NCBI RefSeq assembly: GCF_900156105.1 | Contig: NZ_FTMS01000016.1 | Location: forward strand, 1-64,000 | Direction: 5' to 3' | Length of the DNA: 64,000 nt | Source of the DNA: Alkalispirochaeta americana | GTDB taxonomy: Bacteria > Spirochaetota > Spirochaetia > DSM-27196 > Alkalispirochaetaceae | Shown: in pieces, positions 1 through 64,000 of the stretch | How positions within the stretch are numbered: the first letter of the stretch is position 1 | How the letters are laid out: every line of letters starts with the position of its first letter | Translations under genes and position numbers: made by a program | Notes under the pieces: generated by a model | The model's database searches: none | Told to the model about the DNA's origin: nothing | The model's input: the letters and a program-made list of their open reading frames with translations, nothing else

Positions 1-1
1 A

Positions 2-95
2 GGCAGCCAGTACTGCGCAACGACCTACCAGCGCGCGGTTGTCGCGCTGGGAATGAGACCCTCGATGTCCCGCAAAGGGAACTGCTACGACAACG
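2..95 (+). CDS. IS3-family transposase OrfB, exon 1 (5'-partial)
   Basis: Frame 2 encodes a DDE transposase segment with GSQYCATTYQRA and MSRKGNCYDN, hallmarks of the IS3 OrfB integrase core just upstream of the catalytic glutamate. The reading frame is cut after GAC AAC G at position 95 by the intron. Joining position 95 to 1943 regenerates the codon GCC and reads on as NAPVESFWGTLKEEL, so splicing would restore the gene exactly. The first part of the gene, including the first catalytic Asp, is outside the window. Confidence 0.88.
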
Positions 96-625
96 GTGTG
101 CCACGAACACCGAAAGGTGATGCTCCATGGGAGATGGGAGTTGTATGGCCTCCCGGAATCGGGTTGCAGGACCGGGTTCCAAACTACATCGAGCTGCCGA
201 GGTAAAGAGCCTCAAGGTAGTGAGCGTCGATGGAAAGGCGTCCGTTGGAGACGTCAAGTGAGAAATGAGAAGACGAACGGAAGTGAACCGCTGATGACGC
301 GTCGAAAAGCAATTCAACCGACATCAAAACCGAGCAGCGTTGTTGGCTCGGGACAAGCTCAGACGCTACCTGTTTACGGGCTGAGTGGTGTCCGGCGTGG
401 AGGCGGCGTGATCTCATTTCAGGCTCTCATGGGGAACGTGGGAACCTGTCGCTTCGATGGGAAGGGAGAAATCCGAAGGGGAAGCCCCCCGAAGGAGAAG
501 AGTACCGAGGCGAAGCACTGGGGCGGAGCAGCCCGTAGTAGCGGTGAAGCAATTGAAAGATTGCAGAGCGAAGGGGCTGCGTCATCTGGTCGAAGTTGTG
601 TGTCAACCCGCAAGGGGAGGAGCGC

Positions 626-1879
626 ATGAGTTCGACAAAAGCCTTTGAAATACCAAAGGCGCTGGTCTGGGAAGCCTATCTGGATGTGAAACGCAGTTCA
701 GGCGGCCCAGGGATCGACGGAGAGAGCATAGAGGAGTTCGAAGTTGATCTGAAGAACAACCTGTACAAGATCTGGAACCGGATGTCGTCGGGCAGCTACT
801 TTCCGTCAGCGGTGAGACTGGTTGAAATACCGAAAACCGATGGCGGACTCAGGCCGCTGGGCATCCCGACTGTTGCTGACCGCATAGCCCAAGGAGTAGT
901 CAAACGGTACCTGGAGCCAATCGTGGAGCCTGAGTTTCACGAGAACTCCTATGGGTATCGTCCGGGACGATCAGCGCTGGATGCAATAGCACAGGCGCGC
1001 GAACGTTGCTGGAGAGATGACTGGGTGCTTGACCTGGATATCAGCAAGTTCTTCGACACGCTCGATCATGCATTAGTGCTACGGGCTGTGGAGAGATTCA
1101 CGACGTGCAAGTGGGTACTTCTGTACATAGGTCGGTGGCTACGAGCCGACGTGCAGTTGTCTAACGGAACGGTGCAGACACGGGAGAAGGGAACACCACA
1201 AGGTGGAGTGATCAGTCCGCTCCTTGCCAACATCTTTCTGCATTTGGGGTTTGACCAATGGATGAAGGAGAACTATCCGAACGTCCACTTCGAACGGTAT
1301 GCCGACGATATCGTTGTGCATTGCCGCTCGCTGAAGCAGTTGGAATGGATCAGAGGGAAGATCGAAACGCGATTAGCGCGATGTCGGCTCACCCTGAACA
1401 CGGCGAAAACGCGAATTGTGTACTGCAAGGATACGCGACGAAAGGAAAATTGGCCCTGCAAAAGTTTCGACTTTCTGGGGTACACCTTCCGGCCACGGTC
1501 GGCGCGAGACCATTGTGGAGAGTTTTTTGTGAGCTTCAGCCCTGCGATAAGTCGAAAGGCCGCTAAAGCGCTACGACAGAAAGTGCGCCGAGAATGGCGG
1601 TTGCAGACCCGCACCCATTTGAGTCTTGAGGAATTGGCACGTCGCCTGAATCCGGTAATTTCGGGTTGGATGAACTACTATGGACGTTTCAGAAGATCGG
1701 AGCTTCACTCTGTGTTGGATCATGTCAACAAGGCGTTAGCCAGTTGGGCAAGGAGAAAGTTCAAGCGGCTACAACGGCGCAAGACCCGTGCGCATGCATG
1801 GTTAAAAGGTTTGGCGCGTCGGAGTCCACACCTGTTTGCTCACTGGAGGTATCAAGCTTGGATGACAAGAGCCGTATGA
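626..1879 (+). CDS. ltrA: Group II intron reverse transcriptase/maturase
   Basis: This is the intron-encoded protein that helps the intron RNA fold and splice and copies it during retrohoming; it has 417 residues. The RT fingers/palm are present, with the motif RYADDIVVHC (YADD at residues 225-228) and upstream LDLDISKFFDTLDH and GTPQGGVISPLLANIFL. The maturase X/GIIM domain follows, with the hallmark LNPVISGWMNYYG. No HNH endonuclease domain follows, so it should be of the endonuclease-free type that uses nicks or replication forks. The ATG at 626 is chosen because AGGGGAGG lies just upstream; an in-frame ATG at 596 has none. The stop codon lies inside domain V, so the ORF runs into the ribozyme core. 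Confidence 0.93.
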   Translation: MSSTKAFEIPKALVWEAYLDVKRSSGGPGIDGESIEEFEVDLKNNLYKIWNRMSSGSYFPSAVRLVEIPKTDGGLRPLGIPTVADRIAQGVVKRYLEPIVEPEFHENSYGYRPGRSALDAIAQARERCWRDDWVLDLDISKFFDTLDHALVLRAVERFTTCKWVLLYIGRWLRADVQLSNGTVQTREKGTPQGGVISPLLANIFLHLGFDQWMKENYPNVHFERYADDIVVHCRSLKQLEWIRGKIETRLARCRLTLNTAKTRIVYCKDTRRKENWPCKSFDFLGYTFRPRSARDHCGEFFVSFSPAISRKAAKALRQKVRREWRLQTRTHLSLEELARRLNPVISGWMNYYGRFRRSELHSVLDHVNKALASWARRKFKRLQRRKTRAHAWLKGLARRSPHLFAHWRYQAWMTRAV

Positions 1880-1902
1880 GTCGAGAGGCTCACGTACGGT
1901 TC
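1869..1902 (+). ncRNA. Group II intron domain V (catalytic hairpin)
   Basis: A 34-nt hairpin begins GAGCCGTATGAG and ends CACGTACGGTTC, the classical domain V form with a short terminal loop and a bulge on the 3' side. It is followed by a G/C-rich domain VI hairpin (gcgtggtgg / cccaccgcgc) and the intron end. The maturase stop codon TGA (1877-1879) is embedded in its 5' strand. Confidence 0.9.
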
Positions 1903-1942
1903 TGTGAGAGCGTGGTGGTGAAATCCCACCGCGCTACTCGAC

Positions 1943-2142
1943 CCCCAGTGGAAAGTTTCTGGGGCACACTAAAGGAGGAGTTAGTCTATCACCGTCGGTT
2001 TCGGACCCGGTTTGAGGCCCAGGCAGCTATCCAGGAATACATTGAGGTATTCTACAACCGCATGCGTCGTCATTCGGCTCTCGGAAACCTCGCTCCGGCG
2101 ATCTTCGCCGAAAACTATTTCTCAGAAAGGAGATCCGCATAG
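1943..2142 (+). CDS. IS3-family transposase OrfB, exon 2 (3' end)
   Basis: This encodes the C-terminal DDE core and tail: VESFWGTLKEEL with the catalytic Glu, then YHRRFRTR, YIEVFYNRMRRHSALG and the usual IS3 ending around LAPAIFAENY. It is in frame with exon 1 only after intron removal. The stop TAG is at 2140-2142, about 27 nt before the putative IS end. Confidence 0.88.
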
Positions 2143-2169
2143 ATCAAGCGGTCGTGTCCACTATTGACA

Positions 2170-2349
2170 GTACAGGCCAGGGTTACTCGGAAAGCTCCTA
2201 TGGAGGTCTTCGTACTCTCTATACTCTTGATACCATCTGTCAAGATTCTGCCGGGACGGATAACCCAACTCCCGAATGGTTGCCGCCGCTGATAGATCAT
2301 ACTGGATGTAGAGCTTCACCGCTCTCATTCTCTCTTCATACGAATACAC
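2170..2349 (-). pseudogene. Truncated IS3/IS150-type OrfA (helix-turn-helix) of a second IS
   Basis: About 58 residues of an IS OrfA start at MYSYEERMRAVKLYIQ with the helix-turn-helix LSAAATIRELGYPSRQNLDRW. GGAGGTAG lies upstream of the ATG. The coding sequence is cut at about 2170, where the end of the first IS begins; the last residues before the stop come from that junction. The C-terminal half of OrfA and all of OrfB are missing, so this is an IS remnant. Confidence 0.75.
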
Positions 2350-2424
2350 GGACTACCTCCTTCAGAATCTAGTCCAAGTTTTTGTCCGCACCCCCAGGCT
2401 CCAAACTACAACGGTGTCAACGAT
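2350..2424. repeat. Probable terminal region of the second, truncated IS
   Basis: This short stretch between the orfA start and the surE stop contains tccaagtttttgtccgcac and cccaggctcc, which look like an IS terminal repeat just upstream of an IS150-type orfA. The matching end is gone, so the boundary cannot be fixed. No gene is seen here. Confidence 0.4.
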
Positions 2425-3300
2425 TCAGACTTGAAGTACCCGCTGAGCCTCGATCATTGATGCGGTGCAATCGATGGTAAGCGGAGTCACCGCGATAACC
2501 CGGTCAACGGCGACCGCATAGCCGTCGTCGGCGGGGTCAAGCGAATGTGCGTCGGCTGCGATGTAGGTTCGGGATTCGCCGAGTCGCGTTCGGGACGAAG
2601 GCTTTTCGATGTGAAATCCGAGATAGCGGCTCATTGAAAGCCTGGTAAGCCGCTCCGGAGTTTCGTTCGGGCAGGGGTCGGGAATATCTACTTTGAGCAC
2701 GTCGAACGGACGGCGCCCGGGAGGTTGAGCAGCTAGGGATGGAGCAAGATCGAGGATTTTCCGAATCCATCGCTCAGCGACCCGGATGGTTTCACTCCAG
2801 TCGAGGTGGCCGTGGAAAAAGTGATTTTCAACGCCGGTCTGGCGCGACAGTGCGAGCGCAGGAATTCCCTGGGCGGCAGCCTGAAAGGCGGCGCCGAGCG
2901 TGCCCGACCCTCCGATATCCGTGCCGATGTTTTCCCCGTAGTTAATCCCGGAAACGACAAGGTCGGGTGTGCGACCATCACAGAGTACGGTTAGGGCGTG
3001 CTGACACACAAGCGCCGGACTGGCATCGATATGCCATGCGGTAAGCCGTCTGTTATCCGTGTTCGTTTCGGGAATCTCATACGGATGAAAATGATCGCGC
3101 TCGTTTCCGTTCATGCTTCTGCCGCGCGCAGTCTGCTGGTTTGTGGGTGCGGCGACGATAACCTCGCCGGCTCCATTCGCTCCCTTTGCGGCCGCAACGG
3201 CAGCTTCGGCTACCGCATGCAGACCAGGCGATTCTATTCCGTCATCATTGGTGACAAGTATCAGGGGCCGGCGTCCGGCCCTGTTTGCATTTTCGCTCAT
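2425..3300 (-). CDS. surE: 5'/3'-nucleotidase SurE
   Basis: A metal-dependent nucleotidase of 291 residues, expected to hydrolyse nucleoside 5'- or 3'-monophosphates in the cytoplasm. The N-terminal metal site ILVTNDDGI is present. The conserved SGINYGENIG loop and the GTLGAAFQAA segment follow. The ATG at 3300 (MSENAN) is preferred over one 18 nt upstream because GGAGAACC directly precedes it. The gene lies downstream of the phn-type transporter genes on the same strand, with a 143-nt gap containing a 7-bp hairpin. A C-terminal part of about 60 residues is more divergent. Confidence 0.92.
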   Translation of the reverse strand: MSENANRAGRRPLILVTNDDGIESPGLHAVAEAAVAAAKGANGAGEVIVAAPTNQQTARGRSMNGNERDHFHPYEIPETNTDNRRLTAWHIDASPALVCQHALTVLCDGRTPDLVVSGINYGENIGTDIGGSGTLGAAFQAAAQGIPALALSRQTGVENHFFHGHLDWSETIRVAERWIRKILDLAPSLAAQPPGRRPFDVLKVDIPDPCPNETPERLTRLSMSRYLGFHIEKPSSRTRLGESRTYIAADAHSLDPADDGYAVAVDRVIAVTPLTIDCTASMIEAQRVLQV

Positions 3301-3341
3301 GGTTCTCCATTTTCCCATAAAAAGTGTGACCGTTGTCGGGT

Positions 3342-3359
3342 AGCGGCCAGCGGGCCGCT
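3342..3359 (-). other. Intergenic hairpin between phnE and surE
   Basis: An inverted repeat agcggcc/ggccgct with a 4-nt loop. There is no U-tract immediately after it on the minus strand, so it is more likely an mRNA stability or attenuation element than a clean terminator. Confidence 0.4.
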
Positions 3360-3443
3360 GTTCACAAGATCTGCCAACGCGCGCTGTTTATCACTATACA
3401 TATGTAGGCGTAGGAGCCCGTGCCGCGATCATTAGCGCCACCG

Positions 3444-4217
3444 TCAAATTATCCGCTTGCGGATATAGGCGCTCGTATAGTCGATTGCGGTTACGGCAAC
3501 AATAACCGCGAGAAGCGACATTCCCACGACAGGCCAGCGGCGGAACTGCAGGCTCTGGAGAAGAATGACACCAATTCCGCCGGCGCCGACAAGTCCGAGC
3601 ACCGTGGCATTGCGCAGGTTAAGCTCGAATCTGTACAGCGCAGTGGCTACAAACTCGGGAAGCACCTGCGGGAAAACGGCGTAAAGGAAAATCTCTGCAC
3701 CGTTTGCACCGCTCGACTGCAGCGCCTCAATTGGCCCCCGGTCGATATTCTCGACGATCTCCGAATTGAGTTTTCCGAGCATGCCTATAGAGTTCAGACC
3801 AATTGCCATGACCCCGGCCAGCGCTCCGGGACCGTAAGACGCGACAAAGAAAATTCCGAGGATGAGCTCTGGGAAGGTCCGTATCGCGTTGAGGATCTGC
3901 TTTGATATCCAGACGACAACGCCGGGTACACCAACGTTGTTGGCTGCAAGAAAGCTGATCGGAAACGTGAGTATCGCAGCGACGGTTGTTCCCATTATGG
4001 CAATCTGAATACTTTCAAGCATCGCGAGCGATGATTGAACGAGAAAGCTTGTATCCGGAGGGATCATCGCGGCCACGATCCGGCCGATAGTCGGTATGCC
4101 GGTTCGGATACGTTCGAGATTAATATTCATTCCGTCGGCAGCCCAAAGCAGGACCACCGCGAGAACGACAAGATTCCCGATAATTCGAATTTTTCTGGAA
4201 ACGGATTGATCGCTCAT
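3444..4217 (-). CDS. phnE: PhnE-type ABC transporter permease (second permease)
   Basis: An integral membrane permease of 257 residues for a phosphonate/phosphite/phosphate-ester importer. It has about five to six hydrophobic segments. Family hallmarks are FLAANN near residue 90, RTFPELILG, the cytoplasmic coupling loop (GPIEALQSSGANGAE) and ATVLGLVGAGGIG. Its ATG overlaps the stop of the upstream permease by 4 nt (ATGA), so the two are translationally coupled. It is about the same size as its neighbour and pairs with it, as in systems with two PhnE proteins. Confidence 0.9.
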   Translation of the reverse strand: MSDQSVSRKIRIIGNLVVLAVVLLWAADGMNINLERIRTGIPTIGRIVAAMIPPDTSFLVQSSLAMLESIQIAIMGTTVAAILTFPISFLAANNVGVPGVVVWISKQILNAIRTFPELILGIFFVASYGPGALAGVMAIGLNSIGMLGKLNSEIVENIDRGPIEALQSSGANGAEIFLYAVFPQVLPEFVATALYRFELNLRNATVLGLVGAGGIGVILLQSLQFRRWPVVGMSLLAVIVAVTAIDYTSAYIRKRII

Positions 4218-5017
4218 GTCAGCCTCTCCCGCATTCGGGTGCTCGTGTAATCAATGATCATAACGAACACAAACGTAATAAGTATTGTGGTCGCTGCATT
4301 TGCATAGCGAAACAGGTCGAGTGATGTCCTGAGCAATACACCGACTCCTCCTGCTCCTACAAGCCCGAGCACGGTTGACGCACGAATATTAATCTCGAAG
4401 ACATACAGGGTATAGCTTGCGTAGAACGAGAGCATCTGCGGAACAACGGCGAAGCGTATTACCTCCAGTTTGTTCGCACCGACCGCCTGCAGGGCTTCGA
4501 TGGGACCGTGATCAATGGCTTCAAGGCTTTCGCTCGCAAGTTTCGCAATGACAGCCGTTGAAAATATGGTCAGCGCGAGCATACCTGAAAATGCGCCGAG
4601 CCCTATGCCTGCGACCAGTATTGAGGCGTACAAAAGCTCAGGTATCGTACGAATGAAGTTCATGAACCCTTTCGCAAGGAAATAGAGAGGAGTATTTGTG
4701 TTGATGTTGTTCGCCGAAAACAGCGTAAGGGGAAAGGCTAAAATGCTTCCGACAAGGGTTGCGAGAACGGCAATCTGAACTGTCTCGAGAAGCGCGGGAA
4801 ACACCCGGGCTGTGTATCCCCAGTTCGGCGGAATCATTTCCCCGAGCAGGGAAAAAAACTGGGGCAACTCCCGGATAATCTCAAAGAGATTAAAACCGAT
4901 TCCGCGGGCGGCCCAGATGTATATTGCGGCGATCGCTGTGATCGCACCCGCCTTCTTGAGTTTCCCCTTCCAGAGAATAACCGGAGGGTTAGTCGTATGA
5001 CTAGAAACTTGCGGCAT
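4214..5017 (-). CDS. phnE: PhnE-type ABC transporter permease (first permease)
   Basis: A 267-residue membrane permease, paralogue of the following gene. It carries FSANNINTN, RTIPELLYASI, the coupling loop DHGPIEALQAVGANK and ASTVLGLVGAGGVG. The start overlaps the last 17 nt of phnC, and the stop overlaps the next permease start, giving a tight phnC-phnE-phnE order. Confidence 0.9.
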   Translation of the reverse strand: MPQVSSHTTNPPVILWKGKLKKAGAITAIAAIYIWAARGIGFNLFEIIRELPQFFSLLGEMIPPNWGYTARVFPALLETVQIAVLATLVGSILAFPLTLFSANNINTNTPLYFLAKGFMNFIRTIPELLYASILVAGIGLGAFSGMLALTIFSTAVIAKLASESLEAIDHGPIEALQAVGANKLEVIRFAVVPQMLSFYASYTLYVFEINIRASTVLGLVGAGGVGVLLRTSLDLFRYANAATTILITFVFVMIIDYTSTRMRERLT

Positions 5018-5789
5018 CTGAGTCCTCTCCTATCACGTCGTCATCGGTAATGGGACGTCCGTAGATCTCTTCAAACACATCGCTGGTCGCTTCACTCGTC
5101 GACCCGTCGAACACAAGCTCGCCATCGCGCAGGCCGATTATCCGATCGGCATACTCCAGCGCCATATCGATAAAGTGCAGATTCACCAGTGTCGTAATGT
5201 TGTCTTCACGGTTTATGCGCTTGAGATCGCGCATAACCGCATGGGACGTCGGAGGATCAAGCGACGCTACCGGTTCATCCGCCAGAATGATTTTCGGCTT
5301 TTGTGCCAGCGCCCGCGCAATACCGACGCGTTGCTGTTGTCCCCCCGACAAAGCATCGGCGCGAACAGCTGCCTTTTCGGGAATTCCCACGCGTTGCAGA
5401 CAGTCTAGCGCGATTTCCCTATCTGCTTTGGGGAACAGGCCTAACAGAGTTCGCCAGGTCGGTACATAACTGACACGCCCGGCCAGAACGTTTCGAAGTA
5501 CCGGTGATCGTTTTACCAGATTGAAGTTCTGGAAGATCATACCGACTTCACGACGAAGACGCTTCAAGGCGGTGCCGTTGGCACCGGTTATATCCTTGCC
5601 GTCGATATAAACCTTCCCGTCGGTTGGAGTTACAAGTCGGTTCACGCAGCGTAGCATGGTCGATTTGCCGGCACCACTGAGACCGACGACAACAACGAAC
5701 TCGCCCGGGTTAATGGTTATATTGAAATTCTTCAGTGCCTTCACTGAACCAGCAGCGTAGGTTACCGTGACATTTTCTAAAGTAACGAT
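5001..5789 (-). CDS. phnC: PhnC-type ABC transporter ATP-binding protein, apparent ATC start
   Basis: The ATPase of the importer. Walker A is GLSGAGKSTMLRC, the signature is LSGGQQQRVGIARAL, and Walker B is IILADEPVASLDP. The first ordinary start codon (GTG at 5744) would delete the first beta-strand. The in-frame upstream sequence encodes VTLENVTVTYAAGSVKAL, which is the normal PhnC N-terminus. An in-frame TGA lies at 5804-5802, and no ATG, GTG or TTG occurs between it and 5744. An ATC at 5789 has GAGGG nine nt upstream and gives 262 residues, the usual PhnC length. Initiation at ATC (or ATA at 5798) is inferred; a sequence error or a weak truncated protein are the alternatives. Confidence 0.85.
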   Translation of the reverse strand: MVTLENVTVTYAAGSVKALKNFNITINPGEFVVVVGLSGAGKSTMLRCVNRLVTPTDGKVYIDGKDITGANGTALKRLRREVGMIFQNFNLVKRSPVLRNVLAGRVSYVPTWRTLLGLFPKADREIALDCLQRVGIPEKAAVRADALSGGQQQRVGIARALAQKPKIILADEPVASLDPPTSHAVMRDLKRINREDNITTLVNLHFIDMALEYADRIIGLRDGELVFDGSTSEATSDVFEEIYGRPITDDDVIGEDSDAASF

Positions 5790-5895
5790 GGCAGCTATCC
5801 CTCAGTAATATTCTGATTCGGTACGAATCCCGGCCGCACCGACCACCACAGGCAACATCACCTTTGGCAGTCGGCGTACAACGAAAGTGGAAGCA

Positions 5896-5924
5896 CACGG
5901 AGAAGCGACATGTCGATCTCCGTG
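5896..5924 (-). other. Hairpin in the phnD-phnC intergenic region
   Basis: The outer stem is cacggaga/tctccgtg (5896-5903 with 5917-5924). It encloses a second self-complementary core, cgacatgtcg (5906-5915). It sits in the 163-nt gap between the binding-protein gene and phnC and has no U-tract. Such hairpins commonly protect binding-protein mRNA and lower downstream expression; that role here is inferred. Confidence 0.5.
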
Positions 5925-5952
5925 CCTCACTTCAAAGGTTTCCCGTAAATCT

Positions 5953-6837
5953 CTAGAAGTCGATGAACTCTTCCATCTCTGCGAATGTCTGGCGGACAAT
6001 GTTGTAGCGCTCGCTGTCGGCAGGGACAAATCCGGAGACGTTATAAAGGGTATTAAGAAGTTCCCGGCCTTCATCTGTTTCGCCGACCGCGACGAATGCG
6101 TTTTGAATTGCCCTTTTGAGTTCATCGGAAAGCCCCGGGCGTACCGCCACGCCGTCGTTAGGAATCGCTTCAGTGCGCGCGAGTATTTTCGTTTCCTCCA
6201 TGATGGTGGGGAACTCCACTACCAATTCTTTGCGAACATCTTCGAAACTGACTGCGACATCGACCTCACCAGTCATAACTGCGCTTACCGCTCCATCATG
6301 TGCGCCGGCGAAAAAATATTCGGCGAAATCCGTTTCCGGATCAATTCCGTTGTTCAGCAGGTCAACATACGGGAATAGATAACCGGATGCCGATGCCGGG
6401 TCGACAAAGGCCATGGTCCTTCCGTGCAGGTCCTCGAAATCTTCGATTCCGCTGTCTTTGCGGACCACGTACTGAGCGAAGTATTCGGACTCACCACGGC
6501 GAATGGAGTTCAGTATAATTTCGAGGCCATGCCGTTCTTCACCGAGAACAAGTGCAAATGGTCCAAAAATTCCAATATCCACGCGGCCGGTTCCCATTGC
6601 TTCAATGACACCGGTGAAGCTGGTTAATATGGTTCCTTCCACAGGCATGCCCAACTCTCCGGACAGCAGATCGGTCAGCGGATTAATCGATTGGATCATT
6701 CGCCCGACTTCCCGTGAGGGAACCATTCCAAGAACGAGACTTTCCGGATCTTCCTCCGACGCTTCCTGCTGGCCACCGCCGAATACCAGTGCGGCGGATG
6801 CGAGAAGCACGAGCACAAACAGTAATGCTTTTTTCAT
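5953..6837 (-). CDS. phnD: PhnD-type periplasmic phosphate/phosphite/phosphonate-binding protein
   Basis: The substrate-binding protein of the importer, 294 residues. The ATG at 6837 is chosen because AAGGAGA lies just upstream; an in-frame start 42 nt earlier lacks one. A signal peptide (MKKALLFVLVLLASAALVFG) leads into GGQQEA, with no lipobox cysteine, as is common in spirochaete binding proteins. The family signature FVDPASASGYLFP is present, with GPFALVLG and a C-terminal FAEMEEF. The substrate cannot be told from sequence; phosphonate, phosphite and phosphate esters are possible. Confidence 0.9.
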   Translation of the reverse strand: MKKALLFVLVLLASAALVFGGGQQEASEEDPESLVLGMVPSREVGRMIQSINPLTDLLSGELGMPVEGTILTSFTGVIEAMGTGRVDIGIFGPFALVLGEERHGLEIILNSIRRGESEYFAQYVVRKDSGIEDFEDLHGRTMAFVDPASASGYLFPYVDLLNNGIDPETDFAEYFFAGAHDGAVSAVMTGEVDVAVSFEDVRKELVVEFPTIMEETKILARTEAIPNDGVAVRPGLSDELKRAIQNAFVAVGETDEGRELLNTLYNVSGFVPADSERYNIVRQTFAEMEEFIDF

Positions 6838-6885
6838 GACAATCTCCTTTTTCTCGCCGGCAAGCGGCGAACGTGACATTAAGTA

Positions 6886-6914
6886 AGCGTACGCGGGTAT
6901 TCAGCACCTGTCAA
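6886..6914 (-). promoter_or_regulatory. Sigma70-type promoter of the phnD operon
   Basis: On the minus strand TTGACA (6914-6909), a 17-nt spacer and TACGCT (6891-6886). Transcription should begin near 6879, giving a leader of about 40 nt with a good Shine-Dalgarno before phnD. Confidence 0.7.
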
Positions 6915-6951
6915 CAAAAAGTTACGCAATTTCCAATATAGTTTACTTATT

Positions 6952-7000
6952 TTTACCATATTGCCGCCCAAAACCGGTAAATGGTAAACAATAACCGGTT
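6952..7000. promoter_or_regulatory. Candidate operator for the divergent RpiR-type regulator
   Basis: Two nested symmetric signals lie between the phnD and rpiR promoters. Tttaccat (6952-6959) and atggtaaa (6981-6988) form an 8-bp inverted repeat. The palindrome ACCGGT occurs twice (6973-6978 and 6994-6999), 21 bp apart, which puts both on the same helix face. That is the expected architecture for a dimeric or tetrameric regulator controlling both genes. Confidence 0.55.
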
Positions 7001-7014
7001 GTAAATTACTTTTC

Positions 7015-7043
7015 TTGACGATTTGCGAAAAAGACGGTACACT
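7015..7043 (+). promoter_or_regulatory. Sigma70-type promoter of rpiR, leaderless geometry
   Basis: TTGACG (7015-7020), a 17-nt spacer and TACACT (7038-7043). The ATG is at 7053, only 9 nt after the -10 box, so the mRNA should have a leader of 0-3 nt. No Shine-Dalgarno is possible. Confidence 0.7.
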
Positions 7044-7052
7044 GCGGTTGTT

Positions 7053-7907
7053 ATGGCAGACAAATTCGGGTGGGGTAAACGAGTATCGAAATTGGCCGGT
7101 CGTCTGACCGAAACCGAGACACGCGTCCTGGAGTATGTTACCGAGAGTCCCCACGAGGCAGCGTTCATGTCTCTGAAGGACCTCTGCGAACGCACCGGGG
7201 TGAGCAAACCCAAGATTATTCAGCTGTATCGCAAACTCGGATACGAGCGGTACAAAGAGTTCCGAAATGGGGTTGAAGAGTTCTACGCGCATCACATAAA
7301 CGCGTACCGGGCCTCCAAGGCGACGTTCAAGGATATTCGATCGTTCGACCAGCTTGTGACCACGTCAATCGAGGAGGAGGCAAAGGCGCTACAGCGGCAG
7401 CTCGAGCACGTGCCGACCGACGACGTAGAGCAGCTTGCTCGGTCAATGCTCAACAAACGTAGAATCTATATCCTCGGAACAAGCACCGGTATGTATCCAG
7501 CACACTATCTCTTTCAACGACTGAAACGCTACAAACTCGACGTACGCATTCTCGGCGAGGATTCTCAACATATTGTCGAAGATGCATTTGGCATCAACGA
7601 GGATGATATGCTTCTTGTATTCCACTACTTTCCAGACCGGCGCCGCACCCACGGCGCGATGAAGCTCGCGCATGACTGTGGCGCTCTGGTCGTCGTAGCC
7701 ACGGACACAATGCTTATTGAACTGACCGAAATGGCGGACCAGGTGTACTTCGTGGCAAGGGGAAGCATTCGCTTGCACAGTTCCATGGCTGTCCCAATGC
7801 ATTTTGTAAATCTTGTAATGCTTGCAATCGAGTGGCTCGGAGGCGAGACGTTTCAGCAGTATCTGCTCGACATTGAGAAGCTCCGAGAGCGCTACGACCT
7901 CGGATGA
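7053..7907 (+). CDS. MurR/RpiR family transcriptional regulator
   Basis: A cytoplasmic DNA-binding regulator of 284 residues. The N-terminal RpiR-type helix-turn-helix is at about residues 15-75, with the recognition region ERTGVSKPKIIQLYRKLG. The C-terminal SIS (sugar isomerase) domain is at about 110-260, with ILGTSTGMYPAHYLFQRL and LLVFHYFP. SIS domains usually bind phosphosugars, hinting that the co-regulated transporter handles a phosphorylated organic compound. It is divergent from the phn operon, with palindromic candidate operators between them. An upstream TTG at 7023 overlaps the promoter spacer, so the ATG at 7053 is preferred. Confidence 0.85.
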   Translation: MADKFGWGKRVSKLAGRLTETETRVLEYVTESPHEAAFMSLKDLCERTGVSKPKIIQLYRKLGYERYKEFRNGVEEFYAHHINAYRASKATFKDIRSFDQLVTTSIEEEAKALQRQLEHVPTDDVEQLARSMLNKRRIYILGTSTGMYPAHYLFQRLKRYKLDVRILGEDSQHIVEDAFGINEDDMLLVFHYFPDRRRTHGAMKLAHDCGALVVVATDTMLIELTEMADQVYFVARGSIRLHSSMAVPMHFVNLVMLAIEWLGGETFQQYLLDIEKLRERYDLG

Positions 7908-7959
7908 CGAAAGCACGACTGCAGCGCTTTTGCGGCCGGTGCGCAGACGCCACGCGCTC

Positions 7960-8398
7960 ACACGTCGTAAGCAACAGTTCTTCCCACCGTGGAAACGTGG
8001 CGCTAAAGGGTGGAACGGCATTAATTTGTTTCTCCGGGACATGCCGCGCCTTTCAGTGGACCTGGATCTCGTCTACCTGCCCATTCATGATCGCGCCACG
8101 AGCATGAACAACATTAGCGATGCCCTGGGATCGGCAGCATCCCCGCGACATTTTCGACGTGGAATATATTCTCCAATCCGGGGCCATGGACGATCGATTA
8201 CGTGCAGCCTTCCTGGTTTACCTCATCTCCCACAACCGTCCGATCTCTGAACTCCTTTCTCCCAACGCGAAGGAGCTTGATCGAGAGTTCGTCGTAGAGT
8301 TCGACGGGATGACACGAGAACCGGTAACGGTGGAGCAGTTGAACGAGATCCGCACCGGATTCTTCTCCACAATCCTCCCGTGGCTCACTACTGAATAG
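7960..8398 (+). pseudogene. Broken AbiEii/AbiGii-type nucleotidyltransferase toxin gene
   Basis: Three frame fragments match one protein family. VALKGGTAL (about 7996-8022) carries the nucleotidyltransferase GG motif. After a one-base shift near 8020 comes INLFLRDMPRLSVDLDLVYLP. RQHPRDIFDVEYIL and VVEFDGMTREPV then follow in another frame from about 8130. The middle of the protein (roughly 100 or more residues) is missing at the 8110-8140 junction. No antitoxin partner gene is seen. The gene cannot make a functional toxin. Confidence 0.75.
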
Positions 8399-8443
8399 TT
8401 GCGCGACCAGCCATCGCGTGGATTCTATCGTGGGAGGTTTCTC

Positions 8444-8525
8444 GTGAAGTTGCGTTCCATTGACCAGGCGGCCGAATACCTTGGGCTCAGCAAATCAACC
8501 TTATACAAGAAAACCAGTGTTGAGG
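8444..8525 (+). pseudogene. Truncated excisionase-type helix-turn-helix protein
   Basis: A GTG start with GGGAGG upstream encodes VKLRSIDQAAEYLGLSKSTLY, the start of a MerR/excisionase-type DNA-binding domain. After about 27 residues it runs into unrelated sequence and a different frame of the following pseudogene. The break at about 8520 looks like a deletion join. Confidence 0.6.
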
Positions 8526-9329
8526 CCCGCACAGGGATGGCATGGCGGACGAACTGGCGGCCATGGCGAATACGGCATCGGGCATTATTGTTCTGAGGGT
8601 TGGCGACAAGACCAGGGATATTCTGGGGATACCGGCGGAGAAACTTGACATAGTTGAAGGCTGGCTTCGTTCCATTTGTAACGACTCGATTGATCCTCCC
8701 CTGGATTGCGTCATACGCGAACTCATTGTGCCCGATCAACAGAGTGATGAGAAAATTATCCTGCGAATCGACGTGCCCCGCAGTCTGTTTGTCCACAAAA
8801 GCCCCAATGGCTATTTCCATCGCATAGGAAGTTCCTGGCGCGAGATAAAACCGGATGGTTTGGCGCGGTGATTTCAGCAACGCAGTCAGGTGCGACTCAT
8901 TGCTTCGACGGACGGCGCAGACAGTTCCTGCCACATCTATGATGCCCCCCTGCGGGCAACTGTCAACTGGATGTCAAGGACATCACTCGCCCGCTTGATG
9001 TCCAGGTTCGGGACGCCTGCAAGTTCGTGGAGAGAAACATGCGGGTTTTTGCCATCAAAGCGCCCAATCGGATCGAAAGGCCCCAGTTTTCCATGAATGC
9101 GGTGTTCGAGGCGGTGGTCAATGCTGTCGCCCTTTCCATGGCCCATCGGGATTACTCCATTTACGGTTCCAGGATTCGCCTGCATCTGTTGTCTGATCGG
9201 CTGGAAATCTTCTCACCCGGTGCGATCTCCAACTCCATGACCATTGAGAGCATTTCAGAACGGCAATCGGCATGGAACGAATTAATCAGCTCCTTGCTGG
9301 CTCGTTGCCCGATAAATGGAGACGATTAA
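8526..9329 (+). pseudogene. Broken AlbA_2/RecG-like ATP-binding protein gene
   Basis: Frame fragments belong to an AlbA_2 (Schlafen-like) plus HATPase protein. The N-terminal part, MADELAAMANTASGIIVLRVGD and SPNGYFHRIGSSWREI, runs to about 8870. YDAPLRA lies near 8940 in a second frame. After another shift, RPLDVQVRDACKFVERNMRV, FEAVVNAVALSMAHRDY and RLEIFSPGAISN follow to 9329. At least two frameshifts and a missing start show decay. Such proteins often belong to defence or mobile-element cargo. Confidence 0.7.
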
Positions 9330-9410
9330 ACACTAATCAGGCACAGCCAGTGTTATCCGTCACATGAACCGCCGCTCATCCCCCCGGCAGCCCTCAAAAA
9401 CACCCGTGCC

Positions 9411-10505
9411 CTAATCCAGCCACCGGGCCGTGCGGGAATCCAGGTTGGTCAGTCCCAGGTCCCGGGCATGGTCCACCACAGCCTGATATTCTCCGGGGTC
9501 GATCCGGCGGGCGATCCGGGGAAAATTGAAGGCCTGGTGGTGGGGCGAATACTGTTCCATAATGTTGATGTAGGTATCGGAGGGCAGGTTTTCTGCTATC
9601 CAGTCCAGGACCTCCCGGGAGCCGCTGGCGCTGTCGGGCATCACCAGATGGCGTATCATGAGGCCCCGGTTGATGATCCCTCCGGAGTCTGGCCGGGCAA
9701 CCCCTACCTGGCGGTGCATCTCAAGAACAGCTGCCCGGGTATCCTCGGGGTAGCTTGGAGTGGCTGTGTACTCTCCGGCCTCGGCGCTGGCGGCAAACTT
9801 GATATCGGGCAGATAGATATCCACCACGCCATCAAGAAGGCGAAGAACCTCAACCCGCTCCCAGCCGCTGGTGTTCCAGACCAGGGGGATACGCAGGCCC
9901 TGACCGGCCGCGATATCCAGGGCAGCCACGATGTGAGGTGAATAGTGGGTTGGGGTGACCACATTGATATTATGAGATCCCAGTTCCTGGAGACTCAGCA
10001 TCGCTGCGGCAAGATCGTTGATCGATACGGCCGTTCCCCGCCCCTGGATGCTGATTTGGTAGTTCTGGCAGAAGACGCACCGCAGGTTGCAGTGGCTAAA
10101 GAAGAGCGTTCCCGAGCCGCCGCGCCCGACCAGCGGCCGTTCCTCGCCAAAATGGGGCTGGATCGCGGCCAGGATCAGCCGATATCCGGGGGCCCGGCAA
10201 TAGCCTCGTTCTCCAGCCAGACGATTGACGCCGCAGGAGCGCGGACAGAGCGTGCAGGACTCCATCATTTGCCAGAGTTCGCCTGCGCGCCGGGCCAGCT
10301 CGCCGCTCTTGTGAAGCTCCACGTAGGAGGGTACAAAGTCACTTTCCCGAGAGATCGGCGTGCTGCCACTCCGCCCGTCGGTTCGAGGCAGATCGGGCTT
10401 TTCTCCGGAGCCCGCGCCATAGCTGATTCGTGTGGAGAGACCAACCATCAAAAAGACCGAAAGAAGACCAAGCGCCGTGGCGGTCCTGAATATGGACATC
10501 TTCAT
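9411..10505 (-). CDS. PflA-like radical SAM protein with N-terminal signal-like segment
   Basis: A radical SAM enzyme of 364 residues. The SAM [4Fe-4S] motif is CNLRCVFC (CX3CX2C). A second cysteine cluster precedes it (CTLCPRSCGVNR ... GYC), as in the PflA-like COG1313 group. Downstream are WNTSGWE, DIYLPDIKF and YSPHH. The first about 30 residues form a typical Sec-like signal (basic start, hydrophobic core, SYGA end) without twin arginines. That is odd for an oxygen-sensitive Fe-S enzyme, which should stay cytoplasmic. It is the last gene of a three-gene operon, 36 nt after the spermidine-synthase-like gene. The substrate is unknown. Confidence 0.8.
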   Translation of the reverse strand: MKMSIFRTATALGLLSVFLMVGLSTRISYGAGSGEKPDLPRTDGRSGSTPISRESDFVPSYVELHKSGELARRAGELWQMMESCTLCPRSCGVNRLAGERGYCRAPGYRLILAAIQPHFGEERPLVGRGGSGTLFFSHCNLRCVFCQNYQISIQGRGTAVSINDLAAAMLSLQELGSHNINVVTPTHYSPHIVAALDIAAGQGLRIPLVWNTSGWERVEVLRLLDGVVDIYLPDIKFAASAEAGEYTATPSYPEDTRAAVLEMHRQVGVARPDSGGIINRGLMIRHLVMPDSASGSREVLDWIAENLPSDTYINIMEQYSPHHQAFNFPRIARRIDPGEYQAVVDHARDLGLTNLDSRTARWLD

Positions 10506-10541
10506 TGTCTGTTCCTGCCCTGCGTATCGGATCGTGTCACT

Positions 10542-12956
10542 TCAAGTGTAGTTAATACGCCAGGGGCTTCGCAAGAGCAGAACCAGAAGTGTTCCTGATT
10601 TCAGCAACCCCAGAGTGATTCCTGCGCCGGTCAGTCCCAGCAGTGGCAGCAGCAGAACACCCCCCAGAATGCCTCCGATACAGCCTCCGGCAAGATCGGC
10701 TCCGTAGACCAGCCCCGCCGTAGATGCAGGAGCAGGCGATCCTCCCCGGGAGCCCTTCTCCAGAAGGGCCTCGCAGGCTATGGGGAACTGCCTCCCGCAG
10801 ACCATCCCTGCCGCCGGAAGAATCAGCAGAAAAGCCCCCCGAAGGAGCGCCGGGGGGACCTTCCCCGAGACAAGCGGTGCCACCAGGGGAAGCAGGATCA
10901 GGAGGAGAGAGCAGAAAAGCAGGATCGCCAGCTCGCTTCGCACAACCATGCCCCAGATTCGCGGCGATTCGTATCCCAGTCGGTCTTCTCGTCCCGGGCG
11001 GCCGAGGCGGTGTCTGGTCACGAGGGCGCCCACACCAAGGCCGGAAATAAAAGCTGCCGAGAGTAGTCCCAGCCAGCCGAAGAGGCGGCCCGCCAGGACC
11101 TCGAACGAGAAGAGAAGCGCGAGGTTTACCACCATGGCGGAAAACCCTGTGGTTATCACCGAGGGGACAATGAAGGTTCGGGGCCGGGGGCTCAGGCGGT
11201 TCAAGGCGGATGCTGGCAACAGAAGGATCAGGATTGTCCCCAGGACGATCAGGGCAGGGTGGAGTCCGTAGATCCTTTCCAGGAGGCGGCCTGTGAGGGG
11301 CGCGTTGAGCCTGCTCCAGTGGGCGATGCTCAGGAGAAGTACCCGGGGCTGAAATTCCCTGTTGATTCGGGACCTCCCCGGGGCAGCGAACTCCTCGAAC
11401 CAGTGGTGCCAGCGGGGATGCAGGCGCTGTTCCATGTACCAGGGAATAACCCCGGCCGAGAGCAACCCCCGCTCTCGAAGGTGATCGGTGAAGATCTGGT
11501 GGTCCAGATGGATGATGGCAGGATCTTGCGACGCCAGCAGGAAGGACTGCCCCTCGCCGGGGAAGGCGCGAAGCCAGGGAAAGTTCTGGCGAAGGGTGTG
11601 GATCAGACTGGCGCTCATCTCCTGGAGCGGTTCTGTCAGGTGCCCCACCAACCCGGGAAAGCCCAGCACCAGAATTCCCTGTTCCGTCAGGTTTTGTGCC
11701 GCCAGTTCCAGGAACTCCTGGCTGAAGTAACGGGCATTGTGCAGGTTCGAGGGGTCGCTGGTTCGGCTGATGATCAGATCGTAGGATGTGGCCGATTCCT
11801 GAAGCAGTGCCCGGGCGTCCCGCGCCCGGAGATGTATCCTGGGATCATCGATCCATGTCTCCCCGGTGAGGGCCGCAACCTCGCGTTGCAGTTCCAGGAG
11901 CCTGGGGTCCAGTTCGGTATACTCCACCAGGGTCAGGGAGGGGTGATGCAGAAGCTCTTCCAGAACTCCACTTGCTCCTCCGCCGATAAGAAGAACCCGT
12001 TTTGGCCGGGGATGAGCTGTCATGGCGATATGGACCAGGGGTTCCACCAGGGTCATGTCGGGGATCGGCTGGATGAAGGCCGGGGTGCCATCGGTGAAGA
12101 AGGTATATTGTCCCTGGTTCTCGGTGATGGCGATGTTGCCCTTCAGGGTGTTTTCGTAATGCAGAATATTCTGGTCCTGCCAGAGCCGCCGGATCGAGCG
12201 ATGCTGCAGATACTCTGCTCCGCCCGTCCCGAGAAGCAGGGCCGCCCCGGCCGCCAGAATGAGGGCGCCCGCGAAGGCTCCCGGGGCCGGGGTCTGGTTC
12301 TCTTCCGGAAGGGTTTCCGGTGGTGAACCCGGGAATTTTGCGATCAGAATGATCACCGTCACGGACTGAAGCAGAATAATACCTGCCACGATCTGGAATG
12401 ACCCTGCCCGGGGAACCAGGAGCCACGTCCAGAGAAGCCCCGCCAGGAAGGTTCCTGCAGTTTCCAGAATGTAGATCGAGGCCATGGGGAGGGTAGCCGG
12501 GGATTGAGGGAATCCCGAGCGCTCCCGGGAGGCTATCGCGCAACCCCACGTGAAGAGTGCGCCGTGGGTGAAGCTCACGGGCAGGAGGACAAGAAAGGTG
12601 CTCGCCGCGGCCGTGGCAAGGCCTGGTACGGTCCCCACGGAAAGACCCAGGAGGGGTTTGATCAGGCGAACTCCCCAGAGAGCCGGAACAAGGGTGATGC
12701 AGAAGGCAAGACTGGTCATGCTGTACCGGGATATTCCACAACTCCCTGCGAGCCGCGCCCGGCCACGGGCCCAAAAGGAACCGGCCGCTTCCAGGGCCAG
12801 CCAGTTCGCCAGGATGATTCCGATGGTCAGCTCGTTCCCGGCAAACACCACAAGCAGTTCCCGCAGGAGCACCATCTGGGCCAGAAGACCGCTGGCGCCC
12901 GTGGCTGCTGCGGCCCAAAGAAGGCGTCCCCTGATCCGGTCCTTGGGAAGAATCAC
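10542..12956 (-). CDS. Membrane protein with embedded spermidine-synthase-like domain
   Basis: A protein of 804 residues. N-terminal membrane helices occupy about residues 10-250, and a Rossmann-type spermidine synthase-like domain about 270-500. That domain has RVLLIGGGASGVLEELL, the acidic nucleoside-binding strand LVEYTELDP, RDARALL and YDLIISRTSDP. A second set of about seven membrane helices follows to the C-terminus. The GTG at 12956 is chosen because it overlaps the upstream stop (GTGA) and has GGAG seven nt upstream. The aminopropyltransferase family uses decarboxylated SAM, but fused membrane forms have no assigned reaction. Partners are the SafE-like and radical SAM proteins. Confidence 0.8.
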   Translation of the reverse strand: MILPKDRIRGRLLWAAAATGASGLLAQMVLLRELLVVFAGNELTIGIILANWLALEAAGSFWARGRARLAGSCGISRYSMTSLAFCITLVPALWGVRLIKPLLGLSVGTVPGLATAAASTFLVLLPVSFTHGALFTWGCAIASRERSGFPQSPATLPMASIYILETAGTFLAGLLWTWLLVPRAGSFQIVAGIILLQSVTVIILIAKFPGSPPETLPEENQTPAPGAFAGALILAAGAALLLGTGGAEYLQHRSIRRLWQDQNILHYENTLKGNIAITENQGQYTFFTDGTPAFIQPIPDMTLVEPLVHIAMTAHPRPKRVLLIGGGASGVLEELLHHPSLTLVEYTELDPRLLELQREVAALTGETWIDDPRIHLRARDARALLQESATSYDLIISRTSDPSNLHNARYFSQEFLELAAQNLTEQGILVLGFPGLVGHLTEPLQEMSASLIHTLRQNFPWLRAFPGEGQSFLLASQDPAIIHLDHQIFTDHLRERGLLSAGVIPWYMEQRLHPRWHHWFEEFAAPGRSRINREFQPRVLLLSIAHWSRLNAPLTGRLLERIYGLHPALIVLGTILILLLPASALNRLSPRPRTFIVPSVITTGFSAMVVNLALLFSFEVLAGRLFGWLGLLSAAFISGLGVGALVTRHRLGRPGREDRLGYESPRIWGMVVRSELAILLFCSLLLILLPLVAPLVSGKVPPALLRGAFLLILPAAGMVCGRQFPIACEALLEKGSRGGSPAPASTAGLVYGADLAGGCIGGILGGVLLLPLLGLTGAGITLGLLKSGTLLVLLLRSPWRINYT

Positions 12957-13558
12957 AGTCCCGCTCCTGCAAGGAGGAAAAAAGACCAGAGGAAGAGCAC
13001 CGATGCTCCTGCTACCCGCAGGATAATCCGGGTTTGGGGTTTTCCGGTCAGGCGCCTCCACAAGGAAGGGGCTATCCCGCAGACCAGGAGGGCCGGACCC
13101 GTGGCGGTGCCAAGTCCAAAGAAGAAGCCCCCGGCCATTCCCAGAAGAGGGCTGCCGCCCCGGGTGGCCAGGTAGAGAAGAAACCCCGAGGTGGCAGCGC
13201 AGGGTACGGCTCCGTCCACCAGTCCCAGCATGAAGGGTGATCCTCTTCGGGCAAGGCACCCGCAGTGTCCGCTGTAGAGGAGAAACCAGATTCCCGTGAT
13301 CGCCACAATCATGCCTGCAGCAAAGGTGACCCACCGGTGATGAAAGATGTCATAGACCAGAAATCCCATGAGAACGGCCAGGCCGCCGTAGACGGTGAGG
13401 GCGATTGTTTTGCCCAGGCTGAAGAGGAGAGCTGTGCGAACTCCTCCGCGCCAGGTGCTGTGAAGGTGCGCCGCCAGGGGCGCCAGCAGGAGAGAGCAGT
13501 GGAGGCTGCATATTCCCAACCCCAGGATCAGTCCCGACAGATATGAAGACCAGAGCAC
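12953..13558 (-). CDS. CcdA/DsbD-like (SafE/UreH-type) membrane protein
   Basis: An integral membrane protein of 201 residues with about six helices. The N-terminal helix carries paired cysteines ([13 protein letters not shown]), and a further pair lies in SGHCGC. Helix 4 has VPCAATSG. This arrangement resembles the COG2836/DsbD-type thiol-electron or metal-related transporters. The GTG start is 6 nt after a -10 box, suggesting a leaderless message. It is the first gene of the operon with the spermidine-synthase-like and radical SAM proteins. Confidence 0.75.
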
Positions 13559-13564
13559 CTGCGA

Positions 13565-13593
13565 ATTTTACACTCTTTCGGGGAAGTCCTCAA
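13565..13593 (-). promoter_or_regulatory. Sigma70-type promoter of the safE-like operon, leaderless geometry
   Basis: On the minus strand TTGAGG (13593-13588), 17 nt, then TAAAAT (13570-13565). The GTG start codon at 13558 follows after six nt. No Shine-Dalgarno is present. Confidence 0.6.
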
Positions 13594-13641
13594 GAAATCC
13601 CGGGAATCCTCTCCCCGGGACCCGATACGAACCTTGGCGAT

Positions 13642-13671
13642 TTGCCCTTTCATGAGTTCTGTTGTTATTAT
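13642..13671 (+). promoter_or_regulatory. Probable promoter of the superoxide dismutase gene
   Basis: TTGCCC (13642-13647), an 18-nt spacer and TATTAT (13666-13671). A leader of about 60 nt precedes a strong AAGGAGG Shine-Dalgarno. Confidence 0.5.
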
Positions 13672-13738
13672 TTTGAGAGAGCCCGCCCGTAGGGGCGGCG
13701 CAGTACAGGACGCAAGCGAACCAATCAAGGAGGCACAA

Positions 13739-14347
13739 ATGGCTTTTGAAACACCGGCGTTGCCCTACGCCTACAACGCACTGGAACCCCATATCGATGA
13801 GATGACCATGAAAATTCATCACGACAAGCACCACGTGGCGTATACCACCAAACTGAACGCGGCCGTGGAGGGCACAGACTATGCCTCCTGGAGCGCCGAG
13901 GATCTGGTAACCCGTCTCGGAGAGCTTCCCGAGAACATTCGTGGCGCTGTCCGGAATAACGGCGGCGGTCATGTAAACCACAATCTTTTCTGGACAGTTC
14001 TCGCTCCCGGGGCAGGTGGCGCGCCCTCCGGAGCCGTGGCCGGGGCGATCACCGAGGCCTTTGGCAGTTTTGAGGCCTTCCGGGAGAAGTTTGCCAACGC
14101 TGCGGCCACACGCTTTGGGAGCGGCTGGGCCTGGCTGGTAGTGAACGCAGCGGGAGCGCTTGAGGTTACAAGCACCCCGAACCAGGACAGCCCCCTCACG
14201 GAGGGCAAGACCCCCATCCTGGGGCTCGATGTCTGGGAGCACGCCTACTACCTCACGTATCAGAACCGTCGGCCCGATTATATCGAGGCCTTTTTCAACG
14301 TGGTCAACTGGGACCAGGTAGAGAAAAACTACCAGGCTGCACGCTAA
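13739..14347 (+). CDS. sodA: Fe/Mn superoxide dismutase
   Basis: Cytoplasmic superoxide dismutase of 202 residues. Metal-ligand regions are visible: H in [16 protein letters not shown] in HVNHNLFW, and [13 protein letters not shown] with the Asp and His ligands. The ATG at 13739 follows AAGGAGG; an ORF extension upstream is rejected. The length is normal. Fe versus Mn use cannot be decided by eye. It is a single gene with its own promoter and terminator. Confidence 0.96.
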
Positions 14348-14376
14348 CGTTCCGAAAGAAGCTCCCGATTTTTCCG

Positions 14377-14406
14377 TCCCCGGCCTTTCGCCGGGGATCT
14401 TTTTTC
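14377..14406 (+). terminator. Rho-independent terminator after sodA
   Basis: Stem ccccggc/gccgggg with a 5-nt loop, followed by a run of six T in atctttttt. It lies 30 nt after the sodA stop. Confidence 0.85.
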
Positions 14407-14429
14407 CCCGGGAGGTATCGCGGCCTTCG

Positions 14430-14459
14430 TTGTCGTGCTTCCCGCGAAACAGGTATACT
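14430..14459 (+). promoter_or_regulatory. Sigma70-type promoter of sufS, leaderless geometry
   Basis: TTGTCG (14430-14435), 18 nt, TATACT (14454-14459). The ATG at 14467 follows after seven nt, so the predicted start site coincides with the start codon. Confidence 0.65.
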
Positions 14460-14466
14460 AAGAGCC

Positions 14467-15702
14467 ATGACATCCACACTGGACATACAATCGATCAGAG
14501 AAGATTTCCCCGCCCTGGCCACGACCATGCGGGGCAAGGACCTGATCTATTTTGATAATGGAGCCACCTCCCTGAAGCCCCGGCCTGTTCTTGAGGCCCT
14601 CCAGGGATACTACGGGGACTATAGCGCCAACATTCATCGTGGCGTCTACGAGATGAGTGAGCGTGCAACCGCTGCCTACGACAACGCCCGGGAAACGATT
14701 CGCCGTTTCCTGGGGGTCTCGCCGGAGCAGGGTGAGGTCATTTTCACCAGGGGCACCACGGAATCGATCAATCTGGTAGCCTATTCCTGGGCCGTGAAGT
14801 TCCTCAAGCCTGGCGACGAGATACTGCTCACAGCCATGGAGCATCACTCCAACATTGTTCCCTGGCAGTACGTGGCGCAGCGGACGGGTGCGGTCCTGCG
14901 CTATATCCCCATGACTCCCGAGGGGGCTTTCACCGATGAGGCCCTCTGCGGGGCTTTGGGGCCTCGGGTTCGGCTCGTGGCAATCACGGCCATGTCCAAC
15001 GTGACCGGGTATATGCCTTCCCTGGAGGGTCTTGTTGCCCGGGCTCGCCATCAGGGAGCGCGGGTTCTGGTGGACGGAGCCCAGTACGCCTGCCACCACG
15101 CCGTGAACGTCACCGCTTTGGACTGCGATTTCTTCGCCTTCTCGGGGCATAAAATGTGTGGCCCCACAGGAATCGGGGTGCTCTACGCAAAGCGGGAGCT
15201 CCTGGAAGAGATGGACCCCTTTCATTACGGGGGCGACATGATCCAGGAGGTGACTCTGGAAGGCTCCACCTGGGCACACCTGCCGGAGAAGTTCGAGGCA
15301 GGGACTCCTCACATCGCCGGTGCCGTGGGGATGGCCGCAGCGGCCGAGTATCTTCTGGAGATCGGTCTCGAGGAGATCGCCGCCCACGAAGGGGATCTCC
15401 TCCGGTATGTCACGGAGGCAACCGAAAGGCTTTCGTACCTGCGCCCCTTTGGCCCCGCCGCTCTCGAACGCCGGGGCGGGATTTTCTCCTTCGCTCTGGA
15501 AGGAGTCCACCCTCACGACGTAGGGAGCCTGCTGGACCAGCAGGGAATCGCCGTCAGAACAGGATTTCACTGTGCCCAGCCCCTGATGGCCCATTTTGGG
15601 GTGGTGGGAACGGTGCGGGCATCGTTCTATCTCTATAACACCAGGGAGGAGATCGATCGCTTTGTGGCCGCCCTGGAACGGCTCTACGGAATCCTGGGAT
15701 AA
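14467..15702 (+). CDS. sufS: Cysteine desulfurase SufS
   Basis: A PLP enzyme of 411 residues that takes sulfur from cysteine for Fe-S cluster assembly. The PLP lysine is in FSGHKMCGPTGIG, and the catalytic cysteine in RTGFHCAQPLM. The start region FPALATTMRGKDLIYFDNGA is typical of group II (SufS) enzymes. SufU follows after 3 nt. No Shine-Dalgarno is present, and the start codon sits at the expected transcription start. Confidence 0.96.
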   Translation: MTSTLDIQSIREDFPALATTMRGKDLIYFDNGATSLKPRPVLEALQGYYGDYSANIHRGVYEMSERATAAYDNARETIRRFLGVSPEQGEVIFTRGTTESINLVAYSWAVKFLKPGDEILLTAMEHHSNIVPWQYVAQRTGAVLRYIPMTPEGAFTDEALCGALGPRVRLVAITAMSNVTGYMPSLEGLVARARHQGARVLVDGAQYACHHAVNVTALDCDFFAFSGHKMCGPTGIGVLYAKRELLEEMDPFHYGGDMIQEVTLEGSTWAHLPEKFEAGTPHIAGAVGMAAAAEYLLEIGLEEIAAHEGDLLRYVTEATERLSYLRPFGPAALERRGGIFSFALEGVHPHDVGSLLDQQGIAVRTGFHCAQPLMAHFGVVGTVRASFYLYNTREEIDRFVAALERLYGILG

Positions 15703-15705
15703 GAT

Positions 15706-16275
15706 ATGAGCGGTCGTGCAGGGGATAAAACCTGGGAAGAACTCCTGCTGGAGCTGGTCAGGCGCTATTATACCCCCGGGGGGCCGGCAGGGGCTGCCCC
15801 GAAGGTCCCGCCAGACCCGGGGTATCCCGAAGCAGTCACGGAGATCACCGTGACAAACCGCAGCTGCGGTGATTCTGTTACCGTTTGCCGTGGCCCGGGA
15901 GGGCAGGGGGGCTGTGGAGTTCAGGGCCTTCGCATTGTGGCCCGGGGGTGCGCGGTATGCAAGGCTTCAGCGGCCCTGGCTGAATCGACGGCGGCACTCC
16001 TGTCGGTTCAGGAGATTGTATCGCTCTGCCGGGAGATGATCGCCCGAATCACAGCAGCCAGGGAGCAGGAGAGCGTCGCGTTGCCCGGCGCTCTGTCCTG
16101 CACTCTGCCCGAAGATATTCTGCGGGATCTTGAACTTCTGGAGCTTGTGAAGAACGCCCCGGGGCGTCGGCGGTGCGCAACCCTGAGCTGGGAGGCTCTC
16201 GCCGAGGCCTTCGCGGAGAGGGAATCCTCCGATTGCGTTGACACCAGCCAAGTCATTCGATACTCTGAGATCTAA
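15706..16275 (+). CDS. sufU: SufU-type Fe-S scaffold/sulfur-transfer protein
   Basis: A 189-residue IscU/SufU-fold protein, partner of SufS. Conserved ligands are visible in NRSCGDSVTV (first Cys and Asp), GCAVCKASA (second Cys) and RRRCATLSW (third Cys). The SufU-specific C-terminal end is present. A Gly/Pro-rich insertion near residues 25-40 is unusual. It is transcribed with sufS. Confidence 0.9.
   Translation: MSGRAGDKTWEELLLELVRRYYTPGGPAGAAPKVPPDPGYPEAVTEITVTNRSCGDSVTVCRGPGGQGGCGVQGLRIVARGCAVCKASAALAESTAALLSVQEIVSLCREMIARITAAREQESVALPGALSCTLPEDILRDLELLELVKNAPGRRRCATLSWEALAEAFAERESSDCVDTSQVIRYSEI
16238..16266 (+). promoter_or_regulatory. Sigma70-type promoter of gpmA inside the sufU 3' end
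   Basis: TTGACA (16238-16243), a 17-nt spacer and TACTCT (16261-16266). The leader to gpmA is about 24 nt and includes GAGGGAG. Confidence 0.65.
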
Positions 16276-16296
16276 TCAAATAGAGGGAGCACAACC

Positions 16297-17043
16297 ATGT
16301 ACAAACTTGTCTTGTTGCGTCATGGCGAAAGTGACTGGAACAAACAGAACCGCTTTACCGGCTGGACCGATGTTGACCTTTCCGAACAGGGTATTCAGGA
16401 GGCCGCCGAGGCAGGTCGTCTGATGAAAGAAGAAGGCTTTGTCTTCGACATTGCCTACACCTCTGTTCTGAAGCGTGCCATTAATACCCTGCACCTGGCC
16501 CTGAACGCCATGGATCAGGTCTGGATACCTGTAGAGAAGAGCTGGCGCCTGAACGAGCGTCACTACGGCGCGCTTCAGGGGCTGAACAAGGCCGAGACGG
16601 CAGAGCAGCACGGCGAAGAAAAAGTGAAAATCTGGCGCCGCAGCTACGATACCCCGCCGCCGGCGCTGGAGACGTCCGATGAGCGCCATCCCGGCCATGA
16701 TCCCCGCTACGCCGATCTGAGCGAGGCTGAACTGCCCCGGACGGAGTGCCTCAAAGATACGGTCGAGCGCTTTCTCCCGCTCTGGCACGATACGATTGCC
16801 CCTACAATCCGTTCCGGCAAGCGTGTGGTGATCGCTGCCCACGGCAACAGCCTGCGGGCGCTGGTGAAGTATCTTGACAACATCAGCGATGACGAGATCA
16901 TTGGTCTGAACATTCCCACCGGGAGCCCCCTGGTGTACGAACTTGATGCAGACCTGAAACCTCTTCGCAACTATTACCTGGGCGATCAGGAGGCGATCGC
17001 AGCCAAGGCAAACGCCGTGGCGAGCCAGGGCAAGAGCGGCTGA
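16297..17043 (+). CDS. gpmA: 2,3-bisphosphoglycerate-dependent phosphoglycerate mutase
   Basis: Glycolytic enzyme of 248 residues that interconverts 3- and 2-phosphoglycerate through a phosphohistidine. The catalytic histidine is in [19 protein letters not shown] and the second histidine in [13 protein letters not shown] are present. The length is standard. GAGGGAG precedes the ATG. In Treponema pallidum gpmA ends the tro metal-transport operon; here the metal transporter is about 5 kb away on the opposite strand. Confidence 0.97.
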
Positions 17044-17062
17044 TCGGATCAGTTTTTGTGAC

Positions 17063-17094
17063 GGCGTCGCAGGAGGCCTGTGTCCTGCGACGCC
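17063..17094 (+). terminator. Strong hairpin after gpmA
   Basis: A perfect 12-bp stem ggcgtcgcagga/tcctgcgacgcc with an 8-nt loop lies 20 nt after the gpmA stop. The following sequence ccttgtcaatt has few T residues, so termination efficiency is uncertain. Confidence 0.6.
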
Positions 17095-17149
17095 CCTTGT
17101 CAATTCGGCGCCTGGTGCCCCGTTTTTTCCTGCTTTGTGAGATCCCCCT

Positions 17150-17842
17150 GTGCAGTATTTCCCCGGAAAAAAAACGCCGAAGGCGCTTCTCTTTGATATA
17201 GATAACACACTCTACCGGCATGCTCCCTATGTGGCGCATCAAACAGACGTGCTTGTTGCCCGCCTTGCCCGGCAGCGGGGACAGGACGAGGCCGGGACAC
17301 GACAGCTGGTGGAGAAGACCCGGCGGGAGATCGCCAGCGCCACAGGACGAACCCCATCCCTGGCAACTACCTTTGTGGAGCTGGGGGTACCCATCGCCGA
17401 GAGCATTCTCTGGCGGAGGGAGCTTTTGCGGCCCGGAGATTTCCTGGGTCCCGATCCTGTCCTGGCCGGTGCACTTCGCGAGCTTGGCCAAAGGCTTCCC
17501 CTGGGGGTGGTGACCAACAACCCCGAAGAGACGGGGTGGCGCACCCTGAAAGCTCTTGGTCTGGAGGATCTCTTCCCGGTTCTGGCGGGGCTCGATACCA
17601 GAGAATGCTCCAAGCCGTCCTGGCCGATCTTTCAGGCAGCGCTTGATCAGCTGGGTTGTTCCCCTGCGGAGGTTCTCCTTGTGGGAGATCGCTACGACGT
17701 GGATCTGGAACCCGTTATTCGTCGTGGTGGCAGCGGGCTTCTACTGGAGAAAGACGCCGATTTAACGCTCTTTCCCCGATTTTTGCTGGACCAGACCCGG
17801 CCGCGAGGGAAGAAAATCACTCTTCTTGGCGATACCCCTTGA
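17150..17842 (+). CDS. HAD-superfamily hydrolase (phosphatase-like)
   Basis: A 230-residue haloacid-dehalogenase fold protein. Motif I is FDIDNTLYRH (nucleophile Asp), motif II VVTNNPEE, the motif III lysine lies in ECSKPSWPIF, and motif IV is LLVGDRYDVDLEP. The helical cap lies at about residues 25-95. The GTG start is the first in the frame near the motif; the Shine-Dalgarno is weak. Substrate unknown. A second protein of this class is at 53931-54632. Confidence 0.8.
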   Translation: MQYFPGKKTPKALLFDIDNTLYRHAPYVAHQTDVLVARLARQRGQDEAGTRQLVEKTRREIASATGRTPSLATTFVELGVPIAESILWRRELLRPGDFLGPDPVLAGALRELGQRLPLGVVTNNPEETGWRTLKALGLEDLFPVLAGLDTRECSKPSWPIFQAALDQLGCSPAEVLLVGDRYDVDLEPVIRRGGSGLLLEKDADLTLFPRFLLDQTRPRGKKITLLGDTP

Positions 17843-17874
17843 CCGCACGGGCAATATCGGTCACTCATGGTAGT

Positions 17875-19935
17875 ATGAATAGAACTCCACGTTCCCCTCG
17901 CAGAGATTCCTCTGCTACGAACCCTTCCCGAAAAAATCCGCCCCGTAAGAAGCCACCCCGCACGGAAGCCCCCCGACGAACAAAAAAATCATCCCACGAT
18001 GGCCTCACGGGAAAGCTTTCCCTCACAGCCCGGGGCTTTGGATTTGTCCAGCCCCGGACAGGGCCTGATATACTCGTTCCCTACGATCATCTTTTCGTCG
18101 CCGCCTCGGGCGATCTTGTCCGGGTAGAGCTCTTTCCCGAAACTGCGTCGGACAAACCCGCAGGTCGAATTGTGGAAGTCCTGGAACGCAGTCAGGAACC
18201 CCTGGTGGGGCGGGTGGGGCGGCGTGGCCGGGAAGTCCGTTTCTACCCCGAGGGACAGCGCCTGTCCCGCGCCCTGATTCTCGAGACCGCCGCACTGACC
18301 CGATTTGAGCAAAATCTTCCGGGTGGACCGCTTCAGGAAGGTGATATCCTCCGGGTGCAGATGACGCTCTGGACGGATCCTCAGAAGCACCCTTTGGGGG
18401 AGCCTCTGGAACTCGTGGGGCGCCGGGACGATTCCGGCATTGATCTGCGTTTGATCGCCCTGTCCCGGGGGTTGCCCCTGAGCTTCCCGGAAGAATTGCT
18501 CCAGGAGGCGGAGCAGATGAAGATTCCTCCTCCCCGAAAGGCCCTGCGGGAAAAAACCCGTCAGGATCTGCGGAGCCTTACCTGCTTCACGATCGACCCG
18601 GCAACAGCCAAGGATTTCGACGATGCGCTTTCGATTCACCAGCGCGAGGATGGCCTCTTCGAGCTGGGTATCCACATAGCCGATGTGAGCTACTTTGTTG
18701 AAGAGGGATCTGCCCTGGATGCGGAGGCCCGGGAACGGGCAACCTCGGTCTACCTGGTGAATGAAGTGCTCCCCATGCTTCCCGAGCATCTTTCAAACGA
18801 TCTCTGCAGTCTTGTCCCGGGCAGACCCCGCCTTGCCTTCTCGGTGCTTGTCGTTCTGGACAGCATCGGTACCGTACACGATCTGACAATCACGGAAAGC
18901 ATTATTCAGAGTTCCCGACGCTTTACCTATGAAGAAGTCGAAGAGATCCTTCAGGGAGAGTCGGACCCTCTGGCACCAAGCCTTCACATTCTGGAGCTTC
19001 TGGCCCAGATGCTCCGGCGGCGGCGACGGGATCAGGGAAGCGTTGATATGGACCTTCCTGCTACGACCATCACCCTGGACGAGGATGGCGTTCCGCTCTC
19101 AATTCTGCCTGTGGAACGGCTCCACGCACACCGCCTGGTAGAGGAGTGCATGCTTCTGGCAAACCGCATGGTGGCGGAGTTTGTTCTGAAAGAAGCAGCG
19201 CGTCACCGCCGGCCTTTTCTCTACCGGGTTCATCCTCAACCCAAGCAGAGCGATGTGGAACAACTTCTGCAACTCCTGGAACAACTGGGAATTCGCTATC
19301 ACCTGGACGATACGGTTCAACCCGAGGATTACCGGAATATTCTGGCCCTGATCGAAAATCTTGAGTTCAAGGATCTTGTGGAGAAGCTCGCCCTGAAGTC
19401 GCTCCCCAAAGCGGTTTACAGCACCGATAATGCCGGGCACTTCGGGTTGGGGTTCGAGGCCTATACCCATTTCACCTCTCCCATCCGCCGGTATCCCGAT
19501 CTGATAATTCACCGAATGCTCAAGCGCTATATTGCTCCCGGGCGTATCGCCCTGCGCCGGGGTGTTCAGGATCTGCTCGATCACGTAGCTTCCCACTCCT
19601 CGGAAAGGGAACGGAACGCCACCGAAGCGGAACGGGATTACACCCGGCTCAAGAGCCTCCAGTACCTGAACACGAAAATCGGGAACGTCTATTCCGGGGT
19701 CATTTCCGGGGTGACGTCCTTCGGACTCTTTGTTCAGCTGAACCGTTATCTGGTGGAAGGGCTGGTTCACATCTCTTCTTTGGGAAAGGAACGGTTCGAG
19801 CTCAACACCGAGGGCTATCGCCTTGAAAGCGGTACGTCCGGAACGGTCTACACCCTGGGCGACCGGGTGCGGGTGAAGATCGTGGGGGTAAATCCCCAGG
19901 AGCGAAAAGCCGACATGGAGCTCATTCAAGAGTAG
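17875..19935 (+). CDS. rnr: Ribonuclease R (RNB-domain exoribonuclease)
   Basis: A 3'-5' exoribonuclease of 686 residues. A short Arg/Lys/Pro-rich N-terminal tail (RNA-binding-like) leads into the cold-shock domain (GKLSLTARGFGFVQP). The RNB catalytic core follows, with FTIDPATAKDFDDALSIH and its Asp cluster, then TSPIRRYPDLIIHR. A C-terminal S1 domain has YSGVISGVTSFGLFVQL. The first in-frame ATG after the HAD stop (17875) is used; no clear Shine-Dalgarno is visible. The usual C-terminal basic tail is absent. Confidence 0.95.
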   Translation: MNRTPRSPRRDSSATNPSRKNPPRKKPPRTEAPRRTKKSSHDGLTGKLSLTARGFGFVQPRTGPDILVPYDHLFVAASGDLVRVELFPETASDKPAGRIVEVLERSQEPLVGRVGRRGREVRFYPEGQRLSRALILETAALTRFEQNLPGGPLQEGDILRVQMTLWTDPQKHPLGEPLELVGRRDDSGIDLRLIALSRGLPLSFPEELLQEAEQMKIPPPRKALREKTRQDLRSLTCFTIDPATAKDFDDALSIHQREDGLFELGIHIADVSYFVEEGSALDAEARERATSVYLVNEVLPMLPEHLSNDLCSLVPGRPRLAFSVLVVLDSIGTVHDLTITESIIQSSRRFTYEEVEEILQGESDPLAPSLHILELLAQMLRRRRRDQGSVDMDLPATTITLDEDGVPLSILPVERLHAHRLVEECMLLANRMVAEFVLKEAARHRRPFLYRVHPQPKQSDVEQLLQLLEQLGIRYHLDDTVQPEDYRNILALIENLEFKDLVEKLALKSLPKAVYSTDNAGHFGLGFEAYTHFTSPIRRYPDLIIHRMLKRYIAPGRIALRRGVQDLLDHVASHSSERERNATEAERDYTRLKSLQYLNTKIGNVYSGVISGVTSFGLFVQLNRYLVEGLVHISSLGKERFELNTEGYRLESGTSGTVYTLGDRVRVKIVGVNPQERKADMELIQE

Positions 19936-19970
19936 GAAATAATTCCGTTTGAGCCCTTTTCCGGTTTTGT

Positions 19971-19999
19971 TTGAAATCTCTCCGGGGGCGGATTATACT
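19971..19999 (+). promoter_or_regulatory. Sigma70-type promoter of the HPr-fusion gene, leaderless geometry
   Basis: TTGAAA (19971-19976), 17 nt, TATACT (19994-19999). A GTG at 20007 follows after seven nt. The TTG within the -35 box would open a slightly longer frame but would lie upstream of the transcript. Confidence 0.7.
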
Positions 20000-20006
20000 T
20001 CGCAGG

Positions 20007-21539
20007 GTGAAAGCCTTGCGACCTAAGCTTCCTGTGGCAGCTGATCCGAAGGAGTTTTCTCCTTTGGTGGAATGTGCCTGTCGCAGCCTGTCACGGCTGT
20101 GCCGGTATGTAATCTCCTGCCGCGACGTTCAGGGGTGCGTGGAACGGGCGCCCCTGGGAATCTATATACAGGAAACCCGGCGGCTTGAGGAGTTGCTCGA
20201 CGCTTTCGGCTCCCGGGACAACGCCTTTTGGGCACCCTTCCGAAGCGTCTCGGCGGCAGCAAAACTGGTCTCGGATCTCCTCTACAAAGTCTTGCACCTT
20301 AAGTACGCAGCGCCCTTCTATTCACTCTTCCCCCTGGAGGATGATTTTCTGGTTGCTACTGACAAGGCGGCGCACCTTCTCACGGAGGTGCTCGCCGAGA
20401 TTTCCGAGGCCCTGTTGCAGCTGGGGGAGGAAAAGGGGCTCTCCCTTCCCGATTCTGCCTTCGACGATTTCTGTTCGGGCCGCGAGACCCCTTCTTTTGT
20501 GCTTCCCAAGGACCGGGAGTGCCGTCTGAACCCGGAGGCTCGGCGGTTTGTTGCCGATCTTGCAACAGCTTTCCTGAACCAGGTAGAAAGCAGCGGGATT
20601 ATCGGCTCCTACGAGGCAACCCGGGATTGTCCCCTGGCCGAGACGATTCCCCACCTCTTCTCGGAACGCCAGTTGAGGCGTTCCGAGAACGAGTTTCACA
20701 ACCTTCAGGCGGAATACGATACCGCCCTGGCGGGGACCAAAACAGAGCAATGCGACAAGGGACTTCCCTACCTGAGGGGGCACGCCACGGTGATCTTCCA
20801 TTTACTGGAGCTTGCCACGGCTCTGAGTCACTATTACGAGCGCCACGTGATCTTCTGTGCTGCCCGGGGCCTCCCCGTGCGGTTTCTCGGGGAGCAGCGC
20901 ATCCAGGCCCTGCTTTTTGATTACGCCCTGAAGTTTTCAGTTCATTATTTGGGCAAGGCAAGAGATCTGTGCAGAATGCTCCTTCAGAAATACGCCGAGA
21001 TAGGATCTGTCACTGTTCCCGTTCCTGTGTACCGCGGTTTTCACGTGCGGCCTTCATCGCTGGTGGCCAAGATCGTTCTTCATTACGGCACCGAGGTGAC
21101 CCTGGAGCTCGATGGAGAAACCTGCGATGCCTCGTCGGCCATGGACATCATCCGGTTTAACGAGAATATCTACGCCGTGAAGCGTCGCCGCCTGGCCGAG
21201 GAGGTGACAACCATTGCAGAACGCCTGGGCGGAGACGATCTGATGCCGGTTTTTCTTTCGCTTCTGGAAGAGAAAAAAATTGTTCTCTACTCGGGAGATT
21301 TGCATCTTCAGGATTTTCCCCGGGTTCCCGGGGAGACCATCGGCGAGTACGCCAATCGGGGTATCGCCCGCTTGTTGGCCACGGGGAAAATAGACATCCG
21401 GTCCGATATCGATGTGACCGTTCGGGGAGACGTGCGGGTCCTGGAGGATATACGAACTCTGGCGCACCATGGCTACGGTGAGGATAGCTTTGGGAACAAT
21501 ATCTCCCTGCCTGCATCGCTGATCTATCTCAGGCGTTAG
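20007..21539 (+). CDS. Large protein with internal HPr-like phosphocarrier domain
   Basis: A cytoplasmic protein of 510 residues. Residues 1-330 are a mainly helical region of unknown family. At about 335-425 there is an HPr-like domain with RGFHVRPSSL, where His346 corresponds to the phosphorylated HPr His15. SSAMDIIRFN places Ser377 exactly 31 residues later, the same spacing as His15-Ser46. A C-terminal segment (about 430-510) of unknown fold follows. Free HPr has about 88 residues, so this is a strong fusion. It probably receives phosphate from enzyme I (41293-43029), or is a regulatory target; no sugar EII genes are in the window. The N-terminal function is not recognised. Confidence 0.75.
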   Translation: MKALRPKLPVAADPKEFSPLVECACRSLSRLCRYVISCRDVQGCVERAPLGIYIQETRRLEELLDAFGSRDNAFWAPFRSVSAAAKLVSDLLYKVLHLKYAAPFYSLFPLEDDFLVATDKAAHLLTEVLAEISEALLQLGEEKGLSLPDSAFDDFCSGRETPSFVLPKDRECRLNPEARRFVADLATAFLNQVESSGIIGSYEATRDCPLAETIPHLFSERQLRRSENEFHNLQAEYDTALAGTKTEQCDKGLPYLRGHATVIFHLLELATALSHYYERHVIFCAARGLPVRFLGEQRIQALLFDYALKFSVHYLGKARDLCRMLLQKYAEIGSVTVPVPVYRGFHVRPSSLVAKIVLHYGTEVTLELDGETCDASSAMDIIRFNENIYAVKRRRLAEEVTTIAERLGGDDLMPVFLSLLEEKKIVLYSGDLHLQDFPRVPGETIGEYANRGIARLLATGKIDIRSDIDVTVRGDVRVLEDIRTLAHHGYGEDSFGNNISLPASLIYLRR

Positions 21540-21568
21540 TCCCGCCGGCACCGCGATCAGGGAGCAGG

Positions 21569-22306
21569 TCAGGGAAAGCCCCCTCCGTAGGTTGCGCGGA
21601 GACTCTGCTCGGTGAAGACCTCGGCTACAGGGCCGTGGGCAATGAGCCGTACGTTCAGCATGATCAGCGAATCAAAATAGGTCTCTACCGTTTGAAGGTT
21701 GTGATGTACCACCAGAAGCGTCTTCCCCTCCTGTTGCATCCGACGCATTACCATCGCAATAGCGCGTTCTGTGGTGGCGTCGACACCCTGAAAGGGCTCA
21801 TCCATCAGGTAGAGATCGGCATTCTGTAGAAGGGCGCGGGCCAGGAAGGTGCGCTGCTGTTGTCCTCCCGAGAGTTCGCTGATAGGGCGATGCTCCAGGT
21901 CTGTCAGGCCCAGGGTATCCAGCGCCTCCCGGGCTCGTTCCAGATCGCTCTTTCGGGGTCTGCGAAACCAGCCCAGGCGCCCGTAGCAACCCATGAGGAC
22001 TACATCCAGGACCGTTGCCGGAAAGTCCCAGTCCACGCTGGCGCGCTGGGGCACGTATCCCACGCGCCGGCGCGCTTTGTCCGAGATGCTCCCAAAGATG
22101 CGAACGTCGCCGCCCGCTGCAGGAACGATTCCCATAATTGTCTTGACCAGTGTGCTTTTCCCCGCCCCGTTGGGGCCTACCACGCCGGTGATTGAACCGG
22201 CAGGAACGGTCAGGGAAAGATCCCAGAGCACAGGTGTTTCGTGGTAGGCCACGGTGAGATCGGTAATCGTCAGGGCAGGCAGCAGGGAAGATCCTTCAGC
22301 AGTCAT
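21569..22306 (-). CDS. znuC: Metal (Zn/Mn) ABC transporter ATP-binding protein
   Basis: ATPase of 245 residues. Walker A is GPNGAGKSTLVKT, the signature LSGGQQQRTFLARAL, and Walker B LYLMDEPFQGVD. It has the compact form typical of ZnuC/TroB/MntB ATPases, with VGYVPQRASVDWDFP. It lies 6 nt after the second permease on the same strand. Tro/mnt naming is equally possible, since the metal is not shown by this subunit. Confidence 0.92.
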   Translation of the reverse strand: MTAEGSSLLPALTITDLTVAYHETPVLWDLSLTVPAGSITGVVGPNGAGKSTLVKTIMGIVPAAGGDVRIFGSISDKARRRVGYVPQRASVDWDFPATVLDVVLMGCYGRLGWFRRPRKSDLERAREALDTLGLTDLEHRPISELSGGQQQRTFLARALLQNADLYLMDEPFQGVDATTERAIAMVMRRMQQEGKTLLVVHHNLQTVETYFDSLIMLNVRLIAHGPVAEVFTEQSLRATYGGGFP

Positions 22307-22312
22307 GGAACC

Positions 22313-23485
22313 TCATGGCAGGGAGTTTCGGCCGGAGGGTCGGCCGGAATCCTGATAGGAAAAGGAGCGATGAAACGTCCTGCCTTTTTCGGTGGGCAGG
22401 AGGTTTCCCTGGTCCAGGGTTATCGTCCCCTGGAGAAGCGCCCGGGCCACCACGCGGTTTGCAAAAGCCCGGGACCACTGGAGATGGATGCCGATGCCGG
22501 TGGTGCTACAGGCTGGCGCGGCCCGTTCGCCCCGGGCGTGGTGTATCAGATGGGCCACCAGAACCTGCTCGGCGAAACGCAGGCGCTGGCGACGCACCAG
22601 AAGCCAGCGGCCGACCAGCCCCCGTCGGGGAGCTATTGTCAAAATGCCCAGAAAGATGAGACCCATAACCATGGCCATCGTTCCCGAGGTGGTGGAGTCG
22701 AGAACCCAGGCGATCCAGAGCCCTCCCAGGGCTCCCGTGGCGGCGATGAGACAACTGAAAAAGATCATTCGGGGAAGGGTCTTGCTTATGAGATAGGCCG
22801 CTGCAGCGGGAGCCGTCAGGAGGGCTACCACCAGGATGGCCCCAACCGTTTCAAAGGCCCCCACAATGGTGATCGCCACCAGAGCGGTAAAGGCGTAGTG
22901 GAGTTTTCCCGGGCGGATTCCCAGCGACGTGGCCAGCAGGGGATCAAAGGTGGTGATCTTCAGCTCCTTGTAAAAAAGCAGAATGAAGAGAGCGTTCAGA
23001 AGCAGAATAGCTCCCATACGGTAGAGGGCCCGGGGGCCCAGAACAAGGCTGCCCACCTGGAGTTGCTGGAGTGCCGAGAAGGTGATGTCGCCCATGAGAA
23101 TTGAGCCTTCACTGAGGGGGATTCCTGAGTACCGGCGGCTTACCAGGATCACCCCGATACTGAAAAGGGCGGGAAAGAGTATCCCCAGGGAGGCGTCGCT
23201 GGTGAGAAGGCCTGTCTTGTTGAGGGTTTCCACGCCAAAGACCAGAAGGACTCCTATCAGGGCGGGTGCCAGAATTATCAGGAGCGGCGCAAGAGCAGGG
23301 GGAAGCATGCCTGCTCCGTCCAGGGCGGCTGACACGGCAAAGGCGGCTACCAGGCCGGGCAGAACGGCGTGGCTGATTCCTTCGGCCACCAGTGAGAGGC
23401 GTCGCAGGACCAGGAACACACCAGGCAGAGCGCAGGCCAGGGCGGTAACAAGGGCTATGAGGACATTTGCAACCATGAAGTTCAT
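22313..23485 (-). CDS. Metal ABC transporter permease with C-terminal winged-helix-like extension
   Basis: An ABC-3 family permease of 390 residues. About eight to nine hydrophobic helices run to residue 285, with LVLRRLSLVAEGISHAVLPG, DITFSAL and FETVGAILVVALLTAPAAAAYL. A hydrophilic extension of about 95 residues follows (RRQRLRFAEQVLVAHLIHHA ... LLPTEKGRTFHRSF). It resembles the helix-turn-helix tail seen in some TroD/MntD proteins. The ATG at 23485 overlaps the stop of the other permease (ATGA). The longer upstream reading frame is spurious. Confidence 0.88.
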   Translation of the reverse strand: MNFMVANVLIALVTALACALPGVFLVLRRLSLVAEGISHAVLPGLVAAFAVSAALDGAGMLPPALAPLLIILAPALIGVLLVFGVETLNKTGLLTSDASLGILFPALFSIGVILVSRRYSGIPLSEGSILMGDITFSALQQLQVGSLVLGPRALYRMGAILLLNALFILLFYKELKITTFDPLLATSLGIRPGKLHYAFTALVAITIVGAFETVGAILVVALLTAPAAAAYLISKTLPRMIFFSCLIAATGALGGLWIAWVLDSTTSGTMAMVMGLIFLGILTIAPRRGLVGRWLLVRRQRLRFAEQVLVAHLIHHARGERAAPACSTTGIGIHLQWSRAFANRVVARALLQGTITLDQGNLLPTEKGRTFHRSFSYQDSGRPSGRNSLP

Positions 23486-24438
23486 CGGCGCGCCCCGGGA
23501 GTTCTTTCGGGATGCCCCCTGGTTCGACCCGGAGAATCCGGTCCCGGGGAGGATGAAAAATGCTGGCGGTTGCGGTGCTGCTGGATGGACCGGGCCAGGA
23601 TGCCCCGGCGGGGTGCAACCAAAATGGAGGCCAGGGCGAAGACCGTTGCTGCCAGGGCTATCACCGGACCTGTGGGAATATTTCGGGCCGTAGCACTCAG
23701 AAGGGTTCCTGTTACTCCCGCAAGCGCCCCCAGAAGTGCGGCAAGCCCCATCATGGTACCGAGCCGTTTTGTCCACTGCCGGGCCGCGGCGGCAGGGCTT
23801 ACCAGAAGCGACACCATGAGGATTACCCCCATGGTCCGGAGTCCGGCAATAACGGCTATGACGACAATCAAAATGAGAAGATGATTCAGAACCCGGGAGG
23901 GATAGCCCGAAGAGACAAGGAAGTGTGGGTCAAAGCTGTGGAGTTTCAGCTCTTTCCAGAAAAGGAAGAGGGCTGTTGCAACCAGACAGGTCAGGATGAG
24001 CAGGATCAGCGTCTCCTGCCGGGTTATGGTTGCTGCCTGACCGAAGAGATAATCCCTCAAAACACGGTGGCCGGGGAGTGCCAGCGACTGAAGTATCCGT
24101 AACAGAAAGAGACCGCCGCCGAAGAAGAGCGCCACCGTGACGCCCATGGCGGTGTCGGGTTTGACGGGCGTAGCCTGAGTTACCAGGGAGACAAAGATCA
24201 TGCTGGTGATCCCTCCCAGGAGGGCTCCCGGGAGGATAAGCTGTTCTGCCAGCCCGGCTCCTCCCAGGAGCGATCCCAGGAGGAACGCTCCGGTTATGCC
24301 GAGAAGGGAAGAGTGCGCCACAATCCCCCCCAGGAGCCCCTCTTTTCTGAGGTAGGTAAAGCACCCCACTGCTCCCGCCAGGGCTCCCGCCAGGCCGCTG
24401 CCGGAGAGAACGATCAGCAAGGTGTGATCCAGGTACAC
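23482..24438 (-). CDS. Metal ABC transporter permease (TroC/ZnuB type)
   Basis: An ABC-3 permease of 318 residues with about eight hydrophobic helices. Hallmarks are CFTYLRKEGLLGGIVAHSSL, SFDPHFLVSSG and GLRTMGVILMVSLLVSPAAAAR. The GTG start at 24438 has AAGGAGG upstream. It pairs with the adjacent permease, which has a longer tail. Confidence 0.9.
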   Translation of the reverse strand: MYLDHTLLIVLSGSGLAGALAGAVGCFTYLRKEGLLGGIVAHSSLLGITGAFLLGSLLGGAGLAEQLILPGALLGGITSMIFVSLVTQATPVKPDTAMGVTVALFFGGGLFLLRILQSLALPGHRVLRDYLFGQAATITRQETLILLILTCLVATALFLFWKELKLHSFDPHFLVSSGYPSRVLNHLLILIVVIAVIAGLRTMGVILMVSLLVSPAAAARQWTKRLGTMMGLAALLGALAGVTGTLLSATARNIPTGPVIALAATVFALASILVAPRRGILARSIQQHRNRQHFSSSPGPDSPGRTRGHPERTPGARR

Positions 24439-24476
24439 GGGCTCCTCCTTCTTACCGGCCCATGGTACCGGAAAGA

Positions 24477-25583
24477 TCAGCTATCGCCAAGAAGCGCTGC
24501 TTTGATTGTCTCCACGTTTCGGCGGTAAGCACCTGGAAAGGTCTGTGTGGGACCGTCGCTTCCCAGTGTTCCCGCAAAGAGGGGGTTCGGCGCAATCCGG
24601 ACTTGGCCGCCCCGGGCCTGCACAGCCTCCTGGAGGGCTACCATCGATCGGCGGTCGATCGCGGTCTCGTAAAAGAGAACCTCTACGCCCTGTTCCACGA
24701 TCAGCCGGGCCAGATCCTGCACATCCCGCACGCCTGCCTCGTCTTCGGTGCTGATGCCGAGGATGCTGCGGGTGTCAAAGTGATAGGCCCGGGCGAAGTA
24801 CGAGAAGGCGTCGTGGCTGGTGACCAGGATACGCTTCTCTCGGGGTATGGCTTTCAGGGTTTCTCTGGCGAAGGCCTGGAGTTCCCGCAGTTCAGCGACG
24901 TAGGCAGCCCCGTTTTTCTGGAAATCGTCGGCCTCTTCGGGGCGCAGATGGCTCAGGCGGTGCACCATGGCCTCCACAGCGATTATCCACAAATCCAGAT
25001 CGTGCCACACGTGGGGATCGTATTCACCGTGGTCATGGTCGTGGTGATGATCGTGGCCATGGTGGTGATCGTGATCATGATGGCAGTCATGGTCGTGGTG
25101 ATGATCGTGGGCATGGTGATGATCGTGATCATGATGGCAGTCATGGTCGTGGTGATGATCGTGATCATGGTGATGACCATGCCGACAGGAGGCGTCGCTG
25201 TCCCAGTGGAGCAGTTTGTTTGCCGGTATTGCCTCGGCCACAGCAAACGCCCGGTCCCCCAGCGATTCCAGGGTTCGCACCATCTGAATCTCCAGCTGGA
25301 GTCCGTTCCAGAACACCAGATCAGCCTGCTGGATGCGCTGAACCTCTCTCGTGCTGGGAAGATAGGTATGTGGGTCGGTTCCAGGCCCCATGAGCACCGT
25401 GACTTCCGCCCCGGGAGCAATGCGGGCTGCGGCCTCGCCGATCATCCCGGTGGTAGCAACCAGAGAGAGTCCTGGTCTGATCTCTTCCCGGGATCCTCGG
25501 GACCAAACCGGACTGAGAGCAAAAAGAGCCAGAGCCAGAAAAGCAACACAACGAGTTGCCTTGAAAAGGGTAGTACGAAACAC
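24477..25583 (-). CDS. znuA: Zinc/manganese ABC transporter binding protein with very His-rich loop
   Basis: The periplasmic metal-binding protein of the adjacent ABC-3 transporter, 368 residues. The GTG at 25583 has AAGGAGG upstream, followed by a signal peptide (LFKATRCVAFLALALFALSPVWS). Cluster A-I motifs include GPGTDPHTYLPS (His ligand), YDPHVWHD, SHDAFSYFARAY and VLFYETAIDRR. Between them lies an insert of about 55 residues made almost only of His and Asp with two Cys, encoded by a repeated 54-bp unit. Such loops are typical of zinc binders, favouring Zn over Mn. Transcribed from a promoter that overlaps a palindrome. Confidence 0.92.
   Translation of the reverse strand: MFRTTLFKATRCVAFLALALFALSPVWSRGSREEIRPGLSLVATTGMIGEAAARIAPGAEVTVLMGPGTDPHTYLPSTREVQRIQQADLVFWNGLQLEIQMVRTLESLGDRAFAVAEAIPANKLLHWDSDASCRHGHHHDHDHHHDHDCHHDHDHHHAHDHHHDHDCHHDHDHHHGHDHHHDHDHGEYDPHVWHDLDLWIIAVEAMVHRLSHLRPEEADDFQKNGAAYVAELRELQAFARETLKAIPREKRILVTSHDAFSYFARAYHFDTRSILGISTEDEAGVRDVQDLARLIVEQGVEVLFYETAIDRRSMVALQEAVQARGGQVRIAPNPLFAGTLGSDGPTQTFPGAYRRNVETIKAALLGDS
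25017..25190 (-). repeat. Tandem repeat encoding the His/Asp loop of the zinc-binding protein
   Basis: About two full copies of a 54-bp unit encode DHHHDHDCHHDHDHHH followed by A/G-H, flanked by partial copies. Short CATGAT/GGTGGTGATC motifs repeat inside each unit. Copy number probably varies between strains. Confidence 0.8.
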
Positions 25584-25623
25584 AGAGGCCTCCTTGGGCG
25601 AAATATACAGAAATACCGCGACA

Positions 25624-25652
25624 AAAGTAATACTTTGTATTTCTTCTGTCAA
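25624..25652 (-). promoter_or_regulatory. Promoter and overlapping palindrome of the metal-transport operon
   Basis: On the minus strand TTGACA (25652-25647), 17 nt, TACTTT (25629-25624). A 13-nt palindrome aaagta-n-tacttt (25624-25636) covers the -10 box and would block RNA polymerase if bound. A Zur- or TroR-type repressor is a natural candidate, but no such gene is in the window. Confidence 0.55.
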
Positions 25653-25741
25653 CCCGAAGGATTGGGCGAGGGGCATGTCCCACCGAAATGGCAGTGAAGT
25701 CACTGGCAGTGGCGGCATGGCGCCCCGGGTGCACAAAAGGT

Positions 25742-25770
25742 TTTACAGAAACCTCAACTTGTGGTAGGCT
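25742..25770 (+). promoter_or_regulatory. Promoter of the histidine kinase gene
   Basis: TTTACA (25742-25747), 17 nt, TAGGCT (25765-25770). The ATG at 25772 would lie upstream of the transcript start, so it supports the next ATG at 25790, preceded by GGGAGGG. Confidence 0.5.
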
Positions 25771-25789
25771 TATGCCGATCAGGGAGGGT

Positions 25790-27001
25790 ATGGCACAATC
25801 AACCTTCGGAACGGTATCGGTCGCTTCACCGTTGCTTCCGGGGTGTACGTGTCCCCCCGCAGAGCCCCTCCCTGGTGAGTCCGACGGATTATTTTCTTTT
25901 GATATAGCTCGAAACACGCTTTCTCTTGGCCCCCTGGTAGCTGTTTCCCTCGGGGTAACGCCCGGCCAGCTGAAGGTGTTTCTGAACTCGCTCTTTTTCG
26001 GCCCCTCCGCCCCCTCGCCGGTGTCAGACGAAGCCTGTGGCACGCCTGGGGTTTCCCGGATGCCGGATCATGCCGAAAAGGCCGCTCTCGCCCAGTGTCG
26101 GGAGATACTCCTTCCCCTTGTAAAGAAGTTCGCCCAGGGGGATCATGAGAACGTCGCTGTTCGGGGAGGCATCGCAATCCCCCTCGAATCGGGGGAGGTT
26201 CTGCACCTGGAGATGCAGGCTTCTATCGCCCGGGGCGAAGCCCCTTCCCGAAATACTTCCCGCAAGGGGAAGGCCGATCATCCCCTCCTTCTTGCCTCCC
26301 TGCGGCGTGTCCCCGAAGCGTCTTCTCGGGAAAAGGCCCTTCGAGCCCGGATCGCCATTCTTGAGAGAGATCTTTCTCTGCGGGATACTTTGTTGAACGA
26401 GGTTCAGCATCGGGTGAAAAACGATCTCACCCTGGTCAGATCCTTTCTCTCTCTCCAGGCCTCGGAAGCCCCTCAAAAAGAGGTTCGCCAGGTTCTGGAA
26501 GAGGCAGTGAACCGTGTGGGCACTCTGGCGCGCGTCTACGATCGAATCTCGGGTTCCAACGGCAGAGCCGTTATCGAACTGGGGAGCATGTTGCGGGACC
26601 TGGTTCACGATATTGCCACTTCCCACGGAGATGCGGGGGATAATATCGCCTGCTCCTTTCCCGAGAAACCTCTCCTGCTACCTTCGCGCATCGCCGTTTC
26701 CCTGGGTATCATTGTGAACGAACTTGTGACAAACGCCTACAAGTACGGCCGTTGCGATAACAGCAAAAAACCGGTAGATGTGGCCGTTCATCTCGGTTCG
26801 ACCGGGCCGGGCCGGATTGTGGTGGCCGTTTGTGACAGCGGAGGGTGCATTCCCGAGGAGATTCCCTCCGGAGAAGGCTTCGGCCTCGGACTGCGCCTGG
26901 TTCACGCTCTGGCCGAGCGCCACGACGGTGCTGTTACCATCTCCCGGAACGGGGAGAGCCGCATCGAGGTAGCTCTGCAGATCGCCTCCGATCAGGACTA
27001 G
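25790..27001 (+). CDS. HisKA_2-type sensor histidine kinase, cytoplasmic
   Basis: A histidine kinase of 403 residues. The N-terminal region (about 1-180) has faint PAS character (GLFSFDIARNTLSLGP). A short coiled segment leads to the phospho-acceptor helix NEVQHRVKNDL (His207). A HATPase domain follows, with GIIVNELVTNAYKYG (N box), VCDSGG and FGLGLRLVHAL (G boxes). No membrane segments are seen, so it senses something inside the cell. No response regulator is adjacent. HisKA_2 kinases often act on stress or light pathways; the role here is unknown. Confidence 0.85.
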   Translation: MAQSTFGTVSVASPLLPGCTCPPAEPLPGESDGLFSFDIARNTLSLGPLVAVSLGVTPGQLKVFLNSLFFGPSAPSPVSDEACGTPGVSRMPDHAEKAALAQCREILLPLVKKFAQGDHENVAVRGGIAIPLESGEVLHLEMQASIARGEAPSRNTSRKGKADHPLLLASLRRVPEASSREKALRARIAILERDLSLRDTLLNEVQHRVKNDLTLVRSFLSLQASEAPQKEVRQVLEEAVNRVGTLARVYDRISGSNGRAVIELGSMLRDLVHDIATSHGDAGDNIACSFPEKPLLLPSRIAVSLGIIVNELVTNAYKYGRCDNSKKPVDVAVHLGSTGPGRIVVAVCDSGGCIPEEIPSGEGFGLGLRLVHALAERHDGAVTISRNGESRIEVALQIASDQD

Positions 27002-27087
27002 AGCAGGCTTCCCGCTGGCGCTCGATCACGAAGTGCCGCCATGAGGAGCCGCCATGAGAAGTCACCGGCCCCTGCTCGCCGGGCAGG

Positions 27088-28452
27088 TCAGCCCGCCAGT
27101 TGCGCCAGGAACAAGGTGCTTAACCCAAGGTAAATTGTTACCCCCGTGACATCGGTGATCGTCGTCAGTAGTGGGCCTGTCATCATGGCCGGGTCTTTTC
27201 CCAATCGCTTGATCAGAAACGGAAGTGAGCCTCCAACGATACCGGCAACAACAACATTTATGCCGAGGGCGGTGCCGGCGACCAGTCCCAGAAGCCATTG
27301 TCCGCGCATAATCAGGGCTATTGCACCAAACAATGCACCCAGGACGATCCCGTTACATATCCCCACGACCAGCTCTTTTTTCACAGCCCTGGAGACGTCC
27401 CGGATCTGGGCCTCTCCAAGGGCGATGCTTCGGATGGCCACCGAGAGGGACTGAATCCCCACGTTCCCTCCCATATCGGTGATCATCGGCAGGAAAGCTG
27501 CAAGAATTGCCACTTGGGCAATGGTATCTTCGAACCCGGTGATAACAGCTACAGCGATAAGGTTTAGCAGGACGTTGCTTGCCATCCAGGGGAGGCGGCG
27601 CCGCACAGCGCCCAGGGGTCGTGTGAAAAAAGATTCGTCGCCCCGGTCTCCTCCAATGCTGCTGAACTGATCGGCTATCTCCCGGGCCAGAATATCAGCA
27701 GCATCGTCCAGGGTAATCACTCCGGCCAGTTTTTCCTGTTCGTCGAGGACGGGCAGCATGGCGTAGCGGCGATTTCGAAGAACTTTGGCCGCATCAACAG
27801 CAGAGTCGTTGATGCGGACAGCGATCATATTCCTGGTCATGACGTTTTTCACCGTCTCTGACCGTGATGCGCGCACCAGGTCCCGTACAGAGGCAACACC
27901 GAGAAGAGCTCCCTTTTCACTCACCACATAGACATACGTGCTTTTTTCGATTTCTGGCGGGGCAGAGGCTATCGCCTCCAGGGCTTGAGCCACGGAGGCC
28001 TCGGGGGGAACCACCAGGAAAGACGTGGTCATTGCGGCCCCGGCCGTTTCCGGAGCGTAGCGGGATATCGTGTCCAGTTCCTCCCTCATGGCGGGATCAA
28101 GGTGCGCCACCAGCGCTTCCCGTGCCAGGGGGGGCATTAATTGCAGGAGATTACTTGCGTGATCCGAGGGAACCGTGGTCAGTAACGAGGCAGCTTCGGT
28201 CGGCGCCATCGCAGCGAGAAGATCGGCTCCCCCAGGTGGAGGGAGGTATCCGGCTACCCGGCCGGCTTTTACCGCATCCATCGACGTGAGAACTGTAATG
28301 ACCAGGCCTGGTGGCGCCTGGGCCAGCTCCCGCGCCGTCCGGCGTGACGAGAGTTTTCCGGCGCAACGGGCTACCGCCGCCGCATCTTCCGTTTTCAGAG
28401 CGTCCCGAAGCTCTTCCACCACCATCTCGATGGCATTCAGGTCCAGTAACAT
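27088..28452 (-). CDS. mgtE: MgtE magnesium transporter
   Basis: Inner-membrane Mg2+ channel of 454 residues. The N-terminal MgtE_N helical domain (about 10-125) is followed by two CBS domains (about 130-255; YVVSEKGALLGVASVRDL and VLDEQEKLAGVITLDDAA). Five helices form the pore, with FLPMITDMGGNVGIQS. The ATG at 28452 is chosen for AAGGAGG eight nt upstream. No M-box riboswitch is seen upstream. Confidence 0.95.
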   Translation of the reverse strand: MLLDLNAIEMVVEELRDALKTEDAAAVARCAGKLSSRRTARELAQAPPGLVITVLTSMDAVKAGRVAGYLPPPGGADLLAAMAPTEAASLLTTVPSDHASNLLQLMPPLAREALVAHLDPAMREELDTISRYAPETAGAAMTTSFLVVPPEASVAQALEAIASAPPEIEKSTYVYVVSEKGALLGVASVRDLVRASRSETVKNVMTRNMIAVRINDSAVDAAKVLRNRRYAMLPVLDEQEKLAGVITLDDAADILAREIADQFSSIGGDRGDESFFTRPLGAVRRRLPWMASNVLLNLIAVAVITGFEDTIAQVAILAAFLPMITDMGGNVGIQSLSVAIRSIALGEAQIRDVSRAVKKELVVGICNGIVLGALFGAIALIMRGQWLLGLVAGTALGINVVVAGIVGGSLPFLIKRLGKDPAMMTGPLLTTITDVTGVTIYLGLSTLFLAQLAG

Positions 28453-28523
28453 GAGCACGTCCTCCTTGATTATCAAACCTGCGCAGACAGCGGGGGAAAG
28501 GCCGAAACCGCCCCGCCACCTTC

Positions 28524-28551
28524 GAAAAAACTGCAGGAAGATCTTCCTGCA
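28524..28551 (-). terminator. Terminator after the amidase gene
   Basis: A perfect 20-bp palindrome tgcaggaagatcttcctgca (28532-28551) lies downstream of the amidase stop on the minus strand. It is followed there by gttttttc, giving a hairpin plus U-tract. Confidence 0.75.
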
Positions 28552-28583
28552 CAGGCTATACTAAAGGCTTTCCGGTTTTTCTA

Positions 28584-29831
28584 TCATCCTCCATATATCC
28601 CGACAGCTATATCCCGACATATATCCCGACAGGTGTGTAGCAAAAACTCATCCTGATAATGTCCCGCAGCCAGAGAGAAACCGAGAGGTACTCCGTTGAT
28701 TTGGGCCACGGGGAGGGTGATCTCGGGTAACCGGCCCACACCCGCAAATGCAGTAACTGCCATGGTGCGGTCGTAAAAGTCTATTACCGCAGGAAGATTG
28801 TCGCCGGTGAGGGTCCCTTTTTCCGGTGCTTCCACGGGCGCTGTGGGATAGCAAAAAATATCGCCTGCTTGGGTAAAGGAGGCAATTCGCGAGAAGAGTG
28901 CTTCGCTCAGGTTCAGGGCGTCATTCATGGTGGTGCGATCAAACTCCTCGACATTGCGAAATCCTGCCTGGAAATTCGGCCCCTTCTCGGGATCGTTTTG
29001 CAGGATCCACCCCCCGATGGAGTTGGCAATCTCTGCTGTCTGAAGCACCCGCAGGGCTTTGGTGTTACACGCGTCCAGGTTGATATCCAAGCCGGTAATA
29101 TCACGCAGCGAAAGAGGTATAACAGTAACACCGGGAAGCGTGTGAAAATATGCAGTAAACTCGGAAAAAGCCTGTCGAACCGCAGGATCGGCCAGGGCAA
29201 CGGCCTCTTTCAGGACATAAACATGGTTCACCCGTGGCAGTGGTGCTTCCTGGCTACGGAGAAGTACGCCCATTGCCTGGTGCAAAACGTCAATGGTCTG
29301 TGACAGAATACCAACAGTGCTGACACTTGGTGCAAACGGCAGCACCCCGGCTTCCGAGATGCGGTGCAGACTTGGCCGCATGCCGAAAACCCCGCAGAGG
29401 CTGGCTGGAATCCGAATCGATCCCCCGCAGTCTGTACCCAGTGCAAAGTCCACAAGCCCACAGGCGACTGCCGACGCCGATCCACTGGAGGACCCCCCGG
29501 GGATTCTGGCCGGTGCACGGGGGTTCACCGGCGTACCGTAGAAGTGGCTTTCACCGTCCAGACTATACGTGAATTCGTCGGCCACGGTTTTCCCAAGGCA
29601 GCGCGCTCCCGCAGATAAAAGTTGCTCCACGCAAAGAGCATGGTAAGAAGCCGGGGGGTGTCCATCGCACCAGGGTCTGCTTCCGTAGGAGGTTACATGA
29701 TCGCGGACATCAATGTTGTCTTTAACGGCAAAAGACAATCCCTCCAGCACTCCAGCCCTGTAGGGTTCTATCTCAAAGTGTTCAACAAAGGCCCCTGAGG
29801 TTCGGAAATCGTATTGTTTCATCGGTGTCAT
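28584..29831 (-). CDS. Amidase-signature family amidohydrolase
   Basis: An amidase of 415 residues. The Ser-Ser-Lys triad motifs are visible: Lys in FAVKDNIDV, PGGSSSGSASAVA, and the nucleophile region GTDCGGSIRIPASLCG. It is shorter than GatA (about 485) and has no GatB/GatC neighbours, so it is more likely a free-standing amide hydrolase than the tRNA amidotransferase subunit. AAGGAGA precedes the ATG at 29831. The substrate is not evident. MgtE follows downstream but behind a terminator. Confidence 0.88.
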   Translation of the reverse strand: MTPMKQYDFRTSGAFVEHFEIEPYRAGVLEGLSFAVKDNIDVRDHVTSYGSRPWCDGHPPASYHALCVEQLLSAGARCLGKTVADEFTYSLDGESHFYGTPVNPRAPARIPGGSSSGSASAVACGLVDFALGTDCGGSIRIPASLCGVFGMRPSLHRISEAGVLPFAPSVSTVGILSQTIDVLHQAMGVLLRSQEAPLPRVNHVYVLKEAVALADPAVRQAFSEFTAYFHTLPGVTVIPLSLRDITGLDINLDACNTKALRVLQTAEIANSIGGWILQNDPEKGPNFQAGFRNVEEFDRTTMNDALNLSEALFSRIASFTQAGDIFCYPTAPVEAPEKGTLTGDNLPAVIDFYDRTMAVTAFAGVGRLPEITLPVAQINGVPLGFSLAAGHYQDEFLLHTCRDICRDIAVGIYGG

Positions 29832-29950
29832 CGGTGTTCTCCTTTTTTCTGCGGATTCTTGTCCTGCAGGGTCTATCCTCCCCTTCAGGGGATTCGCAGG
29901 AGATCAGGACGTCCCCAGGGAAGGTATCAGAATCGCTGCTACCAGCCAAG

Positions 29951-30001
29951 CCGACACCTTGACCCGACACCTTGACCCGACACCCTGACCCGACACCCGA
30001 T
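29951..30001. repeat. 13-bp tandem repeat, about 3.8 copies
   Basis: The unit ccgacaccttgac is repeated at 29951, 29964, 29977 (one substitution) and 29990 (partial). It lies in the intergenic region between the divergent amidase and nrdB transcription units. No coding role is seen. Confidence 0.85.
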
Positions 30002-30099
30002 CACCCTCGGATGTGGCGCTTCGAATCACGACCGTCCTGGGGTGGTCCCGACCCGTTCGAAAAAGATTACAAAAAAACTCTTGTTTTTTCTCCGGGCAT

Positions 30100-30235
30100 A
30101 GTGACACGGGCCATCGTGTTCGTTACATTTGGGCTGTGATCGAATCGGTGAAGTCCGGTGAAACTCCGGTACTGTCGCGCAGCGGTTAAAGTCCGATCCC
30201 GATTCGTCTGCCCCCGGGGCTCACTCTGCTCGCGT
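30100..30235 (+). promoter_or_regulatory. Cobalamin riboswitch upstream of nrdB-nrdA
   Basis: The conserved cobalamin-element core is visible: gaatcggtgaagtccggtga (30142-30161), then actccggtactgtcgcgcagcgg, which contains the junction resembling gccactg, then aaagtccgatcc and cgtctgcc. This resembles the order in AdoCbl riboswitches. It sits about 130 nt before nrdB, a B12-independent ribonucleotide reductase. The outer boundaries are approximate. High B12 should switch the operon off. The remaining leader to 30360 has no clear terminator or sequestrator by eye. Confidence 0.85.
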
Positions 30236-30360
30236 CAAGCACCATTCAGCAACCTCGTCTGAATTTTCCTTGAAAGCAGTGTGATATCTCGGGAAACCCT
30301 CGGCGGAAGGGAAATTCCCTATACGACCAGAGCATTTCGCATAAAATCAGGGAGGATATC

Positions 30361-31671
30361 ATGGCCAGTTCAGACCTGCCCGGTCACATCATCAAGCGGG
30401 ATGGATCAATGGAGCCCTTTGATCCCGATAAAATCACCGAGGCCCTGCTCAAGGCCGGCCGACACACCGGCGAGTTTGACACCGCCCAGGCGATAGAACT
30501 CACAGAGAAAACCCTGAACCTCCTTCGCACCCGGGAAAAGCCAGCATCGGAAGCAACCCCGGAGAAAGCCGCAACTCCCGGACCGGAAGTTGAGGAGATC
30601 CAGGATCTGGTAGAGGAAATCCTGCTGGAATCGGCCCACACCCGCACTGCCAAGGCCTACATCCTGTACCGCCAGGATCACGCTCGCCAGCGGCAGCGAA
30701 ACATCTTCCGCCGCCGTCTGAGCCTGAAGCCCTGGGAGTACCCCGAACTCGCCCGGTATGTAGACTCAATCCGCCATTCCTACTGGATCCATACGGAGTT
30801 CAATTACACCTCGGACATTCAGGACTTCAAGGTTCACGTGACGGATTGTGAGCGCGACGTTATTCGCAAAGTGATGCTCGCCATAGCCCAAATTGAAGTC
30901 TCGGTAAAAACGTTCTGGGGAGATATCTACAAAAAACTTCCCAAGCCGGAGATCGGCTCCGTGGGGTATACCTTTGCCGAAAGCGAGGTGCGGCACCACG
31001 ACGCCTACGCGCACCTCCTGGAACTATTGGGGCTGAACCAGGAATTCGAGACAATTCATCAAATTCCTTGCATTCTCGGGCGGATCCGATACCTGGAAAA
31101 AACCAATCTGATCGCCCAAGGCGGCGAGCCCCGGGACTATACACTCTCGATTCTGCTCTTCAGCCTCTTTATCGAGCACGTATCGCTCTTCTCGCAGTTC
31201 CTCATCATTATGTCCTTCAACAAATACAGGAACCTCTTCAAGGGAATCTCCAACGTTATCGAGGCTACCTCCAAAGAAGAGCAGATCCACGGCCTCTTTG
31301 GAATAGATCTGATACGAATTATACGCCAGGAACAACCCCAGTGGTTTGACCAGGAGATGTCCCGGACCATTGCGACCCTCTGCCAGGAGGCCTGGTGCGC
31401 CGAATCGGAAATCATCGACTGGTTTTTCGAGGAGGGTGAACTCGACTTTCTTCCCAAGGCCCTGATCAGGGAATTCGTGAAAAATCGTTTCAATAAATCT
31501 TTGAAGAGCATCGGAGAGAAACCTCTTCTGGAGGTGGATCAGTTGATGCTGCAGGAAACGGACTGGTTCGATGACGAAGTGATCACCACCAAACATGGTG
31601 ATTTCTTTGTTAAACGATCGATCAACTACAACAAACGATCCAGGAGCATAACCGGCGACGATTTATTCTAG
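30361..31671 (+). CDS. nrdB: Class I ribonucleotide reductase small subunit with N-terminal ATP-cone
   Basis: The R2 subunit, 436 residues, holding the di-metal/tyrosyl-radical cofactor. Residues about 8-100 are an ATP-cone (HIIKRDGSMEPFDPDKITEA ... ILLESAHTRTAKAYILYRQ), normally found on the large subunit. The ferritin-like core shows Glu209, His212 and Tyr216 in EVRHHDAY, with the E-X2-H-X3-Y spacing of the radical tyrosine, then IEHVSLFSQ and KEEQIHG. An acidic/Pro linker (about 57-77) interrupts the cone. The ATG at 30361 follows GGGAGGATATC. It is encoded before nrdA, the reverse of the common order. Confidence 0.93.
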   Translation: MASSDLPGHIIKRDGSMEPFDPDKITEALLKAGRHTGEFDTAQAIELTEKTLNLLRTREKPASEATPEKAATPGPEVEEIQDLVEEILLESAHTRTAKAYILYRQDHARQRQRNIFRRRLSLKPWEYPELARYVDSIRHSYWIHTEFNYTSDIQDFKVHVTDCERDVIRKVMLAIAQIEVSVKTFWGDIYKKLPKPEIGSVGYTFAESEVRHHDAYAHLLELLGLNQEFETIHQIPCILGRIRYLEKTNLIAQGGEPRDYTLSILLFSLFIEHVSLFSQFLIIMSFNKYRNLFKGISNVIEATSKEEQIHGLFGIDLIRIIRQEQPQWFDQEMSRTIATLCQEAWCAESEIIDWFFEEGELDFLPKALIREFVKNRFNKSLKSIGEKPLLEVDQLMLQETDWFDDEVITTKHGDFFVKRSINYNKRSRSITGDDLF

Positions 31672-31699
31672 AACGGTTCTGTCCCGGATTCTCTCTACT

Positions 31700-31735
31700 C
31701 CGGAAGGATCTCCGGAAGGATCTCCGGAAGGATCT
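31700..31735. repeat. Three tandem copies of a 12-bp unit between nrdB and nrdA
   Basis: The unit ccggaaggatct is repeated exactly three times at 31700, 31712 and 31724. It lies in the 139-nt spacer between nrdB and nrdA. It contains AAGGA, but it is more than 70 nt from the nrdA start. Confidence 0.9.
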
Positions 31736-31810
31736 CCCGCGACGAGGAAATCTACCCACGATAGGCAGGAACCCCTGCCCAATCCCCCCCACAGGGAAAA
31801 GGAAAACGCT

Positions 31811-33484
31811 ATGGAATGGTTAAACCAGTACAGCCGGGCCTTTCTGGCCAAAGGATACCTGACCGAAGGAGTCGACCCCGAAGAGCGCATCCGGTCCATC
31901 GCCCTCCAGGCCGAAAAGATCCTGAAAAAAACTGATTTCGCCGAAAAGTTCACGGACTACATGGCCCGGGGCTATTATTCCCTTTCTTCGCCAATCTGGT
32001 CAAACTTCGGAACAGAAAAGGGCCTGCCCATCAGCTGTTTCGGGGGGCATCTTTCGGACAGCATGAGCAGCATTCTCTACGCCCAGGCCGAGGCAGGAAT
32101 GATGAGCAAATTTGGCGGCGGAACCTCGGGATACTTCGGCGACCTGCGCCACCGGGGTGCCCCCATCAGAATGAACGGGGAATCCTCGGGAGCCGTCCAC
32201 TTCATGCAGCTCTTCGAAACAATCGTCAATGTGGTCAGCCAGGGGTCAACCCGGCGGGGACACTTCGCTCCCTACCTCCCAATCGAACATCCCGATATCG
32301 GCGAGTTCCTGGAAATCGGGACCGAAGGAAACCTCATCCAGAACCTGACTCACGGCGTTACCGTTTCCGACAGCTGGATGCAGTCCATGGTCGGGGGCGA
32401 TCAGGAAAAACGGGCTCTTTGGGCAAAAGTAATCCAGCGACGGGTTGAAATCGGTTATCCCTACATCGTCTTTACCGATACGGTGAACCGCAATACGGTG
32501 GATGTCTACAAGGACAAGGGGCTCAGGATAACCCACAGCAACCTCTGCTCCGAGATAGCCCTGCCCGATAACGACGATTGGTCCTTCGTGTGCGACCTCT
32601 CATCGATGAACCTTCTCCACTACGATCAGTGGAAAGAAACCGACGCCGTGGAAACCTTGATCTTTTTTCTGGACGCCGTCATGACTGATTTTATCGTCAA
32701 ACTTGAAGCCCTGCGCGACTCCCCGAACCGGCATGACAGGGAAGCGTTTCACTACATGAAGCGGACTCACGCCTTCGCTCGCCAGAATCGGGCCCTGGGA
32801 CTGGGCGTCCTGGGGTGGCACTCCTACCTTCAATCCCGGATGATCCCCCTCGAAAGCAAGGAAGCCCGGCAGATAAACCTGGAGATCTTCAGAGTCATCC
32901 GGGAGCGCTCTCTCAAAGCCTCGGAAGACCTGGCCAGGGAATATGGGGAGCCGGAACTCCTGAAAGGCTACGGACGCCGAAACACCACCCTCAACGCCGT
33001 GGCCCCCACCACCTCGTCGGCTTTCATCCTGGGCCAGGTCTCCCAGAGCATCGAGCCAATCTGGTCAAACTGCTACGTCAAGGACATCGATAAAATGAAA
33101 GTCACCATCCACAACCCCGCCCTGAAAAAGATCCTCCATGAAAAAGGCCTGGACACCCGGGAAGTATGGAATACCATCCGCGACCACGACGGCTCGGTGC
33201 AACACCTGGAGATCCTCTCAGACCAGGAAAAACGGGTCTTTAAAACCTTCAGCGAGATCAACCCCCTGGAAATCATCGATCAGGCAGCAGCACGGCAGCA
33301 CTTCATTGACCAGAGCCAGTCCCTGAACCTTATGGTGAACCCCCTGATGTCAGCGCGGGAGATCAACCACCTCTACATAACAGCCTGGAAACTGGGAATA
33401 AAAAGTCTTTATTACCAGCACTCAACCAACGCCGCCCAAACCTTCAGCCGGAACAAACTCTGCGAAACCGCCTGTGAGGCCTGA
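31811..33484 (+). CDS. nrdA: Class I ribonucleotide reductase large subunit lacking an ATP-cone
   Basis: The catalytic R1 subunit, 557 residues. Active-site elements are visible: first redox Cys in GLPISCFGG, the Asn-Cys-Glu motif in SNLCSEIALP, the second Cys in SFVCDLSSMN, and the radical-transfer tyrosine pair in KSLYYQHST. The C-terminal tail CETAC holds the shuttle cysteines. The protein starts at EWLNQYSRAFLAKGYL, with no ATP-cone, so allosteric activity control must reside on NrdB. It is shorter than E. coli NrdA (761). The ATG at 31811 has AGGGAAAAGGA upstream. Confidence 0.94.
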   Translation: MEWLNQYSRAFLAKGYLTEGVDPEERIRSIALQAEKILKKTDFAEKFTDYMARGYYSLSSPIWSNFGTEKGLPISCFGGHLSDSMSSILYAQAEAGMMSKFGGGTSGYFGDLRHRGAPIRMNGESSGAVHFMQLFETIVNVVSQGSTRRGHFAPYLPIEHPDIGEFLEIGTEGNLIQNLTHGVTVSDSWMQSMVGGDQEKRALWAKVIQRRVEIGYPYIVFTDTVNRNTVDVYKDKGLRITHSNLCSEIALPDNDDWSFVCDLSSMNLLHYDQWKETDAVETLIFFLDAVMTDFIVKLEALRDSPNRHDREAFHYMKRTHAFARQNRALGLGVLGWHSYLQSRMIPLESKEARQINLEIFRVIRERSLKASEDLAREYGEPELLKGYGRRNTTLNAVAPTTSSAFILGQVSQSIEPIWSNCYVKDIDKMKVTIHNPALKKILHEKGLDTREVWNTIRDHDGSVQHLEILSDQEKRVFKTFSEINPLEIIDQAAARQHFIDQSQSLNLMVNPLMSAREINHLYITAWKLGIKSLYYQHSTNAAQTFSRNKLCETACEA

Positions 33485-33535
33485 GCCCGCGCCCAATGGC
33501 ATGAGGTCCTCTCGGACCAGGCCGATCGTCAGGAA

Positions 33536-33662
33536 CGGGAGTGAGCGTGCCCCTCGCTCTGCTCGGGTCGTGCTTTGCGGGGCTCCGCTATCGCTTCGGC
33601 CCCGGGCGGAGTCTCTCCGCCCGGGGCAGCCTGCGGCTCCCCTCCAATCACTCACGCCCGGA
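33536..33662. repeat. Highly structured intergenic element with a 13-bp perfect hairpin
   Basis: The core is gccccgggcggag / ctccgcccggggc (33599-33611 with 33615-33627), with a 3-nt loop. The flanks also pair roughly (ggagtgagcg near 33539 with cactcacgcc near 33650), making a cruciform of about 125 bp. It may serve as bidirectional terminator for convergent nrdA and the downstream hydrolase gene, although no T-tract follows the core. Confidence 0.55.
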
Positions 33663-33665
33663 GCG

Positions 33666-34715
33666 TCAATCCCGGGGAGACTCCCCCTGGGGCCGGCACA
33701 GCGCCTTCACCAGCCGGTAGGGCAGCCGCTCGATCTGCCGCCCCGGAATGGCGTGATGCCACCAGGGAGGCATGCGGTTAGTCAGGACCGTCACCGCCGC
33801 CGAGCGATCCAGCGGCCAGGCCACCACGCAATGCTGGCCAAAAGTGCCGCCGCCGTGCCAGGCCACCGGCCCCCACTGTTTGTGGTCGCTCAAAAACCAT
33901 CCCAGACCAATTCTGGCGTTTCGTCCGATCTTTGCCCTGGCCCGGGTAGTCTCCTCTGCCAGGGATGCCCAGGGTTCGCCGAGCACCCCTCTCTGGGCGC
34001 TCAAAAAGATCATCATGTCATCACCGGTGGAGCGCCACAGGCCGGCAGCCTCCATGCCGGCCCATGCAAAGGGAGGCATCTCCTCGCCCCGTGCATTGTG
34101 GCCTTTCATCAGGCGCCCGGCGCTGTAGTCCTCGGGATCCAGGCGGGTGTCGTTCATCCCCAGAGGATCAAGAATCAGTGATCTCACAGCCTCCCCGTAG
34201 GGTTTTCCGCAGACCATGGCCAGAATATGGCCCAGCACGGCCATCCCCAGGTTCGAATAGCGCACCTTCCCGGCCCCCTTCAGGGGAGGCTCCAGAGCCT
34301 GGAGAAAGGAAAAAAGATCCTGGGGCTGAAACTCCTCAGCCAGTTGACGACCCCGCCGCATCAGCTGCCACTGCCCGAAGGGATTCCCCGGCAATCCCGA
34401 GGTATGAGTAGCAAGCTCTTCCAGCGTTACCCCGGCAGACCAGGGCAGGGACGGGTAAAACCGCTCAACCGGGTCGGAGAGACTCACCTGCCTGTCTTGC
34501 ACCAGAAGAGCCAGCAGGGTGGTTGTGAACATCTTGCCCACGGAACCTATCTCGAAGACCCGGGATGGCGAGCTTTCGGAGTGGCCCTGTTGCCAGCTCC
34601 AGGACTGGTCCTGGAGCTGGACCCGGACGTCCATGGCCGGTCTGGGCGAACGGCCAAGAAAAGACTCCACCAGAGTCTCGGCAGATTCAGTATTCATGGC
34701 AGGCTGGGTGATCAT
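33666..34715 (-). CDS. Class C beta-lactamase-like serine hydrolase
   Basis: A 349-residue protein of the beta-lactamase/DD-peptidase fold. The SXXK motif is GSVGK, the second motif YSNLG, and the third-motif region WHGGGTFG. No clear signal peptide is present, so it may act in the cytoplasm as an esterase or peptidase rather than as a secreted lactamase. AAGGAGC precedes the ATG. The resistance role is not supported by sequence. Confidence 0.87.
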   Translation of the reverse strand: MITQPAMNTESAETLVESFLGRSPRPAMDVRVQLQDQSWSWQQGHSESSPSRVFEIGSVGKMFTTTLLALLVQDRQVSLSDPVERFYPSLPWSAGVTLEELATHTSGLPGNPFGQWQLMRRGRQLAEEFQPQDLFSFLQALEPPLKGAGKVRYSNLGMAVLGHILAMVCGKPYGEAVRSLILDPLGMNDTRLDPEDYSAGRLMKGHNARGEEMPPFAWAGMEAAGLWRSTGDDMMIFLSAQRGVLGEPWASLAEETTRARAKIGRNARIGLGWFLSDHKQWGPVAWHGGGTFGQHCVVAWPLDRSAAVTVLTNRMPPWWHHAIPGRQIERLPYRLVKALCRPQGESPRD

Positions 34716-34832
34716 GGGCAGGCTCCTTGTATTTTTCAGGCTATCCGCAGGTCCTGGGCCACCGGAGGTATCTCCGGGTATCGGGATCGCTTTCGTGCGT
34801 GGCGCAGCCTCCCGTGGACGGGCCCCCTAGTA

Positions 34833-34861
34833 TTGCGAAACGATGGTACCATGGATTATAC
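34833..34861 (+). promoter_or_regulatory. Promoter of the alpha/beta hydrolase with palindrome in the spacer
   Basis: TTGCGA (34833-34838), 17 nt, TTATAC (34856-34861). The spacer contains the 10-bp palindrome atggtaccat (34843-34852), a possible repressor site. Confidence 0.5.
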
Positions 34862-34909
34862 CTCACCGGGAGGGGCTTTCCCCGACGTGAAGGATCCCAG
34901 GGAGGGGCC

Positions 34910-35743
34910 ATGAGACACATTCTGGTACTGCTGGGGGGGATCGCCGCCTTCGGCCTTCTCTCGGCGCTGTTTCTGGCGGGGTGTCAGTCCCGCATCCTCT
35001 ATCAGCCCCACATGGGCAGGGAATGGGTAGGAACTCCCGACGATCTTGGTCTCGTCTGGGAATCGGTCCAGCTGGAAACCGATGACGGGGTACTCCTCGA
35101 CGGCTGGTGGGTTCCCGCAGAGTATCCCCGGGGGGCGGTGCTCTTTTTTCATGGTAACGCAGGTAATATTTCTCACCGACTCTTTTCGATCAGGCAGTTC
35201 CACGATCTGGGGCTCTCGGTTTTTATCATCGACTATCGCGGCTACGGACGCAGCCAGGGAACTCCCTCCGAAGAGGGGACCGCGCGGGATGCCCGGGCCG
35301 CCTACCACTGGTTGACCAGCTCCAGAGGCGTTTCGCCAGAGCAGATTGTGATCTTCGGCCGATCCCTGGGTTCTGCCGTGGCCGCCGAGCTGGCCCGCCA
35401 GGTCTCCTGCGCTGCTGTCATTCTGGAGTCACCCTTCCGGTCGGTACCGGCTCTGGCACGAAGCCTCTATCCCTGGCTCCCCCTGGGTTTTCTGGTCCGC
35501 TACAACTATCCCACCGAGCGTTACGCCGCAAAGATCGAGGCTCCGGTCCTGGTCATCCACAGCCTTCACGATGAGATCGTCCCCTTTTCTCACGGCGAAG
35601 CGGTCTATGCCGCAGCCCGGGGGCCCCGACAACTTCTGACGATCCAGGGCGGGCATAATACGGGCTCCCGCGAGAGCGAGCCCCGCTATTCCCGGGAAAT
35701 CGGGAAATTTCTGGATCGTCTCCTGCCGCCGGTTGCTCCGTAA
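34910..35743 (+). CDS. Alpha/beta-hydrolase lipoprotein
   Basis: A 277-residue serine hydrolase of the BEM46/YfhR-like type. The ATG at 34910 follows GGAGGGG. The signal ends in the lipobox LFLAGC, predicting a lipid-anchored envelope enzyme. FFHGNAGNIS forms the oxyanion region, the nucleophile is in FGRSLGSA, the acid in HSLHDEIVP, and the catalytic His in GGHNTG. The substrate is unknown. Confidence 0.88.
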   Translation: MRHILVLLGGIAAFGLLSALFLAGCQSRILYQPHMGREWVGTPDDLGLVWESVQLETDDGVLLDGWWVPAEYPRGAVLFFHGNAGNISHRLFSIRQFHDLGLSVFIIDYRGYGRSQGTPSEEGTARDARAAYHWLTSSRGVSPEQIVIFGRSLGSAVAAELARQVSCAAVILESPFRSVPALARSLYPWLPLGFLVRYNYPTERYAAKIEAPVLVIHSLHDEIVPFSHGEAVYAAARGPRQLLTIQGGHNTGSRESEPRYSREIGKFLDRLLPPVAP

Positions 35744-35896
35744 GGCCTTGCGGAGTGCGTGGGGCCTTGCCAATCCCGGGAAATCGCGCAAAAATTGCCC
35801 TTCGGAAAAAGCCTCGTCTGGCCAGAGAGAGGCAACGAAGAAACAAGCCGGAGTGGGGGTTGCTCTGTGTATCAGCCCCGGGAGGCCACAGATTAC

Positions 35897-36490
35897 ATGA
35901 GCAGCCAGAACGATCTCCCGGACAAGGGCCGGAAGGAACCTCGTGATTCCAGCCGTGCCGCTCCCGTCCCCTCGCTCACGGATCTCCTGGCGCTTCTGGC
36001 GGCGGTGGCGATCTTCTGCTCCACCCTGGAATATCTGATTCCCAAACCGGTCCCCTTTTTCCGCATCGGTCTTGCAAATATTCCGCTGCTGGTGATGATC
36101 CGGGTTTTTCGTCCCCGCCATCTCTTTGCGCTTGCTCTGGCCAAGGTCCTGGGGCAGGGGTTGATCAACGGGACCCTGGCCAGCTACGTCTTCCTCTTCT
36201 CGCTGGCGGGGACCCTGGCCAGCGTGGCTGTCATGATCGGCGTTGTTCATGCGGGAAGGAACCAGGTCAGTCTGGTAGGGGTGAGCACTGCCGGCGCGCT
36301 TGCCAGTAATGTGGTCCAGGTGAGTCTCTCGGTGCTCTTTATTTTTGGTTCCCAGTCCTGGGTGATGGCCCCTCCGTTTCTTATCCTGGGGATAATCTCG
36401 GGGGTTTTTGTGGGAGTTCTGGCGGAATATCTCCAGGGTCGCTCCCGCTGGGTCGCCCGGGTCACCGCCGATTACCGGACAGTCGCCTGA
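35897..36490 (+). CDS. Gx-transporter family membrane protein
   Basis: An integral membrane protein of 197 residues, matching the group annotated as Gx transporter/heptaprenyl diphosphate synthase component I. LEYLIPKPVPFFRIGLANI and ALAKVLGQGLINGTL are family-like. About five helices are seen. The ATG at 35897 is chosen; GGGAGG lies 11 nt upstream. The reading frame is open to 35759 but the upstream part is not hydrophobic or family-like. Its likely partner is the next gene, as in two-component S/T-type uptake systems. Confidence 0.75.
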   Translation: MSSQNDLPDKGRKEPRDSSRAAPVPSLTDLLALLAAVAIFCSTLEYLIPKPVPFFRIGLANIPLLVMIRVFRPRHLFALALAKVLGQGLINGTLASYVFLFSLAGTLASVAVMIGVVHAGRNQVSLVGVSTAGALASNVVQVSLSVLFIFGSQSWVMAPPFLILGIISGVFVGVLAEYLQGRSRWVARVTADYRTVA

Positions 36491-36499
36491 GGAGGGCTT

Positions 36500-37135
36500 G
36501 TGAGTTTGCGACATCAGCATCCCTGGATGCTTCGGAACATATCGGCAGGGCTCCTGTTTTCCGGGGGAATGGCGCTTTTGCCGGCCTACCTGCTCCAGGA
36601 AGATCTGCTGGTGAGGTTTGTGCAGGTCCTCTTTTTTGGCTGGTGTGCCCGCAGAGCCGGCAAGCGGCTTCAATGGGTCTATTTTCTCACAATCATCGCC
36701 ACGATAACCCTCTTTCATCTCCTGATCCCTTCGGGCAGGGTTCTTGCAACATTCGGGACGTTCCGGATTACCCGGGGGGGGCTGGAGGTCGGCCTCTTCA
36801 AAGCGCTGACGGTGGTGGGGCTTGTCTTCATCTCTCTGGCCTCGGTACGGGCAGATCTGCGTTTGCCCGGCCGCGCCGGGGCTTTGGCGGGGAAAATTTT
36901 CTGGTCCTTCGAGCAGATCATGGAGCGGCGTGGCCAGATGGAGCCCCGGCGGCTTCTTGCTTCGGGGGACGAGCTTCTGCTCGGGGTGTATCAGGAGTTG
37001 CTCTCCCGGGGAGAGGTGCCTGCTGACACAGGGGCACGCAAAGGTACTGCCCGGCGCTCTTCGATTCCGGGGCATGTGGTGGTCTTCTGTATTGTAGCCG
37101 CGCAATGGGGGCTGCTTCTGGGCCGATTTCGGTAG
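36500..37135 (+). CDS. Membrane protein of unknown function (possible CbiQ/ECF-T-like)
   Basis: A 211-residue protein with about four hydrophobic helices (about 12-120) and a cytoplasmic tail containing ERRGQMEPRRLL. The GTG start has AGGAGG five nt upstream. It lies 9 nt after the Gx-transporter gene. ECF-T subunits have similar architecture, but I cannot identify the two Ala-Arg-Gly motifs expected of them, so the family is not assigned. Confidence 0.6.
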   Translation: MSLRHQHPWMLRNISAGLLFSGGMALLPAYLLQEDLLVRFVQVLFFGWCARRAGKRLQWVYFLTIIATITLFHLLIPSGRVLATFGTFRITRGGLEVGLFKALTVVGLVFISLASVRADLRLPGRAGALAGKIFWSFEQIMERRGQMEPRRLLASGDELLLGVYQELLSRGEVPADTGARKGTARRSSIPGHVVVFCIVAAQWGLLLGRFR

Positions 37136-37219
37136 GCCCTTCTCCGCTGCCGGCTCTCTCGGGTGACATCAGAAAGAGCCTCCTCCGAACCCGGGATTCA
37201 CCGGGATTCACCTGTAAAC

Positions 37220-37247
37220 TTGACACGACCCGTACAGGCGCTATAAT
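37220..37247 (+). promoter_or_regulatory. Strong sigma70 promoter of the rny operon
   Basis: TTGACA (37220-37225), a 16-nt spacer and TATAAT (37242-37247). Both hexamers are consensus. The leader is about 30 nt and has GGGGAGGAAGG before the ATG at 37283. Confidence 0.85.
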
Positions 37248-37282
37248 TTGCCCTATTACCATTGTGATTGGGGAGGAAGGTT

Positions 37283-38812
37283 ATGCGGCTTTTGTTGATG
37301 TTAGCCCTTCCTCTTGCAGGTGGGATTCTAGGTTGGACTATCCGCTGGCTTTACGCCAGGTTTCAGCTCTCGTCGGCAGAACAGAGAGCCGAGCGATTAA
37401 GAAAAGACGCGGTAAAGGACGCGGAAGCTCGGAAGACAGAGCTGATACTAGAAACACGAGATGACCTTCAGCGAGAGCGGAATGAACAGGAACGGGAAAT
37501 TCGCGAACGACGGAGCGAGCTGCAACGTGTAGAACGGCGGCTTCTTCAGAAGGAAGAAAACCTGGATGAAAAGGCTTCGGCTGTGGAGAGATCCCAGCAG
37601 GAGCTGGCAAACCGCGAGAGGAAGTTGGACGAGCGTGATAAGACGCTCATGGAACAGGAAATTCATTGGCGTAACGAAATGGAGCGTGTCTCGGGTCTCA
37701 CCCAGGAGGAGGCGCGCAAGCTGATTCTCTCCTCCCTCGAGGACGAGGTGCGCCATGATGCCCAGGGAATCGCCCACAAGATTGAGCAAGAGGCGATCCT
37801 CAGTGCTGATCGCCAGGCCCGGGAAATCCTTATTTCCACGGTGCAGCGCCTCGCCAGCGAGGTAAACACCGAGGTAACGGTTTCTTCGGTGAGCCTGCCG
37901 AACGACGAGATGAAGGGCCGGATCATCGGCCGGGAAGGGCGAAATATTCGCACCCTGGAGACCCTCACAGGCGTTGATATCATCATCGATGATACGCCCG
38001 AGGCGGTGGTTGTCTCCTGTTTTGATCCCATCCGGAAGGAGATCGCCAAGCGATCCCTGGAGCGGCTCGTTTCTGACGGGCGCATCCATCCCACGCGGAT
38101 CGAGGAGGTGGTGCAGAAGGTTACGGCCGACATGACCCAGGCGATTTACGAGGAGGGGGAAAAAGTTCTCTACGAGCTGAATATCCACCACCTCAAGCCC
38201 GAGGGTGTGCGAGGTCTGGGCCGTCTGGCCTTCCGGACCAGTTATGGCCAGAATGTTCTTGCCCACAGCAAAGAGGTGGCCGTTCTGGCGGGCTCTCTTG
38301 CTGCCGAGGTTGGTGCCGATGTAGAGATAGCCCGCCGGGGTGGCGCGCTTCACGATATCGGTAAAGGGATCGAAACCGACGGTGACAGCAACCACGTGGA
38401 GCTGGGGGTGGAGCTGGCAAAACGCCTGGGAGAAGATCCCCGGGTGATTAACGCCATAGCTGCGCACCACGGCGATGTACCGCACAATTGCATTGAATCG
38501 GTGATTGTTCAGGTCGCCGACGCCATATCGGCTTCCCGGCCGGGGGCTCGTCGAGAGACCCTGGACAACTACATCAAGCGTCTTGAGAACCTGGAAGAGA
38601 TCGCCGACGGTTTTGAGGGGGTGGATAAATCCTTCGCAATTCAGGCGGGACGGGAACTTCGGATCATGGTGAACCATGAGAAGGTAAGCGATCAGGAGGC
38701 TCGGGAGATCGCCAAGAAGATCGCCAGGCAGATCGAGGATCAGCTTCGGTACCCGGGGCGGATCAAGGTTACCATGATCCGTGAAACCCGGATCGTGGAA
38801 TACGCTCGTTGA
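37283..38812 (+). CDS. rny: Ribonuclease Y
   Basis: Membrane-bound endoribonuclease that starts mRNA decay, 509 residues. It has an N-terminal membrane helix (LLLMLALPLAGGILGW), then a long coiled-coil (about 25-195), a KH domain (GRIIGREGRNIRTLE) and an HD domain (HSKEVAVLAG ... LHDIGKG ... AAHHGDV). The ATG at 37283 follows GGAGGAAGG. The phosphodiesterase gene ymdB follows after one nt, the conserved pair. Confidence 0.96.
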   Translation: MRLLLMLALPLAGGILGWTIRWLYARFQLSSAEQRAERLRKDAVKDAEARKTELILETRDDLQRERNEQEREIRERRSELQRVERRLLQKEENLDEKASAVERSQQELANRERKLDERDKTLMEQEIHWRNEMERVSGLTQEEARKLILSSLEDEVRHDAQGIAHKIEQEAILSADRQAREILISTVQRLASEVNTEVTVSSVSLPNDEMKGRIIGREGRNIRTLETLTGVDIIIDDTPEAVVVSCFDPIRKEIAKRSLERLVSDGRIHPTRIEEVVQKVTADMTQAIYEEGEKVLYELNIHHLKPEGVRGLGRLAFRTSYGQNVLAHSKEVAVLAGSLAAEVGADVEIARRGGALHDIGKGIETDGDSNHVELGVELAKRLGEDPRVINAIAAHHGDVPHNCIESVIVQVADAISASRPGARRETLDNYIKRLENLEEIADGFEGVDKSFAIQAGRELRIMVNHEKVSDQEAREIAKKIARQIEDQLRYPGRIKVTMIRETRIVEYAR

Positions 38813-38813
38813 T

Positions 38814-39596
38814 ATGAGAATATTGATTCTCGGTGATATCATTGGTCAGCCCGGTATGCGGGCCGTGGTGAGTGCTCTCAAGAGCCTCACCCGCCGCTAT
38901 CGGGCAGATTTTGTTGTGGTCAACGGGGAGAACGCCGCTGATGGCTTCGGAATTAATCAGGAGCTGGCCGATCAGCTCTTCCGGGCCGGGGCTCAGGCGA
39001 TAACCACGGGAAACCACGTCTGGCACGATCCCGGGGTGGCCCAGCTTCTGGAAAACCGTCCCGAGGTCCTTCGGCCTGACAACTACCCCAAGGGTGCTCC
39101 CGGAAGCGGCGTCTTCGTGAGTGAGGGGCGTCAGGGCCGGGTGGCCGTGGTGAACCTTCAGGGCCGCGACCGGATGCCTGCCATTGACTGTCCGTTCCGG
39201 CGGTTCCGGGAGATTCGCAAAACCCTGGGAAACAACCTGGACGCCCTCATCGTGGATTTTCACGCAGAAACCACCAGTGAGAAGGAAGCCTTCGGCCGCT
39301 TTGTCGATGGTGATGCTTCTGTGATCTACGGTACCCATACGCACATTCAGACCGCCGATGAGCGGCTTCTCCCCGGGGGAACAGCCTACATCACCGATGT
39401 GGGAGCCTGCCTGGCCGAGCAGAGCGTGATCGGTTTTAACCCCGCCGTGAGTACCCGGCGGGCGCTGACACAGTTGCCTCTGCGTAACGAGGTTGCCCAG
39501 GGAACAGCGGTCATTCACGGGCTCTGCGTGGAAACAGAAAAAGGGGGCCTCAAGGCTGTCTCGGTCGAGCGGGTCCAGTTCCGCTCCCTGGTGTAG
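38814..39596 (+). CDS. ymdB: YmdB-type metallophosphoesterase
   Basis: A cyclic-nucleotide phosphodiesterase-like protein, 260 residues. Metal-site motifs are ILGDIIGQPG, NGENAADGFG, TTGNHVWHD, VDFHAE and GTHTHIQT. The start directly follows the rny stop (one nt). In Bacillus the homologue hydrolyses cAMP and affects biofilm decisions; the physiological role here is unknown. Confidence 0.93.
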   Translation: MRILILGDIIGQPGMRAVVSALKSLTRRYRADFVVVNGENAADGFGINQELADQLFRAGAQAITTGNHVWHDPGVAQLLENRPEVLRPDNYPKGAPGSGVFVSEGRQGRVAVVNLQGRDRMPAIDCPFRRFREIRKTLGNNLDALIVDFHAETTSEKEAFGRFVDGDASVIYGTHTHIQTADERLLPGGTAYITDVGACLAEQSVIGFNPAVSTRRALTQLPLRNEVAQGTAVIHGLCVETEKGGLKAVSVERVQFRSLV

Positions 39597-39607
39597 CGAG
39601 GCCCGCC

Positions 39608-40402
39608 GTGGCGCGACGAATCTCCCTCCTGGACGCTCTGTGCCGCCAATACCCCTCTGAATCCCGGGATTATCTCTACCGTTGCATTATGTGCGGGGAG
39701 GTTCGCCGGGGTGATCAGAAGATAACAAATCCCCGTGAACCGGTGGGGCGGGATGATTCCTTCCTCATCACCCGAGCCCGTTTCGTCTCACGGGGTGGCG
39801 AAAAACTGGAAGCTGCTCTCTCCGCCTGGGGCATAGTCCCCTCGGGTCGGCGCTGGGTCGACGCCGGGGCCAGTACCGGAGGGTTCACGGACTGTCTCCT
39901 TCAGCAGGGGGCCTCCCTGGTTCATGCCGTGGATGTGGGATACAACCAGCTGGATTACCGCCTCCGGAGCGACCCCCGCGTTCAGGTTTATGAGCGAACT
40001 AACATCCGTGACCTCCAGGTTCTGTCTCCCCGGCCCCACGCTGCAGTGTGCGACCTTTCCTTTCGAAGCCTTCGGGGCGTTCTGGGTCATCTTCTTGATC
40101 TTACTCTGGAAGGGTGGGCCGTGGCATTGCTCAAACCCCAGTTCGAAGCGGCCGCCGAGGTTCGCTGGGGTCGCAGGGATCCTGCCGATACCCGGTCGGG
40201 AGTGCTGTGCGGGGCGCTTCGCGATCAAGTGGTTTCCCAGGTGATCGTCTCTCTGGAGCGTGAAGAAGGAGTGTGCGTGCTGCGCCGCCTCGCCAGCCCC
40301 CTTCCTGGAAGACAGGGAAACCGCGAAGAATTGCTCCTGGTAGGGCGGGTTGAGCGGGATTACCCGCGAAAATCTCCCGGTCTCAGGGGCCTTCCGATAT
40401 AG
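39608..40402 (+). CDS. tlyA: TlyA family rRNA methyltransferase (hemolysin-like)
   Basis: A 264-residue protein. It has an N-terminal S4 RNA-binding domain (SLLDALCRQYPSESRDYLYRC) and an FtsJ-like methyltransferase domain with DAGASTGGFTDCLLQQGA. VYERTNIRDL, DLSFRSL and LLKPQFEA follow. The family methylates 16S/23S rRNA; old names call it hemolysin. The GTG start has GAGG six nt upstream. Its last 43 nt overlap the convergent GerMN gene. Confidence 0.92.
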   Translation: MARRISLLDALCRQYPSESRDYLYRCIMCGEVRRGDQKITNPREPVGRDDSFLITRARFVSRGGEKLEAALSAWGIVPSGRRWVDAGASTGGFTDCLLQQGASLVHAVDVGYNQLDYRLRSDPRVQVYERTNIRDLQVLSPRPHAAVCDLSFRSLRGVLGHLLDLTLEGWAVALLKPQFEAAAEVRWGRRDPADTRSGVLCGALRDQVVSQVIVSLEREEGVCVLRRLASPLPGRQGNREELLLVGRVERDYPRKSPGLRGLPI

Positions 40403-41205
40403 ACACCATCACCGCTGAGGTAATCCATCTGCTGGCCCTCAATAAGAATCTGTACAGCCTCGACGGTGGAAAACGTGGTGGCCGTGAGAACCACCTGCTG
40501 AAGTTGTGCCAGATGCCCCTCCACTCCCAGTGAATTAAAGCGGAAGGCCTCGTTAAAACTCAGGTAGGCTACTCCTCCCTCCACACGAGCCGAGAGAAGC
40601 CGTGTTCCTTCGGGAAGGAGCGTCAGAAGGCCCTTGTCGAGATCTTCGGCGGTGGGACCGCTGATAAGGGTCTCCAGCGCTTTGGTGAGGGGGCTCCTGG
40701 TGGCCGGTCCCGATCGCGAAACTGCTTCGGCCCTGATTCGTCCGTCGTCGGTGACCCGAATAAAATAGACCCGGCTCTGGCTTGTCCTGACGGGCCGCTC
40801 CTCTTCCGTGGGTTGGGGCGGCGGTGATACCTCCAGGACCTGCTGCGGCGCGTCTTCTGTTGCCTTGTCTGTTGCCTTGTCGCGGGGGGCTTCTGCTACG
40901 GGAGCATCCTCCTCCCCGGATGGAGAAGGAGATCCCGGCACAAGAAGGTCCTGCAGTGCGGAAGGATCGGTGGTATCCCGGAGAGGAGCCTCTTCACGGA
41001 CCGCCTCGTCGCGGCGAGATCTCTCGCCATCGGAAGGCTCCCGGGACGGACCGTTCTCAAAGACGACCTCCACAAACCCTGTGTTTTCCAGGACCTCGCG
41101 AATCGAGGGAAGCTTGAACATCAGCAGTATTGATATAAATAAAATCGCCGCAATCCAGAAGATGACTCCCAGATGGGGGCGGTTGGAACCTCGTGATCGT
41201 GCCAT
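40360..41205 (-). CDS. GerMN-domain membrane-anchored protein
   Basis: A 281-residue protein. One membrane helix (about 12-32) is followed by a long acidic, Pro-rich linker with repeated DKATDKATED, and a C-terminal GerMN domain (about 145-270) with KALETLISGPTAEDLDKGL and VAYLSFNEAF. GerMN proteins occur in Gram-positive spore envelopes and in other envelopes; the function is unknown. The 3' end overlaps tlyA by 43 nt in a convergent arrangement. Confidence 0.85.
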   Translation of the reverse strand: MARSRGSNRPHLGVIFWIAAILFISILLMFKLPSIREVLENTGFVEVVFENGPSREPSDGERSRRDEAVREEAPLRDTTDPSALQDLLVPGSPSPSGEEDAPVAEAPRDKATDKATEDAPQQVLEVSPPPQPTEEERPVRTSQSRVYFIRVTDDGRIRAEAVSRSGPATRSPLTKALETLISGPTAEDLDKGLLTLLPEGTRLLSARVEGGVAYLSFNEAFRFNSLGVEGHLAQLQQVVLTATTFSTVEAVQILIEGQQMDYLSGDGVYIGRPLRPGDFRG

Positions 41206-41254
41206 AGCTCTTATTCTCGGCGTTCTTTCCCTCGGGTTTGACTGGAAATCCTGT

Positions 41255-41284
41255 TTGACAGTAAATCGTGGAACAAACTATAGT
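41255..41284 (+). promoter_or_regulatory. Sigma70-type promoter of ptsI, leaderless geometry
   Basis: TTGACA (41255-41260), 18 nt, TATAGT (41279-41284). The ATG at 41293 follows after eight nt. No Shine-Dalgarno is present. Confidence 0.75.
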
Positions 41285-41292
41285 ACCAATTA

Positions 41293-43029
41293 ATGACAGA
41301 ACTCAATGGTATCGCTGCATCCCCGGGGATCGCGATCGGCACAGTCTATGTCTATCGTGACGACATTCCTCGCATTCCCCGCTATCGGATTAGTGAGGAG
41401 CAACTGGAGACGGAACGGACCCGCCTGGAAGAAGCTGTTGCCCGGGCCGGTTCGGACATAGAGGCGATACAGTCAGAAAACGGTGATGATCTCGAGGGAG
41501 ACGAGCGGACAATTCTCGATTCGCACCTCTTGATGCTCCGGGATCCCTCTTTCCTGGATTCCCTGAAGCACCGCATGGAGCAGGAGCTCCTGAACATTGA
41601 GTGGATTCTTTCACGGACCGTCAAGGAAATGATGAACAAGCTCAGCACCGCCGGTGATGCCTACCTGCGGGAGCGCACCTCCGACATCCTTGACGTGGCA
41701 AAGCGGATTCTTAATCATCTTCTTGACCGAAGTCGGCCCGAACTGGCCGATCTCGACGAAGAGGTAGTGCTGGTAACCCATGATCTGATGCCCTCCGATG
41801 CCGTCGCCATGAACAAGCGTATGGTCCAGGCGATCGCCATGGATGCCGGGGGGAAGACATCCCACACAGCTATTCTTGCGCGCAGTTTCGAGATTCCCGC
41901 AGTATTGGGACTGGAGACGATCTCCCGGACCCTTTCGGGAGGAGAAAAAATCATTGTCGACGGAAACCACGGGGTGGTAATCGTTGATCCCGATGCGGCG
42001 ACTCTCCAGCGCTACGCCCGCCTCCAGGGCGAGTGGCAGGAGCACGAAGTACAGCTCATGCGGCTCAATGCCCTTCCGGCAGAGACGACCGATGGCAAGC
42101 TGATCTCCCTGAAAGGAAACATCGAGGTTCCCGAGGAGGTCGAGGGCGTGGGAAACCACGGCGCCGACGGGATCGGGTTATACCGCTCGGAGTTTCTTTT
42201 CCTGGGAACGGCCCAACTCCCTTCGGAAGAGCAGCAATACCGGGCCTACTACCGCGTTCTGGAGGCCATGGCGGGAAAACCTGTCACCATTCGGACCCTC
42301 GATGTGGGCGGCGACAAGGTGTCGGAGCAGATCCGTGCCAGGGATGAAAAAAATCCCATTCTGGGGTGGCGGGCAATCAGGGTCTGCCTGAGCGAGGTTG
42401 AAGTCTTCCGGACCCAGCTTCGAGCGCTCCTGCGGGCCAGTGTTCACGGGCAGTTGCGGATCATGTTCCCCATGATCTCGGGGGTCATGGAGCTCACCCG
42501 GGCTATGGAGATCCTTGATGAAGTGCGGCAGGAGCTGCGGGATCAGGAGATTCCCTTCAACGAGGATATCCCCGTGGGGATCATGATCGAGGTGCCCTCG
42601 GCAGCGCTGACCACGGACATCCTGGCCAAGAAGGTGGATTTCTTCTCGATCGGCACCAACGATCTTATCCAGTACACCGTGGCGGTTGACCGTGGAAACG
42701 AACGCGTGGCGTACCTCTATGAACCTTTTCATCCCGGGGTTCTTCGGCTCATCAAAATCGTGATCGACAGTGCCCATGCCGAGGGTATCTCTGTAGCCAT
42801 GTGCGGTGAGATGGCGGGCGATCCCGTGGCCTCGATGGTTCTGCTGGGGTTGGGCCTGGACGAGTTCAGCATGAGTTCTGCCGGAATCCCCGAGGTAAAG
42901 CGGATCATCCGGTCCGTTTCCATGGCCGAGGCTGAGGAACTGGCCGGGAACGTCATGGAAATGCGCAGCTCCGCCGAGATCGATCGGGAAGTTCGAACGT
43001 ACATGCAGGAGCGGTTTGCCCTCTTTTAG
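41293..43029 (+). CDS. ptsI: Phosphoenolpyruvate-protein phosphotransferase (PTS enzyme I)
   Basis: A 578-residue enzyme that takes phosphate from PEP and passes it to HPr. The phosphohistidine is in GGKTSHTAILARS (His191). The PEP-binding barrel has LYRSEFLFLG, LDVGGDK, IRVCL and SIGTNDLIQYTVAVDRGNE. No HPr or EII gene adjoins it; the only HPr-like domain in the window is in the fusion at 20007-21539. A regulatory PTS is therefore likely. Confidence 0.96.
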   Translation: MTELNGIAASPGIAIGTVYVYRDDIPRIPRYRISEEQLETERTRLEEAVARAGSDIEAIQSENGDDLEGDERTILDSHLLMLRDPSFLDSLKHRMEQELLNIEWILSRTVKEMMNKLSTAGDAYLRERTSDILDVAKRILNHLLDRSRPELADLDEEVVLVTHDLMPSDAVAMNKRMVQAIAMDAGGKTSHTAILARSFEIPAVLGLETISRTLSGGEKIIVDGNHGVVIVDPDAATLQRYARLQGEWQEHEVQLMRLNALPAETTDGKLISLKGNIEVPEEVEGVGNHGADGIGLYRSEFLFLGTAQLPSEEQQYRAYYRVLEAMAGKPVTIRTLDVGGDKVSEQIRARDEKNPILGWRAIRVCLSEVEVFRTQLRALLRASVHGQLRIMFPMISGVMELTRAMEILDEVRQELRDQEIPFNEDIPVGIMIEVPSAALTTDILAKKVDFFSIGTNDLIQYTVAVDRGNERVAYLYEPFHPGVLRLIKIVIDSAHAEGISVAMCGEMAGDPVASMVLLGLGLDEFSMSSAGIPEVKRIIRSVSMAEAEELAGNVMEMRSSAEIDREVRTYMQERFALF

Positions 43030-43057
43030 TACAGTGGTAGTACTACAGTAGTAGTAC
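43027..43057. repeat. TAGTAC-rich repeats with a 7-bp hairpin after ptsI
   Basis: Direct repeats of tagtacag flank the inverted repeat gtactac-agta-gtagtac (43040-43057). It begins at the ptsI stop codon. There is no T-tract, so it is not a standard terminator. Confidence 0.55.
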
Positions 43058-43113
43058 AGTAGAAGCATTGGTAGATAGATAGTACCATGGACGCAGGGCA
43101 GGGGAACAAAGAA

Positions 43114-43146
43114 CCCGGAGAAACAAACCCGGAGAAACAAACCCGG
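43114..43146. repeat. 14-bp tandem repeat upstream of der
   Basis: The unit cccggagaaacaaa is present twice (43114 and 43128) with a partial third copy. It lies in the leader of der, about 40 nt before the start codon. Confidence 0.8.
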
Positions 43147-43183
43147 GCAAGCAGAACCGGAACACACAGAAACGGACAGGATA

Positions 43184-44587
43184 ATGCACAGAATATGTAT
43201 AGCGGGTCGGCCCAACGTGGGAAAATCGACCCTTTTTAATCGCCTGTATGGAAAGCGGTCAGCGATTACCGACAGTATGCCCGGTGTCACCCGGGACGCG
43301 ATCTCGGGCACCGTCTCCCTGGGGGATCTGACCCTGGAGGTCATTGACACCGGAGGAATCGGCGAGGGCGAGGCCCAGCTTGAGCAGGCAGTCTGCTCGA
43401 TAAGCCGCAACGAGATCCGCCGGGCCGACCTGGTGCTCCTTTTGGTCGATGTAACTGATCTGACCGGCGAAGACGAGGAATTGATCGAGTACGTTCGCCG
43501 GTGCGACCGTCCCGTGATCCTGGTGGTGAACAAGGTCGATAACGAGCAGCGAGTTCAGGATGTATCCGAGTTCTGGCGCTTCGGTCTGGAGCGGGTTGTC
43601 TCTATCTCGGCTGCCCACGGCCTGGGCATGGACGATCTTGAAGACGCTGTCCTGGAGGTTCTGGGCGTAGACCCTGATGCCCCGGAGGAATCCTCCGAGG
43701 CCCGAGAGCAGGCAAACGATCCTGACCACAGTAGCGCCGATACCGATGATGAGGACTCCCTCGCAGGAGAAGACGGGGACCATCCCCGCGAAGACCCTCT
43801 GACCCGGCCGGTCCGGTTGGCCATTCTTGGTCAGCCCAACACGGGGAAATCGAGTCTCCTGAATCGCCTGGTGGGCGAGGAACGGGCTCTGGTTTCGGAT
43901 ATCGCAGGAACAACCCGGGACACCGTGGAATCCCGGTTTTCCTACAAGGGAACGGAATTCAATGTGGTGGATACTGCAGGTATTCGCCGCAAATCCCGGG
44001 TCCGGGAGTCCGTGGAGTACTATGCGGTTCAACGTGCGCTCGCGGCCATAGACGATGCAGAGCTGGTGGTTCTTGTGATCGATGCCGTGAAGGGCTTGAG
44101 CGAGCAGGACAAAAAGATCGCCGCCCGGGTGGCAGAACGGGGTCGCGGAGTAGTGGTAATCCTGAACAAATGGGATCTCATGGAGGACCGTGAAAACGCC
44201 CTGAACGCCCTGACCGACCGGATTCATTTTCTCTTTCCTGTCTTTCGTCACGTGCCGATCCTTCCCACTTCCACCATTACCGGGGAGGGGGTCGGCAAGA
44301 TGCTGGATATGCTCCTGCATGTCAGGGGAGAGCTCCATCGCCGGATCGATACGGGACCGCTCAACCAGGCCCTGAAACGATGGCTCGAGCAGACTCCTCC
44401 TCCCTCGGGCAAGCGGCCCATCAAGATTCGCTACATGACTCAGGTTCACGCAAACCCCGTGCGGTTTGTGCTTTTCACGAACCGGAAAAAACTGTTTCCC
44501 GAGTTTTATCTGCGTTATATTCAAAACCAGATACGTCAGGATTTTGGATTTCGGCATATTCCATTTTTTGTCGAATTGAGGGAGTGA
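43184..44587 (+). CDS. der: GTPase Der (EngA), ribosome assembly
   Basis: A 467-residue protein with tandem G domains: GRPNVGKSTLFN and DTGGIG in the first, GQPNTGKSSLLN and DTAGIRRK in the second. A C-terminal KH-like domain follows (PIKIRYMTQVHANPVRFVLF). The linker between G domains is long and strongly acidic (about 168-208), with several Glu/Asp runs. It is needed for 50S subunit assembly. Confidence 0.96.
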   Translation: MHRICIAGRPNVGKSTLFNRLYGKRSAITDSMPGVTRDAISGTVSLGDLTLEVIDTGGIGEGEAQLEQAVCSISRNEIRRADLVLLLVDVTDLTGEDEELIEYVRRCDRPVILVVNKVDNEQRVQDVSEFWRFGLERVVSISAAHGLGMDDLEDAVLEVLGVDPDAPEESSEAREQANDPDHSSADTDDEDSLAGEDGDHPREDPLTRPVRLAILGQPNTGKSSLLNRLVGEERALVSDIAGTTRDTVESRFSYKGTEFNVVDTAGIRRKSRVRESVEYYAVQRALAAIDDAELVVLVIDAVKGLSEQDKKIAARVAERGRGVVVILNKWDLMEDRENALNALTDRIHFLFPVFRHVPILPTSTITGEGVGKMLDMLLHVRGELHRRIDTGPLNQALKRWLEQTPPPSGKRPIKIRYMTQVHANPVRFVLFTNRKKLFPEFYLRYIQNQIRQDFGFRHIPFFVELRE

Positions 44588-44590
44588 ACC

Positions 44591-45829
44591 GTGGGAGTCT
44601 CTGGCCTGCTCGACAAAGAGGGCTACACCTTGCAGGACGTGATGCCCTTGGTGCGGGTGAAGCCCCATGTGTTGCGCTACTGGGAGCAGATGCTCCCCCT
44701 GATCCGCTCCGGTCGTGATGAAGGGGGACACCGGGTCTGGACGGCAGGGCAACTCCGAATGCTTCTTCGTGTCCGCCACCTGGTGGTAGAGCGGGGCGTG
44801 GCAGTGACGGCTGCGGGCGACGCGCTCCTGCGGGAGGCTGCGGGCGATTCCGCCCAAGTCAAGGCCGGGCTCGAGGGAGTTCGTGATGCACTCGCGGCAA
44901 CGCTCCTTCGTCTGCGCAACTCTTCCGGTCCCGGCGAGGGGCTTCGCCCTCCTGCCCTTGAGGGGGCCAATCCGGGAGATCCTTCCCGGGTCGGAGTATC
45001 CCTGGAGCAGTTGATTGCTCAAGGGGTGCTGCCTCTTCCCGATGACGAAAAGAGTGGAGGGGGCTATCCCCCTCTCCCTGTGGTGTCCCCGGCCATCCCT
45101 GAACGGGAAGGAGTTCGGCTCGTCTACAGTCATCTCTTCGCCAGGGGTGCCCCCGAGGCTGTCGCTCGAGCTTTGGCGGCCCTGGTGAGGTATCGTTTGA
45201 GCCAGGAATCCCGGCAGGAGGACCCGGTTCCTCTGGTCGTAGCTGTTCCCTGGGGATGCCAGGAGCTTTACCGACAGTTTTTTCCTGAAGAAACCTTTCT
45301 GTTGCCGGTTCCTCCCCTGCGCTATCGCCAGCGGGTCTGTTGTGCGCCCACCCTGGCGGTTCTTCTGGCGGTAGCCTCCTCTCGGGACCTGGACCTGGCG
45401 TTGCGGCGGTGGGAGCGGGAGACAATTCATATTTGGGCAGCCGATTCACCCCATTCGATACCGCAGGATACGCTCTCTCCCCGGGCGAGGGAGACCTCCT
45501 GCGGCGTGGTCCTGGGGGTCCGGGCTGCTCCCTCGGGCTATCGGCTAACAGAATCTGCAGCGATCCATCTTGAGGCCTGGAGGCCTCATCTGGAAAAAAC
45601 CTTGCGCTGCGGTCGGTGGGTCCGTCGGCCCCCGAAGAAAGGCCCCCTGCCGGGAGAGTTTTCCTCGTTCCGGCTGTGGTTGCGGGATCTGTCGGCGCTC
45701 GAAGGGGCGGCTGTGCTGGTATCTGCCGGTCGGCACCCCGGGGTGTGGCGGGGGTCATCCTGGCTGGAGCAGGTGCGCCTGGTCTGGGGAGAGGCTCCCT
45801 TTTCCGGTTTTCCCGGGGAGGTGCGTTGA
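44591..45829 (+). CDS. MerR-type HTH protein with unknown C-terminal domain
   Basis: A 412-residue protein. Residues 8-75 form a MerR-like winged helix (LVRVKPHVLRYWEQMLPLI ... GGHRVW). The remainder, about 330 residues, is unrecognised: a region rich in Leu and Arg with YSHLFARGAPEAVARAL, VVAVPWGCQELYRQFFP and TIHIWAADSP. It has no signal or membrane helix. The GTG start follows GAGGGAG, 3 nt after der. It is the first unit of a long plus-strand gene series ending with tonB. Confidence 0.7.
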   Translation: MGVSGLLDKEGYTLQDVMPLVRVKPHVLRYWEQMLPLIRSGRDEGGHRVWTAGQLRMLLRVRHLVVERGVAVTAAGDALLREAAGDSAQVKAGLEGVRDALAATLLRLRNSSGPGEGLRPPALEGANPGDPSRVGVSLEQLIAQGVLPLPDDEKSGGGYPPLPVVSPAIPEREGVRLVYSHLFARGAPEAVARALAALVRYRLSQESRQEDPVPLVVAVPWGCQELYRQFFPEETFLLPVPPLRYRQRVCCAPTLAVLLAVASSRDLDLALRRWERETIHIWAADSPHSIPQDTLSPRARETSCGVVLGVRAAPSGYRLTESAAIHLEAWRPHLEKTLRCGRWVRRPPKKGPLPGEFSSFRLWLRDLSALEGAAVLVSAGRHPGVWRGSSWLEQVRLVWGEAPFSGFPGEVR

Positions 45830-45834
45830 GGGTG

Positions 45835-47178
45835 ATGAGGGATGTGCGGGTACGGGCGTTGCGCCTCGGGGCTGGATGGGGGCTTTTCCTCTGTCTGGCT
45901 CCCGCTCTGGCGGCACTCACGGTGTTGCCCGAGACCGATCATGCCCGACGGGAAATGCTTTCCTTCATGACATCTCTGCACCGCCCGTCCCCGGAGACCC
46001 GTCGGGAGGCCTTGAGGCAACGCTCGGGTGATATTGTCCTGTTTCGGACCTACCACCAGGGGGGGAGAATCTATTATGTCTTTGCTCATCCCGATCAGGA
46101 GGGGGGGATCACCCTGGCTGCGCCGGGAACCTGGATCATCCGTCGACGTCTTGAGGACGGGGCTTTTGAGCAGGCCAAGATATTTCTGCAGCACCATGAG
46201 GGGTCCTTCCTTCGCATCGTTCCCCGGGGAGCCGGGGCTGTTCTGGAGATGGACCTTGCGGGCATTCCCTTCTACCGAGGGGTGCCGGTTCCCCTTTCAA
46301 TGCGACGCCTTCTCACGGCTCCTCTGCGAACTCTCCAGGAAAGCACTGCCGGAATTGTCGATTGGAGCCTCCTTGATGTTCGTCGGGATCACCAGGGTTA
46401 CAGACGCGTTATGGACGCAGTCACCCGGATTCGTCCGGTTCTGCCCCTCTTGGGAGATGCCGACGATGGAGGAATGAACGCCGCCGGTGAAATGGTATAT
46501 ATCGCTACGGAGCTTCCCCAGGAAGATGGCGGCGGCTTCAACTGCTCCGGCTTTGCCAAGTGGGTGGTGGATGGCTTTCTCCTTCCCCTCCGGGGGGAAG
46601 GCCTCCCTCTGGCGCCCCTCAGAGAGCGCCATCGGGATCTGAGGGGCACGTCCTGGAGTTCCCGTCTGGAAGAGAGCAGGGATCCCTATTTCGGGCTTGA
46701 TTGGACGCGGAATCTTGCCCTTCAGTATCACGGACTGCGCGATTTCCGGACAAAGGACCCCTCCCGGGATGACCCCCGCCAATGGGATGTACGAAACCCT
46801 GCCTTGGGAGAATATCGGGAAAATCTGGGTTTCCCTCTGGATCAGCTGGAACGGGTTCTCTACTGGTTGGCCCTGCGGGAACCGGGCCACATCTACCTGG
46901 GGAGTGTGAGTCGTAGTTTTGGAGATGCTCCGGTACTGCGGCAGCACGCCCATGTGGCAGTTTTTTTCCCCTGGTTCGATCTGTCCGGGAGATTCCGCCT
47001 GGCTGTGATGGAGCGAGGAATCGAGACAGATCTTGAGTCCCTGAACCGTCGCTACGGGGGTGAATTTGTTCATTTGGTCCGAATTCAGGCAGGATCGTCC
47101 TTTTCTCCTCCTGGCGTGGACCAGGCGGTTCCCGATCTTTCGGTCCTGGAACCCGGAGGTCGCGCGATTCCCGATTGA
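45835..47178 (+). CDS. Secreted putative cysteine peptidase/amidase (NlpC/P60-like signature)
   Basis: A 447-residue protein with a signal peptide (LGAGWGLFLCLAPALA). A motif GGGFNCSGFAKWVVDGF (Cys237) resembles the NlpC/P60 catalytic Cys box (DCSGFV). Residues RQHAHVAVFF (His371 or His373) could supply the histidine, but the separation of about 135 residues is longer than in NlpC/P60, so the fold is uncertain. It begins 5 nt after the MerR-like gene and precedes the TPR gene. A wall-related role is inferred only from the motif and the operon. Confidence 0.6.
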   Translation: MRDVRVRALRLGAGWGLFLCLAPALAALTVLPETDHARREMLSFMTSLHRPSPETRREALRQRSGDIVLFRTYHQGGRIYYVFAHPDQEGGITLAAPGTWIIRRRLEDGAFEQAKIFLQHHEGSFLRIVPRGAGAVLEMDLAGIPFYRGVPVPLSMRRLLTAPLRTLQESTAGIVDWSLLDVRRDHQGYRRVMDAVTRIRPVLPLLGDADDGGMNAAGEMVYIATELPQEDGGGFNCSGFAKWVVDGFLLPLRGEGLPLAPLRERHRDLRGTSWSSRLEESRDPYFGLDWTRNLALQYHGLRDFRTKDPSRDDPRQWDVRNPALGEYRENLGFPLDQLERVLYWLALREPGHIYLGSVSRSFGDAPVLRQHAHVAVFFPWFDLSGRFRLAVMERGIETDLESLNRRYGGEFVHLVRIQAGSSFSPPGVDQAVPDLSVLEPGGRAIPD

Positions 47179-47203
47179 ATCTCATCCACTGCTGGGATAG
47201 ACT
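47175..47203 (+). promoter_or_regulatory. Sigma70-type promoter of the TPR gene, leaderless geometry
   Basis: TTGAAT (47175-47180), 17 nt, TAGACT (47198-47203). The ATG at 47211 follows after seven nt. The -35 box overlaps the stop codon of the preceding gene, giving an internal promoter for the TPR-barrel-TonB genes. Confidence 0.65.
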
Positions 47204-47210
47204 CGCACGT

Positions 47211-50087
47211 ATGTATCGAAGACTTCTCTTGTCGCTCGGGGCGGTGATGGTGTTATTGGCGGTCCCGACGGTTCACGCCGGGGGCCGGGATATTTTTGAG
47301 GAGGCGGAACGGCGTTTCGCTGCAGGGAACTATTCCCTGGCGATCGAACGGTACGAGCGGCTCCTCTCGGATCATCCGGGATCGGAATTTTCTCCACGGG
47401 CCCATTTTCGCATAGGCCAAAGTCACTATAACCTTTTTAACTACGAGCTGGCGCTGGATCGATTTCAGGGGGCCGCCTTGCGTGCGCCTGGTGGTCCTGT
47501 GGCCAGGCAAATTCGTTTCTGGATCGGTCTGACCCACTTTCAGCTGGAGGATTATGCCGAGGCAATCCGGGCCTTCACCCGCTATCTGGAGGATCGCCCC
47601 GATGATCCCCGTCAGATCGCTCGTGCCCGGCTTTATCGGGGCCTCTCCCTGGCAGAACAGGATGATCCCGCCCGGGCCAGAGACGATATCACCGCAGCCC
47701 TGAAGGATTTGCAGGGACGGGAACAGGGGTTTGCCATAGCGGTTCTGATGGAGCTCCTTACCCGATTTGAGCAGAATGAAGAAATCCTGGCCCTCTGGGA
47801 ATCCTATCGAGGGCAGTTGAGTGACGATGACGGGTATCAGGAGCAGCGTCTTCGCTTTGCTGCCGACGCCGCTTTTTCGGCAGGGAAAGGGGATCTTGCC
47901 CGGGAACTCTACACAGCCCTGGTCTCCCACTCTCTCGATGCTGCACAGTGGGGGTTTCAGCGACTCTACGCGATTGCCCGGGAAGAGGGTGATCGCGGGG
48001 AAATGCAGGCCATCTTTCGGCGTGCCGAACAGCGTCTGGCCGCGCAACCGCAACGGATGAGCGACTTCTGGTTTTTCCTGGGTTCCGAAGCGGTAGCTGC
48101 AGGCCGCTACGAGTTGGCCGAGCTCCATCTCTACCGTGTCTGGGATCTGCGAACCGAACAGGCCGTTTCCGGCGAAGTTCCGTTTTTGCTGGCTCGAGCC
48201 ATCGAACGGCAGGGACGGCCCGACGAAGCTCTGGAAATCCTGAGGGAGTCCCTGCAAGGGGAACATGGGAAAGATCAAGCGCAACTCCAGCGAAAGCTGG
48301 TATTGGCGCGATTGCTGATAGCCCGGGAAAACCCCCGGGAAGCAGTTCGGGTGATGGAAGAAGTTCCGGAACGACAGACCCAGGCACGGCCCCTCTACGC
48401 CTGGACCTACGCCCTCTATCGGGCGGGAGACACCTCCCGGGCCCTGACCATTCTCGATCGGAGCTCAAGCCAGCCCCTGGTGCGGGAACTGCCGGCATTG
48501 ATGCGTCTGCGGGGGCGTCTGCAACTGGATCTGGGCCATCCCGCCGAGGCGGTGCGTTCCTTCCGGGAGTACCTGGGAGAGCATCCCCGGGATGGGGACG
48601 CCCGAATCGAACTAATCCGGGCTCTGGTAGGGGCCTCCCAGTTTTCTGCTGCCTCCCAGGAGCTTCAACGTATCGACACGGCCCAGGTCTCGCCGGCGCA
48701 GCAGCAGGATCTGTGGTATCTGGAGGGGCTTGCCGCGTTTCATGGCCGTCGCTACGAGCGGGCAGCGGAGCTCTTTGAGCGTGTTACCCTTGAAAGCTAC
48801 GAACCGCTTCGGTCCTATCATTTTGCCTGGTCCCTTTATCGGGCGGGCCAAGTCCCCCAGGCCGAAGGGGCGATCGCCTCGGTGATAGAGGACCTTCCCC
48901 GGGAACTTTTCTTCGACGGAGGCTACCTCTACGGGTGGATTCTCTCCCAGAGAGGGCGCCACCGGGAAAGTTCTCTCCAGCTTCTGCGGCTTCTGGCAGC
49001 GAATCCCCCCCGGGAACGGGAAATTCAGGTTCGCCAGCTTCTGGCCTCGGTATATCTGGAAAAAGGCGCCTACGATGATGCCCTCAGTCATTACCAGGCC
49101 CTTCCGGGGCTTGCTACAGATCCGGTGCAACGGGCTGCTTTGTGGAGCCAGTATGGTTCCGCTCTGGCTCTGGTGGGCCAGCCCCTGGAGGCAGTTGCCG
49201 AGTTTGATCAGCTTCACGCCCGCCTGGGTGATACCCCTGCAGGGAAAGGCGCTCTTCTTGAGGCAGGCCAGGTTCTTTACACCGAGGGGACCCTCAGTGA
49301 GGCCCGGGAACGGTTCCGTCAATACCAGGCTCGGTACCCCGACGGGCCCGATCGGGACCGTGCCCTCTACTGGGCAGGGGCGATCTCTCTGGAAATGGGG
49401 GAGCCGGCTCGGGCCCTCCTGTGGTGGGAGCCCCTGGCACGGGATTACCCCCGTAGCGCCTTTACTCCCCGGGCTCTGGTGGAGACGGCGGGCATCTACG
49501 AGGAACGGGGGCAGCGACGCCAGGCTCTGGAACTCTACGACCGCTTTGTTGCTGCCCATCCCGACCACGACCGGGCTCCCGAGGCAGAGGGAAACCGTCG
49601 CAGAATCCGGCTGGAGCTTGACGGTCTGAGCGCTCGCGAGGCAGAACTCTGGGTTCTTCTGGAACCCGCCACGGGCGACCCGCCGCCTCCCGGCAGCGAT
49701 GCCTGGTTCCGGGCGGTTCTCGAGCTTGGAACGATTGCGATTCGCGAGCAAATTGTTCTTACCAGCCAGCGAAACCGCATTGTAGAATATCTCCTTGAGG
49801 GAGCCCGTGTTGACACTGATGAAGGAGCTCAGGCGGCGATTCTCCTGGCGGAGTATTACCGTCGCCGGGGAGAAACCAGGGCTGCCCTGGAGCAATACCT
49901 TCGTGCGGCGGGGATCCCCGGGGTTTCCAGCGAGCGGGCAGCCCAGAGCCTCTACGAGGTGGCGGTGCTGGCGCGCGATGAAGGTGAACGGGCCGCCATG
50001 GAGGAGGCCCTGGAGAAGCTGCTCGATCGATTCAGCGGATCGGTCTGGGCGGATCGCGCCAAGAGCCTGATGGAGCAGAACCGATGA
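47211..50087 (+). CDS. Large periplasmic TPR-repeat protein
   Basis: A 958-residue protein. It has a signal peptide (MYRRLLLSLGAVMVLLAVPTVHA) and at least fifteen TPR-like helical pairs. Examples are AEERFAAGNYSLAIERYERLL-like units, FRIGQSHYNLFNYELALDRF, LIGLTHFQLEDYAEAIRAF and RARLYRGLSLAEQDDPARARD, with more to the C-terminus. No lipobox cysteine follows the signal. Its ATG is chosen from the signal peptide; the TTG at 47175 lies in the promoter. The stop overlaps the barrel start (ATGA), indicating coupling. It resembles TPR partners of TonB-linked machines (TtpC-like), but is much longer. Confidence 0.88.
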   Translation: MYRRLLLSLGAVMVLLAVPTVHAGGRDIFEEAERRFAAGNYSLAIERYERLLSDHPGSEFSPRAHFRIGQSHYNLFNYELALDRFQGAALRAPGGPVARQIRFWIGLTHFQLEDYAEAIRAFTRYLEDRPDDPRQIARARLYRGLSLAEQDDPARARDDITAALKDLQGREQGFAIAVLMELLTRFEQNEEILALWESYRGQLSDDDGYQEQRLRFAADAAFSAGKGDLARELYTALVSHSLDAAQWGFQRLYAIAREEGDRGEMQAIFRRAEQRLAAQPQRMSDFWFFLGSEAVAAGRYELAELHLYRVWDLRTEQAVSGEVPFLLARAIERQGRPDEALEILRESLQGEHGKDQAQLQRKLVLARLLIARENPREAVRVMEEVPERQTQARPLYAWTYALYRAGDTSRALTILDRSSSQPLVRELPALMRLRGRLQLDLGHPAEAVRSFREYLGEHPRDGDARIELIRALVGASQFSAASQELQRIDTAQVSPAQQQDLWYLEGLAAFHGRRYERAAELFERVTLESYEPLRSYHFAWSLYRAGQVPQAEGAIASVIEDLPRELFFDGGYLYGWILSQRGRHRESSLQLLRLLAANPPREREIQVRQLLASVYLEKGAYDDALSHYQALPGLATDPVQRAALWSQYGSALALVGQPLEAVAEFDQLHARLGDTPAGKGALLEAGQVLYTEGTLSEARERFRQYQARYPDGPDRDRALYWAGAISLEMGEPARALLWWEPLARDYPRSAFTPRALVETAGIYEERGQRRQALELYDRFVAAHPDHDRAPEAEGNRRRIRLELDGLSAREAELWVLLEPATGDPPPPGSDAWFRAVLELGTIAIREQIVLTSQRNRIVEYLLEGARVDTDEGAQAAILLAEYYRRRGETRAALEQYLRAAGIPGVSSERAAQSLYEVAVLARDEGERAAMEEALEKLLDRFSGSVWADRAKSLMEQNR

Positions 50088-51727
50088 AGATGGTACGCAA
50101 CACAGCCTGCTTTCTCCTGATAACAGCCCTCCTGGTAGTAACCGGTGGAGTGGGCCTGGGCCTGGAAGCGGAGGAGATAATCGATCTCAGCCCCGAGCGA
50201 ACAGCCGTCGAAGTTGCTCCTGTAGAGGTTGCCCTGGGAGGGCTGCCTGCCCTGGAGACCCTGCCTCTGGTGGAGGAACTTCTGGATCCGGACTACCGTC
50301 CCGCTGACGCCCTGGCGGCGGCACTTCCCGTTCCCTCGATCCCCCGCGAAGCTGTGGGAGAGGCCGTGGCGGTTCCGGAGGAGCAGCTCTTTTTTAACGC
50401 CACCCTCGGAGCCGGTTCGATACACTCGGTTTTGGGAAGTATCAACGTCTTTCGCCTTGGTGAGGGGCCTCAGTTCCGTCTGGGCTACAACCACCGCTCA
50501 AGCGACGGCTTCAACTTCGAGGAAGTGGGGAGCGGATTTTTCCTTCAGGAAAACCTGATCGAAGCGTGGTTGCGAATAGATCGGCAGGAGAAGATCAGCC
50601 TCGAGGTGGAGATGGAGTACGGCGATCACCGCTTTGGACTTCAGCAACAGCCTGTGTATTACTCGGCCGAGACAAGGGCCATTCAGGGCCGTGCCGAAGT
50701 GCAATATCTTTGGGATCACCGGACAACCTCCTCAGTTGCTCTGGAGGTGGATGATTTCAGTCGCGTCCTGACGGCCATGGATTCCACGGGTGACTCCGAG
50801 CGAGAGCAGTTCTATCGGGTTGCTCCTGTTCTCTCAGGAACTATGGAGTTGCCGAGGCTGACCGTAGAGGCTGATCTTGACTACAGCGGGCATTTTTCCA
50901 CCGGTGCCGGCCTTGATCCCGCATCGTTGGTGGGGTCATCTCTGCGGATAGAGGGAATCCCCCTGGAGGGGCTGTCCCTTACGGGCAGGGGAGCCGTGCG
51001 GTACCGCTTTGACGACAAGCCCTATTTCCCCGTCGAGGCAGGGTTTCAGTACAATCACGGAGACCGCTGGACCCTGCGGGGTGGAGGAGGCTACCGGGTG
51101 CTGGAGCAATCCTACGTCGACCTCTGGGAGGAGTACCCCGTTGTGGAAATCCCCGAAGATGCCACAGAACATCCTCCTCTGGATGAAGTTTTCTTTGCCG
51201 AGGGAGAGCTTTCCCTGAATCTTCGTCCCGGTTTCCTTCAGGCTAACGCAGGATTTGGCTGGTTTCTTCACCAGGATCGGCTCATTTCCGAGGCCTACCG
51301 GGATGACCGGGCGGTGTATCCCTTGAGAATCGATGAGTTTGAACACCTTGAGACGAAGGTTGGGCTTTCTGTCTCGCCCCGGGATTGGCTCCTGGCCGAG
51401 ATGGGGTGGACGGGTCGCTGGGAAGACCGGGACACCGGCGTGGCCGAGCAAAGTTTGAACTTCTCTCTCCGGGGGGATCGGGGTGGCCTGGTTGCTGATC
51501 TGGAAATGGATATCCCTCTCGAAAAGGGAGAGATGAAGGTTCCTCTTTTGGGAGCGGGGGTTCGGTATGGCCTGGCCCGGGATGTGGAACTCCGGGTCTT
51601 TGTGTCCGACCTGCTGGCCCCCTTCGAGACAGAGGGGCGAACCCGACGGGGGATCAAGCCTTCGGGGGCAGATCCCTTTATCGAGCCGGGCTTTGAAGCT
51701 GGCGCCTCGGTTCGGGTAAGTTTTTAG
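50084..51727 (+). CDS. Predicted outer-membrane beta-barrel protein
   Basis: A 547-residue protein with a signal peptide (CFLLITALLVVTGGVGLGLEAEE). Then come about 80 residues of acidic/Pro-containing sequence. Many alternating hydrophobic-polar strands follow (FRLGYNHRSS, EVEMEYGDHRFGLQQQ, LSLTGRGAVRYRFDDKPYF). It ends in VRVSF, a typical C-terminal barrel strand with final Phe. No TonB box or plug domain is evident, so it is not a classical TonB-dependent receptor. It lies between the TPR protein and ExbB. Confidence 0.78.
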   Translation: MKMVRNTACFLLITALLVVTGGVGLGLEAEEIIDLSPERTAVEVAPVEVALGGLPALETLPLVEELLDPDYRPADALAAALPVPSIPREAVGEAVAVPEEQLFFNATLGAGSIHSVLGSINVFRLGEGPQFRLGYNHRSSDGFNFEEVGSGFFLQENLIEAWLRIDRQEKISLEVEMEYGDHRFGLQQQPVYYSAETRAIQGRAEVQYLWDHRTTSSVALEVDDFSRVLTAMDSTGDSEREQFYRVAPVLSGTMELPRLTVEADLDYSGHFSTGAGLDPASLVGSSLRIEGIPLEGLSLTGRGAVRYRFDDKPYFPVEAGFQYNHGDRWTLRGGGGYRVLEQSYVDLWEEYPVVEIPEDATEHPPLDEVFFAEGELSLNLRPGFLQANAGFGWFLHQDRLISEAYRDDRAVYPLRIDEFEHLETKVGLSVSPRDWLLAEMGWTGRWEDRDTGVAEQSLNFSLRGDRGGLVADLEMDIPLEKGEMKVPLLGAGVRYGLARDVELRVFVSDLLAPFETEGRTRRGIKPSGADPFIEPGFEAGASVRVSF

Positions 51728-51853
51728 TGGTCCCGGTTTTTTTCTTTGAGGACCTGTCCTCTCCGGAGCGGCCCTGCCCGCAGATGGAGATGGGTCGTAT
51801 CGTGGGCACCCCGACGTGCTATCGCGAATTTTCAGCGAGGAGGCTTGAACAGT

Positions 51854-52462
51854 ATGATTGAGTTAGTACAGCGAGGAGGCGTGATTATCGTCCTGATCAT
51901 CCTTCTTTCCGTGGTTGGAGTGGCTATTATCATCGAGCGGCTCCTCTATTTCCGGAAGAACCAGGGTGACGAGAACACGATAATGAAACGCCTTGAGGCA
52001 ACGCTGGCCAAGGGAAACTTTGACGAGGCCCTGGCAATTTGCGAGACCATGCCCTGTCCCATCACGAATCTCATGAAGGTCGGAATCGATCACCGGGAGT
52101 ATTCACGGGAAGTGATCAAGATGGCGATCAGTGATGCCGCGAACATGGAAATCCCTCAAATGGAACGGTTTCTCTCGACTCTGGGAACGATCGCTCACAT
52201 CACACCCCTTCTGGGACTTCTGGGAACGGTGACGGGAAATATCCAGGCCTTTGGAGTGCTGGGGCAGACAGGAATCGGCACGGGCGACCCGGCCATACTC
52301 GCCGGAGGAATCTCCGAGGCGCTTCTTACTACGGCGGCGGGAATCATTGTCGCGATTCCGGCTATCGCCTTTTACAATTACCTGGTAAGCCGCGTGAACC
52401 ACTCCATCATTCGTCTGGAAAACCGGGTGAACGAGCTGGTGCTCTACCTCAGGAAGGAGTGA
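51854..52462 (+). CDS. exbB: ExbB/TolQ-type proton channel subunit
   Basis: An inner-membrane protein of 202 residues with three helices (about 10-30, 105-130, 150-175). The family motif TLGTIAHITPLLGLLGTVTGNIQAF and GISEALLTTAAGIIVAIPA are visible. The ATG at 51854 has GAGGAGG ten nt upstream. It uses the proton gradient together with ExbD to drive TonB. Confidence 0.94.
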   Translation: MIELVQRGGVIIVLIILLSVVGVAIIIERLLYFRKNQGDENTIMKRLEATLAKGNFDEALAICETMPCPITNLMKVGIDHREYSREVIKMAISDAANMEIPQMERFLSTLGTIAHITPLLGLLGTVTGNIQAFGVLGQTGIGTGDPAILAGGISEALLTTAAGIIVAIPAIAFYNYLVSRVNHSIIRLENRVNELVLYLRKE

Positions 52463-52463
52463 T

Positions 52464-52886
52464 ATGGTCCATTTTCAGCGACGCCTCCAGCCCAAGGTTC
52501 AGGTCGATCTGGTCCCCATGATCGATGTGGTTTTTCAGCTGGTCATCTTTTTCATGCTCTCCAGCACCCTGATCACCCGCACAGGGTTGGATCTGGATCT
52601 TCCCGGTGCGAGGAGCTCCCAGGAAACCGTGTCCAGTTCAGTGGTTCTCTCGGTGGTCTCCCGGGAAGAGATTTATCTGGGAGAGGATCGTATGACTCTG
52701 GCCGAGCTGGAAGTCCTGCTGGGAGAAAAAAAGGACGAGTTCCAGGACCGGGCGATCTCGATCGAAGCTGACGCATCTCTTCCCTACGGCACGATGATCT
52801 CTGTTCTTGACGTATTGCGTTTGAACGGCTTTCGTGGGGCCAACCTGGTGGCGGAGCAAATCCGGGAGCGTCATGGGACCGATTAG
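52464..52886 (+). CDS. exbD: ExbD/TolR-type subunit
   Basis: A 140-residue protein with one N-terminal helix (LVPMIDVVFQLVIFFML), including the conserved membrane Asp, and a C-terminal periplasmic domain. It starts 1 nt after exbB and its end overlaps tonB by 14 nt. Confidence 0.94.
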   Translation: MVHFQRRLQPKVQVDLVPMIDVVFQLVIFFMLSSTLITRTGLDLDLPGARSSQETVSSSVVLSVVSREEIYLGEDRMTLAELEVLLGEKKDEFQDRAISIEADASLPYGTMISVLDVLRLNGFRGANLVAEQIRERHGTD

Positions 52887-53934
52887 GCTCCCTTCCTCGG
52901 ATCGTGCCCGCTTTGCCCTGGCGCTGGCGCTGGCGCTGGTGCTCCACGGGGTGCTCTTTTTTCTCTTTCCTTCTCTCGACGCAAGAGACATGGAGGTTCT
53001 GGAGCCCCCTTTGTATGTCACCTTCGATCCTCTTCCGGAGGTTCCGCCCCAGGAGCCTTCTCCCGACCCGGAAGAAGAGCCTCCCCCGCCTCCTCCCGAA
53101 GACCTCTCGCCGGAATCTCCCCTCCAGGAAGAAGAGGCTCCCGAAAAAAAGGATTCTCCACCGGCACCTCCGCCATCACCATCGCCACCGGTGCCTGCCG
53201 ATGATCCGCCGGCACCTCCGTCTGCACCGGAACCGGCGCAGCCTGATCCGGTGCCACCACCGCCACCACCTCCTCCTCCCCCGAGAGAGCGATCCTTCGA
53301 TCCGAACGCCCTCCGGGAGGCTCCAGCCCGGGAGGACGCACCCCGGGTGGAGCAGGAGATCGCGGAGTTGTACCAGTGGCAACAGGAGTTCCAGGAAACC
53401 CTGGCGGCTCATGACCAGGAGCAGCAGGAACGCCTCTCGGCAACGGAAAGCCTCCCCGAGCAGGAAAGATCTGCCCTGCGACGCTCCTTCTCCGAAGAAT
53501 TGTCGCGCATGCTGGCCGAGCTGCGACAGACGGGGGAGCAGGTGGTCACCTCGGCTGATCTCGAGACCCCTGACGCTGTTTCAGATCAACCCCGGGACCG
53601 GGCTGATTCCTCGGGGATATCGATCCCCGCCCAGGATCGTTCCCGGGATACCGGTTCCGGAGGGCGGCGTCTCCGGGTTGGTGGAGGCAGTCCTGACCTG
53701 CAAGGGCTTGCACTTCCGGCGGGATTCCCGCCAGAGTACCCGGTACGGGTTATTTTCTCCGTGAACGCCCGGGGAGAGGTAATCTCGGCCCGTTTGGCGC
53801 CGCCCACACCCTCGGATGCCTTAAATCAGCGCATCCGCCGGGCGGTGCAGGAATGGCGGTTTGAGCCTTCAGAAGGGTCGCCCCCTGTGGAGGGATCGGT
53901 TACAATCATCGTGGAGACAAAGGCAAGACAGTGA
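52873..53934 (+). CDS. tonB: TonB energy-transducing protein
   Basis: A 353-residue protein. One N-terminal helix (ARFALALALALVLHGVLFFLF) with the His often seen in TonB helices is followed by a long Pro/Glu linker (about 48-160). A coiled section follows, then a C-terminal TonB-fold domain (LPAGFPPEYPVRVIFSVNARG ... AVQEWRFEP). The ATG at 52873 lies inside exbD; GGGAGCGTC precedes it. It should span the periplasm to reach outer-membrane partners, perhaps the barrel encoded upstream. Confidence 0.92.
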   Translation: MGPIRLPSSDRARFALALALALVLHGVLFFLFPSLDARDMEVLEPPLYVTFDPLPEVPPQEPSPDPEEEPPPPPPEDLSPESPLQEEEAPEKKDSPPAPPPSPSPPVPADDPPAPPSAPEPAQPDPVPPPPPPPPPPRERSFDPNALREAPAREDAPRVEQEIAELYQWQQEFQETLAAHDQEQQERLSATESLPEQERSALRRSFSEELSRMLAELRQTGEQVVTSADLETPDAVSDQPRDRADSSGISIPAQDRSRDTGSGGRRLRVGGGSPDLQGLALPAGFPPEYPVRVIFSVNARGEVISARLAPPTPSDALNQRIRRAVQEWRFEPSEGSPPVEGSVTIIVETKARQ

Positions 53935-54632
53935 TCGTGACAAATAGAGTTTCAGCAGTCGCATTTGATATTGATGGCACCCTCTATCCAAACTCGGCGA
54001 TGTACCGAGCCACAGCCCTTCTGGCGCTTCGCCACCTTCGCCTGTTTCGGGCCTTTGGCGAGGCAAGAAAAGAGGTTCGTCGGGAGCACCACCAGGGGCC
54101 ACCACCCCGGGGAGCGTTGGCACAGCGAACGGTGGCACTCACGGCGGAACGGCTCGGTTGGACCGAAGAAAAAACCGCCGGGGCGATCGGGACAATAATC
54201 TACGATCGGTGGGAACAAACTCTCAAAAAAGTTTCTCTCTATCCCGGCGCACGGGAACTCCTGGTGTGGCTCCAGGACCAGGGGGTGCCTCTGGGGGCCA
54301 TGTCGGATTTTCCTACGGAATCAAAGTTGCGCATTCTGGGTCTTGAGGGGCTATGGGATGTAGCCTTCTCTTCGGAGGAGACAGAGACACTCAAACCCCA
54401 TCGGGCGCCATTTGATAAACTGGCCCATGATCTGGGGGTTCCTGCCGAGGAGATCCTCTACGTAGGAAACAGTTATGATTACGATGTGCTGGGGGCTGCG
54501 TCAGCAGGAATGCAAACCGCCCACCTCACCAGAAAACCCGTTGTTGCCGGGAAGGCTGATTTTTCCTTCTTCCGTTTTTCTGCGCTTCGGGAATGGCTGG
54601 AACACCGGGTAGGAGTCTCTGCACGATCATGA
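53931..54632 (+). CDS. HAD-superfamily hydrolase
   Basis: A 233-residue phosphatase-like protein. Motif I is FDIDGTLYPN, motif II MSDFPTESK, the Lys is in TLKPHRAPF, and motif IV is YVGNSYDYDVLGA. The GTG start overlaps the tonB stop (GTGA), so it is translationally coupled to the TonB operon. The product could act on an imported phosphate ester, but no substrate is shown. Confidence 0.82.
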   Translation: MIVTNRVSAVAFDIDGTLYPNSAMYRATALLALRHLRLFRAFGEARKEVRREHHQGPPPRGALAQRTVALTAERLGWTEEKTAGAIGTIIYDRWEQTLKKVSLYPGARELLVWLQDQGVPLGAMSDFPTESKLRILGLEGLWDVAFSSEETETLKPHRAPFDKLAHDLGVPAEEILYVGNSYDYDVLGAASAGMQTAHLTRKPVVAGKADFSFFRFSALREWLEHRVGVSARS

Positions 54633-54693
54633 TGCCGGGAGCAGAAGCTGCAGGAGACAGGGTGATAACGGGTAGCGCGAAAAGAGGGGGCGT

Positions 54694-57600
54694 ATGGGTT
54701 TTTCCATAAGCGATATTATTATTTTGCTCGTGGTAGCAGTGGCTTTGGCGGTGTACCGCCGCCTGGACCACAACAATCGGTCTCTGGAAAAGGTCAAGCG
54801 GTTTGTCGAGCGCGTCCAGGGCGAGATGGACGAGATCGTGGCAGAAAAAGTCACCATGCTCAAAGATATCGGGATCGAGGTTGACGTCCACCAGAAGGCC
54901 GCCAAAGAGGTCCTGAAACGCATCCAGGCGATCGAGGCAGACCTGAACACGCGCTCGGGAGGACTCGAGCAGATTGGGACCCGCCTGGGCGCCTACGAAA
55001 CCGCTCTGACAGAACTGATCACCATGACCGAACAGGCCGAGGAAAACCTGAAGCGGGTTCAGAACGAGAGCGAGTACATCGACAAGGTGGGGAAACGGAT
55101 TAAAGTAACCCAGGCTCGAATAGAAGAGCTTGAGCGGTCCCTGCCGGGGATCGTTACGGGTTTCGAGAAGCAAAACACCCAGCGCCTTGATCAGGTGGAG
55201 AGCCGTATCCTTGCAGAGACAGAAGAGCGGGTTAACGGTCTGGAAAGCCGGGTCGAGACAGCTGCCGGGCGAGTTCAGGACTTTTCCGAGGATGCAGCCC
55301 GCATACAGGCCGAAACCGAGGGCCGCTCTCGCCAGGCCTGCGTCGAGATCCAGGAGCTTCACGATCGCCTTCTTGGCGAACTGGAGCAAAACATCTCTGA
55401 ATCCACCGAAGCCTCCCGGAGGGCCTTTTCCTCGGCCCGACAGGAAATGGACGAAATCCTTGTGTCGTCGCAGGAACAGTTTGAACGGCACCGCAGTGAG
55501 GGGGAGGAGCAGCATCAGGGGATTCGGAACGCTCTGAAAGAGCTTCTGGAAGGTACTCAAGCCCGCCTGCAGGAACTGGCCGAGAAGGGCTCTGCCCTGG
55601 AAACAGAGGCTCTGGCAGCGCTGCGGGAGCATATCGAGGTTACCGGGCGGGAACGCGCCGAAGAAGCCCTTCTCACGGTCCGTCAGTATACCGCTGACGC
55701 CAGGGGGCGGCTCGAGGAAGAGGCCGATGAGAAAATCGCTGTTCTCCAGGACCGGATTGACCAGAAGGTAGAAGCCGTCCGGAATCATAGCGAAGCCGAA
55801 ACTTCGGCAATGCAGGAGCAGTTTGTCCAGCTCCGGGCGAGCGCCGACGAGTGGAGCGAGAAGACCCGTCAGACAATTCAGGAGATGGATCAACAGGTAG
55901 AGAGGTTGCTGGAACGGGCTCTCCAACAGGAGCAGAGCCAGAAGGAATCTCTGGATCGTCACATTGCCGAAACGGAAGGGCGTCTCGAAACACACGGAAA
56001 GCATCTGGACGAGCGGATCAGCCAGCTTGATTCGGCAGCACAGGAACAGATGGGCGGAATCTCGGACCGCCTGACCAGGGTATCCACCGAGATAGACACT
56101 CACATCACCCAGGCGAGAGAGTCCCTGGATGAGCGGATCCAGCTTCTGGAGGCCAGCCAGGAAGGCCAATACCAGGAAATCCGTCAGCACCATGAGGAGA
56201 GCCTGACCCGGTTGGCCGAGACCTTTCAGGAACGGCAGGGCCAGATCCAGGAACTCGATGCAGCAGCCCGGGAAGAGTTCTCCCGCCTTCAGGAGCTGCT
56301 TGATCAGGGCCGCGCCGGAATCGACCGGAAGATCGAGGAGTACCGAACCGGTGCAGACCGCCGCATCGACACAACGGCGCAGGAAATGGAACAGCGGGTT
56401 CTCTCCAGTGTTGATTCCCGGCTAACCGATTACGAGCAATCCCTGGGCTACCGGTTCTCCAAGATCGAAGCGGTTAATAACGACGTGGACGAGCTGGAGC
56501 AAAACCTCCGATCCACCATGGACAGGGTGAGCGAGCGTGTTCGCAGCGATTTCCTCGCCTTTGGCGAGGAGCTCCGGGCCCTTCGCGAGCAGGATCGGCA
56601 GGATGCCATTCAGGGGATGGATGACCTTCGAGGTTCCATGAGCGAGCTTGAGGGCGGATTGAACGAGCTGAAACAGCGTGCCTACGATAACGTGAGTGAG
56701 AAACTCAAAGTCTTCGAAGACGAATTCTTCGCCGATCTGCGGGATCGTTCTGCCACCATGGAGTCCCGCATCGAAAGCTGGCGGGATGAGGTCCATGAGA
56801 GACTCGGTACACTTCAAACGGAGTTCGAGGCGTCCCGTGCTGCTGTGGAAGAGCAGTATTCCGATGATCTGCGCGCCCGGCTTCACGAGGTTCAAGAGAG
56901 TACCAACGGTCAGCTCACCAAGATCGATACCCAGGTGGATTCATTTCGCGGAGGAATCGGTTCCCGTATGGACGCCCTGGAGCAATCCATGACAGGTTTT
57001 GAAGAAACTCTTTCCGAGGAGCTTGTCTCCCTGAAAGATCGATCGAACCAGACCTTTCGCCAGGAGTTCTCGCAGTTCGATGACCGCATCAGGGGCGAAC
57101 TGAAAAACTTTGAAAATGAGGTGGAAGGAAAGGTCGGTCAAATTCGTCATGCCGTAGGGGCGGGCAAGGACGAACTGGAAGCGATGGTGGAGGCTGCCAG
57201 AAGCGATGTGGCGGTCTGGCAAACCAAAGTTCTCAACGAGTTGCGTTCCAGCGACGCTGAGGTGAGCAACCAGCTGGCCGATGCACGGGTTCGCCTCTCG
57301 GATAACATCCAGGAGCTGAAACGGGAGTTTGCTGCCGAGCGGGAACACCTGGTTGATCAGTCCCTGGATCAGCGCCGGGCACTCCGGGAGGAGCTGGACA
57401 AAACCGCTGAAGACGTGACTCGTCTCAAAACCCAGCTTGAAGAACAGGGAGAGACCGCTCTGGCAGAGTTCTCCCGACGTTACCAGGAGTTGCGTGCCCG
57501 GACGGAGGAGCACGAAAAGCAGATATCGGCACGTCTTGAGGACCAGTCCTCCGAGTTCCGAGGCCTCATCGCAGACACCCGGGATCAGTTTTCGGCGATG

Positions 57601-58578
57601 CGGGAGAAACTTCTGGGCAAACTTGAAGAAGAAGCGCGCACCCTGGAGACGACCCTCCAGGAAATCGACAAGCGGCAACGCGGCTTTATCGAACAAACGG
57701 GTATTTTTGAACGGGCTGATTCACTGAAAACACAGCTTCAGGATGACATCGAGGAGCTGAAAAACGAGATCCTCCGTGTGGAAGGAATGCGCGGAGAGGT
57801 TCGGGACATTGAGGGGCAGTTCGGAAAGATCCGCAAAATGTCCGGCGAGGTGAACGAGAAAATGGCGCGCTTTGCCGCCGACAAGCGACGGATCGACCTC
57901 CTTGAGGAGGACTACCGTCGGCTCATTAGCCTTGCCCAGTCGGTGGAGACAAAGATTGAGCAGGTCAGCAACAGCGACGATCAGCTTCAGGAGATCACGG
58001 CCCGTGTCAGGAGCCTGGACGAGCTGCAGCAGGAAGTAGAAACCAGGTTTGACCGCCTGGAGCGGCGGCGTTCGCTGATCGACGAGACTACCGATGGTCT
58101 CGAAGAGAGCCGGGCATCCCTGGATGATCTCCGGGGCCAGCTCTCGACCCTCACGGAACGGGTAGAACAGTTCCCTGGCTTTATCGCCAAGCTCTCGGGG
58201 CAGCTAAAACAGGTCGCCTCTCACCACAAAGAAACGGAAAAAGCCGTGGAGAATCTGGCCTCCCTCAACGAAACGCTGGCCGATGTCGAGCGGCGAATGG
58301 ACGAGCTGAAAACTGCCCGGGAGTGGCTTGCCCGCACCGAGACCCGGCTCGAGGAAATCCGTCGCGATGCAGGTGAGCAGGTGAAGCTCCTGGGCAGCCT
58401 CATGAGAGAAGAGGGCAAGAAGTCGACCTCGCCCGGTGGAGGGGCTCCTTCGCTGAGCGCCCGCGAAACGGTGCAGAAGCTGGCCCACCAGGGGTGGAAG
58501 GTCGATGAAATCGCCCGGGCCACCAAAATGAGTAAAGGTGAGGTGGAGCTGATTCTGGAACTCTCGGGGCGGCGCTAG
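54694..58578 (+). CDS. SpiroCoCo-type giant coiled-coil protein with N-terminal membrane anchor and C-terminal HTH
   Basis: A 1294-residue protein. One N-terminal helix (IIILLVVAVALAVYR) anchors it. Residues about 25-1240 are almost continuous heptad coiled-coil rich in Glu, Gln, Arg and Leu (SLEKVKRFVERVQGEMDEIV, LEQIGTRLGAYETALTELI). A Ser/Gly/Pro break follows, then a short helix-turn-helix-like end (LAHQGWKVDEIARATKMSK). This fits the SpiroCoCo family known from spirochaetes. A cytoskeleton-like or chromosome/envelope-tethering role is suggested by shape only. AGAGGGGGC precedes the ATG. Confidence 0.88.
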   Translation: MGFSISDIIILLVVAVALAVYRRLDHNNRSLEKVKRFVERVQGEMDEIVAEKVTMLKDIGIEVDVHQKAAKEVLKRIQAIEADLNTRSGGLEQIGTRLGAYETALTELITMTEQAEENLKRVQNESEYIDKVGKRIKVTQARIEELERSLPGIVTGFEKQNTQRLDQVESRILAETEERVNGLESRVETAAGRVQDFSEDAARIQAETEGRSRQACVEIQELHDRLLGELEQNISESTEASRRAFSSARQEMDEILVSSQEQFERHRSEGEEQHQGIRNALKELLEGTQARLQELAEKGSALETEALAALREHIEVTGRERAEEALLTVRQYTADARGRLEEEADEKIAVLQDRIDQKVEAVRNHSEAETSAMQEQFVQLRASADEWSEKTRQTIQEMDQQVERLLERALQQEQSQKESLDRHIAETEGRLETHGKHLDERISQLDSAAQEQMGGISDRLTRVSTEIDTHITQARESLDERIQLLEASQEGQYQEIRQHHEESLTRLAETFQERQGQIQELDAAAREEFSRLQELLDQGRAGIDRKIEEYRTGADRRIDTTAQEMEQRVLSSVDSRLTDYEQSLGYRFSKIEAVNNDVDELEQNLRSTMDRVSERVRSDFLAFGEELRALREQDRQDAIQGMDDLRGSMSELEGGLNELKQRAYDNVSEKLKVFEDEFFADLRDRSATMESRIESWRDEVHERLGTLQTEFEASRAAVEEQYSDDLRARLHEVQESTNGQLTKIDTQVDSFRGGIGSRMDALEQSMTGFEETLSEELVSLKDRSNQTFRQEFSQFDDRIRGELKNFENEVEGKVGQIRHAVGAGKDELEAMVEAARSDVAVWQTKVLNELRSSDAEVSNQLADARVRLSDNIQELKREFAAEREHLVDQSLDQRRALREELDKTAEDVTRLKTQLEEQGETALAEFSRRYQELRARTEEHEKQISARLEDQSSEFRGLIADTRDQFSAMREKLLGKLEEEARTLETTLQEIDKRQRGFIEQTGIFERADSLKTQLQDDIEELKNEILRVEGMRGEVRDIEGQFGKIRKMSGEVNEKMARFAADKRRIDLLEEDYRRLISLAQSVETKIEQVSNSDDQLQEITARVRSLDELQQEVETRFDRLERRRSLIDETTDGLEESRASLDDLRGQLSTLTERVEQFPGFIAKLSGQLKQVASHHKETEKAVENLASLNETLADVERRMDELKTAREWLARTETRLEEIRRDAGEQVKLLGSLMREEGKKSTSPGGGAPSLSARETVQKLAHQGWKVDEIARATKMSKGEVELILELSGRR

Positions 58579-58604
58579 ATCGCCGCGGGAGAGGTGGAGA
58601 AAAC

Positions 58605-58633
58605 TTGACGGTACCCTTTTCAAATTGTATCTT
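58605..58633 (+). promoter_or_regulatory. Sigma70-type promoter of the grpE-dnaK-dnaJ operon
   Basis: TTGACG (58605-58610), 17 nt, TATCTT (58628-58633). The leader is about 30 nt and contains GAGGAAG. No CIRCE element (TTAGCACTC-N9-GAGTGCTAA) is visible, so heat regulation must work otherwise. Confidence 0.65.
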
Positions 58634-58669
58634 CTCCCCTAATCAATAGAACACACCAGAGGAAGAAAT

Positions 58670-59377
58670 ATGTCAGATCAGGAGAGCCTGCGCGCTCAAG
58701 ACCTTCAGGAGGAACCTCTTCAGGAGGCCGGAGAGACTACAGGAAATCCGTCGCAGCAGGAGACGCAACCTTCTTCCGGGGATGCCTCTTCCGCAGAACG
58801 ACCTGTCGGGGAAGACCTCCACAGTGCCGACGGGAAGGGCGATGCCCCTCAGGAAGCAGCTCAGGAAGCAGATCCGAAAGCGGATCAGAACGCAAAGGAA
58901 ACAGCGGAACTGAAAAAGCAACTGGAAGAGCTTCAGAAAGAAAACTCTGAACTAAAGAATCAGTATCTGCGAAAGCAGGCTGACACGGAGAATTACCGGA
59001 AACGGATGATTCGTGACAAGGAAGACGCCGTCAGTTTTGCAAACCAGCAGTTGTTGCTTGACTTGACAGCGGTCATTGATGATTTTGAAAGAGCGATTGC
59101 CTCGGCGGAGGAATCCCGTGATTACGATGCCTTTCACGATGGAGTTGTGCTCATAGAGAAGCAACTTGTCAACATGCTTGAGCGGAAGTGGGGTTTGAAG
59201 CGGCTTGACTCGGAGGGTCAGGAGTTTGATCCGCAGAAGCATGAGGCGGTAACCGCAGAGCCTCGCGATGAGGACGAGACATCGATGGTCCTGGAGGAGT
59301 ACCAAAAAGGGTATATGCTTCATGATCGGGTGTTGCGGGCAGCCAGGGTGAAAGTTTCGACGCCGGGTAAAGGCTGA
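58670..59377 (+). CDS. grpE: Nucleotide exchange factor GrpE
   Basis: A 235-residue cochaperone of DnaK. It has an acidic, Gln/Glu-rich N-terminal tail (about 1-75), then a long helix ([20 protein letters not shown]) and the conserved [15 protein letters not shown]. The C-terminal beta domain has [12 protein letters not shown] and [17 protein letters not shown]. The tail is longer than in E. coli GrpE. Confidence 0.95.
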
Positions 59378-59406
59378 TTTTTAGAACTCTTGAGGAGAAT
59401 ACGTGT

Positions 59407-61353
59407 ATGGGCAAGATTATTGGAATTGACTTGGGTACGACCAACTCCTGTGTAGCAGTGATTGAGGGCGGGGAGGCTGAGGTCCTGCAGAACGCTGAGG
59501 GCCAGCGAACAACGCCATCCATGGTGGCTTTCACAAAAAAAGGTGATTCCCTGGAACGCCTCGTGGGGCAGCCTGCCAAAAACCAGATGGTTACCAACCC
59601 GGAAAACACCATCTTCTCGATCAAGCGCTTCATGGGGCGTCGCTACAGCGAGGTGTCGGGAGAGATCGGCATGGTCTCCTACCATGTCCAGAAAGACGCT
59701 AACGACGGCGTCCGGATCGATGTGAACGGAAAACATCTCTCTCCGCCGGAGATCTCGGCAGCGATCCTCCAGAAGATGAAAGAGACCGCCGAGGACTACC
59801 TGGGCGAGACCGTGACCGAGGCGGTTATCACCGTCCCGGCATATTTTAACGATTCCCAGCGTCAGGCAACAAAAGATGCCGGAAAGATCGCTGGCCTTGA
59901 TGTGAAACGGATCGTAAACGAGCCCACTGCGGCTGCCCTGGCCTACGGCTTTGGCGACAAGGCCAAAGAAGAAAAAATTGCTGTCTACGATCTTGGCGGG
60001 GGAACCTTCGATATTTCCATTCTTGAACTCGGAGATGGAGTCTTCGAGGTCAAGAGCACCAACGGAGATACCCACCTGGGTGGGGATGACTTCGATCAAA
60101 AGATCATCGACTGGCTCGTGGATCAGTTCAAGAGCGAGCAGGGGATCGACCTGAGCAAGGACCGCATGGCCCTCCAGAGGCTCAAGGAGGCAGCCGAGAA
60201 GGCAAAGCGTGAGCTCTCCAGCACCCAGAGCACTGACATAAACCTCCCCTTCATCACCGCCGACGCGAGCGGACCGAAGCACCTCCAGTACACGCTGAAC
60301 AGAGCCGCCTTCGAAAAGATGGCTGCTGACCTGGTGCAGCGAACAAAAGGTCCCTGCGTGCAGGCCCTGAAGGATGCCGGCCTCTCGCCGGAGGACATCG
60401 ACGAGGTGATCCTGGTTGGCGGCTCAACGCGGATACCTGCGGTCCAGCAGATCGTGAAAGAAATCTTCAAGCGGGATCCCCATAAAGGTGTAAACCCCGA
60501 CGAGGTCGTTGCCATGGGTGCAGCAATCCAGGGAGGAATTCTGGGCGGAGATGTGAAGGACATGATCCTTCTGGATGTGACGCCTCTCTCGCTGGGTATC
60601 GAGACGCTGGGTGGTGTCTTTACAAAACTGATCGAGCGAAATACCACCATTCCCACAAAGAAGAGTCAGATCTTCTCCACCGCTGCAGATAACCAGACGG
60701 CCGTGTCGATTCATGTCCTCCAGGGTGAGCGGGAAATGGCAAGTCAGAACCGGACCTTGGGGCGTTTTGATCTGGTGGGTATCCCTCCGGCACCCCGGGG
60801 AGTTCCCCAGGTTGAAGTTGCCTTCGATATCGACGCTAACGGCATTCTCCATGTCTCGGCCAAGGATACTGCTACCAACAAGGAGCAGAAGATCCGTATC
60901 GAGTCTTCCAGTGGTCTCTCGGAAGATGAAATTGATCGGATGGTGAAGGACGCTGAAGAGAATGCCGAGCAGGACCGAAAGCTGAAAGAGAAGATCGACG
61001 CCAAAAACGAAGCCGACAGCCTGATCTATTCCACCGAAAAATCCCTTGGCGATTTCGGGGACAAGGTATCCCAGGAGGACAAGGATACAATCCAGCAGGC
61101 GATTCAGGCCCTGAAAGATGTGGTGGACGGTGACGATGTAGAGGCTACCAAGGCAAAGATCGAGGAGCTGAAGCAGGCCGCCTACAAGCTTGCAGAAGAG
61201 GCCTATAAAGCAGGCCAGGCCGATGCCGGAGCTGCCGGTGAAGGGGCCGAAGCTGCGGGTGATGGTGCTTCCGGTGGATCTTCCAGTACATCCTCCGATA
61301 ACGTCGAGGACGTTGACTACGAAGTTGTCGACGATGACGATCCCAAAAGCTGA
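59407..61353 (+). CDS. dnaK: Chaperone DnaK (Hsp70)
   Basis: A 648-residue chaperone. The ATPase domain has [47 protein letters not shown] and [12 protein letters not shown]. The substrate domain has [14 protein letters not shown]. It ends in a Gly/Ser tail and [27 protein letters not shown] lies upstream of the start. Confidence 0.98.
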
Positions 61354-61370
61354 TTCAAGCGGAGCGGTCT

Positions 61371-62489
61371 GTGGCAAAACGTGACTACTACGAGGTGCTC
61401 GGCATAAGCCGGGACGCCTCGGTAGAAGATTTGAAGAAAGCCTATCGCAAGATTGCCGTTCAGAACCATCCCGACAGAAACCCCGGGGATGCCGGGGCCG
61501 AGGAGCGCTTCAAGGAAGCTGCCGAGGCCTACGAGGTCTTGGCAAACCCTGAAAAGCGACAGGCCTACGACCAGTTCGGTTTTGCCGGTGTGGATGGCCT
61601 TGGCGGAGGAGGGCCTCAAGGGTTCTCTTCCTCCCGGGATTTCGAGGATGTCTTTGGTGATTTTTCGGACATCTTCGGTTCCTTTTTCGGAGGAGGAGGC
61701 CGTGGGCGTTCTTCCGGCCGGGGGCGGTCCCGTGGGGCTGACCTTCGTTACGACCTCCAGATTCCCTTTACCGATGCGGCTTTCGGAACAAAGGCAGAGA
61801 TTCTCTACGAACGCGAGGCATCTTGCGATGTCTGTAATGGCTCGGGGGCTTCGGCGGGAAGCGGGCGCAAGACCTGCCCCACCTGTGGAGGTGCGGGGCA
61901 AGTCCGGCGAAGCAGCGGCTTTTTCTCTGTCGCTTCGGTGTGCCCGTCCTGCCAGGGAGCAGGAACGGTCATTGAAGAACCCTGCAGCAGTTGCGCCGGA
62001 TCGGGCGTCAAGAAAAAGCGGCAGCGGATCAAGGTGACCATACCGGCTGGCGTGTCTCACGGTCAGAGGATTACCATCCCCAGTCAGGGCGATGCGCCCC
62101 GGGGCGGTGGGGAGGCTGGCGATCTTCACGTGGTGATCCATATCCAGCCTCATAAACACTTCGAGCGAGATAACTATGATCTCTATTGTGCTGTTCCTGT
62201 CAGCATCACCCAGGCAGCTCTGGGGGCCGAACTCAAGGTCTCGACTCTGGACGGAAAACGCGTAAAAGTTAAGGTTCCTGCAGGAACCCAGGATGGAAAG
62301 ATCCTTCGTCTGCGCAACGAGGGTATCCCCGTTCCCAACAGTGCCAACCGGCGAGGGGATATGTATATCAAGTTGCGCGTTGTTGTGCCTGCACGGATGT
62401 CCAGCAAGGCAAAGGAACTCCTCCGCGAGTTTTCCCGCCTTGAAGGAGAAGAGCTCCAGCCCGAACCGATTCCCCTGAAAGAGCTCTAG
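61371..62489 (+). CDS. dnaJ: Chaperone DnaJ (Hsp40)
   Basis: A 372-residue cochaperone. It has a J domain with HPDRNPGD, a Gly/Phe-rich stretch, four zinc-finger CXXCXGXG repeats (CDVCNGSG, CPTCGGAG, CPSCQGAG, CSSCAGSG) and a C-terminal substrate domain. The GTG start lies 17 nt after dnaK. Confidence 0.97.
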   Translation: MAKRDYYEVLGISRDASVEDLKKAYRKIAVQNHPDRNPGDAGAEERFKEAAEAYEVLANPEKRQAYDQFGFAGVDGLGGGGPQGFSSSRDFEDVFGDFSDIFGSFFGGGGRGRSSGRGRSRGADLRYDLQIPFTDAAFGTKAEILYEREASCDVCNGSGASAGSGRKTCPTCGGAGQVRRSSGFFSVASVCPSCQGAGTVIEEPCSSCAGSGVKKKRQRIKVTIPAGVSHGQRITIPSQGDAPRGGGEAGDLHVVIHIQPHKHFERDNYDLYCAVPVSITQAALGAELKVSTLDGKRVKVKVPAGTQDGKILRLRNEGIPVPNSANRRGDMYIKLRVVVPARMSSKAKELLREFSRLEGEELQPEPIPLKEL

Positions 62490-62490
62490 C

Positions 62491-62579
62491 GTTTCGGGGC
62501 GAGGTCTTTGCAAGCCCGCCCGAGCGAGGGTGTGCCCCCCGTCTGGCGGCGGGGGCGCTCAACCGCCCCGAGGAAACGT
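62491..62579 (+). other. Structured intergenic element after dnaJ
   Basis: Outer arms cgtttcggggcg (62491-62502) and cgccccgaggaaacg (62565-62579) pair over 12 bp with a 3-nt bulge. Inside, gccccc/gggggc makes a further hairpin. No T-tract follows. It may be an RNA structure or a transcription end signal. Confidence 0.4.
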
Positions 62580-62604
62580 CCGATAATGCGCACCAGGGGG
62601 CACA

Positions 62605-63018
62605 GTGAAGTATAGAAAAAGTCTTTTGGTGGCGGTCCTGGCAATTTTTTTCCTTGTCATTGCTTCGGGCTTTCTCTCTGCTGGTGATGGTGAGTTTCCT
62701 CTCTGGCTTCCAGAGGACTATGGCTCAGGATGGATATTGGGAGACCGGAACAACGACGGTGTCACCGACTATGCCTTGCGACTTGATGACTCGGGTGAGA
62801 AAAAGTACGAGGCAGTGGATCACAATCACGATGGAATCATGGATAATTTTTATTTTTACTCCCAGGGGTTGCTAAAGCGGCAGGAGATTGATACCAACTT
62901 TGATGGCAACATCGATTTGTGGGTCTTTATGGACGATGGTGTTCACGTAAAAGGTTTCGATCGGGATACCAATCATGACGGCCAGGTGGATCTGGTCCGC
63001 CGATACGGAGAGAACTGA
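62605..63018 (+). CDS. Small secreted protein with four calcium-loop-like repeats
   Basis: A 137-residue protein with a signal peptide (SLLVAVLAIFFLVIASGFLSA). Four DXNXDGXXD-type loops follow: DRNNDGVTDYALR, DHNHDGIMDNFYF, DTNFDGNIDLWVF and DTNHDGQVDLV. These are like dockerin, EF-hand or thrombospondin-3 calcium loops, each followed by an aromatic strand. No other domain is seen. The GTG start has GGGGG upstream. Location in the periplasm or outside is predicted. The partner is unknown. Confidence 0.75.
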   Translation: MKYRKSLLVAVLAIFFLVIASGFLSAGDGEFPLWLPEDYGSGWILGDRNNDGVTDYALRLDDSGEKKYEAVDHNHDGIMDNFYFYSQGLLKRQEIDTNFDGNIDLWVFMDDGVHVKGFDRDTNHDGQVDLVRRYGEN

Positions 63019-63020
63019 AT

Positions 63021-63764
63021 ATGTCCTGGATTACCAGCCGTCATGCTATTGAGGCGACTCTCCAGCGCGAAGCGCCCGGGGCAGTTCTCTATCTTACCGA
63101 TCTGCGTGGCCGGAATGGCGATCTTCAGCGACTGGCGCGATCTCGGGGGGTGGGGGTAAAAACTGTCTCGGGGGAGTGGTTGCGCAAGCGGGCAGGTTCC
63201 TCCGCAAGGGGAGCGGCCCTGGAACTCGGCGAGAGCCCTTCCCGGAGCAGCGTGGTTTCGCTCAAGGATTGGCTTCGGCGCACCCCGCCGGGAAGCACCG
63301 GGCCTATCCTGGCGCTGGACCATGTGACAGATCCCCATAATGTGGGAGCAATTTTGCGCACGGCCTATCTCATGGGTGTTCCGCTGGTGATTGTTCCAGC
63401 GCGCCGAAGCGTCCTGGACAGCGATGGGGTGCGGCGTAGTTCCGCAGGAGCCTCGGACGAAGTTCCCGTGGCGGTCGTTCCCAATCTTGCCTCCGCCTTG
63501 AGAGAGTGCAAGCGTGCCGGATGGTGGGTCTATGCCGCCGATGCGGGGGGAACGCCCCTGCCGGAGGTTCCCTTCGATTCTGCGGCCGTTCTCCTTCTCG
63601 GAGCTGAAGGGAAGGGCGTCTCCCCGGGCGCAGCGGCTCTTTCTGATCTGACGGTCAGCATCCCTGACCGCGCCCCTGGAGGAACAACAGTGGATTCCTT
63701 CAACGTCTCCGTGGCTGCCGGGATTCTTACCTACGAGTATTTCCGAACGGTCCAGCCTGAATAG
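63021..63764 (+). CDS. rlmB: TrmH/RlmB-family 2'-O-ribose methyltransferase
   Basis: A SPOUT-fold RNA methyltransferase of 247 residues. The N-terminal substrate-binding domain (about 1-90) is followed by the knot domain with LALDHVTDPHNVGAILRTA, LLLGAEGKGVSP and VDSFNVSVAAGIL. RlmB (23S Gm2251) is the likely member; other TrmH-type targets cannot be excluded. It starts 2 nt after the calcium-loop gene. Confidence 0.88.
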   Translation: MSWITSRHAIEATLQREAPGAVLYLTDLRGRNGDLQRLARSRGVGVKTVSGEWLRKRAGSSARGAALELGESPSRSSVVSLKDWLRRTPPGSTGPILALDHVTDPHNVGAILRTAYLMGVPLVIVPARRSVLDSDGVRRSSAGASDEVPVAVVPNLASALRECKRAGWWVYAADAGGTPLPEVPFDSAAVLLLGAEGKGVSPGAAALSDLTVSIPDRAPGGTTVDSFNVSVAAGILTYEYFRTVQPE

Positions 63765-63895
63765 ATTCTTCGCTGGACACCCGCCTCGGGGGGATCCCTC
63801 CCCTGCTACAGGATCACTACGAGAAGCCATAGCTGAATAGCTGATGAGAAGGGAGATATACCCTCAGATGTGACAGATCAGAAACTGTGAGGGAT

Positions 63896-63942
63896 CAAGG
63901 AACCCCTTCCCCGGCCCGCAACAGGGTTCCCGGAGAAGGGAT
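63896..63942 (-). terminator. Hairpin downstream of a minus-strand gene at the window end
   Basis: Arms cccttctccgg and ccggggaaggg pair over 11 bp (one G-U pair) on the minus strand, followed there by ggttcctt. The T content is low. It would terminate a gene entering from the right. Confidence 0.4.
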
Positions 63943-63954
63943 CGCCTTCAGGCC

Positions 63955-64000
63955 TCAGCGGCCCTGGGCAGGATCGATTCCGAAAAAGCGGCAGCTGTTC
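63955..64000 (-). CDS. Possible C-terminal end of a minus-strand gene
   Basis: The last 46 nt read on the minus strand as SCRFFGIDPAQGR followed by TGA. A hairpin lies just downstream. The protein family is not recognised, and the fragment is too short to be sure it is coding. Confidence 0.3.
   Translation of the reverse strand, partial: NSCRFFGIDPAQGR

Follow-up and report, generated by a model that had tools for sequence, protein, structure and literature searches.

A conserved membrane protein–radical SAM gene pair in an operon of Alkalispirochaeta americana with a putative extracytoplasmic function

The 64,000-nucleotide stretch of Alkalispirochaeta americana DNA that was analysed (the window) contains a three-gene operon, all features of which lie on the minus strand. 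The first gene, P0001 (13558-12953, GTG start), encodes a CcdA-like DsbD_2 protein. The second, P0002 (12956-10542, GTG start), encodes a 14-transmembrane (TM) protein with a central spermidine-synthase-like domain, here termed MSpd. The third, P0003 (10505-9411, ATG start), encodes a radical SAM (rSAM) protein with a predicted export signal. P0001 and P0002 overlap by 4 nt at a shared GTGA, and exactly 36 nt separate P0002 from P0003, in agreement with the overlap and spacing of an earlier, sequence-only reading of this DNA. A sequence scan located a promoter-like site, TTGAGG-17-TAAAAT (13565..13593), approximately 7 nt upstream of the P0001 GTG; 13593, the outer edge of the operon in that reading, falls in the −35-like element of this site and is not a first codon. 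Alkalispirochaeta alkalica (L045) shares both the site and the start codon, and an equal layout is seen in L046. At this distance from the GTG, the transcript is probably leaderless.

P0001 has the characteristics of the DsbD_2/CcdA family: an above-cut-off match to PF13386 (E 7e-11), six TM helices, and paired Cys residues in TM1 (CxxxC) and TM4 (PC) that are kept in all homologues found. P0002 is 804 residues long and consists of seven TM helices, the spermidine-synthase-like domain and seven further TM helices, an arrangement modelled by AlphaFold2 with a pLDDT of 89.8 and a pTM of 0.92. The N-terminal TM block (residues 6-244; 12225..12941), delimited by alignment and the model, contains the invariant residues R32, E33, N41, E42, W52, R97 and E165. 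The C-terminal block (residues 567-795; 10572..11258), delimited by hhalign and the model, is homologous to the first (hhalign probability 97.7, E 2.4e-12). No transporter family in Pfam matched the TM blocks in a scan of P0002 and eight members of the MSpd family. Based on the AlphaFold2 model and the loop charges of 71 MSpd sequences, the protein has 14 TM helices with net positive inner loops, and the middle domain is predicted to face outside.

This middle domain (residues 259-530; 11367..12182) was assigned from PF01564 (Spermine_synth, E 2.1e-21, residues 305-431), Foldseek and the loop charges. Its match to 1uir has a Foldseek E of 3.8e-12, and all 50 of the Foldseek matches listed for P0002 are spermidine synthases or related aminopropyltransferases. 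The fused MFS/spermidine synthase model NF037959 reaches 35.1 bits against a cut-off of 40, over the domain part only. By its PF01564 and Foldseek matches, the domain has the Rossmann-like fold of SpeE, and the alignment of 71 MSpd sequences indicates that the SAM-binding residues G326, G327, G330, E348, D350 and D380 are kept. In contrast, the SpeE active site is missing. In place of the GGG(D/E)GG motif of spermidine synthase, P0002 has GGGASG (residues 325-330; 11967..11984), and the acid of this motif is absent in 71 of 71 sequences, position 328 being Ala in 65 and never acidic. The catalytic Asp (IIVDssDP in spermidine synthase) is likewise absent in all 71, with Gly (59), Arg (7), Asn (4) or Val (1) at position 398. 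These losses bear on the proposal that P0002 is a membrane-bound polyamine synthase that uses decarboxylated SAM, for which the PF01564 match, the SpeE-like fold and a partial match, far under cut-off, to models of polyamine aminopropyltransferases would speak. No SAM decarboxylase (AdoMetDC, PF02675) was matched in the 95.6%-complete A. americana genome, in a search that was positive in 8 of 14 control genomes, and no second SpeE was detectable there. With the catalytic Asp lost and no detectable SAM decarboxylase, the earlier description of a dcSAM-type domain fails, polyamine synthesis was ruled out as a candidate function, and a polyamine synthase at this locus is very improbable.

P0003 belongs to the radical SAM superfamily by its above-cut-off match to PF04055 (E 4e-8), its cluster motif and its partial TIM-barrel fold. 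The CX3CX2C motif (Cys139, Cys143 and Cys146; 10068..10091) is intact in P0003, is invariant in the alignment of 25 of 25 MSpd-adjacent P0003-type proteins, and is found in A4 as well. The AlphaFold2 model (pLDDT 80.7) has the PFL-activating enzyme 3c8f as its best Foldseek match. The intact motifs suggest that P0003 is a catalytically intact enzyme. A second motif that is invariant in the family, Cx2Cx3Cx11C (Cys84, Cys87, Cys91 and Cys103; 10197..10256), is a possible second metal site. By inspection, P0003 is related to what we take to be the COG1313/PflX group.

The N-terminus of P0003 (residues 1-31; 10413..10505) has the sequence of a Sec-type export signal or anchor, and Tat signals occupy this place in relatives whose genomes bear TatC. 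All MSpd-adjacent rSAM proteins with a readable N-terminus bear a Tat, Sec, lipoprotein or anchor signal, as opposed to 2 of the 48 P0003 relatives of the same phylum that do not adjoin MSpd (46 have none; p ~1e-19). In a second phylum, MSpd is present in 49 of 118 genomes overall and in all 11 of those that encode an exported P0003-type enzyme (p = 3e-5). The type of signal, for P0003 and its relatives, tracks the machinery of the genome, with Tat signals where TatC is present and Sec-type signals or anchors where it is not: of the 35 genomes whose signals are Tat-type, 32 have TatC, as opposed to 5 of the 19 whose signals are of another type (p = 1.7e-6), and the A. americana genome, in which the P0003 signal is Sec-type, has no TatC. 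Counting against a joint role of MSpd and the exported enzyme, two P0003 relatives with Tat signals are located away from MSpd, one in a genome that has MSpd (G003) and one in G050, where no MSpd was found at E<=1e-20. By both the adjacency and the TatC comparisons, the Sec-like leader described in the earlier reading behaves as a real export signal, and this comparative evidence suggests that P0003 is exported. A different possibility is that the leaders are only membrane anchors, with the enzymes on the cytoplasmic side and the MSpd domain inside. Some signals do appear by inspection to be uncleaved anchors (L061, L071, L122), and it is unusual for an iron-sulfur enzyme to leave by the Sec route, as P0003 would in A. 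americana. However, Tat motifs are found in most of the genomes and match the presence of TatC, the anchors with positive N-termini point outward, and the charge profile of the 71 MSpd proteins puts the domain outside, so that a cytoplasmic location is quite unlikely.

The full trio, with its order kept, is found in A. alkalica (L045), in four Spirochaetaceae/Spirochaetales MAGs (L043, L044, L046, L047), in one further genome of the same order (L030) and in two Lentisphaeria (L056, L062), and because of this ordered recurrence the trio is not due to chance. The P0002 and P0003 pair recurs far more widely. Flanks of 1.3 kb or more were available for 64 MSpd loci from many phyla, and at 54 of them an rSAM gene lies no more than 600 bp from MSpd; in 28 of these the partner is a P0003-type gene directly downstream, and in 26 it is of the AmmeMemoRadiSam type. 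The labelled rows of the MSpd tree require one change of partner family. Accidental adjacency or a passing genome rearrangement, to which the few lineages with the CcdA-like gene and six fully flanked MSpd loci with no nearby rSAM gene might point, is contradicted for genes 2 and 3 by this pairing and by the single partner change, and can hardly be entertained. The limited lineage range of the DsbD_2 gene led to the rejection of all three genes as the functional core: the core of the system is the MSpd and rSAM pair, to which spirochaetes and Lentisphaeria add the CcdA-like gene as an accessory. Of the three-gene system proposed in the sequence-only reading, the pair is upheld across phyla and the first gene is retained only as this accessory; the neighbourhood check that it suggested, which asked whether the trio is single or the families occur in unrelated contexts, left the core pair unrefuted. 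When ORFs within 6 kb were clustered, no further universal neighbour emerged. The sporadic genes in this range include ABC ATPases, and a nitroreductase gene is present at six loci.

Taken together, the operon would place SAM chemistry on the outer side of the cytoplasmic membrane, where P0003, once exported, is proposed to act as an rSAM enzyme. The outside MSpd domain, by computed topology and residues, keeps the SAM-binding residues and not those for aminopropyl transfer, and MSpd most likely brings or holds SAM, or returns spent products, for the exported enzyme. The target would be an envelope lipid, glycan or protein. In spirochaetes and Lentisphaeria, P0001 probably serves as a transmembrane electron conduit by which the exported enzyme, or its cysteines, would stay reduced. 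Points against the proposed module are that the redox potential of DsbD-type thiol conduits is usually too high for reduction of an rSAM cluster, that six fully flanked MSpd loci have no rSAM gene close by, and that the TM blocks matched no Pfam transporter family. An rSAM module outside the cytoplasm, with MSpd as supplier or dock of SAM, is given roughly even chances; that bacteria of many phyla carry out rSAM catalysis there, with MSpd as a dedicated transporter or dock that delivers SAM across the membrane, is proposed more tentatively. One MSpd often adjoins two or three exported rSAM paralogues (Bacteroidales and others), and MSpd is paired with two different rSAM families, as would be expected of a shared service part and not of a fixed pathway enzyme. 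The same sharing is a poorer fit to a reading in which MSpd itself faces outward and, as a SAM-dependent methyltransferase or related transferase, performs a second step on the envelope substrate of the rSAM enzyme, and the doubled TM block, given its invariant charged residues, would seem to do more than anchor the protein. A transferase role is nonetheless a possibility of some weight, in that the fungal N-terminal histidine methyltransferase NHMT, a 7-TM protein whose spermidine-synthase-like domain has lost the acidic residue, methylates proteins within the secretory pathway (PMC10349129), and MSpd lacks the same acid and retains the SAM site.

The earlier suggestion of an undescribed membrane-associated SAM system is largely borne out: the unit is conserved, no description of it was found in the literature searched, and the search returned neither an exported rSAM enzyme nor a link between MSpd and radical SAM. 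To our knowledge, all characterised rSAM enzymes are cytoplasmic, and the cytoplasm offers them both SAM and low-potential electrons. A conserved unit that would export an rSAM enzyme by Tat or Sec, depending on the genome, together with an outward-facing membrane protein with a SAM site, raises the testable questions of the route by which SAM and electrons cross the membrane and of which envelope molecule is modified. The module would also assign a compartment and a partner to the uncharacterised AmmeMemoRadiSam rSAM family.

Several known systems share parts of this architecture. P0001 resembles CcdA/DsbD_2 thiol conduits (PF13386) in its six TM helices and its Cys residues in TM1 and TM4, and differs in being tied to the MSpd–rSAM pair, with a putative redox function. 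P0003 shares the CX3CX2C motif and 3c8f as nearest solved fold with PFL-activating-enzyme-like rSAM proteins (COG1313 PflX group). Within the phylum, 96 of 149 genomes contain P0003-like genes; an export signal is missing from the common copies (46 of 48) and present on the operon copy. For P0002, an N-terminal 7-TM block followed by a spermidine-synthase domain is also found in PRK03612-type aminopropyltransferases, although the PRK03612 model scores 140.8 bits over residues 12-430, far under its cut-off of 472. The same order is seen in the 7-TM spermidine-synthase-like proteins of PspA/DUF350 operons (PMC11237479), but no second TM block has been described for these, their partners are PspA, DUF350 and CesT, and the term radical SAM is absent from the text of that paper. 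NHMT is similarly a multi-TM protein that acts in the secretory pathway and has a spermidine-synthase-like domain from which the acidic residue is missing; unlike MSpd (7+7), it has seven TM helices at one end, has no rSAM partner and is eukaryotic. Finally, in the AmmeMemoRadiSam system (NCBIfam TIGR04335-04337), the rSAM family TIGR04337 is the one that adjoins MSpd in many phyla, and 5 of 5 such MSpd-adjacent proteins checked with the model are over its cut-off (E ~1e-100 or lower). P0003 scores 16.5 bits against the TIGR04337 cut-off of 220, so the operon in the window is not a member of this system, and Memo genes in the A. americana genome are found only away from the operon. The TIGR04337-type rSAM also has a Memo association in part of its range. 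Next to this rSAM, some spirochaetes (L032, L039, L040) encode a Memo-AMMECR1 fusion whose N-terminus includes a hydrophobic segment; as an obligatory partner it was ruled out, being present only in some spirochaetes and L114. The MSpd-linked enzymes are set apart from the AmmeMemoRadiSam system by their export signals and by the pairing with MSpd.

The three genes lie on the minus strand at the positions, and with the overlap and gap, that the sequence-only reading had assigned to them. P0001 (13558-12953) matches DsbD_2, P0002 (12956-10542) has a spermine/spermidine synthase domain match at residues 305-431, and P0003 (10505-9411) matches Radical_SAM; the first two overlap by 4 nt (GTGA), and 36 nt separate the last two. 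The outer edge of 13593 given in that reading is not a codon, but rather the -35-like element of a promoter-like site. Because this site lies ~7 nt 5' of the GTG start of P0001 and is kept in Alkalispirochaeta alkalica, the operon transcript is likely leaderless. By inspection, the divergent plus-strand genes at 13634-16275 appear to encode a superoxide dismutase (also a neighbor in A. alkalica, L045), a SufS-like cysteine desulfurase and a SufU-like scaffold, and read as iron-sulfur assembly and oxidative stress functions. Downstream of the operon, 8425-9329 (plus strand) holds broken fragments resembling an AlbA/ATP-binding (Schlafen-type) regulator, the likely remains of a decayed gene. Also downstream, at 3444-7907, are genes that by inspection look like two permeases, an ATPase and a binding protein of a phosphonate-type ABC transporter, together with an RpiR-like regulator gene in divergent orientation.

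A P0002 profile scan of bacterial and archaeal genomes gave 372 relatives (MSpd), of which the 80 loci nearest to the query were kept. The nearest named relative, from A. alkalica, is 72% identical. The full trio was found again in A. alkalica, in Spirochaetaceae/Spirochaetales MAGs (L043, L044, L046, L047), in a same-order genome (L030) and in Lentisphaeria (L056, L062); L070 contains the first two genes on a cut contig. Far more widespread is the pair of MSpd and a radical SAM (rSAM) gene, the latter being ≤600 bp from MSpd in 54 of the 64 loci not cut short, a rate that less similar MSpd proteins may not reach because the 80 loci were chosen as nearest to the query. The partner is P0003-type in 28 of the 54, always on the same strand and directly downstream, and AmmeMemoRadiSam-type in 26, mostly directly upstream. 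Among the labelled rows of a tree built from 71 MSpd proteins, there is only one switch of partner family. Phyla with MSpd include Spirochaetota, Balneolota, Ignavibacteriota, Nitrospirota, Thermodesulfobacteriota, Chloroflexota, Bacteroidota and Lentisphaerota, along with several candidate phyla. No other conserved neighbor was found around MSpd loci. Comparison of the loci shows MSpd and rSAM to be a conserved unit. A nearby rSAM gene is absent at six flanked loci. Two distant spirochaete MSpd-like genes (L037, 3931-6168; L038, 8755-10914) have no rSAM neighbor, lie between DNA polymerase III alpha and phosphodiesterase genes, and possibly form a separate branch with a different role. L047 has a further, distant MSpd-like ORF (2038-4719; 27% identical to P0002) ~0.7 kb upstream of its trio, and a distant P0001-like DsbD_2 gene (30% identity) lies near a Chloroflexota MSpd locus (L122, 13868-14530).

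Every MSpd-adjacent rSAM whose N-terminus could be read has a Tat signal, a Sec/lipoprotein signal or an N-terminal anchor, as classed by motif and inspection rather than by a trained predictor; that of L118 is a C-terminal fragment with an unreadable N-terminus. The P0003 family is frequent without MSpd (96 of 149 genomes of the phylum), and 46 of 48 non-adjacent relatives are leaderless, starting just before the enzyme domain (Fisher p ~1e-19). In a second phylum, 11 of the 29 best P0003-type proteins have a leader, and all 11 of their genomes have MSpd (4 adjacent) versus 49/118 overall (p=3e-5). One genome (G050) encodes a Tat-signal P0003 relative with no MSpd detected at E<=1e-20. TatC is present in 32/35 genomes with Tat-type leaders versus 5/19 with other leaders (p=1.7e-6); TatC is missing and the leader is Sec-type in both G130 and the window's own genome. 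Some of the misses would be explained by the incompleteness of many of these assemblies. By comparison across genomes, the leader type follows the export machinery of the genome, and the MSpd-adjacent rSAM is an exported enzyme.

The AlphaFold2 model of P0002 is confident (pLDDT 89.8, pTM 0.92) and places a spermidine-synthase-like domain (Foldseek match 1uir, E 3.8e-12) between two internally duplicated blocks of seven TM helices (hhalign probability 97.7, E 2.4e-12). Loop charge alternation across 71 MSpd sequences puts the domain outside, and it is thus computed to face outward. Invariant R32, E33, N41, E42, W52, R97 and E165 lie in or adjoining the first TM block, several toward the outer side. 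The SAM-site residues G326, G327, G330, E348, D350 and D380 are retained; the catalytic Asp of spermidine synthase is never found in the 71 sequences, and another residue takes the acidic position of GxG(D/E)G (Ala in 65/71). By alignment, MSpd has lost spermidine-synthase residues. Neither SAM decarboxylase nor another SpeE was detected in the window's genome.

In P0003, the radical SAM motif and a Cx2Cx3Cx11C motif are invariant among MSpd-adjacent relatives, and the nearest match to its model (pLDDT 80.7) is PFL-activating enzyme. P0001 retains Cys in TM1 and TM4, as a thiol conduit would, and may have an electron or thiol role. The main rival reading would make MSpd an outward-facing methyltransferase akin to the fungal 7-TM NHMT, which is missing the same acidic residue and acts in the secretory pathway (PMC10349129). 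We prefer a role in which MSpd would supply or dock SAM for the exported rSAM, since one MSpd often stands beside two to three exported rSAM paralogues and serves two rSAM families; the substrate would lie in the envelope. In Bacteroidales (L069, L073, L075, L095, L103), two to three tandem Tat-signal AmmeMemo-type paralogues precede a single MSpd.

Each domain family is known, whereas the combination and its compartment are undescribed as far as openly licensed literature shows: neither an exported radical SAM enzyme nor an MSpd-rSAM pair was found there, and an earlier description elsewhere is possible. Published 7-TM spermidine-synthase-like proteins occur in PspA/DUF350 operons, in a paper that does not mention radical SAM (PMC11237479). 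The AmmeMemo-type partners are members of the uncharacterized family TIGR04337 (5/5 scanned against NCBIfam exceed its cut-off), whereas P0003 is not (16.5 versus 220 bits). Some spirochaete loci also encode a Memo-AMMECR1 fusion that has a hydrophobic segment at its N-terminus; in L032 (7648-13181), L039 (6623-11492) and L040 (9242-14436), this fusion, a Tat-signal AmmeMemoRadiSam enzyme and MSpd occur together, apparently as an AmmeMemoRadiSam system in exported form.
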